Shown here piece after piece: positions 1 to 44,770 of a stretch of DNA of 44,770 bases (positions are counted from its first letter, which is position 1; each line of letters starts with the position of its first letter). Source of the DNA: a virus; IMG/VR virus record IMGVR_UViG_3300048041_000020, positions 1 through 44,770 of that record, one strand, 5' to 3'. The notes under the pieces were generated by a model that was given only the letters and a program-made list of their open reading frames with translations, was not told where the DNA came from and did not search any database. A program made the translations under genes and the position numbers.

Positions 1-199
1 GGTAAAATTCGCATCCCCGTCGGCAAGGTAACTCGTGACAGTAGTGATAGCTACGGCCAGGGAGTTCTTCAGGGTGCTGTTGACGATCGTAATATTGCTG
101 GCCTCTGGAGTGATCCCAACCAAAACGAATTGGAGAGATTCTTGAGCGAGGCTGCCTTGAGCCGTAATCATTCCCGCACCAGTGAGAGCGTTCAAAGCA
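1..199. repeat. Terminal direct repeat, left copy
   Basis: This stretch is repeated at 44572-44770 with a single difference (T at 96, C at 44667). It lies inside one open reading frame that continues across the junction, so it most simply shows that the sequence closes into a circle or is circularly permuted. A fixed physical terminal repeat of 199 bp is possible but less likely, because it sits in the middle of a gene. Confidence 0.95.
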
Positions 200-435
200 T
201 TCTGAATCTGGGAGGTCGTTGCGTTCCACTGAATAACTGCCGTGAGGTTCCCACCGTAGCTCAATTGGAATTGCCCGCTCGCTGGAATATCCGAAAGAGT
301 TATCTCCTCTTGGGTCCATTGCGCGAACGCCGCCATTCCAGCCAGAGCACCGATGTGCGCCATAGCCTTGGGTTGGGTGTTGAATTGAATGATCAACAGG
401 TTCTGGTAGTACTGGACTAAATCAGCAACAGCCAT
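1..435 (-). CDS. DUF2612-like baseplate wedge protein, N-terminal part (gene continues at right edge)
   Basis: The ATG at 435 overlaps the TAA of the baseplate J-like gene (TAATG). The frame stays open to base 1 and continues, once the ends are joined, from 44571 down to the stop at 44041, giving 321 residues. The C-terminal two thirds resemble the DUF2612 family of myovirus wedge or tail-fibre-linking proteins, which normally follow the J-like gene as here. Residues about 45-122 form an inserted beta-rich domain that closely matches a segment of the tail sheath. The T/C difference between the two repeat copies changes residue 114 (Asn here, Asp in the right copy). Confidence 0.8.
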   Translation of the reverse strand, partial: MAVADLVQYYQNLLIIQFNTQPKAMAHIGALAGMAAFAQWTQEEITLSDIPASGQFQLSYGGNLTAVIQWNATTSQIQNALNALTGAGMITAQGSLAQESLQFVLVGITPEASNITIVNSTLKNSLAVAITTVTSYLADGDANFT

Positions 436-1934
436 TAGGTCACCGTGATAGTTGCAGTCGCAACGTTACTCAAGGAGTCCGTCACCTGGACCACATCGGT
501 CCCGGCAGCTCCAGAGGTGTAAAGCCCGGTTGAGGCATTGATCGAACCCCCTCCGGATACCAACGCATAACTGAAAACACCCTTACCACCGATAGGCGCG
601 AACTGGAGGGTATTGCCTCCGTGGACCACGCTCGCGGTCGAAGGGTTCATCAGAACTAAATTCAGGATAGAAACGGTCAGATTGGTGAAGCGTCCATTTG
701 CTGCTGTCGGCGTGAGAGATGGGAAATAAGTCCCTGCCAATGCCGTCGAGAAACCAATGCTGTCTGGATCCCCTGCCACGATTGCATTGCCCGTGACAAA
801 GGTGTTCGGGTCGATCTGCTGCACCAGCGTCGATAGCTGGGTAATGTCCACTTCCTGGCCCACCGCTGGGTTCAGAAGCCCCGGAAGCTGCGCAATGATC
901 AGAGCGATATTTGGTTGGAGTGTTGGATTCCTCGGAGTGACCGCGAACTGAGCCCAAAGGTTCTGCTGCACGACGATATCCCATTTCACCAGGAAAGGGC
1001 TTCCGTCGATCTGCGTAATGATCTGGAATTGATTTCCGAGCATCCCCGCGCCTGTACCCCTCTTCGTGTAGATCGCGTTCGCCACAGCCGTAGACAGAGC
1101 GGATCCGGTGGAAGCAGGAGGGGTCGCATCGACCACTACCCAAATCGTATGACCTGGAATCCCTGCCGGCACGTAAGGGGGGATATTGGTCGAGACGTTT
1201 GGAGCGGTGGATCCGGTGCTCAAAGCGTTCGAATTATTCTCGTAAATTTGAACGGACGTGACTCCTGGGATGTTCCGGAGAGCGGCGTAAGCAGAGGCCA
1301 ACCAACCCTGTCCACCAAGGGCCACGGATTGAGCACGACGTAACTTTAAAGCTACATCGGTTTCTTCCGCAGTTCCGATAGTAGCGGCCACAGTCGGGTT
1401 GTTGACTGAACTGACACCTAAAACGATCGTGACTGGCTGGTTCACGGTGTTCGGAGCAGGGTTCAATATACCCGCGTTGAGCGCTTCGAAGTTGACCGTG
1501 AAGGTTCCTGCAGCGACGGGATTCTGGGTGACTTGAAGCTCATACTGATTCCCGTTAGCGTCTTGGATCGTATAAGGGTTATTCGGAAAGAGATCGAGCC
1601 CCTGGAGAGTGCAGGCCTTCGTGACGGTGACTGCGATCGGAACGACGGTGAAGGACCCTGGAAGGCGTTTGATTCCGTTGTAAGCGACGCGAGAGTCGAG
1701 AATGACGCCAATAGCAGCATCCACGTCGAAACTGTTGTAAATCTGGGTCATCAGGTCGGAGTTATCGAGGACCACCTGAATGAAGATGTTGATGGCCTGG
1801 TTATCCGCAGAGCTCGAGTCCTGCTGACTGATATCGACGCCATAAATCGCAAGCCAAGCGGCCTGGAAGATCCCATAGAGATCTTGGTAGCTTTGAGTCG
1901 TTAGGCCAGTGGCTGTTAAAGCGTTTACACCCAT
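435..1934 (-). CDS. Baseplate J-like wedge protein with C-terminal Ig-like domain
   Basis: The 499-residue product has the size and position of phage baseplate J / T4 gp6-like wedge proteins: it follows a gp25-like gene and precedes a DUF2612 gene. In this family it forms the ring that couples the hub to sheath contraction. The body (residues about 1-420) has the usual pattern of an N-terminal helical part and later beta-rich segments. Residues about 425-499 are a separate beta-sandwich with a 'GGGSINASTGLY' turn and a 'VVQVTDS' strand, which matches the Ig-like repeats of the tail terminator at 8976-10208. A GGAG lies 6 bases before the ATG. The family call is from memory of sequence pattern and synteny. 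Confidence 0.8.
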   Translation of the reverse strand: MGVNALTATGLTTQSYQDLYGIFQAAWLAIYGVDISQQDSSSADNQAINIFIQVVLDNSDLMTQIYNSFDVDAAIGVILDSRVAYNGIKRLPGSFTVVPIAVTVTKACTLQGLDLFPNNPYTIQDANGNQYELQVTQNPVAAGTFTVNFEALNAGILNPAPNTVNQPVTIVLGVSSVNNPTVAATIGTAEETDVALKLRRAQSVALGGQGWLASAYAALRNIPGVTSVQIYENNSNALSTGSTAPNVSTNIPPYVPAGIPGHTIWVVVDATPPASTGSALSTAVANAIYTKRGTGAGMLGNQFQIITQIDGSPFLVKWDIVVQQNLWAQFAVTPRNPTLQPNIALIIAQLPGLLNPAVGQEVDITQLSTLVQQIDPNTFVTGNAIVAGDPDSIGFSTALAGTYFPSLTPTAANGRFTNLTVSILNLVLMNPSTASVVHGGNTLQFAPIGGKGVFSYALVSGGGSINASTGLYTSGAAGTDVVQVTDSLSNVATATITVT

Positions 1935-1937
1935 AAT

Positions 1938-2393
1938 TTACTCCAGAATCAGTCCGCTGCCGGACTCATCGGTTAACACGGAGCCTGACTCAGTGAGCAA
2001 GTACGTCGTGGCGTTGACAGTGACGGTGCTTGAGACGGGCAACGGCGAAGATACTACGTTGACGTTGTATTGAATAGTGAGCAAGCGAGTCTCGCGGTTC
2101 AAAACGATCGATAGCTGGTTCAAACGGGAAACCCCTGGTGTGTTAATGATTACCGCTGACACGGCGAGGTTCAATCCCACTTGGTCCTTCGAACCCATGA
2201 AGAAGAACCAGTTCACTCCGTCTTGCGTGGAGAAAAAACAATCTCCGAGAATGGAGTACAGCCGAGTCACGATGTTCTGTTGAATAGCGTTCGTGGCCTG
2301 GAGGTAGTTCAAACGTCCTGATCCCCCGGTCCAATCCCCGGTGGCAGTCAGAGCCCGGACAGGCTGTGGTGTTGGGTTTGGATTGACGCTCAT
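1938..2393 (-). CDS. gp25/GPW-like baseplate protein (sheath initiator)
   Basis: This 151-residue protein sits between the spike and J-like genes, the standard place for the GPW/gp25-like protein that nucleates sheath polymerisation at the baseplate. The 'FFSTQDGVNWFFFMGS' segment (about residues 52-67) and the following helix/strand pattern ending in a hydrophobic beta-rich tail fit this role. The last 40 residues repeat a 'LLTESGS/LTDESGSG' pattern, possibly a short appended extension. The ATG overlaps the spike stop by 4 bases, so the two are probably translated together. The assignment rests on size and order more than on a diagnostic motif. Confidence 0.65.
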   Translation of the reverse strand: MSVNPNPTPQPVRALTATGDWTGGSGRLNYLQATNAIQQNIVTRLYSILGDCFFSTQDGVNWFFFMGSKDQVGLNLAVSAVIINTPGVSRLNQLSIVLNRETRLLTIQYNVNVVSSPLPVSSTVTVNATTYLLTESGSVLTDESGSGLILE

Positions 2394-3136
2394 TCTAAAA
2401 GTTCTCCGAGTTGAGTGTTGATCTCAGTAAGCTGCACCCCTATTGCTACCAGAGTTGGTGCCGGCACAGGATCATTTGTAGGGCCACCCAAAATAGTACC
2501 CACTGCTGAGTTGATCGCCTGGATCGCAGATAGCATCGCGTTAACTTGAGTCATCAAGTTACCGAGAATGGTTCCGAGGGTTCCGTCTTCATTGGATATC
2601 AGGACCTGCGTTTCGCTCACCCCGAGCTGCACCGTTCCATCCGGACTTTGAAGCAACATATGGGAGTCGTCGTAAACATCCGGAATGTTCGTCTGTGGTC
2701 GCAAACCCGGGAGAGCCATTGCATCTTCGAAGGCGTGCAGACGGTTTGAGTTCAGCGGAAGGCTCTGCCCAGAGTGGATCCAAGCATCCAGAGCCCGGTC
2801 ATTGAAAAGAATGACGCAGCTATCACCCTCTGCGATCGGAGCGGTCATGATGAACCCGCCACCTTGAGGAAGGATCACGGGACACGACACCAAGGTAGGG
2901 TAATCGATCGACACAGGCCCGATCACTCCCGTGACGGGATCAGGACGATAGAACGTCATCGGGTAGTTGATTTTCGCTTCTACAGTCAGGGTTTCCGGGT
3001 CGAAGGATTGAATGGTTGCAACGGCATGACAGTTCAATTGAAGCAAGGTCGCGCGAACGGTTCTGTCCAGAGTCGTTCTCAGACATGGATCAAACTGAAG
3101 CTGATTCAGTGGAGCCGCTTGAGCCTGGGTGGTCAT
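2390..3136 (-). CDS. Baseplate spike protein (Gp138 N-terminal-like)
   Basis: The 248-residue protein matches the Gp138-N/gpV-like spike pattern: an N-terminal helix, then an OB-fold with 'ATIQSFDPETLTVEAKI' and 'GGGFIMTAPIAEGDSCVILFNDRALD', a short beta-helix-like stretch, and a C-terminal helical region (about 195-248). Such trimers form the membrane-piercing tip below the hub. It overlaps the hub gene upstream and the gp25-like gene downstream by 4 bases each. The C-terminal helical segment ('LMTQVNAMLSAIQAINSAVG') is longer than a minimal spike needs and may be a trimerisation stalk. Confidence 0.75.
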   Translation of the reverse strand: MTTQAQAAPLNQLQFDPCLRTTLDRTVRATLLQLNCHAVATIQSFDPETLTVEAKINYPMTFYRPDPVTGVIGPVSIDYPTLVSCPVILPQGGGFIMTAPIAEGDSCVILFNDRALDAWIHSGQSLPLNSNRLHAFEDAMALPGLRPQTNIPDVYDDSHMLLQSPDGTVQLGVSETQVLISNEDGTLGTILGNLMTQVNAMLSAIQAINSAVGTILGGPTNDPVPAPTLVAIGVQLTEINTQLGELLE

Positions 3137-4086
3137 GTATTCACCGTGTTAAATTGGATGCCGCCAGTTAATTTTAGCGTAGTGATGGCTTCACCGCAAA
3201 TAGCTCCCGAAATGGTGCCGCGATGATGGATGCCAATGACCTTGTAGACGTTCGAATCCGTCTTGGGTCTTATCCCTCTGAAGTCCTGGCTCTTTACCTG
3301 GACGAGCTGGCTCATTCGGAAGGTTGGATCGAACAAAACGTCCACCACGACAAACTGCTGGGCTTCAATGCGCGGGGTTCCAAGTAGACCTGATTGCGCG
3401 GAAATAACAGGAGTAGAACCCGGGAGAGCTTCGTTATCCCGAAGGCAGTACGCGACTCCATTGTCGACATAGAAAGCTCCAGGCCAGTTCTCCTTCAATA
3501 TCTTCGCTATGTTTCCGCTGGTCGAGGTATCCCGATAGGAAACGTTCGTGAAGGCTCCCACAGCACCCACAGAGACACCGTCTAGGCCCCCCAACAGCGC
3601 TTTAATCTTATCTTGGTCCGTCGTTCCGGACGCGAAGATGGTGTTGATCATGGAGTTCTGAAACGCGAATCCGCCGTCGAAGGAATCAATCTGCGTGATG
3701 AAGTCCACCCCTTGACGGTAGGAAGCAGCCTCTCGCACGTTCCCGTTAAAGATCACGGGGAGGGTCATTGCAGCGGATCCACCCCACGGTGACTGATAAC
3801 CGGCCTGCAATTGAACCTGGCGATAGAATCCACCTTGGTTTTGGAGATGGAAGATCTCTCCTCGAGTGCCTGGAGCGAGATTATAAACTCGGATCGATGA
3901 AGTATTTGCAGCAGCGAGAATGTCCCTGTTGATATCGAAATCGATCGTCAGAGGGAGTTCGACCTGCAGGAATCCTGGGGTCGTTGGAGTAATCACCGTG
4001 GACGTGAACTGGTTGTTCTGCGTCGGGAAGACCTCTTCCTTTTGCTGGATATAAAGCGAGTAAGCTAACCCGAATTTAACCGCCAC
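3133..4086 (-). CDS. Baseplate hub protein
   Basis: The 317-residue protein lies between the plug-like and spike genes, where simple myoviruses encode the hub (T4 gp27 / Mu gp44-like role). The middle holds a 'TIDFDINRDILAAANTSSIRVYNL' segment of the type used by hub proteins to build a tube-like beta-barrel, and later 'FYVDNGVAYCLRD' and 'VQVKSQDF' strands. It would join the tail tube to the spike. Homology is inferred from fold-like pattern and synteny; no catalytic motif (for example a lysozyme domain) is visible. Confidence 0.7.
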   Translation of the reverse strand: MAVKFGLAYSLYIQQKEEVFPTQNNQFTSTVITPTTPGFLQVELPLTIDFDINRDILAAANTSSIRVYNLAPGTRGEIFHLQNQGGFYRQVQLQAGYQSPWGGSAAMTLPVIFNGNVREAASYRQGVDFITQIDSFDGGFAFQNSMINTIFASGTTDQDKIKALLGGLDGVSVGAVGAFTNVSYRDTSTSGNIAKILKENWPGAFYVDNGVAYCLRDNEALPGSTPVISAQSGLLGTPRIEAQQFVVVDVLFDPTFRMSQLVQVKSQDFRGIRPKTDSNVYKVIGIHHRGTISGAICGEAITTLKLTGGIQFNTVNT

Positions 4087-4423
4087 TTAAGAACTCCGAA
4101 TAGGCCTCACATTCGGCCTGGCTCAATAAATAAATCTGGCACCCGTTGGAGTCGGTCAAGTCCTGCTGCAGCGATGGCTCGCGATCCTGGGCCTGGTATA
4201 CCCCCAACCCAAAAGGCAATTGGTTCTGCCACTGCATCAGAATGTTCGCGCCTAAGCACAAACGGAGTCCTTGGAGAGTGAAATCGCCGTAATCGAGCTC
4301 TTGAATGAACCAACCGAACTGCATCGGCTTAAAGCACATCGTCAATTGAGCCTGCGTTCCATCGGGGAGCTGGATCGTCTGGGTTTGAACTGGGTCATTG
4401 CTGAAATTGGTGATGAGGTTCAT
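4076..4423 (-). CDS. Baseplate plug-like small protein
   Basis: This 115-residue, mostly beta-strand protein resembles the small baseplate plug family known from the minimal cyanophage Pam3 (gp18-like): 'TIQLPDGTQAQLTMCFKPMQFGWFIQELDYGDFTLQGLRL' followed by 'LPFGLGVYQAQDREPS'. In that family the protein closes the lumen between tape measure and hub. Its place between a baseplate structural gene and the hub gene agrees. It overlaps the hub start by 11 bases and the upstream stop by 4. The family link is recalled rather than searched. Confidence 0.65.
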   Translation of the reverse strand: MNLITNFSNDPVQTQTIQLPDGTQAQLTMCFKPMQFGWFIQELDYGDFTLQGLRLCLGANILMQWQNQLPFGLGVYQAQDREPSLQQDLTDSNGCQIYLLSQAECEAYSEFLSGG

Positions 4424-5301
4424 TTTCCGCTCGTGACCGATCCGCTAAACCCCGTAGGTGCGGAATACCCACCCACACCCGTGGACGAGCCGTTGTTGAC
4501 TAAAGAATTCTGTGACGAAAGCTGTTGGATCGCATTCCGGGTCTGAGCGTTGACGGAGGTCGAAGCCACCCCTGCGAATCGCATATGCTTGAAGGTCACC
4601 TGAAACGTACTGTAGGAATCCGTCTCTGGATCCTGCATTGGACGGATGGACTTGAGCATCATGTTCTGGAAAATCGCCCACGGGGTCTGAACCGTGAACA
4701 GCTGACGGGCCTGCCAATACCCATAGAACAGCGTAAACGCCGCCTGTTGCTTCGTTTGAACCGCAATAGGCACCAACCCCAAACGAGCCTGCGCTTGGGC
4801 ACTAGCGGAGCCACTACCGGCCCCAGATAAGGCATTGAACGCCGATACACCAGCCGTCAAAGCGAGGTTGCCGATCTGATAAGCCTGAACCGCTTCGTTG
4901 TACGCGAGAAGGGCAGTAGTGGACAATCCCGGTGTGAATCCCGAGATCACCGTGAGCTTCTCTGCTGCAATTTGAAGGGCCTGGAGTACCGGATTCGACA
5001 CGATATCGTTCAGCTCCGAAACGAAACCCTCGGTGTTGATCTGCTCCGGACGTAGTGCCGACTGATTCTGAAGGGCTGAATTGTCCTCGGCATAGTGGTC
5101 GGTGATATCCGTTTCCAAAACGATCGACTGCTCCCCTTCGAAGTCGAATAGGAACGCTGGAGGCTTCGCTGTGGCGTTGGCGTTCGGCATGATCGTCTGT
5201 TGGGCCTGGATCCCGATATTGGTCTGGGGAGTCGCCAAGATGAGATTCGATAGGCTCGTCGCAGTGGTTTGAACTGTGGATAAGACGCTTAGGTTTGCCA
5301 T
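4420..5301 (-). CDS. Baseplate/tail structural protein (DUF6046-like)
   Basis: The 293-residue product directly follows the tape measure gene and shares its junction base (stop/start overlap at 5301). The segment 'VLETDITDHYAEDNSALQN...RPEQI.TEGFVSEL' (about residues 60-95) is typical of a baseplate hub-proximal protein found after the tape measure in myophages with DUF3383-type sheaths. A helical Ala/Gln-rich middle (105-190) is followed by a beta-rich part around 'FQVTFKHMRFAG' and a low-complexity Ser/Gly tail. It probably contacts the tube end and the hub. The exact role is unproven. Confidence 0.6.
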   Translation of the reverse strand: MANLSVLSTVQTTATSLSNLILATPQTNIGIQAQQTIMPNANATAKPPAFLFDFEGEQSIVLETDITDHYAEDNSALQNQSALRPEQINTEGFVSELNDIVSNPVLQALQIAAEKLTVISGFTPGLSTTALLAYNEAVQAYQIGNLALTAGVSAFNALSGAGSGSASAQAQARLGLVPIAVQTKQQAAFTLFYGYWQARQLFTVQTPWAIFQNMMLKSIRPMQDPETDSYSTFQVTFKHMRFAGVASTSVNAQTRNAIQQLSSQNSLVNNGSSTGVGGYSAPTGFSGSVTSGK

Positions 5302-6461
5302 CAGTTAGCCCACGTTAAAGTTGGGTCCTGAGATGCTGTTTCGTTGAGCATCTTCTGGACGTGTTTCGCCACCGCTTCTGGATCATCAGCCTTCTCGATG
5401 TTGAAGGTATTGTGATTAGTAGTTTTGGCGTTGAGAGTTTTTCCACCTCCACCACCCATCACGCGATCGTATCTGCTTCCGAGAACGTCCTGGGTCTTCA
5501 ATGTGCGATCATTGATGCCCTTCGTATCGAAGAACCCATGAACTCCTTCACCGAGTAAATGCGAGATGATCCCTTGGGGGGACCATCGAAGGAATCCTTC
5601 AGCCATCTTCTTCGGATCAGCGTTTGCGACTCCTTCGGCATACTTAGCACCACCACCGAGCGTGTCAGCGATCCCACCGAACACACCCATCTTCTCGGCC
5701 ATCTTGTCCAAAGACTCCACGATCTTCCCGAGCGAGGTAGCGACGGAATCGAGGAAATGAATCAGCTGGCTCCCGTGTTCGGAGGAAAGGTCGGCAATGA
5801 TCTTCTGAACGTGCGATTCGAAGTTCATCATTTCGGTGTTCAAATGACTTAAACGCTTCAATTGGGCGTCGGATTGAACTGGAGCGCTCGAGTAGTTCTT
5901 CGCATTGAAAGCGCCTTCAGCGATGGCCTTTGTCTGCCCGGTTAGTCCGAAATCTCCCAGCATCGTATTTCGCTGAGTCAGGTTCATGAGCTTGTAACCC
6001 TGCTCAATCGATTCCACGAGATACTTCTGGTTCGTGCGAGCCTTCTCGACGCTGAAATCAATACCGTTGGTATTCAGAGCCTGCTGGAGAAGCCCAAGCC
6101 CTTGGACCCCAGCCGTACCCCCGAAGTCGATTTGTTGGAGCTTCTGAGCCAATCCTACGAAGGCCATCTCAGCTTCCTTCGCGTTCAAACCTGCTTGCTG
6201 CGCAGCCCAACCAATCTCCTGAATGTCTTTCGTGGAGCTGCCCGAGATATCGGACATGGTTTCAAGGGTAGTACCGAGCTGGGCCGATGCGCTCATCATG
6301 CGCTCGAGGCCGTAGATCACACCAAAGATCGCAGCTTTGGTTGCTAAAGAGGACGAGTAGACCTCTCCCAGACTGTTCTTGGTGTTTTTGAGAGCCTTCT
6401 CGGTGCCGGATTCTCCGGTGACGCCAATATTTACGAAGAGTTCTGCGATTACGTTACTCAT
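5301..6461 (-). CDS. Tape measure protein (short)
   Basis: The 386-residue protein lies after the G/GT chaperone region and has the helix-rich composition of a tape measure. It has a small hydrophobic N-terminal region ('LATKAAIFGVIYGLERMM'), a GTTLETMSDISGSSTKDIQEIGWAAQQAGL segment typical of tape measure N-termini, a membrane-active middle with 'GVFGGIADTLGGGAKYAEGV', and a Gly-rich loop near 340. At roughly 1.5 angstrom per residue this predicts a tail near 58 nm, short for a myovirus. Its ATG overlaps the end of the -1 frame at 6454-6456. Confidence 0.85.
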   Translation of the reverse strand: MSNVIAELFVNIGVTGESGTEKALKNTKNSLGEVYSSSLATKAAIFGVIYGLERMMSASAQLGTTLETMSDISGSSTKDIQEIGWAAQQAGLNAKEAEMAFVGLAQKLQQIDFGGTAGVQGLGLLQQALNTNGIDFSVEKARTNQKYLVESIEQGYKLMNLTQRNTMLGDFGLTGQTKAIAEGAFNAKNYSSAPVQSDAQLKRLSHLNTEMMNFESHVQKIIADLSSEHGSQLIHFLDSVATSLGKIVESLDKMAEKMGVFGGIADTLGGGAKYAEGVANADPKKMAEGFLRWSPQGIISHLLGEGVHGFFDTKGINDRTLKTQDVLGSRYDRVMGGGGGKTLNAKTTNHNTFNIEKADDPEAVAKHVQKMLNETASQDPTLTWAN

Positions 6462-6660
6462 GTTTGCGGTTCATCTCCATAAATGCCCGCTCGTATTCTG
6501 AGTTAAATTTCTCGAAACCTATCGCCCTCAGAACTCTGCGTGCGTCCCATTTTTCATCAATCTCTACGACGCTACCGTATCCGGCTGCTGAGAGTCGGAA
6601 GATGTAGATGTCGGCTTTGCTTCCTGCGTCTTCTTTTGCCTCAATGCGTGGTCTCCTTGG
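6454..6660 (-). CDS. Predicted -1 frameshift extension of the tail assembly chaperone (GT frame)
   Basis: In the -1 frame relative to the upstream chaperone gene, an open frame with protein-like content runs to a TAA that overlaps the tape measure ATG. It contains 'ADIYIFRLSAAGYGSVVEID', 'WDARRVLRAIGF' and 'EYERAFMEMNRKHE' and has no ATG, GTG or TTG start. This is the lambda G/GT arrangement, in which a minor fraction of ribosomes shift to make a fusion (about 191 residues here). A candidate slip site CAAAAGAAG (6638-6630) lies 14 bases after an AAGGAG (6658-6653), as in SD-stimulated -1 shifting of dnaX. An ATT at 6645, 7 bases after the AAGGAG, is an alternative independent start. Confidence 0.7.
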   Translation of the reverse strand, partial: PRRPRIEAKEDAGSKADIYIFRLSAAGYGSVVEIDEKWDARRVLRAIGFEKFNSEYERAFMEMNRKHE

Positions 6661-7028
6661 ATGAGGTCCAAGAGAACTTTGAACTCGGCAGAGAGGCTCT
6701 TCACGAAAGGGCGGAGGTTTTCCTCGGCCACCGTCGTGTACGTTGTGTAGAGGTCGTCCCGCGCCTCCACTGGTTCGAACGTCTTCTCAACGTCGATGTG
6801 CAGTCCGTTATAAAGTGATTTCTTCATGCAGACTTCGATTGCCGCCCTCAAGCGTTTATTCGGAAGCAGCGAGCAGAGAAGATCCTTCCTCAGTTCCAAG
6901 CTACTCGAGAGGTCCAACTTCACCTCTTTTATAGCCTCCAAGAAAGCATCCTGTAATTCGAGACATGCGCGAATCCCTGCGACGTCAACCTTCAAAATAG
7001 CTTTGGACGGCAATTCGAGAGTCTTCAT
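6564..7028 (-). CDS. Tail assembly chaperone (G-like)
   Basis: The 154-residue, helix-rich, soluble protein sits between the tail tube and tape measure genes, the invariant place of the G-type chaperone that coats the tape measure during assembly. The sequence is charged and helical throughout ('LKVDVAGIRACLELQDAFLEAI'), and its last 25 residues are low-complexity Thr/Ser/Gln, consistent with this frame being read past the slip site only as a non-conserved tail. Its ATG overlaps the tube stop at 7028. The call rests on position, composition and the frameshift candidate rather than on motif identity. Confidence 0.7.
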   Translation of the reverse strand: MKTLELPSKAILKVDVAGIRACLELQDAFLEAIKEVKLDLSSSLELRKDLLCSLLPNKRLRAAIEVCMKKSLYNGLHIDVEKTFEPVEARDDLYTTYTTVAEENLRPFVKSLSAEFKVLLDLIQGDHALRQKKTQEAKPTSTSSDSQQPDTVAS

Positions 7029-7480
7029 TAAGTGTCAGTCCTTGGTGCGCTGGTAAACGTGAGCTTCCAGATCGATACGTTCTGGTCGGTCCCACCATCG
7101 GCATCAGATTCCGAGTCAACTTCGTTGGTGATGATCCCACCGCTGATGATGCGCGTGTCAGCTACGACGGTGCCCTGTCCGCCACCGATCTGCTTCACAT
7201 ACTCGCCCTGGCTCAATACAGATCCAGAGAAGTTCGCTTGCTGCTGAACCAACAACCCATTGAGGTACTGGTCATCGGGAGAAGCCTTGATCAAACGAAT
7301 CGTCAGCTCTGCGCGTTTACCTGTCTGGTTTTGCGAGAACAAACTGTTTCCGTTCTTCCCGGTCTTCGCGTTAGCGACAGGGCTTGGAAACTTGAGGTCC
7401 AAGTACTTGCCATCGGCGAAGTCGGAGAAGATCCGGTTATTTAGGGTAAGTGAGTCGTTACCGCTTAATGCATTGCTCAT
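7028..7480 (-). CDS. Tail tube protein (DUF3277-like)
   Basis: This 150-residue protein directly follows the sheath gene and resembles the DUF3277 tube family that accompanies DUF3383-type sheaths. It begins with a long arm, then has 'DSLTLNNRIFSDFADGKYLDLKFP' and 'ELTIRLIKASPDDQYLNGLL' strands, and ends in 'NVSIWKLTFTSAPR'. Tube monomers stack as hexamers around the tape measure. A GAGGTGA lies 5-6 bases before the ATG, a strong ribosome site suited to an abundant protein. Confidence 0.8.
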   Translation of the reverse strand: MSNALSGNDSLTLNNRIFSDFADGKYLDLKFPSPVANAKTGKNGNSLFSQNQTGKRAELTIRLIKASPDDQYLNGLLVQQQANFSGSVLSQGEYVKQIGGGQGTVVADTRIISGGIITNEVDSESDADGGTDQNVSIWKLTFTSAPRTDT

Positions 7481-7492
7481 GGTTTCACCTCG

Positions 7493-8962
7493 TTATGGAT
7501 TGATGGATACGATGATAGCGCCGGATTGGATCGCTCCAGCTTGCTTACCAGCGATTTGAACTAGCGTCGCATCACGCGCAACACGTTGAGCTGGGTTCTG
7601 CTGAGAGATCGGGCTCGAGTAGATGTAATACCCGCGCTGAGTGATGTTGTTCTGGAACGCCACTTGGTTCCCGAAGGTGCTCGGAGACGTCCAGGTACCT
7701 GGTGCGAGATACTGATTTGAGACGTACTGCTCGCAAACCACTCGAAGCGCAGATTTATATCCGCTCATCCCTGCTTCAGTTTGAGGCACCTTCGTACCGG
7801 CCTGAGCCAAGTAGTTGAAGCCTGCAACCTGGAGATCGCTCGAGAACGCCAACAAGTTGTAAACCTGGTCGGCGAACTGGTTAGTTCCCGTCGAGGATAC
7901 CGCTTGATAGCCCTGGTAACTGACGTATGTGTCTGCACCAGCTGCTTGAGCCAATTCCCAGATGGAGTTCGTGATATTCGGATCGGCCACGACTCCAGAG
8001 ATCTGCTGGAGGTTCATGGTTTGGGTCGTGTTGCTTCCCGCGAAGTTGGTAGACAACAGGATCGACATGTAGCCGGCCACGAATTGAAGCATCGAGAGCA
8101 TCGTCGGACCCGAGTAATACAACCCACGGGTCTGGGTGAACGCTTCTGATTGAATAAGTGCAAGGTACCCACCCACTGCAACGTCGGCAGCGAAGGTGGA
8201 TCCAATACCTATGATCTTCGTTGCTGCTTGGATGACTGCCGCAGACGCCAGCATGTCGGCCTGGACAACGTATTCGCAAACGATCACGCCGAAGTACTGA
8301 ACCACATTCGTGGTACGCGCCAGAGCCGCTGCAACCGGTTCACCGGCCACACCTGGAGTCGTCGTGGTGATGGTGAAGGTGATCGCTGCCGGAGCTGATG
8401 TTTCAAGGGTGTTTGCGGTAACAGTGAGAGCCGGAGCTACGCCGTTAACGGAGACCATCGTGACAACGAGAGATTCAGAGCTGATGGATCCGGTGACAGT
8501 ACAGCTACGAAGGTCTTCGATCGCTTGAAGCTTCGATTGAATGACCGCTGCAGTGTCGTTCCAGTTGATCGCAACCGTCGCACCACCATAGGTGCCTGAG
8601 TAGTTCAGAACGAACGAACCAGAGGCAGCCACACCGCTCAGTGCGAGAGTTTGAATAGCTGCGGTTCCTGCGATCATTGGAATGACAACGAGGTAACCAC
8701 CTGGAGAAAGAATGTTCTTCGTTTGACCGAAGACAGCGAGAGCCATCTTGTAGGTGTAACTCGAGGTTCCGAAGTCCACTCCAACCTGAGTTGGGGTGAA
8801 GTAAATTTGGTATCCCAACGTCCCGAAGGTTCCGGTGTTTGGGAGATCGCGGGTTAAAATCGCGAGATTCGATTTGTTGAGCTGACCAACACCTGTAGGC
8901 GTTTGAGACGCCGAGATGCTGATGACGGTGCTTAGAGGCAATTGATTTGCTGGAGCAGTCAT
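7493..8962 (-). CDS. Tail sheath protein (DUF3383-like) with inserted decoration domain
   Basis: The 489-residue protein has the DUF3383 sheath pattern: 'STVISISASQTPTGVGQLNKSNLAILT' at the N-terminus and later 'EFFGVIVCEY'-type and 'GLYYSGPTMLSMLQFVAGYMSILLSTNFAGSNTTQTM' segments (shown here in parts). The sheath contracts to drive the tube through the envelope. Residues about 105-190 form an extra beta-rich domain ('AASGSFVLNYSG', 'IQSKLQAIEDL', 'TVTGSISSESL') that is strikingly similar to residues 45-122 of the DUF2612 wedge. A GGAG lies 8 bases before the ATG. Confidence 0.85.
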   Translation of the reverse strand: MTAPANQLPLSTVISISASQTPTGVGQLNKSNLAILTRDLPNTGTFGTLGYQIYFTPTQVGVDFGTSSYTYKMALAVFGQTKNILSPGGYLVVIPMIAGTAAIQTLALSGVAASGSFVLNYSGTYGGATVAINWNDTAAVIQSKLQAIEDLRSCTVTGSISSESLVVTMVSVNGVAPALTVTANTLETSAPAAITFTITTTTPGVAGEPVAAALARTTNVVQYFGVIVCEYVVQADMLASAAVIQAATKIIGIGSTFAADVAVGGYLALIQSEAFTQTRGLYYSGPTMLSMLQFVAGYMSILLSTNFAGSNTTQTMNLQQISGVVADPNITNSIWELAQAAGADTYVSYQGYQAVSSTGTNQFADQVYNLLAFSSDLQVAGFNYLAQAGTKVPQTEAGMSGYKSALRVVCEQYVSNQYLAPGTWTSPSTFGNQVAFQNNITQRGYYIYSSPISQQNPAQRVARDATLVQIAGKQAGAIQSGAIIVSINP

Positions 8963-8975
8963 TTATTTTTCTCCT

Positions 8976-10208
8976 TCATGGCTGAGTCGTAACACTAGCC
9001 GTTGAAAACGTGTCGTAGTAAGGCGCAGCCCTCTTAATCGTGGTTTTAGTGTATTGGATCTTCACCGAAAGCACAAACCGATATGGAATGGCTGCCCCAT
9101 CCAAACCGGACATGTCCACAATATTATTCGTCACTGGAAAGATCTTGAACGCATTCGCCTCCTGCTGCTGTTGGGAGTAGATCGAGTTCAAAGCCTGAAC
9201 AATCTCTTCAAGACGGTCCAAAGCCTCTGTGGAGCGGCTCTTTACGTCGATTTGAAGTTGCACGTTCATATAAGCCGATTGAACCTGCTGCGCTCCAATG
9301 TCACCCGAGCACACTTTGTTCGTGTTCCCGAAGACCTTCGGATTCAAGACGCGGCACACGATAAACATCCCGTCATCGGTAGGTTCATCCACCTTCTGAT
9401 CCCAGAACCACACTCGCTGGGTGGTGTTCGGGAAGAGCTCTTGCTGCAAAACATCGCAGAAAAGTTGTAGATAGGATCCGACGAGGACGGTCGCGGTAGC
9501 GGTGCAACCATTTCCATCAGTGACTTGAACGATGGTAATTCCCGTGAATTGTTCGGTCTTAAAAATACCAGTGTATTCGTCGATATAGCCCGGGCCGCTC
9601 TGAATGGAGTAGCGGTACTCGGAAGTGTAATCCGGGTCGTCGGATACGATCGGAGTTCCACCTGCGCCTTGGAATGGAGCCTGGTTGTACTGACTAATTG
9701 CAAGATAAGGTGGGTAAAGTTGTAGCTGTGCCGGCTGGACCAGAACGTCAAACTCGATCTCCTGCCCGAAAGCATCGGTGACTTGAATCGTGTCAATCCC
9801 ACCGTCGTCTGGTGCGTCGTACACCCCAGATGCTGGATCAATGGTCCCGCCAGCTCCTCCAGCAAGGACCTCGAAAACGTACGGAGTAGTGCCACCGGAT
9901 ATCTGAGCCGTGAACGCGCCATCGATGAGGCAAGTCACATCGCCTTGGCTCTGCATCGGTGGGTTTACGATATTGACCTGGGTCTGAGCGGTGTCCCCGT
10001 TGATGTCCGTCGCTACAATGACGTCGCCGCCAGTATCGATACCCGCTGGAGCAGTATAAACGCCGCTGTCGGGGTCAATCGTGCCCCCTGCCCCACCAAT
10101 GAGGACCGAGTACGTGTACGGAGCCGCAGAGAAGATGGCTTGGAACGTCATCTCCTGGTTCGGCGCGATATTCGGGTTCTGCGGGGTGACTTGGAAGGTT
10201 AGCGACAT
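8976..10208 (-). CDS. Tail terminator/neck protein with three N-terminal Ig-like repeats
   Basis: The 410-residue protein is a fusion. Residues about 1-245 hold three Ig-like beta-sandwich repeats with the recurring turn 'GGAGGTIDPDSGVY' / 'GGAGGTIDPASGVY' / 'SGPGYIDEYTGIF' and 'IVATD', 'IQVTD', 'VQVTD' strands. Residues about 247-410 ('LFCDVLQQELFPNTTQRVWFWDQ...') resemble a neck or tail-terminator protein of the LIC_12616 type, as expected just upstream of the sheath gene. Terminators usually have 130-180 residues, so the N-terminal half is an addition. The repeats probably project outward at the head-tail junction and may bind carbohydrate or cell surfaces. Confidence 0.7.
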   Translation of the reverse strand: MSLTFQVTPQNPNIAPNQEMTFQAIFSAAPYTYSVLIGGAGGTIDPDSGVYTAPAGIDTGGDVIVATDINGDTAQTQVNIVNPPMQSQGDVTCLIDGAFTAQISGGTTPYVFEVLAGGAGGTIDPASGVYDAPDDGGIDTIQVTDAFGQEIEFDVLVQPAQLQLYPPYLAISQYNQAPFQGAGGTPIVSDDPDYTSEYRYSIQSGPGYIDEYTGIFKTEQFTGITIVQVTDGNGCTATATVLVGSYLQLFCDVLQQELFPNTTQRVWFWDQKVDEPTDDGMFIVCRVLNPKVFGNTNKVCSGDIGAQQVQSAYMNVQLQIDVKSRSTEALDRLEEIVQALNSIYSQQQQEANAFKIFPVTNNIVDMSGLDGAAIPYRFVLSVKIQYTKTTIKRAAPYYDTFSTASVTTQP

Positions 10209-10594
10209 TGATAGTCCTGAACCAGTTTGAACTCCTGGTATCCCTCAAGCGAGTAATCGTTGATAAACATGATCCGGTAGTTCTGACCCTGGTACGTGAT
10301 GATGAAGTCGACGTCGAGCCCGGTTCCTGGGAAGCAATACATCCTGAACCACTTCCACGAGCGCTGGCCTTCCTGCTTGATATCCAGGGTGCGAGGTTGG
10401 AATGGTTGCCAGTGACCCATTGTGTTGATCGGGATGTTCTGGAACTGCTTTGATTTGAATGCCTGGACGGACTTCGCCAACAGGATGAACTTCATCGGCT
10501 GAAACCAATCCAAAAGCGCTCCACTCAGATCAGGGGTGGTCCCCACGTTCTGGTTCAATGGACGGTCCTTGGCGTTCGTGATTGGAATGCTCAT
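10199..10594 (-). CDS. Head-tail joining protein, unassigned
   Basis: This 131-residue protein lies in the neck cluster between a gp10-like gene and the tail terminator, so it is probably a stopper or head-completion protein. It has a Trp-rich centre ('MGHWQPFQPRTLDIKQEGQRSWKWFRMY') and a beta-rich C-terminus ('DVDFIITYQGQNYRIM', 'YSLEGYQEFKLVQDY'), a pattern that recurs in neck proteins next to DUF4054 genes. It overlaps both neighbours (4 and 10 bases). No family is recognised with certainty. Confidence 0.6.
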   Translation of the reverse strand: MSIPITNAKDRPLNQNVGTTPDLSGALLDWFQPMKFILLAKSVQAFKSKQFQNIPINTMGHWQPFQPRTLDIKQEGQRSWKWFRMYCFPGTGLDVDFIITYQGQNYRIMFINDYSLEGYQEFKLVQDYQCR

Positions 10595-11034
10595 TCTTTC
10601 ACGTCCGAGGTGATGGAGTTGCGCAGTTGCTGGGTTTCCACAAGGGTCTCGTGGTTCTTCTTATGGGTCATGTTCGAAGGCTCCCAATCGCCGAATCCAC
10701 CTGTCCGGAAAGCCTCTGCAACCACAGCCTCACCCACGACGCCAATTTTCGCGACGTAGACCTTGAGGGATCCCGACTTGATGACCTCGTCCATAGCCTT
10801 TTTCGAGAACGCATTCGACTTGTCCAAGAACTGTTGAAGGCGATTCGTGATCGGTTGACGCAGGAAGGAACGGATAGGCAGGGTTTCGGTCCCGAACTCG
10901 TGGTAAGCGCCGATCTGAGCGTTCGTGAGCTCACCCTCCTTGCGGGCAGCGTGATCGCCTAGGACCCCAACACGGGCCACAGGGGGGCTCTTAAACGCTT
11001 CCAGGATCTTGTCGAGCTTCTTGGTGTCTAGCAT
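10591..11034 (-). CDS. HK97 gp10-like / virion morphogenesis neck protein
   Basis: The 147-residue protein has the pattern of gp10-like neck proteins: 'ARVGVLGDHAARKEGELTNAQIGAYHEFGTETLPIRSFLRQPI' (about residues 19-62, quoted only in part), where 'HEFGT..IP.RSFLR' is the family hallmark, followed by a helix and a C-terminal 'NHETLVETQQLRNSI' segment that is also typical. These proteins complete the head-tail interface. Its place between the DUF4054 connector and the next neck gene fits, and it overlaps both. Confidence 0.75.
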   Translation of the reverse strand: MLDTKKLDKILEAFKSPPVARVGVLGDHAARKEGELTNAQIGAYHEFGTETLPIRSFLRQPITNRLQQFLDKSNAFSKKAMDEVIKSGSLKVYVAKIGVVGEAVVAEAFRTGGFGDWEPSNMTHKKNHETLVETQQLRNSITSDVKE

Positions 11035-11471
11035 GGCTTCGTCGGTCCATAGGCCGTGAAGAAGTTGCCGGCCAGTTGAGGAATCACGAGCTGCAAGTAC
11101 TTCGCGCCGTACTTGGTCTGGGCCAGCATCGCATACGCTGGATGATCCAAGATATCCTGCGGAATCGAATAGGATGCTGCAACAGATCCTGCACTCTTAG
11201 AGGACATGAGCCAGTTGTATTGACCGGCGATGCCTTGACTGGAGTTCTGAAGGTTGGTCACGAGGAAATGCGCTGTAAGCAGCAAATAGAGAAGCGTGTA
11301 GTCGGATTGATCCGATGCGAACTGGTCGTTGAAATTGTACCCGGCGTCAGTAAAGGCGTTGTTGATATCCTGGTCCTGGACGGTAGCTAGGTCTTCGGCT
11401 CCCGATGGTTGATAAGGGAAGTCCCGGAAGAAGTAAGCCTTGAAGTCTGCGAGTGTTGGGATGGTGTACAT
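11028..11471 (-). CDS. Head-tail connector (DUF4054-like)
   Basis: The 147-residue protein matches the DUF4054 connector type: 'TLADFKAYFFRDFPY...DQDINNAFTDAGYNFND' at the start, a helix 'LLYLLLTAHFLVTNL', then 'SKSAGSVAASYSIPQ' and a C-terminal 'TKYGAKYLQLVIPQL'. In HK97-like phages this adaptor docks below the portal. It is the first gene of the neck and tail block and is preceded by an intrinsic terminator at 11483-11521, so it may need its own promoter or read-through. Confidence 0.75.
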   Translation of the reverse strand: MYTIPTLADFKAYFFRDFPYQPSGAEDLATVQDQDINNAFTDAGYNFNDQFASDQSDYTLLYLLLTAHFLVTNLQNSSQGIAGQYNWLMSSKSAGSVAASYSIPQDILDHPAYAMLAQTKYGAKYLQLVIPQLAGNFFTAYGPTKPC

Positions 11472-11482
11472 TTTCCCTCTTC

Positions 11483-11521
11483 ATAAAGAAACGCCCCAGA
11501 GGTTTGAGTCTCTGAGGCGTT
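11483..11521 (-). terminator. Intrinsic terminator between capsid and connector genes
   Basis: On the leftward strand the arms at 11521-11510 and 11501-11490 form a 12-bp stem (one G-U pair) with an 8-nt loop, followed by TTTCTTT. It lies between the Lys/Ala-rich gene ending at 11547 and the connector start at 11471. It could end capsid transcripts or lower the expression of tail genes relative to capsid genes. Confidence 0.75.
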
Positions 11522-11546
11522 CCCGGAGCATTATGCCTTCGGCGGA

Positions 11547-11912
11547 TTACGCGTCAGCAGCAGCTTTCTGTTCTGGAGCAGAGTCAGCAGCTTTCACTTT
11601 TGCGGCCTTTGCAGCAGCAGCTTCGTCAGCCTTGGCTTTCGCAGCGGCAACAGCATCGTCCTTCGCCTTTTGTTTGGCGTCTTCAGCGGCTTTCTCGTCA
11701 GCAGCTTTCTTGGCAATTTCAAACTCACTAGGAGCCTGAACAATCATCCCGTCCTTAACAAAACGGTCGGGATACTTAGCCAGAAGCTTGTCTGCTTTCT
11801 TTGAATCGACGTCCCCGGACTGTCCAGGCTTGATGACCTGGTGGACAAAGCTGGTGCCTTGCTTTACCCGGTCGACGATGAATGCGTTTTTTCCGATATT
11901 TCTGATCTTCAT
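11547..11912 (-). CDS. Small head-region protein with Lys/Ala-rich tail
   Basis: The 121-residue product has a short ordered N-terminus ('MKIRNIGKNAFIVDRV...VIKPGQSGDVDSKKADKLLAKYPDRF'), which resembles the small beta-domain proteins often found just after major capsid genes. Residues about 65-121 are an extremely Ala/Lys/Asp-rich helix that would be soluble and highly charged. It may be a capsid accessory or DNA-interacting protein. It lies 12 bases after the capsid gene and before the terminator, so it should be expressed with the capsid. No family is recognised. Confidence 0.6.
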   Translation of the reverse strand: MKIRNIGKNAFIVDRVKQGTSFVHQVIKPGQSGDVDSKKADKLLAKYPDRFVKDGMIVQAPSEFEIAKKAADEKAAEDAKQKAKDDAVAAAKAKADEAAAAKAAKVKAADSAPEQKAAADA

Positions 11913-11924
11913 CTCGTGCCTCTC

Positions 11925-12950
11925 TTAGAAGTGCAAGTAGTACAGCTCGAGAGGGCGATATGCAAGCACCCCCGTGAACTGTCCGTACCCCACGTTTTGG
12001 AACGAGAAGTTATCCAGGGAGTTAGCCAACGTGTTGGTGTAGTCCACTGGGATATCCATACGGATTGATTTCTCGTCGTAATTCAAGAGTACATACTGCT
12101 GGTACGACTGTCCAGAGTAAGCCTGGTCGCCGTAAGCGCATGGAAGGATCTTGAAGTTCTTGTTGTTGGTCATCACCTTGAAAGTCTCAAGCAATTGCTC
12201 GAGCACAGACTTGATCGGGAAGTCTGCGGAAGCCGGAGCTGCCAAACCAAGGTAATCCGATTCAGGGATGATGAAGTGCGTAGGCCAAGCAGAACGAGCG
12301 CAGTTTGAGCGATAGACGTTCAAGATGGCCGAACAGAAGGCCTTGAGGTCTGTGGTGCTCAAAGAGCTGATTGCTTGCGTCAGAGTCGCAGTATCGACCG
12401 TCACACCAGCTTGGGTGTAAAGACCGAGTACGTTCGGATCGCTTGCCATACCGAGGAAGGCGATCTTTTGAATCCCCAAGTCCCAGTTTTTCTTACGGCC
12501 CGTTTCAAGTTCAGTGACCAAGTCCCAATTTCCGGACTTAGCAGCTAACTCGAGATCGAACAAAGTCCAACCGATGCTCTTCGCCCAGTTGATGACCTTG
12601 ACAGACAACGAGTCGACACCGGCAGTGGTGCTAGCCAATCGTCCATTGTTTCCGCCCAAGTTGACCACGCCGGTAGCGAAGTCATCACCGATTTGGTAGC
12701 TGCGGTAGGTCGTCAGATTTGAAGACCACGCGCCGTTACCAACGACGACAGGGAGGTAGTCAGCAGGCAGAATCTCGAAAAACTTCTGCTCGGTGACTTG
12801 TTTCATGATCGTGGTCAGCGTGGTGATCGGAATCTCATAACCCAACGCATTACACATGCGCTGGTTGAAGTTCGCGACTCGCGTCTCACGTTGGGAGAGC
12901 TTAATCGGCTCGCCCTTCGAATTTACAATTGCAGGTGCTCTTAAACCCAT
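11925..12950 (-). CDS. Major capsid protein (DUF2184-like)
   Basis: The 341-residue protein has the size, location and pattern of DUF2184 major capsid proteins, an HK97-fold group that accompanies DUF2213 and DUF1073 genes. Signature-like segments are 'VTEQKFFEILPADYLPVVVGNGAWSSNLTTYR' (in parts), 'GWTLFDLELAAKSGNWDLVTELETGRKKNWDLGIQKIAFLG' and 'THFIIPESDYLGLA'. It builds the icosahedral shell after scaffold removal. It follows the decoration gene by 24 bases with GGAG upstream of the ATG. Confidence 0.85.
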   Translation of the reverse strand: MGLRAPAIVNSKGEPIKLSQRETRVANFNQRMCNALGYEIPITTLTTIMKQVTEQKFFEILPADYLPVVVGNGAWSSNLTTYRSYQIGDDFATGVVNLGGNNGRLASTTAGVDSLSVKVINWAKSIGWTLFDLELAAKSGNWDLVTELETGRKKNWDLGIQKIAFLGMASDPNVLGLYTQAGVTVDTATLTQAISSLSTTDLKAFCSAILNVYRSNCARSAWPTHFIIPESDYLGLAAPASADFPIKSVLEQLLETFKVMTNNKNFKILPCAYGDQAYSGQSYQQYVLLNYDEKSIRMDIPVDYTNTLANSLDNFSFQNVGYGQFTGVLAYRPLELYYLHF

Positions 12951-12974
12951 CTGTGAATCTCCTTATTCAGTTAA

Positions 12975-13448
12975 TTAAGCGTGAAGGAAGCCAGGCAAGA
13001 GGATCGCCACACGAATGAGCTGACCGGATGCGGTAGCTGCATCCATTGCTCGTCCGATGACCATATGCGCGGCGGTTGCGGTGACTACAGTTGGTGCACC
13101 GATGGTTCCAGAGATCATGACCTGACCATTCTGCGTGATCGCAGCGCTGGAGAGCATGTACATCACGTTTCCTTGAAGAACCGAGATTTCGATCTTGTCA
13201 CCGACATTGAACGACTCCGACTTGATATCGTAGTTGATAAAACCAAACACGTCGTCCGTGTTCGTCTGGGTTTCAACTACGCTTGGAATCAAGCTTGGGC
13301 CTGAGCTGACGATCTTCACTGGCTGGCCTGCGATCAGGCTGCCACCGGAGGTTGCGTCTACCTTTGCCGAGAGAGTATTGACGTTAAAACGGAGATCCAG
13401 CATTCCAAGCTGGGCCGCCATTGCAAACTGGTTAATATTTTGAGTCAT
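12975..13448 (-). CDS. Head decoration / cement protein
   Basis: This 157-residue, nearly all beta protein lies between the protease/scaffold and capsid genes, the usual place of a decoration protein. It has 'GSLIAGQPVKIVSSG', 'DDVFGFINYDIKSESFNVGDKIEISVLQGNVMYM' (in parts) and 'AHMVIGRAMDAATASGQLIRVAI' segments typical of the SHP/gpD-like and gp24-like cement group. It would stabilise capsomer junctions. The call comes from position and composition. Confidence 0.65.
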   Translation of the reverse strand: MTQNINQFAMAAQLGMLDLRFNVNTLSAKVDATSGGSLIAGQPVKIVSSGPSLIPSVVETQTNTDDVFGFINYDIKSESFNVGDKIEISVLQGNVMYMLSSAAITQNGQVMISGTIGAPTVVTATAAHMVIGRAMDAATASGQLIRVAILLPGFLHA

Positions 13449-13472
13449 CGTTTACCCCTTTTTCTTGGAAGT

Positions 13473-14036
13473 TTACTCACCAGATCCATAACGGCTCTTG
13501 CCGCGCTGAACCTTGGTGGTGGACATTTCGACGTCGTTTTCGAATTTGATAGGCTTCACTTCAGCTTCAGCGCCTTCGAGTTCGTTGAAATACTTGTCAG
13601 AGACTTCGGTTTCCTTGGCAGCAGCAACGCGGGCAGCTTCGGTAGCAGCCTTGTCCTTTGGAGCCTTCTTACCTTTGTCAGCAGCGTTCTTCTTGGTGCC
13701 ACGGCCCTTATCGGCTTCAGCAGCGCCAGCTTCGCCTTCTGCTGGATCCTCTTCTTCCTCTTCGTTTTCAAGCTTGGCTGCCGCTTCCTTCTCGAGGCGC
13801 TCTTTTTCAGAGTTCTTCATCGAGTTATAGGAATCACGAAGGTCGGAAACACTCATTTCCTCGTCGTCATTGCATTTGACCATGTGGTCATCTGCGGCAT
13901 AGCCGTTCATGTTGCTGAACTTATCAGCAAGGGAGATCGCTTCCTTAACGGTCACGTCTTTCTTGGACTTCTCGAGGGTGATCATCATTCCTTCGAGCTC
14001 TGCTGAGTTTTCTACTTTGGTTTTTTTGAAGAACAT
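13473..14036 (-). CDS. Predicted nested scaffold protein (in-frame internal start)
   Basis: Inside the protease gene, an ATG at 14036 is preceded by AAAGGAGAAGG, placed 7-11 bases upstream. Starting there gives a 187-residue product beginning 'MFFKKTKVENSAELEG' and containing only the charged, coiled scaffold half. This mirrors lambda C/Nu3, where scaffold is made in excess from an internal start. The evidence is the ribosome site and the domain boundary; no direct proof of translation exists. Confidence 0.5.
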   Translation of the reverse strand: MFFKKTKVENSAELEGMMITLEKSKKDVTVKEAISLADKFSNMNGYAADDHMVKCNDDEEMSVSDLRDSYNSMKNSEKERLEKEAAAKLENEEEEEDPAEGEAGAAEADKGRGTKKNAADKGKKAPKDKAATEAARVAAAKETEVSDKYFNELEGAEAEVKPIKFENDVEMSTTKVQRGKSRYGSGE

Positions 14037-14594
14037 AACTGAACCTTCTCCTTTAGGGTTGTCGTCCGCCGAGTTGGTCAGCTTACTCAGCTCTAACTCT
14101 TTTTTGGCATTGTAAGCCTTGAACTCATCTGGCGTCAATATTACCGATTCTTCGTAACGAGGATTCGGAACAATCGCAAGGTGCTCGTACTCACCTTCCA
14201 TAACTTCTTCTTGGTACTCGACACCATTGCAGGTCCCGCCACCGCTGCTAGATTTCGCGAAATAAGCGTTGGAGAGCTTCCAGCCCTTCCGCACTGCTTC
14301 GAGGCCCTGCTGCGTGGTGACGAGGAACTTCACCCAGTTCTTGCCATCAGCCTTGTTGAAGAAGGACTCGGATACCCAGCCGTCCTCTTCCATCGTCTCA
14401 GGATCGACGTCCTTGACGTGGAACACGAAGACCGGCTTGCCAGGAAAGGTTGAATTCATGTGCTTGATGGTGTCTTCGCCTATGAAGACCATCTTCGGGG
14501 CTTTGCCCTTTTCATCGTATTGAGCGACTCCGGGGTACATGTGCAACCCGTAGAACACCTTGCCGATGATTTTCTTTCCGTTCATTAGCTTCAT
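13473..14594 (-). CDS. DUF2213-like prohead protease fused to scaffold region
   Basis: Residues 1 to about 165 match the DUF2213 head maturation protease pattern: 'MKLMNGKKIIGKVFYGLHMYPG', 'DGWVSESFFNKADGKNWVKFLV' and 'GWKLSNAYFA', with a 'YEHLAIVPNPRYEES' end. Residues about 190-373 are highly charged, coiled and acidic, as scaffolding domains are. This protease-plus-scaffold layout is normal in Mu-like and HK97-like phages. The ATG overlaps the endonuclease VII-like stop (ATGA). An internal ribosome site suggests the scaffold is also made alone (separate entry). Confidence 0.8.
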   Translation of the reverse strand: MKLMNGKKIIGKVFYGLHMYPGVAQYDEKGKAPKMVFIGEDTIKHMNSTFPGKPVFVFHVKDVDPETMEEDGWVSESFFNKADGKNWVKFLVTTQQGLEAVRKGWKLSNAYFAKSSSGGGTCNGVEYQEEVMEGEYEHLAIVPNPRYEESVILTPDEFKAYNAKKELELSKLTNSADDNPKGEGSVMFFKKTKVENSAELEGMMITLEKSKKDVTVKEAISLADKFSNMNGYAADDHMVKCNDDEEMSVSDLRDSYNSMKNSEKERLEKEAAAKLENEEEEEDPAEGEAGAAEADKGRGTKKNAADKGKKAPKDKAATEAARVAAAKETEVSDKYFNELEGAEAEVKPIKFENDVEMSTTKVQRGKSRYGSGE

Positions 14595-14905
14595 TTATTT
14601 TCTTCCAAATAGCTGATCGCAGACCGCAGCGTTTCAATATTCTCTTTGGCGTTCCCAAGCATCATGTTGCAGTTTGGACATAATAATGCTCTCACCGATC
14701 CAGACCGATGGCAATGGTCAACTGCCAGGCCCTTTTTGAACTCAATCGATGGACGTGCGCAAATTTTGCAGCACCCACCCTGGTCATCGAACATCCTTTG
14801 ATACACTTCTGGCGTAATTCCATACCTATGGAGAGTCGATCTCCTCCGTTTTACTCTGTTGTATTCCTTCCATTTGAGTAGTTCTTCCGAATCAATAGCT
14901 CCCAT
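14591..14905 (-). CDS. Endonuclease VII-like HNH/zinc nuclease
   Basis: Starting at the ATG that overlaps the minor head stop (TGATG), the 104-residue protein has the recombination endonuclease VII pattern: 'CCKIC' (residues 45-49), 'LAVDHCHRSGSVRALLCPNCNMMLG' (in parts: DHCH at 63-66, CPNC at 76-79), with a His-Asp-His metal site and paired cysteines for zinc. It may resolve branched DNA before packaging or act as a homing-type nuclease, since such genes are often free-standing insertions among structural genes. An upstream in-frame ATG at 14941 is less likely because coupling favours 14905. Confidence 0.8.
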   Translation of the reverse strand: MGAIDSEELLKWKEYNRVKRRRSTLHRYGITPEVYQRMFDDQGGCCKICARPSIEFKKGLAVDHCHRSGSVRALLCPNCNMMLGNAKENIETLRSAISYLEENK

Positions 14906-15861
14906 CAGAATTTCACCAATGGAACCGCATAGCATCGACATCCGTAGTCTTGGCCTGGGTTTTTCTTCTCGCCTTGCTCGTTAATCACCGCACCTGTATC
15001 CCACCGGAAGCGCTTGCCGTCATTTTTTTTGTGCATCGGACGCACTGGATGGTTCGGAGAACCGGCGACGCATCTCCAAACGTACCAGTCAGCACCGATC
15101 GATTCGTAACGAACTTGTTTGAACTTCGTCGTCATCAACATGGTTTCTTGTCGCGCGAGAAACTTGGCTTTGCGAACGCTCACGCCGAAGCTTTTCTGAA
15201 TCTCTGAAACGATCGACTCGTATCGTCCGCCCTTAAGTACACGTTCTTTAATGTTTTTACGAAGCTCCTCGGTTTCCTTCTGAGTGAACTCGGTGATGTA
15301 GAGTTCGAGGTTCTTCGTATATTCCTGCGCAATTCTTGCGCTTTGATCGGGCGTGAGCTTCGGAGAAACGGTGATCTTCTGGATGGAGCGCTCGAAGCGC
15401 TTGTTGGTTCTCCACAGGGTCTTGTCCATCATTTCGGAGAGCTTCATGTTGTCCGCAATTTTTGCGTGATCTATGCTGCGGAGCTTCCTATCCGCTACTT
15501 CGAGACTCTTTTCGAAGCGGTACTTGCTTAAACTGATAGCGTGAACGATCTCTTCCGGAAGTTTAGATTGTGGGACCAGAAAGCATCCTTGTTTCCGATC
15601 CCACTCGGCACCGATACTCCGGAGCGCTCTGGAGAGCGTGGAGTTAAACCGTCCCTGGAACTTACCACGATGAAACGTGATCCGTCCCGTAACAATAGCG
15701 TCGAGCAGGTCGCCTTGTGAATTGGTGAGCGTCTTCGAGTTGCCCGCGAGGAGCTTAACCAGAGGAAGGTAGATCTCTTTTCGGAAGATCTTGATGATCG
15801 CCTTCTCTATTTCCTCGTAGTCCTGGGGTGTCTCTTTGATCGGGTTGAGTTGCTTTAGCAT
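14905..15861 (-). CDS. Minor head protein (Mu F / SPP1 gp7-like)
   Basis: The 318-residue protein has the Mu F-like C-terminal domain: 'AKFLARQETMLMTTKFKQVRYESIGADWYVWRCV', 'DHPVRPMHKKNDGKRFRWDTG' (here with 'SPNHPVRPMH') and a 'DYGCRCYAVPLV' end, the usual RxET...H...CRC pattern. It is a portal-associated protein needed for head assembly and DNA ejection. GGAG lies 5 bases before the ATG. Its first 107 bases overlap the end of the second Fis-like gene in another frame. Confidence 0.85.
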   Translation of the reverse strand: MLKQLNPIKETPQDYEEIEKAIIKIFRKEIYLPLVKLLAGNSKTLTNSQGDLLDAIVTGRITFHRGKFQGRFNSTLSRALRSIGAEWDRKQGCFLVPQSKLPEEIVHAISLSKYRFEKSLEVADRKLRSIDHAKIADNMKLSEMMDKTLWRTNKRFERSIQKITVSPKLTPDQSARIAQEYTKNLELYITEFTQKETEELRKNIKERVLKGGRYESIVSEIQKSFGVSVRKAKFLARQETMLMTTKFKQVRYESIGADWYVWRCVAGSPNHPVRPMHKKNDGKRFRWDTGAVINEQGEKKNPGQDYGCRCYAVPLVKF

Positions 15862-16048
15862 CTTCTCTCCATACCTTGAGCCGCATCTGGAGGCAGCTAC
15901 GATTCAAACCTAAAGCCTTCGCAGCCTTGGTGATATTGCCTTCGTTGTTCTCGAGCGCGAGGTCTGCCATCTGGCGAATGATCTGGTCTTCGGTCTCGCC
16001 GAGCTGGACCACGATCTGCTTCTCGCCCACGTCGTTGAAGATGATCAT
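15755..16048 (-). CDS. Fis-like HTH protein 2
   Basis: The 97-residue product has a C-terminal-type Fis helix-turn-helix in its middle: '[38 protein letters not shown]' (in parts, about residues 22-60), matching the HTH_8 pattern 'A...LG..R..L...L'. The last 30 residues are polar and overlap the minor head gene by 107 bases, so they may be little constrained. It probably binds DNA as a regulator or architectural protein. A second Fis-like gene lies 300 bases upstream, with a SEC-C gene between them. The ATG overlaps the SEC-C stop. Confidence 0.7.
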
Positions 16049-16221
16049 TTCTTTCCTCTTCGACCTACGAGCGTTTCGATCGATGCGACCTCAAGTGTTG
16101 GGGGGAGATCCTTGTAGTGGCACTTCTTAAACTTCTTTCCACTACCACACGGGCAGGGGTTATTCCTGGGGTAGCTCCTGATCGGATTCCAAACGTGCCC
16201 CTGCTTCACTGCATACGCCAT
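16045..16221 (-). CDS. SEC-C zinc-motif small protein
   Basis: The ATG at 16221 has GGAG 7 bases upstream and gives 58 residues. Residues 20-35 are a complete SEC-C motif ('[15 protein letters not shown]': Cys23, Cys25, Cys34, His35), known from SecA C-termini and many small adaptor proteins, where it binds zinc and proteins. The rest is short and without a known domain. It overlaps the first Fis-like gene by 62 bases and the second by 4. Its role among head genes is unknown. Confidence 0.75.
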
Positions 16222-16378
16222 TGTATCGCTCCAACTTGTAATCGAGGGTTCGTACAGCGATGCCAAGCGAGGCTGCTGTGATCCTTCTGTTGTTTCCGAA
16301 CCATTTGAGTGCCTTCAAGATAACCTGCTTTTCGATATCCGCAAGGGTTACTCCGGGCTGCCAGTGGACGTCGTTCAT
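16160..16378 (-). CDS. Fis-like HTH protein 1
   Basis: This 72-residue protein begins in the portal stop (ATGA) and is almost entirely a Fis-type HTH: '[42 protein letters not shown]' (in parts, residues 11-52). That is the form found at the C-terminus of NtrC-like activators and in Fis itself. A free-standing copy suggests a DNA-binding regulator or nucleoid-like protein. It could act on late transcription or DNA condensation. The C-terminal 20 residues overlap the SEC-C gene in another frame. Confidence 0.75.
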
Positions 16379-17868
16379 TCCTTCGCCGCCTTTGCTACCT
16401 TCGCCTGCGTCTTGCTCTTCGCTCCTGCAGTGCTACCGGCTGGGGTGGACTCCTCGTCTTCATCGGACTCTTCGTTTGGATCCAGTAGCGCGGTGTCGGC
16501 TCCAGTGGTGTCGATCTGGATATCAAAGAGCTTGCCCTTGTTAGCTGCGTCGAGCGCGTCCTTCTGAGAGATGAGTCCTGCTTGGTAGAACGAAAGAATG
16601 CGTGCGCTCTTCTGGGTCTTGACCGTTTCTTCCTGATCGCTCGATAGGATTCGAAGCGGTGCATAGGTCAACCGGAGATCCTTCGGCACAAACCCAAAGA
16701 GCTGCTGGCATCGGATCTTCCCGATCGTGACCAAGTGGCGCTTCATCGGAGTGCGTACAGAGCTCTCGACCATTGCGTTGTAGTTTTCGATATCGTCTTC
16801 GCCCGAGCTGAATCCCGCCGCGCTGATACCGAAGATCTTGGTTAATGGCATGCGGAGATCGGACGCCACCTGCATACGGATACCTGTTTGAGCTTCGGCT
16901 AGGCCGGCGAATGACAACTGCTTCTGAGCGTAGTCATCCTGGGAGTCCATCGTGATCGCGTTCTGATAGTTCTTCTGGTAGTTCGCAATCTTCGTGCGCT
17001 CCATGATCTTCTGCTGGCCCTGCTTGGACAGCATCGAAGCGTTCAGGTTCTTGATCTTGAAAATGTCCACCTTGAACTCGTCGAGGACCTCGTAAACGAT
17101 GTTCGATGACTTCAGGTATTGGTTCACAGAGTTGACCATCACCTCGAGTGTCGACAAGCCCCAACCTCTGAGACGCGGGCGAATGAAGCTCGGCGCTTTG
17201 ACGCCCTTCAGGATGAGCACGCGCGACTTATGAACGTTCTTGCCGTACCAACGATAATAGTCCTGCCCTGGGTTCTCGAGCTTCTCCACAGGCCCGTCGT
17301 TCATATCGAGGATCTGGTTTGGATCGAGGTTCTGTTTGTCCCAGTACAGCTCCCACATATCAGCGGCGAGGAAGCTCAGCTTCTTCTGGCCCTTCTTGAT
17401 ATCTTCGATCTTCAGCTCGGTCTTTGGGTCCTGCCCGGTATTGCAGATGATCCCAGCCCCCCCAAATAATCGATCCCACCGTGCGGCTTCTCCAACCACT
17501 ACGAGGTCGCCTTCGGCCTCCATGACGTTTTGAAGCTCCATACAATCGTCGGCGTCCAATTCCTTGGAGTGGAACTCAACCCCTCTCCCAAAGGCATCCT
17601 CAACCGGCACGTCGGTCACGGTTTTGATCACACCGATCTCGGCATAAGCCTGCGAGATAGGCTGGCGCATGTTTGATAAGAGATACCACCGCATGTTCAC
17701 GAAGATTCCCGTGACCTGATTGACGGGGGTTCCGAAGTTCCCTGGGTTGAACCCTAAGATCGATTCGGCCAGCCCGTTCACAATGAAGGAGCGCTGGTTT
17801 TGGTTGAGGTCTCTAAATTCTTTCGAGGTAACGAGTCTCTTCGATGTTGGCAGGTTCTTTTTAGCCAC
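16375..17868 (-). CDS. Portal protein (DUF1073-like)
   Basis: The 497-residue protein matches the DUF1073 portal family of Mu-like and related phages: 'MRWYLLSNMRQPISQAYAEIGVIKTVTDVPVEDAFGRGVEF' (in parts, about residues 56-96), then 'RWDRLFGGAGIICNTGQDP' and a helical stem region. It forms the dodecameric DNA gate and docks terminase. The C-terminal 50 residues are acidic then Ala/Lys-rich ('DPNEESDEDEEST'), unlike the ordered core. It lies 120 bases after TerL; that gap (17869-17988) holds no gene of convincing quality. Confidence 0.85.
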   Translation of the reverse strand: MAKKNLPTSKRLVTSKEFRDLNQNQRSFIVNGLAESILGFNPGNFGTPVNQVTGIFVNMRWYLLSNMRQPISQAYAEIGVIKTVTDVPVEDAFGRGVEFHSKELDADDCMELQNVMEAEGDLVVVGEAARWDRLFGGAGIICNTGQDPKTELKIEDIKKGQKKLSFLAADMWELYWDKQNLDPNQILDMNDGPVEKLENPGQDYYRWYGKNVHKSRVLILKGVKAPSFIRPRLRGWGLSTLEVMVNSVNQYLKSSNIVYEVLDEFKVDIFKIKNLNASMLSKQGQQKIMERTKIANYQKNYQNAITMDSQDDYAQKQLSFAGLAEAQTGIRMQVASDLRMPLTKIFGISAAGFSSGEDDIENYNAMVESSVRTPMKRHLVTIGKIRCQQLFGFVPKDLRLTYAPLRILSSDQEETVKTQKSARILSFYQAGLISQKDALDAANKGKLFDIQIDTTGADTALLDPNEESDEDEESTPAGSTAGAKSKTQAKVAKAAKE

Positions 17869-17988
17869 GGGTTCTCCTTTGTTTTAAACTAGGTTGGCGC
17901 GTCGGCGAATCCACGCGAGCAGCGCTTGGTTTCAGCTCTTTATGGCTATCGTCAAGTACACAGGAAGTCGGACCATGTTTGAAGCCTA

Positions 17989-19497
17989 TCACAGCACATC
18001 CAAAATAGAAGGCTGCCAGCAATAGACCATCTTAATTGCGTCCACAAGGGTATCGGTGAAGTCGTCGTGAGCGCCCTTCGGGAATGATACCGCTTCGTTG
18101 CGTAAGGTTTCACGGTTCGCGAGCTTCTCGTTGATATGAACGCGTCGGTTCCTGAGTCGTGGAGCTGCGTTGTTGGCTCGCTCTACCTTGTTCAGCTTTC
18201 GGTCAGCGAAGAAGTCCTCAATCATTTCGTCGCCAGGGATCACGATATCGTCGCCGGGTAAGGCTTGGTTCAAATAGATCCCGTGACCCTTCGGTTCGAT
18301 CCAAACCCCGCGGAATGCGTAGTGGCTATTGAACTCCAACAGGAACGGCAGCACGTCGTCTTTGATTAGGACTGCTTTGATCTGCTTCCGGTAGCACTCC
18401 ATGAGGTAAAGCTCTTCGTCTTTAACACCCCATGCCGAGAATACGCTGAAGTCGTTCTCCTGCTTGTCCTTGTACGCCGTATCAGCCGTGACGAACGTGT
18501 AGTCCATCTCGTCCTGTGGTGGGCACGCCACGTAGTCGAACATCTCATTCGAAAACAATCCACCAGTGCTAGGTGTTGGGTTCTGCTGGTGCTGCCCCGA
18601 GAATCCATAGGGCCCTAGATCCACCTTTGCCTGTTCGATCTGTTCCGGACCGTCGCGCTCAGGATGCAGTAGCTCCCCTTCTTCGCGTTCGATCGCCCTC
18701 TTGCTCAATGGAAAGATGATATAGGTCTTGGCCTCGGCGATCGTCGGGATCTTGATGTGCTCATAGCCTAGGTTCTTTGCCAAGAGGTGGCCGGTCAGGT
18801 CCTTCTCGTGCAACCGCTGCATGATGACAATGATGCGGCCTGTCTTCTTGTCATTAAGACGAGTGGACCACGCCAAATCGAAGTTCTGGCAGGCCTTCTC
18901 GCGCTCGAGGTCTGACTGCGCCTTTTTGGGATCGTGAGGATCGTCCACAATAACGTAGTCGCCTCCCTTCCCGATCGTGCCCCCCATGATGCCGACGGAC
19001 GCCATACGACCCGTCTTATTGTTTGAGTAAAGTGTTTTGGCGTTTTCAATGTCCGACATTTGGAATGTGTGACCGTAGCCCCGTCGATACCACTCGCTCT
19101 CGAGCAGGTTTCGGCGAAGGACTGATTGGTCCATCGTCAGTGAGTCGGCGTAGCTCCCGAACAGGAAACGCGTGGCGGGCTGTGTTGCCCAGATCCAAGC
19201 CGGGAAGCATATGGTCGTGATCAAGGACTTGGTGGAGCGTGGGCAGACGTTGATGATCAGGCGACGAATCTGACCCAGCTTGCAGGCCTCGAGATATTCA
19301 CAGATCAGGTCGTGGTGCCAATTCCAACGAAGCGTGGTCACCGGCTCGAGGATCGGCCATGCCTGATCGACGAAGTGGGGCAGGTCCTCTTTCGCAAACT
19401 CGTAGCTCAAAAGGTCGGCTCCGCTCGCGAGTGTGAGGGAAGTATCTCTGTCCTTCGTTAGGTTAGACTTGGCGTTAAATGTTAAGGCGTTTTTCAT
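17989..19497 (-). CDS. terL: Terminase large subunit
   Basis: The 502-residue protein has both terminase domains. The ATPase has a Walker A-like 'NVCPRSTKS' (residues 83-91, the Arg-rich deviant form usual in terminases), motif 'FLFGSYADSL' (111-120) and Walker B 'YVIVDDPHD' (181-189). The nuclease has 'VTADTAYKD' (336-344) and a late 'GAHDDFTDTLVDAI' acidic motif. It pumps DNA through the portal and cuts it. It follows TerS after an 83-bp gap that contains a CGCCAT/ATGGCG inverted repeat. Confidence 0.9.
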   Translation of the reverse strand: MKNALTFNAKSNLTKDRDTSLTLASGADLLSYEFAKEDLPHFVDQAWPILEPVTTLRWNWHHDLICEYLEACKLGQIRRLIINVCPRSTKSLITTICFPAWIWATQPATRFLFGSYADSLTMDQSVLRRNLLESEWYRRGYGHTFQMSDIENAKTLYSNNKTGRMASVGIMGGTIGKGGDYVIVDDPHDPKKAQSDLEREKACQNFDLAWSTRLNDKKTGRIIVIMQRLHEKDLTGHLLAKNLGYEHIKIPTIAEAKTYIIFPLSKRAIEREEGELLHPERDGPEQIEQAKVDLGPYGFSGQHQQNPTPSTGGLFSNEMFDYVACPPQDEMDYTFVTADTAYKDKQENDFSVFSAWGVKDEELYLMECYRKQIKAVLIKDDVLPFLLEFNSHYAFRGVWIEPKGHGIYLNQALPGDDIVIPGDEMIEDFFADRKLNKVERANNAAPRLRNRRVHINEKLANRETLRNEAVSFPKGAHDDFTDTLVDAIKMVYCWQPSILDVL

Positions 19498-19580
19498 TTC
19501 GCCATCTCAAATACAACCCACGGAGGCTCCCAAAACACGGGCTTGAGACTCCTGGTGTGTGAAATGGCGACTTAACATTT

Positions 19581-20042
19581 CTATCGACCCTTCCGCGCTG
19601 CTTTGCGGGCTCGGATCTTCTCGAGCAGAATCTCCGCTCTACTATCGATATCGTCGTTCCCAAGACCAATGGTGTCCTCCTGGGTAAGCCCTGGGACCTC
19701 CATGATCGTGGTCTTCTTGAAGCCCTCCTGCGTCTCGCTCCAATACTTCATGGCGGCGAAGTCAGGTTCGATGGCGGGTATCAATATTTTGCCATCAGCA
19801 TCGGTAACGGGGGGCTTGCCCATCGCCTTCTCTAATATAGTGACTCTGACATTATTATTCGTTGCGGCACGACCTTGCTGAATTGTAGTGCGGAGCAACT
19901 TGTTGGTCTTAATCAGAAGGATGAAAGAGTCGTATTGAATCCCGAGTAGGGCCGCCATGTATTCGAACGGCATGTTTAAGGCCGCCATTTTATGGCACAT
20001 TTTGAGCTGCTCGTCCGTCAGCTTCCGTTTTGATCGTGGCAT
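19581..20042 (-). CDS. terS: Terminase small subunit
   Basis: Directly upstream of TerL, this protein starts with an HTH-like segment ('LTDEQLKMCHKMAALNMPFEYMAALLGIQYDSFILLIKTN', in parts) followed by helices, as in small terminases that bind the packaging start site and regulate TerL. I chose the ATG at 20042 (153 residues; GAGG immediately upstream) over the in-frame GTG at 20063, which has no ribosome site. A helical C-terminus ending 'KIRARKAARKGR' could contact TerL or DNA. Confidence 0.8.
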   Translation of the reverse strand: MPRSKRKLTDEQLKMCHKMAALNMPFEYMAALLGIQYDSFILLIKTNKLLRTTIQQGRAATNNNVRVTILEKAMGKPPVTDADGKILIPAIEPDFAAMKYWSETQEGFKKTTIMEVPGLTQEDTIGLGNDDIDSRAEILLEKIRARKAARKGR

Positions 20043-20079
20043 GTCCTCTATTCTCTGCCACACGCAATTTTTGCGTCAA

Positions 20080-20247
20080 TCAAAAACGGCAATTTTTGCG
20101 CTGGCAGGACTGTCGATGGTACTCCAACACCTCATTCATGGCTTTTAGAACCTGATCAGGGGTCATTTCAGCCCACGAAACACTCTTTAGGTCGTCTCCG
20201 TGCACCTTTTTGATTCCAAACATCTGCTTCTTGAACTTCTTGTTCAT
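20080..20247 (-). CDS. Small basic orphan protein
   Basis: With the ATG at 20247, the product has 55 residues, starting 'MNKKFKKQMFGIKKVHGDD' and ending 'HRQSCQRKNCRF'. It is basic and partly helical ('TPDQVLKAMNEVLEYHRQ'). It lies between another small gene and TerS in the tightly packed operon, which supports reality. A TTG at 20262 would add five residues. I do not recognise it. Confidence 0.5.
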   Translation of the reverse strand: MNKKFKKQMFGIKKVHGDDLKSVSWAEMTPDQVLKAMNEVLEYHRQSCQRKNCRF

Positions 20248-20254
20248 TCGTCTC

Positions 20255-20452
20255 TTATTCAAGGGCTGCCTCGATGAACTCCGCTATCTGGTTCAGTGGG
20301 GTGTGATAGATGCTTCGGGTCCTGAATGGCTTCTGGAGCTTTCGGGCGTACTCAGAGCTGAATAGGAGCATTAGAGGGATGAATTCACCTATAGCCAGGT
20401 GCAGCTCTCGGATGAGCTTCTTTCTCTGCTTCTTCTGTTTGCGTTTGTTCAT
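20255..20452 (-). CDS. Small basic orphan protein
   Basis: The ATG at 20452 overlaps the preceding gene's stop (TGATG) and gives 65 residues, starting with a very basic stretch ('MNKRKQKKQRKKLIREL') and then a hydrophobic helix ('AIGEFIPLMLLFSSEYARKL'). It could be a membrane-associated or nucleic-acid-binding peptide. The frame is open further upstream, but that part overlaps the 52-residue gene at 20452-20610 and has an atypical Arg/His/Pro-rich composition, so the short start is preferred. Confidence 0.55.
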   Translation of the reverse strand: MNKRKQKKQRKKLIRELHLAIGEFIPLMLLFSSEYARKLQKPFRTRSIYHTPLNQIAEFIEAALE

Positions 20453-20610
20453 CAGATCCACCCTAATCGTTGTGCGTGTTCGGCTATACGTGTCAGTCTC
20501 TGAATCGACTCTTTCGATCCTATCTTGTGGCCGGGCCCCCAGGTGAAGGTGCGGTAAAACGCTCTCTGGAGCCTCGCTGTCGTGCGTTCGATCCATTCGG
20601 CGTCGGTCAT
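20452..20610 (-). CDS. Small orphan protein (52 residues)
   Basis: The ATG at 20610 overlaps the stop of the MmcB-like gene (ATGA), and its own TGA overlaps the next ATG (TGATG), which is the coupling seen throughout this operon. The product includes 'MTDAEWIERTTARLQRAFYR' and 'IQRLTRIAEHAQRLGWI', an amphipathic helical protein with protein-like composition. I recognise no family. Confidence 0.6.
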   Translation of the reverse strand: MTDAEWIERTTARLQRAFYRTFTWGPGHKIGSKESIQRLTRIAEHAQRLGWI

Positions 20611-21092
20611 AACATCGCCTCATGGAACCTGAGCAGCTCTGAACCCATCCGAAGTGCAATAATGAACTTCACCTCTGATGCTGGCGGACGCTTATGAAGC
20701 CATTGGGCTCGTTTGATCACAGTCCAGGTGTCGGCGTCGATCAGACCGTATGGTTCGAAACCTTTTCTTATGATATAAGATTTGGCCTCATCGAGCATAA
20801 CCGCTGGAACCGCAAAGTAAAAATGCGTCGGCACCCATCTGTTCTCGCTTGGAGGCAGTGACCAATCCGCTGTCTTCCAATAGTTATGATGCTTGTGCTT
20901 TGAGAAGTCCCGCTTCAAGTCTTCCATGGAGGTCTTCACCTCGATTTCGATCATCTTTTTCTCGTTCACACCGAGGCAATCCGAATTGTAACCCCCCACC
21001 TCCGAGGCTATGAAGGCGCATCTCTGGTCGAGTCTGAGCCATAGAAGTGCTTTATATTTGATCTGACGTGAAAGAGCCTTCTCGAGGTTCAT
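20607..21092 (-). CDS. MmcB-like DNA-repair nuclease family protein
   Basis: The ATG at 21092 has GGAG 6 bases upstream and overlaps the preceding stop (ATGA), giving 161 residues. The core 'RCAFIASEVGGYNSDCLGV...MIEIEVKTSMEDLKRDFSKHKH' (in parts) has the E...D...ExK layout of PD-(D/E)XK enzymes, and 'THFYFAVPAVMLDEA' follows, as in MmcB-family proteins. It probably cuts or binds DNA during repair or host DNA breakdown. Family membership is recalled from the motif order. Confidence 0.65.
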   Translation of the reverse strand: MNLEKALSRQIKYKALLWLRLDQRCAFIASEVGGYNSDCLGVNEKKMIEIEVKTSMEDLKRDFSKHKHHNYWKTADWSLPPSENRWVPTHFYFAVPAVMLDEAKSYIIRKGFEPYGLIDADTWTVIKRAQWLHKRPPASEVKFIIALRMGSELLRFHEAML

Positions 21093-21286
21093 ATCCCGCT
21101 CCATTCGTTCTCGCGCAGCCATTCTTGCTTCATCTGCTCAGTTAATCCGACCCCTTCGATCATGAGCCCGACCCGGTAATTGGCGTAGTTCTCGAGCGCT
21201 TCGACGACGAAGTCCTTGCTGCCCTTTTTCGCTCCGCACATATGGATGATGTGCTCTGCCATTGCTTCCGAGGTCAGCGTGAACAT
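21089..21286 (-). CDS. Small orphan protein
   Basis: The ATG at 21286 overlaps the stop of the upstream gene (TAATG). The 65-residue product starts 'MFTLTSEAMAEHIIHMCG' and is a soluble helical protein ('EALENYANYRVGLMIEGVGL'). It is part of a run of small coupled genes upstream of the terminase, the usual home of host-takeover or accessory factors. No family is recognised. Confidence 0.55.
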   Translation of the reverse strand: MFTLTSEAMAEHIIHMCGAKKGSKDFVVEALENYANYRVGLMIEGVGLTEQMKQEWLRENEWSGI

Positions 21287-21486
21287 TAGGTTTTCTCCCA
21301 AGGCTTCACGACCTCTTTGCTGATCAGTAAGTCCACGGTCTTGTGCATGAATACGGCGTCTTGAATGGTCCCCCCGTAGCGCCATTTCATCGTGCCGTCG
21401 TGATCTAGGGACGCGAATAGGAACCCTCGAGTGGCTCCGTCCATCGATAGGACTTCCTTCTTGAGTTGGTCTAATTGATCTTTCAT
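21286..21486 (-). CDS. Small orphan protein
   Basis: The 66-residue product begins with a helix ('MKDQLDQLKKEVLSMDG'), continues with a mixed segment ('GFLFASLDHDGTMKWRYGGT') and ends 'VVKPWEKT'. Its ATG shares a base with the upstream stop, and its stop shares a base with the next ATG. It looks like a small soluble protein of unknown function. Confidence 0.55.
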   Translation of the reverse strand: MKDQLDQLKKEVLSMDGATRGFLFASLDHDGTMKWRYGGTIQDAVFMHKTVDLLISKEVVKPWEKT

Positions 21487-21986
21487 TAGTGCAAGCCTTT
21501 GTCCGGGTGCTTCGTGCAGTTAGCCGTCCCCGGAATCATCCTCTCCCAGAACTTACGGTAATCGCTGTCAGGGCTCGCGTGGCCCGCTGCAATCAGTTCT
21601 ACGGCCTTCTGGCATATGTCTGCGGCCTTGGCGTCGCTATCGACTTTGAATTGAACCACGGCGTCTGGTGGTGTCATGAACTTGATTGGGAAGTCGAGGT
21701 TGTCCGGGTCAAAGGTGTTCGGTGCTTCGGGTTTGCCGGGGTCCAGCGACAAGATGATGAACTCGTGGGTCATCTCCGGAGACTTCTTGAACGCTGGTTT
21801 TCGCTCGTCAGGTAGGGTTCGAAGGTGGACTACGGTCACCAGCCAATGAGTCCAGAATGGATGGAATGGGCCGTGGACTAGAAACGTGGCGACGCTGGCG
21901 TGGTGCTCACCTTTCCGTTTTGCTTCTACCGACGCTTGATCGATTCGCCAAACCTTTGCTGCCCCTTGGTAATCTGGTTTTCGCAT
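21486..21986 (-). CDS. Hypothetical protein
   Basis: The 166-residue product has GGAG 8 bases before its ATG. It contains a Trp/His-rich stretch ('HGPFHPFWTHWLVTVVHLR', about residues 38-56) and a later 'MTPPDAVVQFKVDSDAKAADICQKAVELIAAGHASPDSDYRKFW' region (in parts) with an alternating helix pattern. It overlaps the upstream small Cys-rich gene by 80 bases. I do not recognise a family; the composition supports a real soluble protein. Confidence 0.6.
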   Translation of the reverse strand: MRKPDYQGAAKVWRIDQASVEAKRKGEHHASVATFLVHGPFHPFWTHWLVTVVHLRTLPDERKPAFKKSPEMTHEFIILSLDPGKPEAPNTFDPDNLDFPIKFMTPPDAVVQFKVDSDAKAADICQKAVELIAAGHASPDSDYRKFWERMIPGTANCTKHPDKGLH

Positions 21987-22128
21987 CTTCTAATCTCCTG
22001 ATTTTCTTCACTAATTTATGTTTCACAAGCATCCGGTAATGTCGAATGTCGATCATGAGGTATTCCCTGTCGCACTCCGCACACAAGGTGATCGGTCCTC
22101 TCTTATTCTGACAGACCTCGCAGCTCAT
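21907..22128 (-). CDS. Small Cys-rich (zinc ribbon-like) protein
   Basis: The 73-residue product starts 'MSCEVCQNKRGPITLCAECDREY': CxxC at residues 3-6 and CxxC at 16-19 form a four-cysteine zinc site. A basic helical tail follows ('MLVKHKLVKKIRRLEDAK'). Small phage zinc proteins like this often bind nucleic acid or host polymerase. It overlaps the DnaJ-like stop by 4 bases. The role is unknown. Confidence 0.6.
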   Translation of the reverse strand: MSCEVCQNKRGPITLCAECDREYLMIDIRHYRMLVKHKLVKKIRRLEDAKTRLPRGSKGLANRSSVGRSKTER

Positions 22129-22754
22129 CGGAATGGGTTTCCGCTCATGTCGATGCCCAGGCTGAATCCGCCGTATCGCTTGGATGGGTCGGCCTTGTCT
22201 GCGGCGTACTTGTACTCGTTCACCATCTCGCGAGCCTTCTTCCGAATCTCTTTCTGGCGCTCAAATTCGGCTATCTCGCGCTCCACGTCGGCGATACGGT
22301 TCTTCATCATGTCGGCCAGTAGATTGTTCCCTGAGTCCCTATTGGTTCGTTTCATGGCGCTGTCGTAGCGTTTGATGCGAGCCTTGCACTTGGCGATCTC
22401 TTGGTCCAGGACGTGGTGATTCGATTTGAGGTGGTTCAGCATCGTTTGAATGACGTCTGTGTTGTCCACGTCGATCTGCTCGACCACGTCCACGTAGAGG
22501 CCGATGACGCATAGAGTGACTTCGTCGGCTTGAGTCCCCCCGGAGGTCATCTTGTCTGGATCTTCCCCGTTGTCGTAACGCTTCCGGGTGTCCGGGTTCT
22601 CAAGGATCTTATAAGCCCTGACGAGCTGTTTGAAGTCCTCTTCGTTCCCCCCGTGATCGGGATGGGTTTCGCGTGACTTGTCCCGGTAAGCCTTCTTAAG
22701 ATCCTTACCTGTGGCGTTCTTCGGTACTCCTAGTTGCTCATATAAATCAGACAT
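22125..22754 (-). CDS. DnaJ-like J-domain protein
   Basis: Residues 1 to about 65 are a J domain: 'YEQLGVPKNATGKDLKKAYR' with the HPD loop at 31-33 ('THPDHGGNEEDF') and 'YKILENPDTRKRYD'. J domains stimulate Hsp70 ATPase, so the protein probably recruits host DnaK to phage replication or assembly complexes. The remaining 140 residues hold coiled-coil helices ('KNRIADVEREIAEFERQKEI') in place of zinc or substrate domains, so this is not a full DnaJ. AGGAG lies 6 bases before the ATG. Confidence 0.85.
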   Translation of the reverse strand: MSDLYEQLGVPKNATGKDLKKAYRDKSRETHPDHGGNEEDFKQLVRAYKILENPDTRKRYDNGEDPDKMTSGGTQADEVTLCVIGLYVDVVEQIDVDNTDVIQTMLNHLKSNHHVLDQEIAKCKARIKRYDSAMKRTNRDSGNNLLADMMKNRIADVEREIAEFERQKEIRKKAREMVNEYKYAADKADPSKRYGGFSLGIDMSGNPFR

Positions 22755-22763
22755 TTGTGTCTC

Positions 22764-22919
22764 CTAACTATCCCATTGCTCATGATATTGGTGCTTGCAG
22801 CACTCACATTTCCAACCCGTCACCGTCGTCCACAGTGCCCCGTCACGCTCTATTCGGTTATGCGATAGGCACACGCTTCGATGCCCGATCAGCCAGCAAA
22901 TAAGCTTTCGGAACCACAT
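22764..22919 (-). CDS. Small Cys/Trp-rich protein (DUF1660-like)
   Basis: The ATG at 22919 overlaps the upstream stop (TGATG). The 51-residue product starts 'MWFRKLICWLIGHRSVC' and ends with 'TGWKCECCKHQYHEQWDS', a hydrophobic N-terminal helix followed by a Cys/His cluster that could bind metal. The layout resembles DUF1660-type prophage proteins. Its stop is followed at once by the ribosome site of the DnaJ-like gene. Confidence 0.6.
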   Translation of the reverse strand: MWFRKLICWLIGHRSVCLSHNRIERDGALWTTVTGWKCECCKHQYHEQWDS

Positions 22920-23173
22920 CACAACCTTCTAGAAGGGCCGCCCACTGGCTTCTGCTCAACCACAACCTTTGCCGGCTTAATCATCTCCAGCTGGGATTCA
23001 TCTATGCCGTAGTTGTCGCCCCATTTGCCGTCCTTACCGATCGGCGATTGAACCCCACACTGCTTGCAGCCGTTCAAAAACACCGTCTTCGAGGTCACGA
23101 TCCCTTTGAATCCTGTCACCTTGCACTTCACTTCATCACCCAAACTAAATTCCTGTTTTGCTGCTGTTTTCAT
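22919..23173 (-). CDS. Small KOW-like phage protein
   Basis: The ATG at 23173 overlaps the upstream TAA (TAATG) and gives 84 residues. The N-terminal half, 'EFSLGDEVKCKVTGFKGIVTSKTVFLNGCKQCGVQSP' (in parts), is a KOW/SH3-like small barrel with a CxxC, a common small phage protein of unknown function. The end is Pro/Gly-rich and disordered. It may bind RNA or proteins. Confidence 0.6.
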   Translation of the reverse strand: MKTAAKQEFSLGDEVKCKVTGFKGIVTSKTVFLNGCKQCGVQSPIGKDGKWGDNYGIDESQLEMIKPAKVVVEQKPVGGPSRRL

Positions 23174-23406
23174 TATCGAAGCTCCATTCTGAAGCAATGC
23201 TTCCTAAGTTTAAATCGGTCCCACACGTTCATCTCTTCCACTACAAACTCAACTCCCTGCGGTCTGAACTGCTCCAGCTCGAGCGGAAGCGCTAATAGGT
23301 GCTTCTTTTCGACCTTAAAAATCACCTGATGCTTCTTCCGGTTGGTGATCACTCGACCGGCCATCTGCCGAGTCTGGAAGTATTCATGTATTGCTTTCAA
23401 AGTCAT
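23173..23406 (-). CDS. Hypothetical protein
   Basis: The ATG at 23406 follows AGGGGG by about 9 bases and gives 77 residues: 'MTLKAIHEYFQTRQMAGRV', then alternating strands ('HQVIFKVEKKHLLALPLELEQF', in parts) and a basic C-terminus. A TTG at 23442 would add 12 residues. It overlaps the CsrA-like gene by 23 bases. No family is recognised; the alternating pattern suggests a small alpha/beta protein. Confidence 0.55.
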   Translation of the reverse strand: MTLKAIHEYFQTRQMAGRVITNRKKHQVIFKVEKKHLLALPLELEQFRPQGVEFVVEEMNVWDRFKLRKHCFRMELR

Positions 23407-23623
23407 TTGCCGCTGCCCCCTGTACTCCGTCTGCTTGTTCAACTCTGTCGAGCACTTCGGCTCTCAAAACTCGGATCTTATCCGGCATCGAGAAGCGCAT
23501 CCGCACCCAGTTCCCTGTCACTTCAAAAAACGTCATCACAATCTGTCCATCGGTGGTTGAGATCACGATGCTCTGGCCCTTCTTCCTGGTAAGGCACAGC
23601 CCAAACTTCCTATTTCCGATCAC
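23384..23623 (-). CDS. csrA: CsrA-like RNA-binding translational regulator
   Basis: The 79-residue product has the CsrA pattern: 'LCLTRKKGQSIVI', a central 'GQIVMTFFEVTGNWVRMRFSMPDKIRVLRAEVLDRV' (in parts), that is, the short beta-strands and the 'A/MP..I.V.R.E' end of the family. CsrA dimers bind GGA motifs in mRNA leaders and block or stabilise translation. A phage copy could redirect host carbon metabolism or tune its own coupled operon. The start is GTG, overlapping the upstream stop (GTGA) just after AGGAGG. Confidence 0.75.
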   Translation of the reverse strand: MIGNRKFGLCLTRKKGQSIVISTTDGQIVMTFFEVTGNWVRMRFSMPDKIRVLRAEVLDRVEQADGVQGAAANDFESNT

Positions 23624-24072
23624 GGCTCCTCCTTCGTCTCTGGGGTCTCAAGAGCCGTCAGCCCTATCGCCAGAGCGCTGTAGAGGTCGCTGTGGAAGCC
23701 GTAGAGCTTTCCTGGTGCCTTTTTCGTTCCCTTGTCGCCGAAACGGTCCACAAGAGCCTGTCTGATATTTGGATCCCGAGCCTGCATCGTCCCGCAAAGA
23801 TGAAGCTTCACTTCTCCGCGCTTGATGAGGCGGTGCGGTCCCCCGTGTCGCTCGAGGAACCGCCCGATCCAGATACAGGTCTTGAACGTCTCCGCCCCTA
23901 CTGCCATACCCGTCGAGGTCATCGTTTCAATCGCGAGGCGCATTTCGCGTTTGCCCGATAGGTACTTCAGAAGTTGATCATTTGGTAATTTAGCAGCGAC
24001 GAAAGGGCCGGTGGGACTCTCAAACTTCACCACCCCACTCTCCGTCGGGCCTGGGTCAATTGCGATCAGCAT
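23620..24072 (-). CDS. RuvC-like Holliday junction resolvase
   Basis: The 150-residue protein has the RuvC/RNase H-fold order of acidic residues: 'IAIDPGPTESG' (Asp6), 'RLAIETM' (Glu49), and 'FHSDLYSALAIGL' (Asp129). RuvC-like phage enzymes cut branched recombination intermediates so that DNA can be packaged. It lies among other recombination and repair genes. The length and motifs agree with the family. Confidence 0.8.
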   Translation of the reverse strand: MLIAIDPGPTESGVVKFESPTGPFVAAKLPNDQLLKYLSGKREMRLAIETMTSTGMAVGAETFKTCIWIGRFLERHGGPHRLIKRGEVKLHLCGTMQARDPNIRQALVDRFGDKGTKKAPGKLYGFHSDLYSALAIGLTALETPETKEEP

Positions 24073-24746
24073 GCGCGAACCTCAAACTGAGCTTTCGCTC
24101 TCTCTGCTTCAACCTGATCGAGCTTGACCGTCTTCTTCCACGACTTGGTTTCGCCTTCCCATCGGTATCCTGCAGATTTCGCAAGCTCGCGGTCCTGATA
24201 GGAAACCATCGCAAACAGAGTCACGTTTGGGATCTGGGAGATGCGCTTCACTTCTTCGATATCGTATTTGGACAACACTCGAAGCATGGTTAAAACGTCG
24301 AACACCGCTCTGTGGGCGAACGGGTTCAGGAAGTCATGCTCTGCCGCCAGGTGAGTGAGCTTCCGGGTGGTGATCTGGGCCGGATAAGGGACGTCCACCG
24401 ATGTATCGATCCACTTGGGCATATCGTTTAACGGCGCGATGAGGCGTTCAGCAATCGGTCGATCGAAGTTAGTGCCATTATGAGCAACAACGAAGTCAGC
24501 CACTCCCATCATCTCTAACAGCCCGTTACGAGCCATCTCGAATGGAACCCCAGCGTAGTCCAGGTCTGCTTGGTGGATCCCTGTGAGCGCGGTGATCTCG
24601 GCTGGAACCGTCGGACCCTTGATAAGCCAGTTCATTATTTTAACTGGAACTTTTCGCTCCTCTTCAAAAAGGACGGCTCCGATTTCGATAATATCAATCG
24701 TTTTGGTGTCCAGTCCGGTAGTCTCAAAATCTAGTCCTAGTAACAT
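24066..24746 (-). CDS. DnaQ-like 3'-5' exonuclease (DEDDh)
   Basis: Residues 1 to about 180 form a DEDD exonuclease: 'GLDFETTGLD' (Asp6, Glu8), 'VAHNGTNFDRPI' and 'PFAHRAVFDVL', the Exo I, II and III motifs with the His of the DEDDh group. The last about 45 residues are an extra helical segment ('YRWEGETKSWKKTVKLDQ'). No polymerase is seen nearby, so it may act in proofreading with the host polymerase or in recombination. GGAG precedes the ATG. Confidence 0.85.
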   Translation of the reverse strand: MLLGLDFETTGLDTKTIDIIEIGAVLFEEERKVPVKIMNWLIKGPTVPAEITALTGIHQADLDYAGVPFEMARNGLLEMMGVADFVVAHNGTNFDRPIAERLIAPLNDMPKWIDTSVDVPYPAQITTRKLTHLAAEHDFLNPFAHRAVFDVLTMLRVLSKYDIEEVKRISQIPNVTLFAMVSYQDRELAKSAGYRWEGETKSWKKTVKLDQVEAERAKAQFEVRAC

Positions 24747-25113
24747 TTTCTTCTCCTGTTTTTTCGTGGGTCCACTTCTGCAGGTACTCGTTCCAGAGCC
24801 ACCCTTTCAGCTGAAGCGTTCTATGGAAACGTGGGTATTTGTCGGCCATGTGCGTGACTCCGAATCGGCCTTTTTCGATGTGGCAGGTTCGGCAGGCTGA
24901 CCAGAGGTTCCAGTCTTCGTCGGGTCCTCCTGAGCCTCGGGTTTTGATGTGCTCAACGTCGCATCGGCCTGCTCTTCTGCATGCTTGGCAAGGTCCACGG
25001 CGGATCTCTTCAAATAGACTTTTCCGTCGCTTATTATTCTCTCGCTCTTCCGGAGAGGCGGTACGACGACGTCTTCCTGCTGATTTCGGGAATGCGAGTT
25101 CATCGATCGACAC
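24724..25113 (-). CDS. HNH endonuclease
   Basis: The 129-residue product has an HNH site with structural cysteines: 'CQACRRAGRCDVEHIKTRGSGGPDEDWNLWSACRTCHIEKG' (in parts; Cys42/45, His55, Asn69, Cys74/77, His78). It may be homing-type or a packaging helper, but it lies far from the terminase. The GTG start lies inside the end of the upstream small membrane gene, and the DnaQ-like ATG lies inside its end. Confidence 0.85.
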   Translation of the reverse strand: MSIDELAFPKSAGRRRRTASPEERENNKRRKSLFEEIRRGPCQACRRAGRCDVEHIKTRGSGGPDEDWNLWSACRTCHIEKGRFGVTHMADKYPRFHRTLQLKGWLWNEYLQKWTHEKTGEENVTRTRF

Positions 25114-25333
25114 ACTGGTGCTGTCCCGTCTCGAGGTAGAAGGTGCAAACGTGATCTTCTGACTCGCAAATGATTCTTAACGGCTCGTCCGTATGTTCCT
25201 GGCAATTTGCCCCCTCGACTCTTCCACCGACGTTGATGGTGTCGCGCCAATCGTGCTGTGCGGCCCAAGCGATCAACCCTCCCATGAGGAAGCAAACCAC
25301 TGCTGCCGGATATGCGTTTCTGTTGAATTTCAT
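25100..25333 (-). CDS. Small membrane-anchored or secreted protein
   Basis: The ATG at 25333 has AGGGG upstream. The 77-residue product starts 'MKFNRNAYPAAVVCFLMGGLIAWA', an uncleaved signal anchor or signal peptide, followed by a soluble part with four cysteines ('NCQEHTDEP', 'ICESEDHVC', 'HQC') that would suit periplasmic disulfides. It could act at the envelope, for example in superinfection exclusion. The function is not known. Confidence 0.55.
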   Translation of the reverse strand: MKFNRNAYPAAVVCFLMGGLIAWAAQHDWRDTINVGGRVEGANCQEHTDEPLRIICESEDHVCTFYLETGQHQCVDR

Positions 25334-25349
25334 CACTTCCCCTTAATTA

Positions 25350-25413
25350 AGCGGTGCCGGGTAAAAGAACATATCCGTTCCGGCACCGCTCAGAGATCGA
25401 CCACACGTCGATC
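25350..25413. promoter_or_regulatory. Two inverted repeats in an intergenic gap
   Basis: An 11-bp perfect inverted repeat (AGCGGTGCCGG at 25350-25360 and its partner at 25380-25390, 19-nt loop) is followed by a 7-bp one (GATCGAC 25395-25401 / GTCGATC 25407-25413, 5-nt loop). They fill one of the few gaps in the early operon. On the leftward transcript the larger hairpin is followed by TTAATTAA, not a U run. Terminator-like, processing or operator roles are all possible. Confidence 0.6.
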
Positions 25414-25419
25414 CCAACC

Positions 25420-25893
25420 TTATGTGTGGACTACTTTGGTTGATTTCTTCTCATCGCGAATCACGTCTTCAAGGTCCTGTTTGGCTTCTTCTGGAGTTAA
25501 TTCCTGCTCCTCGGCAGCGAACTCGTCCTTGTCGTCTTCGTCTTTAGGTTCGAACTCGCGGAACTCCTGTTGGAATTCAGCGTCCGTCATCGCGCGTTCT
25601 TCCACGAGCTGGTCCCCGTACATGATCTGGACGAGGCGGTTCTTGTAGAACAACTTCATCTCGCAGGTTACGTTCTCGTTTTTGAAGCCCTTCTCGGCAC
25701 GCTTCGAGAGCTCCTTCAAGTCGTCCTGGCACTTCTTCAGCTCCGTTTTCGCTTCGCCGAGACTCTTCGTGATTTCCTCGAACTCTTTACCCATGTCCGA
25801 GTAGTCGATGTTCGTGAAAGGGATCTCGAGCTGGCGAGTGACCTTCTTGATTTCGCTGTCAGTTTCTAAAGCCATCTGTTTTTGATCAGACAT
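25420..25893 (-). CDS. Coiled-coil hypothetical protein
   Basis: The 157-residue protein is mostly coiled coil ('GKEFEEITKSLGEAKTELKKCQDDLKELSKRAEKG', in parts), with a middle beta-like segment ('CEMKLFYKNRLVQIMYGDQLVEER') and a very acidic C-terminus ('DEDDKDEFAAEEQELTPEEAKQDLED'). Such proteins often accompany recombination or replication genes in phages. AGGTAG lies 2-5 bases before the ATG. No family is recognised. Confidence 0.55.
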   Translation of the reverse strand: MSDQKQMALETDSEIKKVTRQLEIPFTNIDYSDMGKEFEEITKSLGEAKTELKKCQDDLKELSKRAEKGFKNENVTCEMKLFYKNRLVQIMYGDQLVEERAMTDAEFQQEFREFEPKDEDDKDEFAAEEQELTPEEAKQDLEDVIRDEKKSTKVVHT

Positions 25894-26434
25894 ATCTACC
25901 TGTTTCCTTCATTAGTTCGTTGTACTGCGTTAAGAACAATTTCTTGGCTGACTCGGGTGGGAGTGGATCGATCTTCATCTGGATAGGCCCCACCCCAATG
26001 TTCCAGTCCTTCGGGTCACCCATCAGATCCCGAGCCTCGGTTGCGAGACAGATCCGGTCGGCGAGCTTCACCGGCTCCGGAGTGAGAGTTTCAAACCCCC
26101 AATGCTTTGCCAGCACGCGCTCCAGGTCGTGCTCTGCCGAGCGATAGGCGTCCATTACCGCTGTCAGCTTCAGCGGCCTCGCAATGTCGTTCATATAGGC
26201 TTCTGTGGCGTCGTGGAGTAAGCCCTGGAGCTGTACTTCCTTCGGTCCCCCGAAACCCTTGATGATCCGGACCACGATCACGCTGTGCTGCGCTACGGAG
26301 TAGAACTTCGAGCAGTGGCCCGTGTATCGGCAGATATTGGAGAGCGCATGGGCTATGTCCTCGATATCTATCTTCCCAGGAGTCCTCGAGAGTGGATCGA
26401 AGTTGCGACCGCTGTACGTTCTTAAAACGCTCAT
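25886..26434 (-). CDS. HD-domain phosphohydrolase (YfbR-like)
   Basis: Starting at the ATG overlapping the preceding stop (ATGA), the 182-residue protein has the YfbR/HD pattern: 'SVAQHSVIVV' (His50), 'GLLHDATEAYMNDI' (His74-Asp75) and a late 'ADRICLATEARDLMG' (Asp in the second half). These enzymes hydrolyse deoxynucleoside monophosphates. Next to a DUF5664 protein it would tune dNTP pools for phage DNA synthesis. Upstream in-frame sequence lacks a good start. Confidence 0.8.
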   Translation of the reverse strand: MSVLRTYSGRNFDPLSRTPGKIDIEDIAHALSNICRYTGHCSKFYSVAQHSVIVVRIIKGFGGPKEVQLQGLLHDATEAYMNDIARPLKLTAVMDAYRSAEHDLERVLAKHWGFETLTPEPVKLADRICLATEARDLMGDPKDWNIGVGPIQMKIDPLPPESAKKLFLTQYNELMKETGRYV

Positions 26435-26766
26435 GGTGCCGCCGCGACGTAGGAAGTCGGTTTCTCGTATTCTTCGGCGCTGACGATCGTCCCGTTTTTC
26501 AGATCGATGAAATCGGCTGGCGGAGGTAGCTCGAGCGCTTCGCACACCACCTTCATCAACTCAACCGAAGCTTTGCGCATCTCGTTGAGTGCCGTGTCTT
26601 TCGACATGCATGGCGGACTGCCTGCCTTCGGACCAACGAAGATCGGATCGTTCCCCGGTTTTTCAGGTCCGATAGTCAGCATGACCTCCCAGGACCACCC
26701 AGAACCCTGCTCGAACGCACTCCCGCGAACACGAGGGATGATTCTTTCTTTTTTCATCTCAGCCAT
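26431..26766 (-). CDS. Hypothetical protein
   Basis: The 111-residue product has GAGG before the ATG and begins 'MAEMKKERIIPRVRGSAFEQG', followed by a beta-like segment ('WEVMLTIGPEKPGNDPIF') and a C-terminal helix ('ALNEMRKASVELMKVVCEAL'). It lies between the DUF5664 and HD genes, which suggests a role in nucleotide metabolism or replication, but no family is recognised. Confidence 0.55.
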   Translation of the reverse strand: MAEMKKERIIPRVRGSAFEQGSGWSWEVMLTIGPEKPGNDPIFVGPKAGSPPCMSKDTALNEMRKASVELMKVVCEALELPPPADFIDLKNGTIVSAEEYEKPTSYVAAAP

Positions 26767-27112
26767 TTTTGCCTCGCTTGTATCGGTCGTCGTGCTTCTG
26801 CTTCTCCACCGTCATCACGTACAGGAACATGATGCAGCAAGAGGCGTGGAGTAAATGCGAAAGCTCTGTCTCTACGTCGTTGTCCTCGCCTTCCGCGAAG
26901 GCCCAGAGGTGTCTTTGAGCTGCGTCGAAGAGTCGCGAGTAAGCGATTCCTTTTCGCCAGTTCCAAGCCGAGTATTTGCGCTGCCCGAAGTCCAGAACCT
27001 GGGCCACGCCTTTCAACCACATCCCCGATAGAAGTCCCATCGGTTCTTTGCCGGCGTCGAACTTCACGCCAGCCGATAAGTTTGGTGCTGCCACTACTTT
27101 CGATTTTTTCAC
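26759..27112 (-). CDS. DUF5664 dATP/dGTP pyrophosphohydrolase-like protein
   Basis: The 117-residue protein matches the DUF5664 pattern: 'KFDAGKEPMGLLSGMWLKGVAQVLDFGQRKYSAWNWRKG' (in parts), 'YSRLFDAAQRHLWAFAEGEDNDVETELSHLLHASCCIMFL' (in parts). The EExxE-like metal site of MazG-type all-alpha NTP pyrophosphohydrolases is echoed here by acidic residues in 'EGEDNDVETELSH'. It probably hydrolyses dATP/dGTP. It starts with GTG overlapping the RecT stop (GTGA). Confidence 0.75.
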   Translation of the reverse strand: MKKSKVVAAPNLSAGVKFDAGKEPMGLLSGMWLKGVAQVLDFGQRKYSAWNWRKGIAYSRLFDAAQRHLWAFAEGEDNDVETELSHLLHASCCIMFLYVMTVEKQKHDDRYKRGKNG

Positions 27113-27960
27113 TTGTCCCCCTCGGGTGGCAGAACCACCGTCTCTGTTTTTTGTGCAGCCATCGCGTTGAGTGTGGCCGCTCCCGTTCTAGGAAGCGTCT
27201 CGCTCTCGACGAAGGCCTCTCCTTTTTCGTTTCCAGTAGTGTTGAAGTCGTACTCGGCAATCGCAACCCCGCTCAGTACATCCCCGAAGTTGTCCTTCAG
27301 GTTCTGAGATCGAGCCCGCATCTGAAGCATCCGGCGCGGATAAACCTTCCAGACCTTCGTGCCCCAGAGCTGCGCAAGCTTCGCGTCAGCAACCGTGAAC
27401 CAAGTCGTCACCTTCTTGACCGTTCCATCTGGCTTCCGGCGTTCGGTCTCACACACAGCTCCGGCGACTTCATCGAGCAGGTTCTTGTTGTCCGGACAAA
27501 TCTTGATGCCGTCCTTGTTGACAACCCACTCGGTGATATCGACGAAGTGTGGCGAGTTGCGGGCGAGCGCAAGTGGTAATTCTCCCCAGATCGAAGGCAG
27601 CCCATTGACCACCATGATGTTCCGGAGCGCGATGATCCCCTTGAGCCCCAGCGCGTGAGCATACTGTAATGCCGTGAAGACCTTCGCTGGAGTATTCAGG
27701 CCAGCCGGTACGATTCCTGACTGCGAGTAAACCGTGGCGAGCCTCCAAAGCTCATTGAAGTTCTTCGCAACCAAAGTCCCAGATTCATCCGTCTCTGGAT
27801 TGATCAAGGCTTTGTTCTGAGGTTCGGCAACAGGAAGCGAAGGTTCGGCGTCACGTTGTGGCGTCGTCTCTTCGCGATCTCTGTTCTCTTGCTTCGGCTG
27901 CTCCAGCTCGATCGCGGGACCGGCCTGGTCGAAGTCTGCGTTTGGATCTATGTCGATCAT
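27109..27960 (-). CDS. recT: RecT-like single-strand annealing protein
   Basis: The ATG at 27960 overlaps the RecE-like stop (ATGA) and gives 283 residues. After a disordered Glu/Gln-rich N-terminus (about 65 residues), the core has the RecT pattern: 'TPAKVFTALQYAHALGLKG', 'NIMVVNGLPSIWGELPLALAR', 'KKVTTWFTVADAKLAQLWGT' and 'YPRRMLQMRARSQNLKD'. RecT pairs ssDNA made by the adjacent exonuclease, driving recombination and possibly genome circularisation. The end is variable. Confidence 0.85.
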   Translation of the reverse strand: MIDIDPNADFDQAGPAIELEQPKQENRDREETTPQRDAEPSLPVAEPQNKALINPETDESGTLVAKNFNELWRLATVYSQSGIVPAGLNTPAKVFTALQYAHALGLKGIIALRNIMVVNGLPSIWGELPLALARNSPHFVDITEWVVNKDGIKICPDNKNLLDEVAGAVCETERRKPDGTVKKVTTWFTVADAKLAQLWGTKVWKVYPRRMLQMRARSQNLKDNFGDVLSGVAIAEYDFNTTGNEKGEAFVESETLPRTGAATLNAMAAQKTETVVLPPEGDK

Positions 27961-28889
27961 TGTGCCTCCGCCGCTGCTGCGTTGATGAGCCAATCAGGTG
28001 CTTCCGCTGTGAAAGCGATCTGAGGCTGTGCGTGCCATTGACCAGTCTCAATCGCTGCCTTCAATTTCGCCGCAGCCATATCCAACCGCTGCTCTGCGAT
28101 CGATAGGAAGGACTGACCAACCTCGTGGACGCTCACTCGATACGGAGCCGTCTTCTCGACAGCCAGGAAATTGAAAGCGTTCATCGGCTTCCCTGTGATC
28201 CGGTGAGCTGCCATCAGATAGAAGGCGGCTTGGACGTAATATAGGTCGTTCACGATCTGCTTTTGAAATGGCTTCTTGAGCGCGTTTCGAGTGGTCTTCA
28301 AATCGGTAAGCATCAGGAGATGGTCCTGATAGATATCGATTCGAACCCGACACCGCAAACCGTTCCAGTTAAAGAACCCGCTCAACTCTCGGCGGCCACC
28401 ATCCAGCAGGATCTTCGCGATCGGATGCTTCGCGATGGAATCGAGCATTCCCGTGATCTGGTCAAGCTCAGTGGTGTCTTCGATGAAGATGGTCCCAGGA
28501 GGTTGGTCGAAGATCCAGTTCTGCTTCTTCACCTTGGCTTCGGCGGACTGAGTCGATGGGCGACCGTCTTTCGTCATCCCAACAAACTCAGGAATTACTT
28601 TGTAGCGCTTCAGGAAGTCAGGTCCCTCGAGGCAAGCCTTGTGGAACATGGTCCCGAACTTCATCGCGTCGCTGACCTTCTTCCCGCCTTTCATTTTCTC
28701 TTCGTAGAGCTTGTCCAGGCCGCCGTCCTCTTCATCGAGGATCGTAACCAGCTGGCCAGAGCTGACTGCTTCGATCGCGTGGTAGGTTTCGTCAGGCAGG
28801 TTCTCTACGAACTTCTCCTCGCTCCACGAACCGATGTATCGTTTAAAGTCCCAAGGTCTTTGATCTGTTAAACTAGTATTACCGCTCAT
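27957..28889 (-). CDS. RecE-like exodeoxyribonuclease VIII (PD-(D/E)XK)
   Basis: The 310-residue protein has the RecE/DUF3799 nuclease pattern: 'AMKFGTMFHKACLEGPDF' (His in the helix), 'ELSGFFNWNGLRCRVRIDIY' (Glu and Asp), 'MLTDLKTTRNA' (Asp-x-Lys) and 'YYVQAAFYLMAAHRI' (QxxxY). It degrades one strand from a duplex end, leaving ssDNA for RecT. Both ends overlap neighbouring genes by 4 bases, so RecE, RecT and the upstream ATPase form a coupled set. Confidence 0.85.
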   Translation of the reverse strand: MSGNTSLTDQRPWDFKRYIGSWSEEKFVENLPDETYHAIEAVSSGQLVTILDEEDGGLDKLYEEKMKGGKKVSDAMKFGTMFHKACLEGPDFLKRYKVIPEFVGMTKDGRPSTQSAEAKVKKQNWIFDQPPGTIFIEDTTELDQITGMLDSIAKHPIAKILLDGGRRELSGFFNWNGLRCRVRIDIYQDHLLMLTDLKTTRNALKKPFQKQIVNDLYYVQAAFYLMAAHRITGKPMNAFNFLAVEKTAPYRVSVHEVGQSFLSIAEQRLDMAAAKLKAAIETGQWHAQPQIAFTAEAPDWLINAAAAEAQ

Positions 28890-30271
28890 TGAATTACCCT
28901 CGCATCTCCGTTTGACATTTCCACCACCGCGTCATCGGTCGCCGTCTTAAATGGCTCCCCGACCTTCGTTATGAAGTAGTTGTACCCGTCTCCTTCGATC
29001 TCAGTTTTGAGCATCGAGTAGCTTACCTCGTCGAGCGCTTCCGCACCGTCGAGGCAGATCACCTTCGTCTTCTTCGCGAGAGCCCGCGCCAATCCGCAGG
29101 CCAGTTTCATCGCTTGGGAAGTCGAAAGATTTTCAACCGGGAATCCTTCGAATAAGAACTTTCCATCGACGTAGCTCAACCCTTGAACCGGCATAGTACC
29201 GCGATTGAGGATCCCAGACCGCAGCACTCGAATCGAATCGATCGTCTCGTCGAGCTTCGAAGCGAATTCCTGGGCTTCCTCGGCTCGCTTCTGCTGCGCG
29301 AATACTCCACTGCGTTGTTGGGTCCATGTTCGGAGAGCTGCGTTCTTCACCTTGTCGGCAGCTATCGCGAGCTTGGCTTGGTTGATTTCATCGAGGCGAG
29401 GTTGGAACGACTCACCAATGACCGTTTCCTGCTTCATATCGACAGCCTTCTGGAGAAGCGTCTGCCGGTGCTGCTTTAGGTTGTTGAGCGTGTTTTCCAT
29501 GTCTGCGATCTCTTTCTCGCAGCGAAGGCATCGCTCTTTAACGTCGTTCAGGTCCTTGACCTTCTGATTGATCTCGCCCTGTTTCTGTTGGATCTGACGA
29601 ATCTCGGCATCGTGCTCGCCAAGCAGTCTATCAGCTTCCGGGTCCGTCACCGTACCGGCTTGAGGTTCATTCGGATTCGATTGCTCTTCTTCGTACTTGT
29701 GGCGAGCTAACTCTTCCTTCGCTTTCCGATTCGCTTCAGCGCGGCGGCCATAGAAGTAATCGTGAAACGAATCGAGAACTTTAAGTCCGTGTTGATTGTA
29801 TTCCATTGGCGGAAGTGCCACCGGAGGGTTGATTTCGCGCACTGCTTGCTCATGGGTGATCTTCACCGGAATGGCTTGCAGGATAGCTTCGACCCGTCGT
29901 TTCGGTTCTAGAAGCTCGAGCGGGTTGAATGCCGACGTATCGAAGAGGCTGTTCAGCAACGTCTGGGGGGCTTTCGCTTCCATCTCGTTTTTAGACGCTC
30001 TCACCGATTGCGTGCCGGTGGAGTTGATCTTCCTGTGAACGCTGAGACCGTCTGAAAATTCCAAGATGATCTCGGCCTGTGTTTCGCCGACCTTCACCAG
30101 GGATCCGTCGGTGCTGCCCTTCAGTCCGATCTCGATTGCTTTGAGAAGGCTCGTCTTGCCGTTGTTATTGGCCCCGACGATCTGGGTGATGTGTTTTGGT
30201 TTGATCTCGACGTCCGAGATTGAAAGAAAGTTTTTAACTCTAAGACTGACTAGGTTGATTCCCTGCTCCAT
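28886..30271 (-). CDS. SbcC/RecF-like AAA (ABC-type) ATPase
   Basis: The ATG at 30271 has AAGGAG 8 bases upstream and gives 461 residues. It has Walker A 'VGANNNGKTS' (32-41), a long coiled coil in the middle ('QKQGEINQKVKDLNDVKERCLRCEKEIADMEN', in parts, with a CxxC zinc-hook-like pair 'CLRC'), the ABC signature-like 'NLSTSQAMKLA' and Walker B 'VICLDGAEAL'. This is the RecF/SMC-type layout used to bind DNA ends. With RecE and RecT it makes a three-gene recombination module. In-frame starts at 30319 or 30334 are weaker. Confidence 0.8.
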   Translation of the reverse strand: MEQGINLVSLRVKNFLSISDVEIKPKHITQIVGANNNGKTSLLKAIEIGLKGSTDGSLVKVGETQAEIILEFSDGLSVHRKINSTGTQSVRASKNEMEAKAPQTLLNSLFDTSAFNPLELLEPKRRVEAILQAIPVKITHEQAVREINPPVALPPMEYNQHGLKVLDSFHDYFYGRRAEANRKAKEELARHKYEEEQSNPNEPQAGTVTDPEADRLLGEHDAEIRQIQQKQGEINQKVKDLNDVKERCLRCEKEIADMENTLNNLKQHRQTLLQKAVDMKQETVIGESFQPRLDEINQAKLAIAADKVKNAALRTWTQQRSGVFAQQKRAEEAQEFASKLDETIDSIRVLRSGILNRGTMPVQGLSYVDGKFLFEGFPVENLSTSQAMKLACGLARALAKKTKVICLDGAEALDEVSYSMLKTEIEGDGYNYFITKVGEPFKTATDDAVVEMSNGDARVIQ

Positions 30272-30302
30272 TTTTGAAGCTCCTTTTTGGATTGATTTCG
30301 TA

Positions 30303-30464
30303 TCACTGGTTAAACTCATTATTCGTAACTGCACAAGTCTTTTTTTCGATTTCCTCCTTATTTTTAAGCGAATTTAGTTCGCAATACATTTCGCAGTCTT
30401 GCGTCGAGATCTCCACGTTCCCAGAGTCGATCAGGATCCTGTAGTTGTGAAACAGGAGTTCCAT
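30303..30464 (-). CDS. Possible small protein, uncertain
   Basis: From an ATG at 30464 the frame codes 53 residues starting 'MELLFHNYRILIDSGNVEIST' and rich in Glu, Asn and Lys later. It overlaps the end of the 86-residue gene at 30364 by about 100 bases and has only a weak GAG upstream. The composition of the non-overlapping part is protein-like, but it may be chance. It is listed so that this 92-bp gap is not taken as empty. Confidence 0.3.
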   Translation of the reverse strand: MELLFHNYRILIDSGNVEISTQDCEMYCELNSLKNKEEIEKKTCAVTNNEFNQ

Positions 30465-30624
30465 TGAGCACTCGATCGAGCTTGTCTCGGACCTCTTGGC
30501 GTTTTCCTTCTGCTTTGATTGCTTCCCATCGCTGCCAGTATTCCTCGGCGGAGATTTCTCCCCGAAGACACTGGTCAGAAATCTTTTCCATCTCGGTGTG
30601 ATCACAGTGCTGGACCCATGTCAT
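30364..30624 (-). CDS. Hypothetical small protein after helicase
   Basis: The ATG at 30624 lies inside the helicase C-terminus and gives 86 residues: 'MTWVQHCDHTEMEKISDQC', then charged helices ('SAEEYWQRWEAIKAEGKRQEVRDKLDRVLNG', in parts) and a basic end ('LDARLRNVLRTKFA'). A small soluble protein coupled to a helicase could be a loader or partner, but this is only context. No family is recognised. Confidence 0.55.
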   Translation of the reverse strand: MTWVQHCDHTEMEKISDQCLRGEISAEEYWQRWEAIKAEGKRQEVRDKLDRVLNGTPVSQLQDPDRLWERGDLDARLRNVLRTKFA

Positions 30625-31498
30625 CGTCGCCACTTCGGTAGTACCCCTTCTCTGAATATTTGGTGCCCTCGCTGCCGAACACCAATGTTTTCCCAACGTG
30701 CGAACCTCTGCGGCGCATCTTGTTTAAAGTGACTTCTCGGTCGTACTTCGTGATCACTCCGTCTTTGGTTTGCCTTGCGCGATTGAATAGAAAAATGTTG
30801 TGCGCTTCCTGGACCGCCGTCGAGGAGCCCTTGATATCAAACTCCGAATTCACTCGACCGTGATCCGTTTTCTTCGGATGCATCACCATGATCATGTGAA
30901 CGTCCACCTGCTTGCAGAAAATCACCAGCTCGTGAACCACTCGGTCCATCTCGAGCACTTGGTTCTTCTCGTGCGTGACGTCCATGAAGAAATTCAGGTT
31001 ATCGATCATCACAATTTTCACCCCTCGCATTTCGACCATGTACCGGACGTCGGCCATGAGCTGCTCGACCGATACCCGGTTGTCGTAGAGCGAGAATTCG
31101 ATCGTGTCGGAAGTCAGGAGCGCATCGTACTTGGTGTGGATGTTTGCCAGGTCTGCTGCCGGCACCGGATCGCCGGTATTGAGATCGCGGCCCTCGAGCA
31201 CCGAGAGAATGCGCTTCATGAAATCGGTGTGGCCGGTTTCCACGCTCATCACGAATTGCCTGACGTTCTGTTTCAGGAGTTGCGCGGATAGGTTCGCCAG
31301 GAAAGTTGTCTTACCCGTTCCGGTGGGTCCGCAGAAGATCGAAAACTCGCGCGGCCTGAAACCGCCAATCGCGTGACTCCATTTCGGCCAGTTGTCCATT
31401 TTGATCGACGGGTACGGCTTCGAGAGCTCCTCGACCGCCTGCAGGTAAACCTCCCGCATGTTCAAAGCGCTGGGTGGGTTGATTCGATTGCGGCTCAT
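30602..31498 (-). CDS. DnaB-like replicative helicase
   Basis: The ATG at 31498 overlaps the initiator stop (ATGA) and gives 298 residues. The RecA-like core has Walker A 'FCGPTGTGKTTFLANL' (55-70), Walker B 'VKIVMIDNLNFFMD', a 'IMVMHPKKT' motif, 'GSSTAVQEAHNIFLFNR' and 'NKMRRRGSHVGKTLVF', as in DnaB and gp4-like hexameric helicases. It lacks the DnaB N-terminal domain, so it resembles the compact phage forms that rely on the host primase. It unwinds the fork during replication. Confidence 0.85.
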   Translation of the reverse strand: MSRNRINPPSALNMREVYLQAVEELSKPYPSIKMDNWPKWSHAIGGFRPREFSIFCGPTGTGKTTFLANLSAQLLKQNVRQFVMSVETGHTDFMKRILSVLEGRDLNTGDPVPAADLANIHTKYDALLTSDTIEFSLYDNRVSVEQLMADVRYMVEMRGVKIVMIDNLNFFMDVTHEKNQVLEMDRVVHELVIFCKQVDVHMIMVMHPKKTDHGRVNSEFDIKGSSTAVQEAHNIFLFNRARQTKDGVITKYDREVTLNKMRRRGSHVGKTLVFGSEGTKYSEKGYYRSGDDDMGPAL

Positions 31499-32265
31499 TC
31501 GGTCTCCGTGTCGAGCGATAGATAGGCATTCGTTTTGGTTGGTGGGATAGACTTGCGATACTGCTCCCAAGATCGAGCAAGCCATCTGGCCATGAAGCTG
31601 GAGTAATTACTTTTCGGTGCTTTGCGTTGATTAGATTTGCACCATGCCACCGCTTTTAAAATTTCCTGCTTAATCCACTCAGGATCTTCGTAGACGGCTA
31701 CCCAGGCTGTTTGAGCACTAACCGAAACTTTTTGGAGAAACTCCTCGATGTGAGAATTTCCTAAAAACTCAGTGATCGCACCGGTACGGGCAGCAGCCCG
31801 TTCGGTGGTATTATTCTTCTCTTTCTTAGATTCAAAGACAGATACAAATACAGAGGCTTGGGCATCCGTGGAGCATCCGTTCAACTCCGCTTGCACCGCC
31901 GGTTGAGTCGTTTCAGCGATATAATTAGGTTTTATTGCATTCCTTTTTTCAGCCGACTTTTCGCCTCCAGTACGAGCTGCTGCAACGCGGCGATTATATT
32001 TTTCGCATTGTTCCGACGTACCCAGGACGTAAATTCCGGTCTCAAGCTCCTTCGCCAGCCCGACCTGAATCATCGCTTGTGGGAGTTTCAGAGCCTTCCA
32101 GATTTTGAACGGAATTGGACGTTGGCCGTCCTGCCAGAAGCCATGAGCAATTCGCCATGCTGTGACGCAAGCCCAAGTAGCCTTCTGTTCGCTGATCTCG
32201 GCTTTCAGATCTAAGAACCTTGGGTCATCCCAAAATTTAGCATTGATAGTGATACTGACTGCCAT
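31495..32265 (-). CDS. Replication initiator / helicase loader-like protein
   Basis: The ATG at 32265 has a GGGGGA upstream and gives 256 residues. The N-terminal 100 residues ('SITINAKFWDDPRFLDLKAEI...ATWACVTAWRIAHGFWQDGQRPIPFKIWKALKLP', in parts) form a winged-helix-like domain seen in phage replication proteins. A disordered linker follows, then a C-terminal helical domain ('WIKQEILKAVAWCKSNQRKAPKSNYSSFMARWLARSW', in parts) of the DnaT/primosomal type. It is directly followed by the helicase, as initiator/loader pairs are. Confidence 0.65.
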   Translation of the reverse strand: MAVSITINAKFWDDPRFLDLKAEISEQKATWACVTAWRIAHGFWQDGQRPIPFKIWKALKLPQAMIQVGLAKELETGIYVLGTSEQCEKYNRRVAAARTGGEKSAEKRNAIKPNYIAETTQPAVQAELNGCSTDAQASVFVSVFESKKEKNNTTERAAARTGAITEFLGNSHIEEFLQKVSVSAQTAWVAVYEDPEWIKQEILKAVAWCKSNQRKAPKSNYSSFMARWLARSWEQYRKSIPPTKTNAYLSLDTETE

Positions 32266-32516
32266 TGATCCCCCGGTTTCCCACCAAACCACAAGCTCGT
32301 CCCCAGATTCGCGGCCGAACCCTTTAGCGAGGGGGATCCCCGAAGGCGCTAACCTCCGGGGTTCCTAATTCGAATTGAATCGTGAGGACCGTTTAGACCA
32401 AACGGGCGGTGCAAAATCAAACTTTTATTTTGCAATACGTGCGATTCACCCGAGATCGGCCACTGTAGCGGATCCCCGGTTATGTTGCGCAAAGCGCCGT
32501 GAATTGTGTGTGATTT
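32266..32516. other. Structured noncoding stretch with three-way-junction element
   Basis: No convincing gene lies here, the longest gap in the early region. It holds a 9-bp hairpin (32338-32361), a perfect 10-bp palindrome AATTCGAATT (32367-32376), and a 73-nt element (32376-32448). In this element a 7-bp outer stem (TGAATCG/CGATTCA) encloses two hairpins: CCGTTT/AAACGG (32389-32405) and TGCAAAAT/ATTTTGCA (32410-32434). It could be a structured leader of the replication gene, a noncoding RNA or a replication origin. Confidence 0.55.
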
Positions 32517-32592
32517 TGGAGCGCCGGGGTCGGACTTGAACCGCCTACTCCCTAGTGGAACTAGGGCGCATCGTCGCTTCTGCTTCCGGCGC
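32517..32592 (-). tRNA. tRNA-Gly (anticodon TCC), with degenerate D and T arms
   Basis: The 76-nt sequence, with encoded CCA, has a perfect 7-bp acceptor (GCGCCGG/CCGGCGC), discriminator T (as in tRNA-Gly), and a perfect anticodon arm (CCCTA-GTTCCAC-TAGGG, anticodon TCC, T33 present). The D arm is poor (no T8, 3-bp stem, no GG in the loop). The T arm forms only with a bulged A (GGCGG-TTCAAGT-CCGACC). Its first 32 nt overlap the 3' end of the Mom-like gene, whose stop lies in the anticodon stem. It could be functional or decaying. Confidence 0.7.
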
Positions 32593-33250
32593 ACTTCTGC
32601 CCTTTATACATGCTCGCACCCATTTCCGCTATTTTTGAAAATGGAATTATTGGGACAGCAAGTCGAGATTTCGCTTCCTCATGCAGAAAGTACATATAGC
32701 GGAGCTGCCACCCAGGGAGTGGCGCAGATCCTTCTGGTATTTTATAGGACCCGCCGTTTTTCAACACTAGGGCGACGTTATTGAGCGTTTTTCTCGCCAC
32801 GATAGTCCCGTCTGCCAATTTCAAAAGAGTTTTATTTTTATTAATTCCAGTGAGGACGAAACCACTCGCCCGATAGATCGTCCCGTCACCGCATTGAGTG
32901 CCATCAGCGTAGGAGATCACCCACTGAATATGTGGATAGCTTTTTTTGATCATTCGCATCGCTACCCCCAACGCACGAGATTCGCTATTTCTCGGGAGTT
33001 TTGGGCCAAAAGCCATGCGATTCAATTCTAAGAATCCATTCCACGGGGTACCCGGAACGAGTCCAAGCGATTTGTTTTTGTCCATCGATGGTCCGAAGCT
33101 CATCACCCCTTCGGCAGCTCCATCGAGAAACACTCCGAGGTGAAGCTGCGAATTTGGAACCACCTTGCCGCTATAGTGGTGAGCCTTCACGATCAGCTTG
33201 GCATCCTGGGAAGAAATTGGATGGACTCTTATGTCCTTGGCTTCAGGCAT
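32561..33250 (-). CDS. mom: Mom-like DNA modification protein (GNAT fold)
   Basis: The 229-residue protein matches the Mom family of phage Mu: 'IVKAHHYSGKVVPNSQLHLGVFLDGAAEGVMSFG' (in parts), 'GTPWNGFLELNRMAF', 'LPRNSESRALGVAMRMIKK' and 'SYADGTQCGDGTIYRASGF'. Mu Mom converts adenine to N6-carbamoylmethyl-adenine and blocks many restriction enzymes. The residues 'LELNRMAF' and 'GTIYRASGF' are the family's most conserved parts. It overlaps the ParB-like stop. The last 11 residues are encoded by tRNA-Gly sequence, so the C-terminus is probably unconstrained. Confidence 0.8.
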   Translation of the reverse strand: MPEAKDIRVHPISSQDAKLIVKAHHYSGKVVPNSQLHLGVFLDGAAEGVMSFGPSMDKNKSLGLVPGTPWNGFLELNRMAFGPKLPRNSESRALGVAMRMIKKSYPHIQWVISYADGTQCGDGTIYRASGFVLTGINKNKTLLKLADGTIVARKTLNNVALVLKNGGSYKIPEGSAPLPGWQLRYMYFLHEEAKSRLAVPIIPFSKIAEMGASMYKGQKCAGSRSDDAP

Positions 33251-33935
33251 TTTTGTCGAGGAAAAGCTGGCAAGCGCGAGCTAGAGCATTCCCATTCCTG
33301 TTTTCATTGCCAGTTTCTTCGAAGTCTCCAAGATCCCTAGCCGCATCCAGAGCTCGGTCGATTACGTCGGCCTGCTCAGTGGTCAAAATGAAAGTGCGCT
33401 GCTGAAATGGGCTTTTGTCTGCATTCGAGAGCGGCGGCATCTGATCTAGCGGCGTGATTCCCAGGTCCTGTGTATCGAATCGAAAATGGGTCTTGATGAA
33501 CGACGGCATCTCGATCATGGGAAAATTGAAGTTTTTCAGCCGTACTGGGTCGATTTTTAAGTCACTGAGAAAAACTCGAAGGCCTTCCTCTTGGACCTTC
33601 CCATACTGGCTGGCAGCTCCTAACAGCTTACGTTTGGCCTGCTGCACGTCCTCGGCGAACACTAGGGAATAAGGGATAGGTGGAACTGTCCAGCCCTCTG
33701 ACCGCATTCTCAGCAGTGTGGTGATGCGCTGGTGCCCGTCCTCGATCCACTTCTTCTCGGCCTGTTCCCAGACGTGCAACGGAAAGCTGAATCCTTCTTC
33801 GATGATCTCGGCTTTCAATCCGGAATATGCTGAGTCTTCCAGGGTCTTCAGATCGCCCTGCAGGGGGGCAAATTCCTCAATATCAGCGGTTTTCACGCCT
33901 TCGCAGGCAATCCGTACAGTTTTCTTTTGGCTCAT
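33243..33935 (-). CDS. ParB-like nuclease-domain protein
   Basis: The 230-residue protein starts with a ParB-type N-terminal domain: 'GLKAEIIEEGFSFPLHVWEQ' and the motif 'WIEDGHQRITTLLRM' (the DGH-Q-R site that binds nucleotide in ParB/Srx domains), with no HTH or dimerisation domain typical of partition proteins. The C-terminal half is helical. Such ParB-like genes often precede phage DNA modification genes, here the Mom-like gene. It is the first gene of the leftward early operon, with a leaderless promoter at 33942-33970. Confidence 0.8.
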   Translation of the reverse strand: MSQKKTVRIACEGVKTADIEEFAPLQGDLKTLEDSAYSGLKAEIIEEGFSFPLHVWEQAEKKWIEDGHQRITTLLRMRSEGWTVPPIPYSLVFAEDVQQAKRKLLGAASQYGKVQEEGLRVFLSDLKIDPVRLKNFNFPMIEMPSFIKTHFRFDTQDLGITPLDQMPPLSNADKSPFQQRTFILTTEQADVIDRALDAARDLGDFEETGNENRNGNALARACQLFLDKNA

Positions 33936-33941
33936 GCCCGC

Positions 33942-33970
33942 AGCATAGAGCAGAAAATTAAGAACGGCAA
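33942..33970 (-). promoter_or_regulatory. Leftward early promoter (leaderless)
   Basis: On the leftward strand TTGCCG (33970-33965), a 17-nt spacer and TATGCT (33947-33942) make a good sigma70-type promoter. Only six bases (GCGGGC) separate the -10 box from the ATG at 33935, so the predicted transcript starts at or one base before the start codon. No Shine-Dalgarno site is then possible. Confidence 0.6.
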
Positions 33971-34030
33971 GATGCCGGAATCACGCGCTTAAGCTGATGA
34001 ACCTTTCAGCTCCCAAAAAGCCTTCTTATA

Positions 34031-34040
34031 TAGTATACTA
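34031..34040 (+). promoter_or_regulatory. Palindromic -10 region of the rightward genes
   Basis: TAGTATACTA is a perfect 10-bp palindrome, so a TATACT hexamer is present on both strands. On the + strand TATACT (34034-34039) ends 8 bases before the ATG at 34048, again implying a leaderless message. No convincing -35 box lies upstream. The palindrome may also be an operator at the centre of the divergent control region. Confidence 0.45.
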
Positions 34041-34047
34041 ATTCGGT

Positions 34048-34302
34048 ATGAACAGGATTACAGCCCTACGCGACTACAGCACCAATCACTCGATATACCG
34101 CCGCCAGGCCGCAAAGCTAACAGGCGATGAACGTGCCCAAATCGAGGCCTTCATTCAGGAAAACGACCAGCTTGATTGTCTGGCCTTCGAAAAGAAGGCA
34201 ACTCGCCTATATGTGGATACAGCAAGACCCAAAAATTCCATCATTATGGTGGAGTTGCTGCTAGTGGCCAACCGAGTCGCATATATGACCACATCTATTT
34301 GA
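34048..34302 (+). CDS. Rightward control-region protein, unassigned
   Basis: The 84-residue product starts 'MNRITALRDYSTNHSIYRRQAAKLTGDERAQIEAFIQEND' (in parts), a helical basic N-terminus, and ends with a hydrophobic 'KNSIIMVELLLVANRVAYM' segment. It is divergent from the whole leftward genome, the usual place for a regulator of the early switch, but no helix-turn-helix is evident. The best -10 box lies 8 bases upstream, so a leaderless message is predicted. Real, but function unknown. Confidence 0.55.
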   Translation: MNRITALRDYSTNHSIYRRQAAKLTGDERAQIEAFIQENDQLDCLAFEKKATRLYVDTARPKNSIIMVELLLVANRVAYMTTSI

Positions 34303-34324
34303 AACTACTAGCTTATTATAAAGC

Positions 34325-34352
34325 TTGCCTCATTTATAACACTCTGTATAAC
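34325..34352 (+). promoter_or_regulatory. Second rightward promoter (leaderless)
   Basis: TTGCCT (34325-34330), a 16-nt spacer and TATAAC (34347-34352) form a sigma70-type promoter, and the -10 box ends 8 bases before the ATG at 34361. The spacing from -10 to start codon repeats that of the first rightward gene, again suggesting a leaderless mRNA. Confidence 0.5.
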
Positions 34353-34360
34353 CAACCTCG

Positions 34361-34615
34361 ATGACACCTGCCGAACGCATCCTTATTTTGAGCGCTCTGG
34401 TAACCTCGGGTTCCCTAATCCAAACCATCAATGATCTAGCTATCGCCTGCCAATCGCAGGAGTACCATGCCCGTCATCTCGAGGATCCGAAGGACCGATA
34501 TCGCGAAGGCATGCGGTGGCACACGAACCGGATCGCGCTCGAGGCTGTGTCCGCTGTCATCGTCGATAATGAAAAATGGAACGAGGACTACCGCTCGCGT
34601 TCCAAGTCCGGTTGA
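34361..34615 (+). CDS. Rightward small protein, unassigned
   Basis: The 84-residue product has an N-terminal hydrophobic helix ('AERILILSALVTSGSLIQTI') and a charged C-terminal half ('ARHLEDPKDRYREGMRWHTNRIALEAVSAVIVDNEKWNEDY', in parts). It could be a small membrane-associated or helical regulatory protein. It has no Shine-Dalgarno site and a likely leaderless promoter just upstream. Its end carries the first of three GGTTGAAA repeats. No family is recognised. Confidence 0.55.
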   Translation: MTPAERILILSALVTSGSLIQTINDLAIACQSQEYHARHLEDPKDRYREGMRWHTNRIALEAVSAVIVDNEKWNEDYRSRSKSG

Positions 34616-34655
34616 AATTCCTCATTTTGGTTGAAAAAAACGGAAGTGGTTGAAA
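34610..34655. repeat. Three GGTTGAAA direct repeats at 19-bp spacing
   Basis: GGTTGAAA occurs at 34610, 34629 and 34648, exactly 19 bp apart (about two helical turns), just before the ATG at 34666. Intervening bases differ, so only the 8-mer is repeated. This looks like an iteron or operator array. TTGAAA is also -35-like, but no matching -10 box is present. Confidence 0.7.
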
Positions 34656-34665
34656 AACTCCGTCC

Positions 34666-34893
34666 ATGAGCACTCGCTACATCGATCGCATTTTAAACTC
34701 TGAACCATTTATCCCCGAGGACTACGACCCCGCCGAGGATCTATTCGTGCATCCTGGGTCGCCCTACAAGCGACAAACGCCGATTCCCAAGGCTGAGATG
34801 GCTGCGATCGAGAGAGGCATCAGAGAGAGAAAGTGTGCGCGTCTCCGACTTTGGAGAGCTGAAAAGAAAAAGGCCCAATCCCCAACGGACTGA
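34666..34893 (+). CDS. Rightward small basic protein, unassigned
   Basis: The 75-residue product begins 'MSTRYIDRILNSEPFIPEDYDP' and ends in a strongly basic helix ('AAIERGIRERKCARLRLWRAEKKKAQ'). It may bind nucleic acid. The start is preceded by the GGTTGAAA repeats and lacks a ribosome site. The stop codon lies inside the terminator hairpin at 34869-34899, where this gene converges with the leftward gene at 34925. Confidence 0.55.
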   Translation: MSTRYIDRILNSEPFIPEDYDPAEDLFVHPGSPYKRQTPIPKAEMAAIERGIRERKCARLRLWRAEKKKAQSPTD

Positions 34894-34899
34894 GCCTTT
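34862..34899 (-). terminator. Intrinsic terminator of the late leftward transcript
   Basis: On the leftward strand a 13-bp stem (AAAGGC... with two G-U pairs) and a 5-nt loop are followed by TTTTTCTTTTC. On the + strand the two G-U pairs become mismatches and the T run is shorter, so it is better as a terminator for leftward transcripts, ending the last late gene at 34925. It could act weakly in both directions between convergent genes. Confidence 0.8.
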
Positions 34900-34924
34900 G
34901 ACTTCGGTGGTGTGGAGCCGAACT

Positions 34925-35338
34925 TTAATTATACAGAGGGTCGATTACAATTTCACCCAGCACCTGGGTCGCGTCCAAGGCCTCAACGGAAATACGAACG
35001 CTGCCCGACATGGTGATCGGTACATAGATCGGATTACCGCCAGCGGCGGATTGAATATACGCTTGCGCGACTTCAGTTCCTGCCGATGCCGAAGATGCCG
35101 CAATACCGATAGCGAGATCGCCGTAAGCTGCCGCCACGTTAGCGGTGCTGTAAATCAGCAATCCCTTCACTGCTTTGGTGGTTGAGGTGATTACCGGAAC
35201 CCAAGCAGAGGTGGTGATGTTGGTCGTTGCACACTTCACTCGACCTGGGGTCGCTGACGATGAAATTGCGAATGCATCTGGCATTACCGCCAGCGAAGCC
35301 ATAACTAACGCGGTCAAAAATACACAAAAATGTCTCAT
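34925..35338 (-). CDS. Secreted hypothetical protein with signal peptide
   Basis: The ATG at 35338 has AGGAG 5-6 bases upstream and gives 137 residues. 'MRHFCVFLTALVMASLAVMPDAFA' is a classical Sec signal peptide with an AFA cleavage site. The mature part ('ISSSATPGRVKCATTNITTSAW...') is Ala/Ser/Thr-rich and beta-like, resembling a small fibre or surface protein. It is the last gene of the late block, between the tRNA-like gene and the terminator. No family is recognised. Confidence 0.65.
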   Translation of the reverse strand: MRHFCVFLTALVMASLAVMPDAFAISSSATPGRVKCATTNITTSAWVPVITSTTKAVKGLLIYSTANVAAAYGDLAIGIAASSASAGTEVAQAYIQSAAGGNPIYVPITMSGSVRISVEALDATQVLGEIVIDPLYN

Positions 35339-35389
35339 AAATTCTCCTATAGGTTGAAACCAGACTATCACGATCTCGATCTAAATCAA

Positions 35390-35477
35390 TGGTGCCGCGA
35401 GTGGGATTCGGACCCACGACCTCCACAGGGGAGTTACACCCGTCAATGCGGTGCTCTAGCCACTGAGCTATCGCGGC
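35390..35477 (-). tRNA. tRNA-Val-like gene (GAC) with 12-nt insertion in the anticodon loop
   Basis: The 88-nt sequence has encoded CCA, a perfect acceptor (GCCGCGA/TCGCGGC), a canonical D arm (TA-GCTC-AGTGGCTA-GAGC), a canonical T arm (GTGGG-TCCGAAT-CCCAC), A73 and a 5-nt variable loop. The anticodon stem CCGCA/TGTGG pairs, but its loop has 19 nt instead of 7: TTGAC then GGGTGTAACTCCC then C. With T33 in place the anticodon is GAC (Val), and the extra 12 nt fall just after position 37, the canonical intron site. A class II fold with a long variable arm puts A at position 33, so it is less likely. Confidence 0.75.
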
Positions 35478-35489
35478 TAGACAATGATC

Positions 35490-35567
35490 TCATGGTGCGT
35501 GGGATGACCATACCCAAATCATTAGGCCGGCCAGAATGAAGTACGTGAACCAGAAATAACGCATCAT
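35490..35567 (-). CDS. Tiny membrane peptide (25 residues)
   Basis: An ATG-ATG pair overlapping the lipoprotein stop opens a frame coding 'MMRYFWFTYFILAGLMIWVW' plus a five-residue tail. It is essentially one transmembrane helix. Tiny membrane peptides beside lipoproteins occur in phage lysis regions, but this one is too short for confident calling. The coupling to the upstream gene (ATGATG across the stop) supports it. Confidence 0.4.
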   Translation of the reverse strand: MMRYFWFTYFILAGLMIWVWSSHAP

Positions 35568-36004
35568 TGCAGCTTGAAGTCCTTTGCACGCTGACCGTGA
35601 GCAAGCATCTTCTCGAGCCCGATCTCGAGGAACTTGACCGCAGTTTTCTGCTCCTGGGTACAGGGATACTTCGAACAGAGCTTCTCAATCGAGGCTTTGA
35701 TCTCGGATAGGGAACCGGAGTCAGTGCACTCTACGGCCTTCCCTGCGGCCTGCCAGGTCGCTATCTGGGCATCCCAACCTTCGGCATCCAGGAGAGCTGG
35801 AGTTGACGTGAGAAAGTTGTCACAAGCCGAGCCACGGTTAATTTCGCACTTGGCTTCAATGCCCGGCACTTGGTTGTTGGTGATCTCGCATCGGTCGGAC
35901 GCGATCGAAGGAATTGGAGAGCAGGACCGAAAGTCCGGCACCGCTACGGCGCATCCACTACTGAGTAGAGCTAGTACCACCGTCGTCTTTAATAAGAGCA
36001 GCAT
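35564..36004 (-). CDS. Cys-rich lipoprotein
   Basis: From the ATG at 36004 the product has 146 residues with a lipoprotein signal: 'MLLLLKTTVVLALLSSGC', lipobox LSSGC. The mature part has seven further cysteines ('SCSP', 'RCE', 'KCE', 'ACD', 'ECT', 'LCSK', 'PCT') and a helical C-terminus. It should be lipidated and face the periplasm, as outer-membrane spanins do, though it is long and lacks the Pro-rich spanin pattern. An in-frame ATG at 36049 would add a basic N-region; neither start has a clear ribosome site. Confidence 0.6.
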   Translation of the reverse strand: MLLLLKTTVVLALLSSGCAVAVPDFRSCSPIPSIASDRCEITNNQVPGIEAKCEINRGSACDNFLTSTPALLDAEGWDAQIATWQAAGKAVECTDSGSLSEIKASIEKLCSKYPCTQEQKTAVKFLEIGLEKMLAHGQRAKDFKLQ

Positions 36005-36347
36005 TTGCAACGGTGTACGCTTGAAGGGCTGTTTGGATCGCACTGGCATTACCTGATTGTTCTGCCGCGATGAGGTTTTGAAGCGCTTGAGACATTTGCT
36101 GCTGCTCCACACCAGTTTGAACGTCGATCACGGCGAACGTCGTCCCGGTCTGAGCGACCTTTGAAAAGAGTGATCCGAAGTAGTTTGCAGCACCTTCCCA
36201 GAGCTGTTTGATCACTGGGAGTCCAAGCCAAGGAACGTCTGCTATCGCGATGGCTTCCGCTGCTTTGATAACAGCGGTGATCGCGGCACCTTCAGCGTCG
36301 TCGATGACTGTGGCTATGGGATTGGATGGGGTGGGGGTAGTGCTCAT
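35958..36347 (-). CDS. Ala-rich hypothetical protein, possibly membrane-interacting
   Basis: The 129-residue product is Ala/Ile/Val-rich with amphipathic stretches ('ITAVIKAAEAIAIADVPWLGLPVIKQLWEGAANYFGSLFSK', in parts) and a 'TTFAVIDVQTGVEQQQMSQAL' helix. It could associate with membranes and be involved in lysis or virion structure. It is preceded by a 15-bp hairpin and has no ribosome site. It overlaps the lipoprotein gene. No family is recognised. Confidence 0.55.
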   Translation of the reverse strand: MSTTPTPSNPIATVIDDAEGAAITAVIKAAEAIAIADVPWLGLPVIKQLWEGAANYFGSLFSKVAQTGTTFAVIDVQTGVEQQQMSQALQNLIAAEQSGNASAIQTALQAYTVANAALIKDDGGTSSTQ

Positions 36348-36360
36348 TTTGTATTTTGCT

Positions 36361-36404
36361 GGCGGCTCAAGATCCGACTACGGAATGAAGGACCCCGAAC
36401 CGCC
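36361..36404 (-). other. 15-bp hairpin before a late gene
   Basis: On the leftward transcript, arms at 36404-36390 and 36375-36361 form a 15-bp stem with several G-U pairs and a 14-nt loop. On the + strand the G-U pairs would be mismatches, so the RNA of the leftward strand is the folded form. It is not followed by a U run and lies 14 nt before the ATG at 36347, so it could be a translation-control or processing element. Confidence 0.5.
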
Positions 36405-36420
36405 AACAGCGTCTTAACGC

Positions 36421-36693
36421 TTAACCGAGTTGAGCCAACCCGGAATTTGCAAAGCTTTCGATTGCCTGAACGAATGGCAATACTGCTGGCTCGTGAGCAG
36501 CGATCAAGCTGTTCAATTCTGCTTCACCGAGATTCTCGACAGCGTCAACGACGCCGAGCTGCAATTGAGCCGAACCGGAAACAAGGCCAGATGCCTTACC
36601 GCCGCCGACTTGTCCGTCGATAACGAGTAAAACCTTTCCACCCTGCCAACCGATTACAACCGCACCGTTCAAATATGATTTAAGGACCTTCAT
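36421..36693 (-). CDS. Hypothetical small protein
   Basis: The 90-residue product begins 'MKVLKSYLNGAVVIGWQGGKVLLVIDGQVGGGKASGL' (in parts), a beta-like N-terminus with many Gly, and ends with helices ('ELNSLIAAHEPAVLPFVQAIESFAN'). Its ATG overlaps the stop of the small membrane gene (ATGA). It could be a small structural or lysis-associated protein. No family is recognised. Confidence 0.5.
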   Translation of the reverse strand: MKVLKSYLNGAVVIGWQGGKVLLVIDGQVGGGKASGLVSGSAQLQLGVVDAVENLGEAELNSLIAAHEPAVLPFVQAIESFANSGLAQLG

Positions 36694-36830
36694 TGTTTTT
36701 TCTCCTTGCGCAAGCGTTTAAGAAGCCACGAGACAAGACCTAGTGACTTTTTGAATAGATACCACTCTAACCCAGTCCAAGCTAAAAACAAGCCATGTAT
36801 GAAATGGGCCTTAAGCCAGGTCAGAATCAC
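36690..36830 (-). CDS. Small membrane protein
   Basis: The GTG at 36830 overlaps the DUF5675 stop (GTGA) and has GAAGG about 4 bases upstream, giving 46 residues. 'VILTWLKAHFIHGLFLAWTGLEWYLFKKSLGLVSWLL' (in parts) is one or two hydrophobic helices, and the end is basic ('KRLRKEKKQ'). Small basic-tailed membrane proteins of this type include holins and related lysis factors. The frame is open further upstream inside the DUF5675 gene, but that part is not protein-like. Confidence 0.55.
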   Translation of the reverse strand: MILTWLKAHFIHGLFLAWTGLEWYLFKKSLGLVSWLLKRLRKEKKQ

Positions 36831-37240
36831 ACGACCTTCAGAGTGTACTGTTCTACGTTTGATTGAAGTCCCATGAACTCGTGAAAAGCGACTGAGCTTT
36901 CCAGGATGCAACCAGTCCCCAGAATACTACCCAACAAAACGCAGCCTTCTGAGTCTCCGTTATAATTTCCGATATGCCCGCAGAGTAATCCGGTCACAGG
37001 TTTTCCCTGAAAAACAGGCACATCCATAACCTCAAATGCGGTAATTGGACCACCGTGGGAGAGCCGATGAATACCCTTAATGCAGGTATAGGTCTTTCCC
37101 CTCGCGAGCTTCGGAACAAACGTCGCATCAACAGGATAGGCGTGCTCGAGCGTGACAAGTTTCATCGACTGATCGTCGGAGACGAAGTCGGAAATAATCC
37201 CATAGAGAGATGAAGCTTTTGTGGTGAGTGTGAAGTTCAT
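36827..37240 (-). CDS. DUF5675 family protein
   Basis: The 137-residue protein has the DUF5675 layout: 'LVTLEHAYPVDATFVPKLARGKTYTC', 'AFEVMDVPVFQGKPVTGLLCGHIGNYNGDSEGCVLLGSIL' (in parts), then 'SSVAFHEFMGL'. The 'H-x-GN...D..GC-L-G' pattern resembles L,D-transpeptidase-type sites (His and Cys). The family is common in phage lysis regions. As no lysozyme, amidase or peptidase is recognised elsewhere, this is a candidate cell-wall-active protein. Its ATG overlaps the preceding stop. Confidence 0.75.
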   Translation of the reverse strand: MNFTLTTKASSLYGIISDFVSDDQSMKLVTLEHAYPVDATFVPKLARGKTYTCIKGIHRLSHGGPITAFEVMDVPVFQGKPVTGLLCGHIGNYNGDSEGCVLLGSILGTGCILESSVAFHEFMGLQSNVEQYTLKVV

Positions 37241-37470
37241 TTGGTTGAAGCCTTTACTTCGTGGATGAAGAAGTGGGAGTCATCGGCGGAGGCTTCCTCT
37301 GGGATGCCTTCTTTGGCCTTCAATTGCTTCACGTCCTTTTGCAGGTCGTGGATATCGTTCTCTACTGTGAATGCGAACCAAGCTGTGGTCCAGGCACCTC
37401 CGCAGGAGAACACCACTGCGGTAATGAGCCAGAAGAAAGGGACGGATGTTTTGTCGTCGATTTTTGTCAT
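37237..37470 (-). CDS. Small membrane protein with coiled coil (holin- or spanin-like)
   Basis: The ATG at 37470 has GGAGGAG 4 bases upstream and gives 77 residues. One transmembrane helix ('SVPFFWLITAVVFSCGGAWTTAWFAF') is followed by a coiled coil ('VENDIHDLQKDVKQLKAKEG') and an acidic tail. Inner-membrane spanins and some holin-like proteins have this N-anchored layout. It lies next to the DUF5675 gene, consistent with a lysis role. Confidence 0.6.
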   Translation of the reverse strand: MTKIDDKTSVPFFWLITAVVFSCGGAWTTAWFAFTVENDIHDLQKDVKQLKAKEGIPEEASADDSHFFIHEVKASTK

Positions 37471-37484
37471 AACTCCTCCGAATC

Positions 37485-37516
37485 GGGGTGGTAAGGGGAA
37501 CAATCCTTACCACCCC
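37485..37516. other. Perfect 12-bp hairpin before the holin-like gene
   Basis: GGGGTGGTAAGG (37485-37496) and its exact partner (37505-37516) leave an 8-nt loop. The leftward transcript has no U run after it and enters the GGAGGAG ribosome site within a few bases. The + strand is followed by TGTTCTTTC. It may be a processing site, a stabiliser of the downstream message, or a terminator for + strand transcripts. Confidence 0.65.
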
Positions 37517-37530
37517 TGTTCTTTCAGATC

Positions 37531-37890
37531 TTAGATTGAAGGAGCTGCCGGAGCAGCTGGCGCTGGGGACAAACTGATGACCGATGCGCTCAACGAAAGC
37601 TGAGTCACAGAACCAGCGACGATTGAAACCGGTAGGGTTCCAGCCAAAGCAGGTTGTGCATTCACAGCAGGAACGCTCACGGAGACGTTCACGGTTCCGA
37701 GCTTACCACTTGGAGTGAAGATCTGGCCGAGTGGGTTTGCTGGATCGGTGTCCGCAGCGAGAGATCCCAACGAGGTATCGTCGAGGCTGTACGCTGGAAC
37801 AGACGCTGGATCCAGAGGTGCTGGATTTTCTGCACCATCTTCACCGGCGAGGACTAATTTTACGGCTTGGCCGCTATCTTGAACTTGCAT
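37531..37890 (-). CDS. Ig-like small structural/surface protein
   Basis: The ATG at 37890 has AAAGGAT 8 bases upstream and gives 119 residues. The pattern 'VQDSGQAVKLVLAGEDGAENPAPLD', 'TPSGKLGTVNVSVSVPAVNAQPALAGTLPVSIVAGS' (in parts) is an Ig-like beta-sandwich of the bacterial Big type, with a Pro/Ala tail. It may decorate the virion. The frame is open upstream to a GTG at 38079 that overlaps the lipoprotein stop and would add a hydrophobic N-terminus, but the added part is less protein-like. Confidence 0.6.
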   Translation of the reverse strand: MQVQDSGQAVKLVLAGEDGAENPAPLDPASVPAYSLDDTSLGSLAADTDPANPLGQIFTPSGKLGTVNVSVSVPAVNAQPALAGTLPVSIVAGSVTQLSLSASVISLSPAPAAPAAPSI

Positions 37891-38075
37891 TGTACTTATC
37901 CTTTCCCCTTGCGAGTTTAGAAATACGAGGCGCGTCGCGAGGGGCAAACTACGCACTCCGTATCGGAGGACCCGTAGGATCTTCCGCAAATCTTTCGAGA
38001 TGTGACCACCCCTGTGAGTCGAGATTATCACCGAGAGCTGAAAAATAATAAGAGCCAATTCGATCTGGATTAAAT
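37891..38075. other. Gap with no convincing gene
   Basis: This 185-bp stretch separates the Ig-like gene from the small lipoprotein gene. It holds a short CTCCG-ATA-CGGAG hairpin and an open extension of the Ig-like frame, but no clear promoter, terminator or separate gene. Confidence 0.5.
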
Positions 38076-38228
38076 TCACAGGTCCGCCTTCTTGCATTTA
38101 TAAACAGGGTGTCCTTGCTGAACCAAGTCCTGGTACTTACAGGTGTCCTGCCACACGAGTGGATCAGACGCGCATGCAGATACGGTCATTGCGACGACCA
38201 AAAATAAGATAAACCTTACAAATTTCAT
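38076..38228 (-). CDS. Small lipoprotein
   Basis: The ATG at 38228 overlaps the preceding stop (ATGA) and gives 50 residues. 'MKFVRFILFLVVAMTVSAC' is a lipoprotein signal with lipobox VSAC. The mature part is only about 32 residues, with two further cysteines ('DTCKYQDLVQQGHPVYKCKK'). Small lipoproteins of this size include outer-membrane spanins (Rz1-like) and superinfection-exclusion proteins. It follows a membrane protein gene directly. Confidence 0.6.
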   Translation of the reverse strand: MKFVRFILFLVVAMTVSACASDPLVWQDTCKYQDLVQQGHPVYKCKKADL

Positions 38229-38530
38229 AAGAACCTTCTTAAAAAGCCCATAATAACCGGCCATTTGGTTTTGATTAAAATAAGGATAACGGCAAGCGTC
38301 ACCCCGACCATGTAGAACGAGAAGTCTTCCAGGTTCGATCCACGCACTTCTGCTGTCTCATAATTCTGATCGTACCAGAACTCTTTGATCGCAGCGTAAG
38401 CAGTGAATATCAAGACGCACCACCACTCAGCACCAGGGCCGAAGAGGTAAGTGAATCCCATCACGAAGAGGCATCCGGCAAGCCAGTGGGACATTTGAGC
38501 GACTAGGTTGAATGTTGCGAAATCGATCAT
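38225..38530 (-). CDS. Membrane protein
   Basis: The 101-residue protein has three predicted membrane segments: 'MSHWLAGCLFVMGFTYLFG', 'WWCVLIFTAYAAIKEFWY' and 'FYMVGVTLAVILILI'. The start 'MIDFATFNLVAQMSHWLAG' is a pattern I associate with small phage membrane proteins of unknown function near lysis genes. A holin role is possible (multi-span class I) but unproven. The lipoprotein ATG overlaps its stop. Confidence 0.6.
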   Translation of the reverse strand: MIDFATFNLVAQMSHWLAGCLFVMGFTYLFGPGAEWWCVLIFTAYAAIKEFWYDQNYETAEVRGSNLEDFSFYMVGVTLAVILILIKTKWPVIMGFLRRFL

Positions 38531-38531
38531 A

Positions 38532-40511
38532 TTATCTCACGCGCCTTGCTTGAATGAATGAATTCGTTCCCCATGCAGCACCACCTGCTACGGAGTAATT
38601 CAGTTGTCCAATTAAATAAATAGTGGTTGTTGTACTGATATTGATTCGACGATTACCCACAACCGATTCTTGTAAAGAAGATGCGCCAAAGGTCCCGCTT
38701 AGGATAACTACACCGCCTTGAGTGCCGTTATCCTGCGAAGTTGGATTGAGTGATACAGAACCAACTAAAGTTGTGCCTGCGGTAGAAGCGCCGCCGTTGA
38801 GTTCGACTAGTCCGTTCACATCCCAATCGCCGGGCGTTAAGGAAATAGAAGTTATTGTAACAGGGCTGCCGCTACCGCCAACGGATACCGGAGATCCTGG
38901 ATTAGCCGAAACAAACTCGCCGATATTTCCGGCAGTCGCATTTCCTACCGCTGTAGTCCCTGTAATTTGCGCAGTACTTATACTCAGCAGTACCGGCGAA
39001 GGACTCGCCGCGACGTAGCGAATGCAGTGAAGGTGCGAGATCGACGCCGGATGCGTGTCGGCACCCACTCGCGGAGTTCCGTTAGTTCCGTCGGTTATCG
39101 GAGCCCCGGTAGTTTGTACGACTCCTCCAGGGCCACTTGCAGGAACGGCCTGTGTTGTTCCACCGCCATTAGTGAAAAAGCTATTCACAATATAGTGAAT
39201 GTGCCCCTGCATCTGATCGTTATAGTTAGTGCCTTGAGCGCCCACGAACGCAGCGCCGTTTGAGTTGACTAGCGTTCCGCTTGTACCCGCGCCACGTTCC
39301 CAAACCCCTCGTGCGTCGGGTACGGTGAAGTGGGTACCGTCAACGCTTCCGTAAGTCGTTCCGATCGAACTGAAAAGCCCCGGATAAGATGCGCGCAGTA
39401 AACTTGATCCGTCTTCGGGAATGGTGCCGAGTGGACAAGACGTTGCGGCGGTGATTAATTCGTCGCCCGCGTTGAGTCCACCACTCGACGCGAGAAAAGT
39501 GGACCCGCCTGATGTCCATCCGGTGATCGGGACCGAATAGTACAGGGAAACGGTCTCGCCGTTTGCAATAAGAAGGTTAGGTGCCGCAACACCTGTACCG
39601 CTTTGAGTGGCCCCCGTGAAACCAAGTCCAATCTGAGACCCGCCAGCGGACGCAAGAACTGGATTATTCACTTGACCGGATGTGCCACCAGACCTAACCC
39701 AGTGACCAACGATCCCGGCTGCCGCTGATATTTTATTTGGATCAATCGTAACATTTCCGTTGGTTCCATTAGATCCAAGGGTAATACCGGATGTGGTTCC
39801 CGTAACGGTTCCTGCTGTGAAGGTAAGCAAGCCCTCAAGAGAGTCCCCGACTCTTCTAGAATAAGAAGAGACGGCTGTGACTGTTCCGAAGCCAAAAAAA
39901 GTAGGCGTGTACGCCACATAATCGCTTACGTTGGTGCCCGACCCGATGTTAAAAAACCTAGCGTCCACCACAAAGAAATCGTCAAGCGCGATCGAAGTTT
40001 GCCCCGACCCGGACGTCGTTGCCGTCGTCTGTAAACCTACTTGCAAATTTCCAGACGACGGGCAAACGAAATTGATCGCTTGAAAACCCCACGTGCCCGT
40101 AGCGGTCGGAAGCGCAACCGAACCAAGAACCGTCGAGCTTTGAACGACTTCAAACTGCAAAACACCATTTGCGGCCGTCGCGGTGTTTCCGATGTAGAAG
40201 AAACCCGCAACGCAGTTTTGCCCGAGCAAGTTTGGCGGTATCGCTTGCGCGGTCGAGAGAAAGTTTTGCGATGACGTACTCGCAGCTGGTTGCCAAGTGC
40301 CGTCAAGGTTTCCGGTGTGCGGACCCGACGACGTCCCACCAAATCCGGCGCTAGCGACCCATCCGGCTGTCCCGTTTTCAAAACCAGGATTAGATGGAAA
40401 ATTTACAACCGTGTGGATCATCGCTTGATCCGACGGAGAAAGAGCTGCCAGAGAAACAGTAATTAAACCTGTGTTGAGTAAAATCAATAATGACGCAATT
40501 AGCTTTTTCAT
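38532..40511 (-). CDS. Tail fibre protein with signal peptide, CBM-like and tail-collar domains
   Basis: The 659-residue product starts with a Sec signal peptide ('MKKLIASLLILLNTGLITVSLAALS'). Next is a carbohydrate-binding-like beta-sandwich ('PGFENGTAGWVASAGFGG...'), then beta-rich repeats. About residues 355-500 form a phage tail-collar domain ('ATSCPLGTIPEDGSSLLRASYPGLF', 'DARGVWERGAG', 'GHIHYI', 'SHLHCIRY' with metal-binding HxH pairs). A C-terminal beta-domain follows. It probably binds the host surface. A signal peptide is unusual for a virion fibre. Confidence 0.7.
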   Translation of the reverse strand: MKKLIASLLILLNTGLITVSLAALSPSDQAMIHTVVNFPSNPGFENGTAGWVASAGFGGTSSGPHTGNLDGTWQPAASTSSQNFLSTAQAIPPNLLGQNCVAGFFYIGNTATAANGVLQFEVVQSSTVLGSVALPTATGTWGFQAINFVCPSSGNLQVGLQTTATTSGSGQTSIALDDFFVVDARFFNIGSGTNVSDYVAYTPTFFGFGTVTAVSSYSRRVGDSLEGLLTFTAGTVTGTTSGITLGSNGTNGNVTIDPNKISAAAGIVGHWVRSGGTSGQVNNPVLASAGGSQIGLGFTGATQSGTGVAAPNLLIANGETVSLYYSVPITGWTSGGSTFLASSGGLNAGDELITAATSCPLGTIPEDGSSLLRASYPGLFSSIGTTYGSVDGTHFTVPDARGVWERGAGTSGTLVNSNGAAFVGAQGTNYNDQMQGHIHYIVNSFFTNGGGTTQAVPASGPGGVVQTTGAPITDGTNGTPRVGADTHPASISHLHCIRYVAASPSPVLLSISTAQITGTTAVGNATAGNIGEFVSANPGSPVSVGGSGSPVTITSISLTPGDWDVNGLVELNGGASTAGTTLVGSVSLNPTSQDNGTQGGVVILSGTFGASSLQESVVGNRRINISTTTTIYLIGQLNYSVAGGAAWGTNSFIQARRVR

Positions 40512-42646
40512 TGAAACGTCGCCTCCGCAGCGTAAGTCATGGCTTTAATAATTCCGGTACCAGTGTCAGTTCCTCGCTTGAGGCTGACTAAAATCGAATC
40601 CCCAGGCGATACCGAGACACTGTTTATCTTCCCCGTCGAGTCCGTTAAGTCAAACGCTACCTGCTGTGGGATCGAACTAGTCCCACTAGAGAGAGTCACA
40701 GCAGTGTTTGTCGAAGTCCTTTGATTCGTCGTGCTAATGATCACGTCGGTTCCGCTCCTGATCAGAGTTGCAACCGTTTGAAGCAGTGCAGTACCAGTGC
40801 TGTCACCGTCGTAAAAAGGGAATCTCAGTCTAATTTGATTGCCTGTGAAGTAGCTCGTCGGGACGTGAACCACGGTATTGAGTACCTGAGTCAGAGCACT
40901 TTGGAAGTAGTAAACGAGTAAACCGTTTTCGAAGCTTGAGATAGGCGAGGTGTTGTTCTCGCTCCATTGAATCGAAACGCTCTCGATGATGAAAGCTGTG
41001 CAGTTTGCGGTCCCCGCAGCGGTGACTCCGGTTGCATACTGACCAGTCGGGCACTGCGAGGGCGTTGCAGCCAGTGCCGTCGCTGTCGCAGCGTTCCCAG
41101 AGGTGTTCGAGCTGATCGTGCTTGCGAGATTGATCGTGGTTCTGGTCGCAGCCGTGTCCGTCGATGTAAAGTTTGTGCTGAAATTCAGTGCCGGTTCTTG
41201 AGTCTGAGCCGTCGTGTTAGATTGGATCGTTTGATAGAACAGCGTCGGCGTTCCAGATACCTGGGAATACGCCACAGTGGTACAGGCTGGAGCCCCACCA
41301 GTGCTGATAGAGCTGACAAACTGGTTCGTACAGGTAATTGATTCGACCCCACCCAGCGAGCTTGCCCCAGGCAAAGGAAGGTCGACACCGGCGATCACGT
41401 TCCAGTTTGGAGCAGCACTCGCAGATCCAGTCCCTGTTTGAGTCAGGAACTTCTTCGTAGCAGTCGTATTCCCTATAACACGAGATGGAGCACCGCTTGC
41501 TCCGCCAGAAATCATATCCCCGAGTGTCGTCATTGGGTTCACGAATCCAGATGGCAGCGTGAAATAACCGAGTGTGGCGCTTCCGTTTGTCCCGTAATAG
41601 CTACTCGCAGGGGGAGTAGCTGAGTCGTTCACTAGGGTGACATTGCTTCCGCTTTGAATTAGGGAGTCCGAGAAAGTCAGGGGGGATCCCACAGTTGTGC
41701 AGTTCGCATTACCGCTAGTCGCAATCCCTGTCGCTACCTGGCCACCTGTGCATTGTGTCGGGACGGATGCCAACGCGGTTGCTGTTCCTGAATTGCCGGT
41801 AGTGTTTTGATTCAGGACCGGGACATCTGCAGCGACGATCAATCGGAACGCCGGCTGTCCGGATCCGCTGGTTGGTCCTGCGAAGAACATGTTCGCGCTT
41901 TGGCTTAACAGGGTTTGAGTAAGTGTTCCGGATCCCGTGATAGGGCCTCCAGACCAGCCGTAGATAGGCGTAGTGCTTCCGTCCGCAGCTTGGACGCTAG
42001 AAACCGATCCGCCTCCGCCTGAACCAGATACGGAGGGCATAAAGAGAACTACGAGGTAGGTGCCAGCCGATCCGTTCGTGGAAAGCACGCGTCCGACCAC
42101 CTGACCACTGGCGGGCAAGGATGAACCCGAGTCGTGGCACTCCCCGCCACTGCTCGAGGAGATCTGAACGTAGTCTCCAGCGGTGGTGCCATTATCGAAA
42201 ATACAAGCTTCCTGGCCAACCTGGGCGATATCGGCATTTCCAACCGTACCAGCGCCAGCAGCGACGATCCCGATCACACCGCTCGAGTCAGTGGTCGCCG
42301 TGATGACAACCTTTCCAGCAGCGGTGAGTTTGGCGAGCTTATGAGCCGTGGTTCCAGTGGAGGTGTCGTTCGCGAGCTGAATCGTTTGAACCTGAACTCC
42401 AAGGGACTGAGGGCCTGCCGTGTAAGTATTCGGCTGGTTCAGCCTAGGGAAGACGCTGAAAGCCGGGATGTTCGGAATATCAAAGAGCGTCAATCGCTGA
42501 GTAACGTCCGTCGTCGAGTCTACATAAGGAAACGAGTCAGTTGACGTCGTCGCGGCACCGCTACCGAGAGGAAGCTGGGAAAGCTTCGTGTCCGCGATTG
42601 CATGATTTGAAAACAGTAACAGAGCGAGAATCGATAGATTTTTCAT
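40508..42646 (-). CDS. Long tail fibre protein with signal peptide
   Basis: The 712-residue product starts with a short Sec signal peptide ('MKNLSILALLLFSNHAIA', cleavage after AIA), then 'DTKLSQLPLGSGAATTSTDSFPYVD' and long Gly/Ser/Thr-rich, repetitive beta segments typical of fibre shafts (for example two copies near 'GNSGTATALASVPTQCTGGQ' and 'GNAATATALAATPSQCPTGQ'). The C-terminal 140 residues ('YFQSALTQVLNTVVHVPTSYF...') are less repetitive and may be the receptor-binding tip. GAGG precedes the ATG. Confidence 0.7.
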   Translation of the reverse strand: MKNLSILALLLFSNHAIADTKLSQLPLGSGAATTSTDSFPYVDSTTDVTQRLTLFDIPNIPAFSVFPRLNQPNTYTAGPQSLGVQVQTIQLANDTSTGTTAHKLAKLTAAGKVVITATTDSSGVIGIVAAGAGTVGNADIAQVGQEACIFDNGTTAGDYVQISSSSGGECHDSGSSLPASGQVVGRVLSTNGSAGTYLVVLFMPSVSGSGGGGSVSSVQAADGSTTPIYGWSGGPITGSGTLTQTLLSQSANMFFAGPTSGSGQPAFRLIVAADVPVLNQNTTGNSGTATALASVPTQCTGGQVATGIATSGNANCTTVGSPLTFSDSLIQSGSNVTLVNDSATPPASSYYGTNGSATLGYFTLPSGFVNPMTTLGDMISGGASGAPSRVIGNTTATKKFLTQTGTGSASAAPNWNVIAGVDLPLPGASSLGGVESITCTNQFVSSISTGGAPACTTVAYSQVSGTPTLFYQTIQSNTTAQTQEPALNFSTNFTSTDTAATRTTINLASTISSNTSGNAATATALAATPSQCPTGQYATGVTAAGTANCTAFIIESVSIQWSENNTSPISSFENGLLVYYFQSALTQVLNTVVHVPTSYFTGNQIRLRFPFYDGDSTGTALLQTVATLIRSGTDVIISTTNQRTSTNTAVTLSSGTSSIPQQVAFDLTDSTGKINSVSVSPGDSILVSLKRGTDTGTGIIKAMTYAAEATFQ

Positions 42647-42653
42647 TCCTACC

Positions 42654-44048
42654 TCAAGCGATCAAATTTTTGACGTAAGTCGAAGTTGCAATTTGGAACT
42701 CCGACGCTCCGATGTTGAAATAAGTGCATGCGAAAATTCCGATCTGCGGAGCCCAAGCGATGCTCTCGATCTGGCTGTTCGCGTTCACGCTCCAGGTAAT
42801 TCCATCGAGAGAAGTTTGGATGCAGGAATCCTGGCCAGTGATCAATAAACCAAGCTCCGGAGCCCAGACTATCGTTTCAATCCGCTCATTGACGGCAGTT
42901 GCCTGTGGGGTCCAATTGATCCCATCTGGAGAGGTCAGGATCGTGTCATTTGTGATCCCGTTGTCATAAGCCGCACCAACGAACAACCCTAGTTCTTTCG
43001 CCCATACGATGCTGTGCAAAGCAACTGTCGAAGCGGCCAGTGCTCTCCCCGTCCAAGTTATCCCGTCGGGAGAGGTCATGATGTACTGGCTTCCTGCTAC
43101 TTGATCTCCGCAGGCCACGAATAAACCAACCTCTGCGCTCCAAGCCACGCTCCACCAGTGGGTGTTGGTATTCGCAGGGGTGCGAGCAGTCCAAGTGATT
43201 CCGTCTGGAGACGTCAGGACGTTGCTTGAGCCAGTGAATCCAACCGCGACAAGCAGTTGAAGTTCCGGAGACCAGCAGATTGTCACCATGCCAGAAGTCC
43301 CGATAGCTCGGCTGGTCCAGGTAACACCGTCCGGAGACGTCATCATTGCGTTCGTGGTGTTGCTGATCGCAACGAACAATTGAAGTCCTGGAGCCCAACA
43401 GATATTCCCGATCGCCACGTTTCCTGGAGTGGTCCGCGTCGTCCACGTCACTCCGTCAGGTGAGGTCATTATAGAGTTGGATGCTCCGCCAGTTCCGCCG
43501 CAAACGAACAGACGAAGCTTAGGGCTCCAGCAAACAGATCCCCAGCTCCCAGAAGGAGTGGTTTGAGCTACGAGCTTCGTCACAGCGATGTTTGCAAGGG
43601 TCGAATTGACCTGTGGATTGAGCCCGAAAATGTAACGCAGGTTCTGCCAGTAAGCACCGTTCGTGGTGGCGATTCCGGAGATCCCGGTACCAGCGGTGTC
43701 ATTGATACATCGGAAATAACTTCCACCAAAAGCGACCACGCTGCCCTTGAAATAGGTGGTGTTCGTCTCCCAGTACGGAATCCCGTCCTGGAGCATATTG
43801 CAGAGCATGTAGCAAACGACGTAACAAAACGCGTTCATGTCCTCCATGTTGAAGGCGTTGTTTCCATCGACTGCCGAGAACCAGCCCTCTAACCATTGAG
43901 AAAGGGATTGAATGACTGCCGGATCCTGCGTGGTAGCTCCAGCGCCAGCGGCGAAGCTTCCGAAGGTGGTGATCTGCCCAGTTCCGACAGGTCCCACGGC
44001 TGATGTGGATCCGAAAAGTTTAAGGAATTTTCTCGTTAATTTAGACAT
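42654..44048 (-). CDS. Tail fibre with seven-repeat beta-propeller
   Basis: The 464-residue protein begins with a helical N-terminus that probably attaches to the baseplate, then a carbohydrate-binding-like module ('FKGSVVAFGGSYFRCINDTAGTGISG', about residues 103-140). Residues about 170-455 hold seven repeats of about 38-45 residues, each with 'W/CWSPxLxLFVA' and 'TSPDGVTWTxR', a beta-propeller signature. It is the first fibre gene after the DUF2612 wedge and overlaps its stop. It probably recognises a surface glycan or protein. Confidence 0.75.
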   Translation of the reverse strand: MSKLTRKFLKLFGSTSAVGPVGTGQITTFGSFAAGAGATTQDPAVIQSLSQWLEGWFSAVDGNNAFNMEDMNAFCYVVCYMLCNMLQDGIPYWETNTTYFKGSVVAFGGSYFRCINDTAGTGISGIATTNGAYWQNLRYIFGLNPQVNSTLANIAVTKLVAQTTPSGSWGSVCWSPKLRLFVCGGTGGASNSIMTSPDGVTWTTRTTPGNVAIGNICWAPGLQLFVAISNTTNAMMTSPDGVTWTSRAIGTSGMVTICWSPELQLLVAVGFTGSSNVLTSPDGITWTARTPANTNTHWWSVAWSAEVGLFVACGDQVAGSQYIMTSPDGITWTGRALAASTVALHSIVWAKELGLFVGAAYDNGITNDTILTSPDGINWTPQATAVNERIETIVWAPELGLLITGQDSCIQTSLDGITWSVNANSQIESIAWAPQIGIFACTYFNIGASEFQIATSTYVKNLIA

Positions 44049-44770
44049 TGTTCACTCCGTAAGCGTAAGTTTTCCACGGTTTGGTCGTGCTGTAACTCGA
44101 ATATGTGTTGGCTCCACTGGCATTGTAAAGAGGGACCAAGTAGGTCCTGAACCCCAAGAACTTCTTCGTGGCGATATTTGGCGCGTAAGTCACCGTAGCG
44201 AGCTGGACAGCCATAGGCTTCGGAAGGTATCCCCCCACCACAAAGAACTCAGCGAGCTGTTGCGTCCCGATCGACGCGTCAAAGTAATAGCTCATGCGCA
44301 TGTCTTGGTGATCCCAGACGTTAATAATCCCTTGAAAGAACTCGAAAATGAGTGCTTGGATCGAAAAGAAGTCGCTGGTTGCTGAGTTCTTGATCAACGC
44401 GATCAGTATTAAAATCGTGAACTGGTCATCATTTAGGGTCATTGGTCCGGAGAAGTTATTACCGTACCGAGTCACACCAGCGTATTTTCCGATCGAATCA
44501 AGTCTAGATCCTATGGCGTTCGCGCCGGAGACAGTCCCCAAGGTGAAGGCATTCTGGATAGCTTGAGGTTGGGTAAAATTCGCATCCCCGTCGGCAAGGT
44601 AACTCGTGACAGTAGTGATAGCTACGGCCAGGGAGTTCTTCAGGGTGCTGTTGACGATCGTAATATCGCTGGCCTCTGGAGTGATCCCAACCAAAACGAA
44701 TTGGAGAGATTCTTGAGCGAGGCTGCCTTGAGCCGTAATCATTCCCGCACCAGTGAGAGCGTTCAAAGCA
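44041..44770 (-). CDS. DUF2612-like baseplate wedge protein, C-terminal part (gene begins at left edge)
   Basis: This is the downstream part of the gene starting at 435; the open frame passes through the repeated segment and ends at 44041. It holds 'FSGPMTLNDDQFTILILIALIKNSATSDFFSIQALIFEFF' (in parts) and 'VVGGYLPKPMAVQLATVTYAP', the typical DUF2612 C-terminal layout, then a polar extension of 45 residues. Its stop overlaps the beta-propeller fibre ATG, so wedge and fibre are coupled. This copy encodes Asp at residue 114. Confidence 0.8.
   Translation of the reverse strand, partial: ALNALTGAGMITAQGSLAQESLQFVLVGITPEASDITIVNSTLKNSLAVAITTVTSYLADGDANFTQPQAIQNAFTLGTVSGANAIGSRLDSIGKYAGVTRYGNNFSGPMTLNDDQFTILILIALIKNSATSDFFSIQALIFEFFQGIINVWDHQDMRMSYYFDASIGTQQLAEFFVVGGYLPKPMAVQLATVTYAPNIATKKFLGFRTYLVPLYNASGANTYSSYSTTKPWKTYAYGVNNV
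44572..44770. repeat. Terminal direct repeat, right copy
   Basis: This is the second copy of bases 1-199, with C at 44667 instead of T at 96. The base preceding each copy cannot be compared on the left because the window ends there. Confidence 0.95.

Follow-up and report, generated by a model that had tools for sequence, protein, structure and literature searches.

Two explanations are usual for phage tRNA genes, codon supply and the replacement of tRNAs cut by host defences, and both require a readable anticodon. The viral contig analysed here, of 44,770 nt in full (hereafter, the window), carries a single tRNA gene, at 35390-35477 on the minus strand, whose anticodon loop has 19 nt, versus 7 in the structure of class I tRNAs. 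We asked what kind of gene this is. The answer that we tentatively prefer, with a little less than even confidence, is that it encodes a phage tRNA mimic that takes no part in decoding and instead competes for, or serves as a decoy to, enzymes acting on or attacking tRNAs.

A class I tRNA gene with a 19-nt anticodon loop

A preliminary description of the gene (minus-strand sequence, GCCGCGAUAGCUCAGUGGCUAGAGCACCGCAUUGACGGGUGUAACUCCCCUGUGGAGGUCGUGGGUCCGAAUCCCACUCGCGGCACCA) reported canonical class I arms, a paired anticodon stem, an encoded CCA and the 19-nt loop at these coordinates and on this strand. All of this held in our analysis: every stem is fully paired and CCA is encoded (Table 1), and in the covariance-model comparison suggested with that description the Rfam tRNA model RF00005 matched the gene with 58.0 bits (E 4.4e-10), placing the insert in the anticodon loop. 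The start of the T-loop is also found in two Bdellovibrionota tRNAs (L210 and L214).

For the class assignment, we used a class I model (R2), built from 17 phage tRNAs that were not picked for their resemblance to the window tRNA, and a class II model (R1), built from 17 Ser, Leu and Tyr tRNAs from three bacterial genomes. The window tRNA scored 60.6 bits on R2 (E 1.5e-16) and 42.2 bits on R1. On the same models, true class II tRNAs scored about 57-81 bits with R1 and 27-42 with R2, and ordinary class I tRNAs mostly 50-77 bits with R2 and about 25-56 with R1. The gene is a class I tRNA despite its insert, and the class II model, whose better score had been named beforehand as evidence against this assignment, gave the lower value.

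Table 1. Features of the tRNA-like gene and of its immediate surroundings in the window
Feature	Position	Strand	Remarks
tRNA-like gene, class I	35390..35477	-	88 nt, encoded CCA included
Acceptor stem, 5' side, GCCGCGA	35471..35477	-	7/7 pairs with 35394-35400
D-arm, GCUC-AGUGGCUA-GAGC	35453..35468	-	4 bp (4/4); 8-nt loop with GG
Anticodon stem, 5' side, CCGCA	35447..35451	-	
Anticodon loop, 19 nt, UUGACGGGUGUAACUCCCC	35428..35446	-	U33 present; inner GGG/CCC stem possible
GAC (Val) at the anticodon position	35442..35444	-	loop read from its 5' side
12 nt whose omission gives a 7-nt loop, GGUGUAACUCCC	35429..35440	-	one of several equivalent placements
Anticodon stem, 3' side, UGUGG	35423..35427	-	5/5 pairs, one G-U
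Variable loop, class I, AGGUC	35418..35422	-	5 nt
T-arm, GUGGG-UCCGAAU-CCCAC	35401..35417	-	T stem 5/5; C at position 55
Discriminator A (A73) and encoded CCA	35390..35393	-	
Small protein gene downstream of the tRNA	34925..35339	-	signal-peptide-like start; ATG at 35339; ribosome site GGAG
Intrinsic-terminator-like hairpin	34869..34899	-	ends a unit that would include the tRNA
Gene upstream of the tRNA, codirectional	35564..36112	-	no family match

The preliminary description had also proposed that 12 nt between positions 37 and 38 could be removed. ARAGORN in intron mode agrees, returning a tRNA-Val(gac) with a 7-nt loop, but the insertion point is not unique: the sequence of the 19-nt loop does not fix it, and 37/38 is merely the most tRNA-like placement. 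In the main genes of the phage, GUC and GUU make up 55% of the Val codons. Since its anticodon loop has 19 nt rather than 7, the window tRNA as encoded is probably unable to read codons. Decoding is implausible with the enlarged loop, and a non-decoding tRNA or a decoy, both suggested earlier, are possible readings.

Folded without constraints, the RNA adopts a rearranged minimum-energy structure (-37.1 kcal/mol) in which the D-arm is broken, versus -34.4 kcal/mol for the cloverleaf with the inner GGG/CCC stem. The 19-nt loop is by itself no more structured than shuffled loops (P 0.63), and its being a specially stable hairpin is not supported.

Genome, likely host and neighbouring genes

The first and last 199 nt of the contig are identical at 198 positions, and this near-identical end repeat indicates that the genome is probably complete. 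Its genes include those for a contractile tail, a terminase, a portal and a helicase, as well as a Mom-like gene. The major head protein shares 57% identity with that of Bdellovibrio phage phi1422, with further matches to two contigs, binned respectively with a Leptospiraceae and a Paraglaciecola MAG, and to a Bdellovibrio MAG; from these matches, we consider that the phage is related to Bdellovibrio phages and that a Bdellovibrionota host is likely, although not proved.

The tRNA lies in an intergenic gap, codirectional with the surrounding genes and about 50 nt ahead of the small secreted-type protein gene, the open reading frame of which was listed from a GTG at 35371; its product showed no family match and no relative in the viral contigs searched (viral_contigs). 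Also on the minus strand of the window are the Mom-like DNA modification gene (32561-33250), which adjoins a gene with weak ParB/methyltransferase similarity, and a gene for a 482-aa AAA/SbcC-like ATPase (28886-30334; phrog_1499) that is weakly similar to defence ATPases such as AriA, GajA and OLD. Among nine phages with related head proteins, the head-tail genes are kept and nothing is kept from 34.9 to 38.1 kb, the region of the tRNA; these relatives contain other tRNAs, such as tRNA-Asn in G018 and G020 and tRNA-Pro in phi1422, or none.

Copies and a parent gene

In viral_contigs, we retrieved neither exact copies of the loop region nor near copies consisting of the 5' and 3' halves with 0-30 nt between them, and a stricter two-half pattern found nothing in genome_contigs. 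Likewise, the intact 88-mer produced no match by BLAST (E 1e-5) in 291 Bdellovibrionota genomes. With a 76-nt query, from which the loop was cut, the nearest sequences in Bdellovibrionota genomes were class I Thr, Ala, Phe and Gly tRNAs, 71-81% identical over most of the length, together with short exact pieces, and no unbroken parent tRNA appeared among the sampled Bdellovibrionota. Synteny led no further: the small protein neighbour had no relatives, the Mom neighbour led to unrelated phages only, and in the relatives found through the head protein the head-tail module is conserved and the neighbourhood of the tRNA is not. A search for the same insertion in tRNAs of related phages, proposed in the preliminary description, thus found no relative carrying the window tRNA; nor were there, in consequence, the decayed remnants in relatives that would have spoken against it. 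Phage phi1422 does contain, at L088:14861-14934, a degenerate tRNA-like piece with a long anticodon arm and no acceptor pairing, adjoining its tRNA-Pro(TGG).

Viral tRNAs with rebuilt anticodon arms

We surveyed viral contigs with a pattern that fixed the class I consensus of the D-arm and T-arm, allowed 4-24 extra nt between them and left the acceptor unconstrained. At least 120 stretches matched, of which 80 loci were listed, a set that comprises aberrant tRNAs of several kinds, some of them from related contigs; nearly the same pattern gave no match in the 291 Bdellovibrionota genomes. The acceptor was paired at 7/7 positions in 60 of the 80 listed matches, with 1.8 expected on shuffling, and the anticodon stem at 5/5 positions in 21 (2.7 expected). 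After removal of duplicates from the listed matches, perfect acceptors amounted to 50/70 (71%), versus 51/66 (77%) for ordinary tRNAs of the same contigs.

Some of the listed matches have a normal anticodon arm with an unusually long variable arm, and others have loops of 11-32 nt or anticodon arms that are wholly replaced; in many, a perfect anticodon stem closes a loop of 11-32 nt, often forming an elongated hairpin. The enlarged loops fold better than their own shuffles (40 aberrant arms, some from related rows; KS p 2.7e-6), and those of the other listed viral tRNAs share no common site or sequence. L253:4522-4943 contains five paralogous tRNA genes in a row; the anticodon loop is enlarged in four of them, and the fifth is a normal tRNA-Pro. 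All five have a 7/7 acceptor and a 5/5 anticodon stem, with compensatory changes at acceptor pairs 2-71, 6-67 and 7-66.

Searching for TTGAC at the anticodon position, followed by an enlarged 3' part, retrieved 16 stretches. Two of the sites, the closest parallels to the window gene, carry genuine tRNA-like genes: one is L374, on a contig of 176 kb, and the other L378/L381, on one contig and apparently one place. With the class I model, L374 and L378 gave 51.7 and 51.0 bits, respectively, and with the class II model 37.5 and 24.6; in both of them the TTGAC segment is predicted to fold into a longer hairpin. Because it lies within this hairpin, GAC would not be an exposed anticodon in either, which weakens the reading of the window gene as a Val tRNA with an intron; its GAC anticodon plus intron may be an accident of position.

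Other viral tRNA-like genes came up alongside these. A series of viral Gly(TCC), Val(TAC) or Asn(GTT) tRNAs (L220, L257, L264, L267; L250, L284, L291, L296; L221, L222, L248, L285, L290) have normal anticodon arms and class-II-like variable arms of 15-18 nt. A tRNA-like gene family present in 93-99-kb plasmid or phage contigs (L266, L275, L237 and L286/L341, comprising Streptomyces plasmid pS1D4-14.2 and its relatives) is marked by a long anticodon arm, GAGCGCG...CGCGCTC. In phages of Pseudomonas aeruginosa and in phage-like plasmids (L339, L340, L342, L343, L345-L353; the L249 family), there is a conserved intergenic RNA module formed by a hairpin, CCTGGC...GCCAGG, and then a clamp, GAGTGGTCT/AGACCACTC, the interior of which is exchanged between phages: some interiors resemble a tRNA, scoring 43-45 bits against RF00005 and having an anticodon region of about 31 nt, and others are unrelated cores with no Rfam match. 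In Itty13 (L344), the tRNA-like element is present and the clamp is different. This module gives the impression of a structured phage RNA whose core can be exchanged.

A possible non-decoding mimic or a recently disabled tRNA

As a non-decoding mimic, the window gene would be a class I tRNA gene with a remodelled anticodon arm that no longer presents a 7-nt anticodon loop. Its position suggests that it would be transcribed together with the surrounding codirectional genes, and the RNA would presumably be trimmed by the tRNA maturation enzymes of the host. Through its normal acceptor-T half it could then contact enzymes that recognise tRNAs by that half; because proper entry into translation would be impossible, the mimic would act outside decoding. 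Its most economical role would be that of a competitor or decoy, with host anticodon nucleases, modification enzymes or synthetases as putative targets.

This mimic reading is favoured because all the arms of the gene are intact and the class I model clearly outscores the class II model. It is also favoured by the compensatory changes in the L253 array, the enlarged loops of L374 and L378, and the extra helices, beyond those of shuffles, in other viral tRNAs. At the level of the group, it is supported by the listed viral tRNAs with rebuilt anticodon arms, because they keep acceptor stems like those of ordinary phage tRNAs. Against it count that no relative carries the window tRNA and that its own loop is no more structured than shuffles, with a predicted ensemble that prefers the rearranged fold; no partner gene or defence target for the mimic was identified.

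The main rival, which we regard as a serious possibility although short of probable, is that 12 nt inserted into the anticodon loop recently disabled a class I phage tRNA that had been normal (Val-GAC or some other), the rest of the gene not having decayed so far. Such a pseudogene is favoured by the single copy with no conserved relative and by a loop that is not specially structured; besides, tRNAs occur sporadically in this phage group, and the clearly degenerate piece in phi1422, which lacks an acceptor stem, is a further point in its favour. However, the four stems and CCA of the window gene are intact, listed viral tRNAs of this type are no more decayed in their acceptors than ordinary ones, and the sampled Bdellovibrionota provided no unbroken parent, only the Thr, Ala, Phe and Gly tRNAs mentioned above. 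For the single copy in the window, a recent pseudogene is nearly as likely as a mimic, because no homologue was found from which to gauge selection.

The mimic reading can be extended to the group. Rather than being plain junk, similar viral tRNAs may form a neglected group of mimics that do not decode. We consider speculative and rather unlikely the stronger proposal that the window gene belongs to a scattered, largely unnamed set of phage-borne class I tRNA mimics, in which the anticodon arm is rebuilt or elongated and the acceptor-T half fully preserved, and which are maintained because they serve as decoys for, or regulators of, the host enzymes that target tRNAs. If true, there would be a group of phage tRNAs that keep everything but a usable anticodon loop, which would imply roles outside decoding. 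The interest of the window tRNA lies mainly in this neglected group. Such genes are mislabelled by standard tools (the window gene, as a tRNA-Ser), can be found by a simple pattern search and could be tested in cultured phages.

Known systems resemble the window gene in part. With ordinary phage class I tRNA genes (RF00005) it has in common the acceptor, D, T and anticodon stems, the class I variable loop and the encoded CCA, and it differs from them in its 19-nt loop, instead of 7 nt, and in having no close parent gene that we could find. Changes in the anticodon loop of phage tRNAs have been linked to the evasion of tRNA-cutting defences (van den Berg 2023, PMC10264068); those tRNAs are likewise phage-borne and altered in the anticodon loop, but they keep a decoding loop, whereas that of the window tRNA is too large to decode. 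The pseudo-tRNA tRNAOther of Bacillus cereus has a role outside translation (PMC3399842), as we propose by analogy for the window gene; it borders a chromosomal island and has a Trp anticodon that is recognised, and the likeness may be one without homology. We found no description of large anticodon-loop insertions in phage tRNAs in the open-access papers searched.

Splicing, frameshifting and other readings

It is very improbable that the gene encodes a tRNA-Val(GAC) whose 12-nt insert is removed by a protein enzyme, as a minimal intron of the archaeal style carried by a bacterial virus. The canonical 37/38 site can accommodate the insert, as in archaeal and eukaryal intron-containing tRNAs, its removal yields a good tRNA-Val(GAC), and the sampled Bdellovibrionota genomes encode the RtcB ligase in 21 of 97 cases. 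Nevertheless, unlike in those tRNAs, no bulge-helix-bulge could be drawn in the window tRNA, which offers only an outer stem, a 5/1 internal loop and a 3-bp inner stem. The tRNA splicing endonuclease (EndA type, PF01974) was found in 0/97 genomes of Bdellovibrionota, the likely host phylum, with positive archaeal controls, and likewise in none of the window proteins scanned with Pfam. The enlarged loops of other viral tRNAs, among the matches listed, likewise have no site or sequence in common. A protein-spliced intron was thus set aside, on account of the missing motif and endonuclease, and with it the earlier idea of an intron-like processed site.

Equally improbable is a decoding tRNA that works with its large loop and causes frameshifting or hopping, which had also been suggested before. 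A single additional base in the loop, or a few, can make a tRNA shift the frame (PMC7803779). The 12 extra bases found here far exceed those of characterised shifting tRNAs, and no programmed-shift gene pair was noticed in the window in a look that was not systematic; this idea is less likely.

We give even less credence to a class II tRNA-Ser(UGA) with a long variable arm. ARAGORN in its default mode does call a tRNA-Ser(tga) with such an arm, and CUCC and GGAG are able to pair as a variable arm and do so in the minimum-energy fold; however, this reading leaves two mismatches inside the anticodon stem, the R1 score is at the level of ordinary class I tRNAs and under that of real class II tRNAs, the R2 score is high, and the D-arm, A73 and the AGGUC variable loop point to class I or away from Ser. 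The call is wrong in view of the class I and class II scores, and the reading was rejected because its R1 score is too low and because no fully paired anticodon stem with a 7-nt loop can be combined with a long variable arm.

That the gene is an attachment site or a tRNA connected with lysogeny is hardly credible, and the reading was set aside, because the Phage_integrase domain (PF00589) had no match in the window or in eight IMG/VR head-protein relatives, with a positive control, and because the genome, with its end repeat, appears complete, even though in a helicase-gene relative (L002/G001) a 3' tRNA piece lies next to a tyrosine integrase and tRNA-dependent lysogeny has been described (PMC10865867). 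That form of lysogeny resembles our case in that the phage encodes a tRNA, but it needs an intact tRNA and an integrase, and the window phage has no intact tRNA and no PF00589 match. The tRNA piece of G001, at L085:1501-1558, is probably the attP of a temperate relative.
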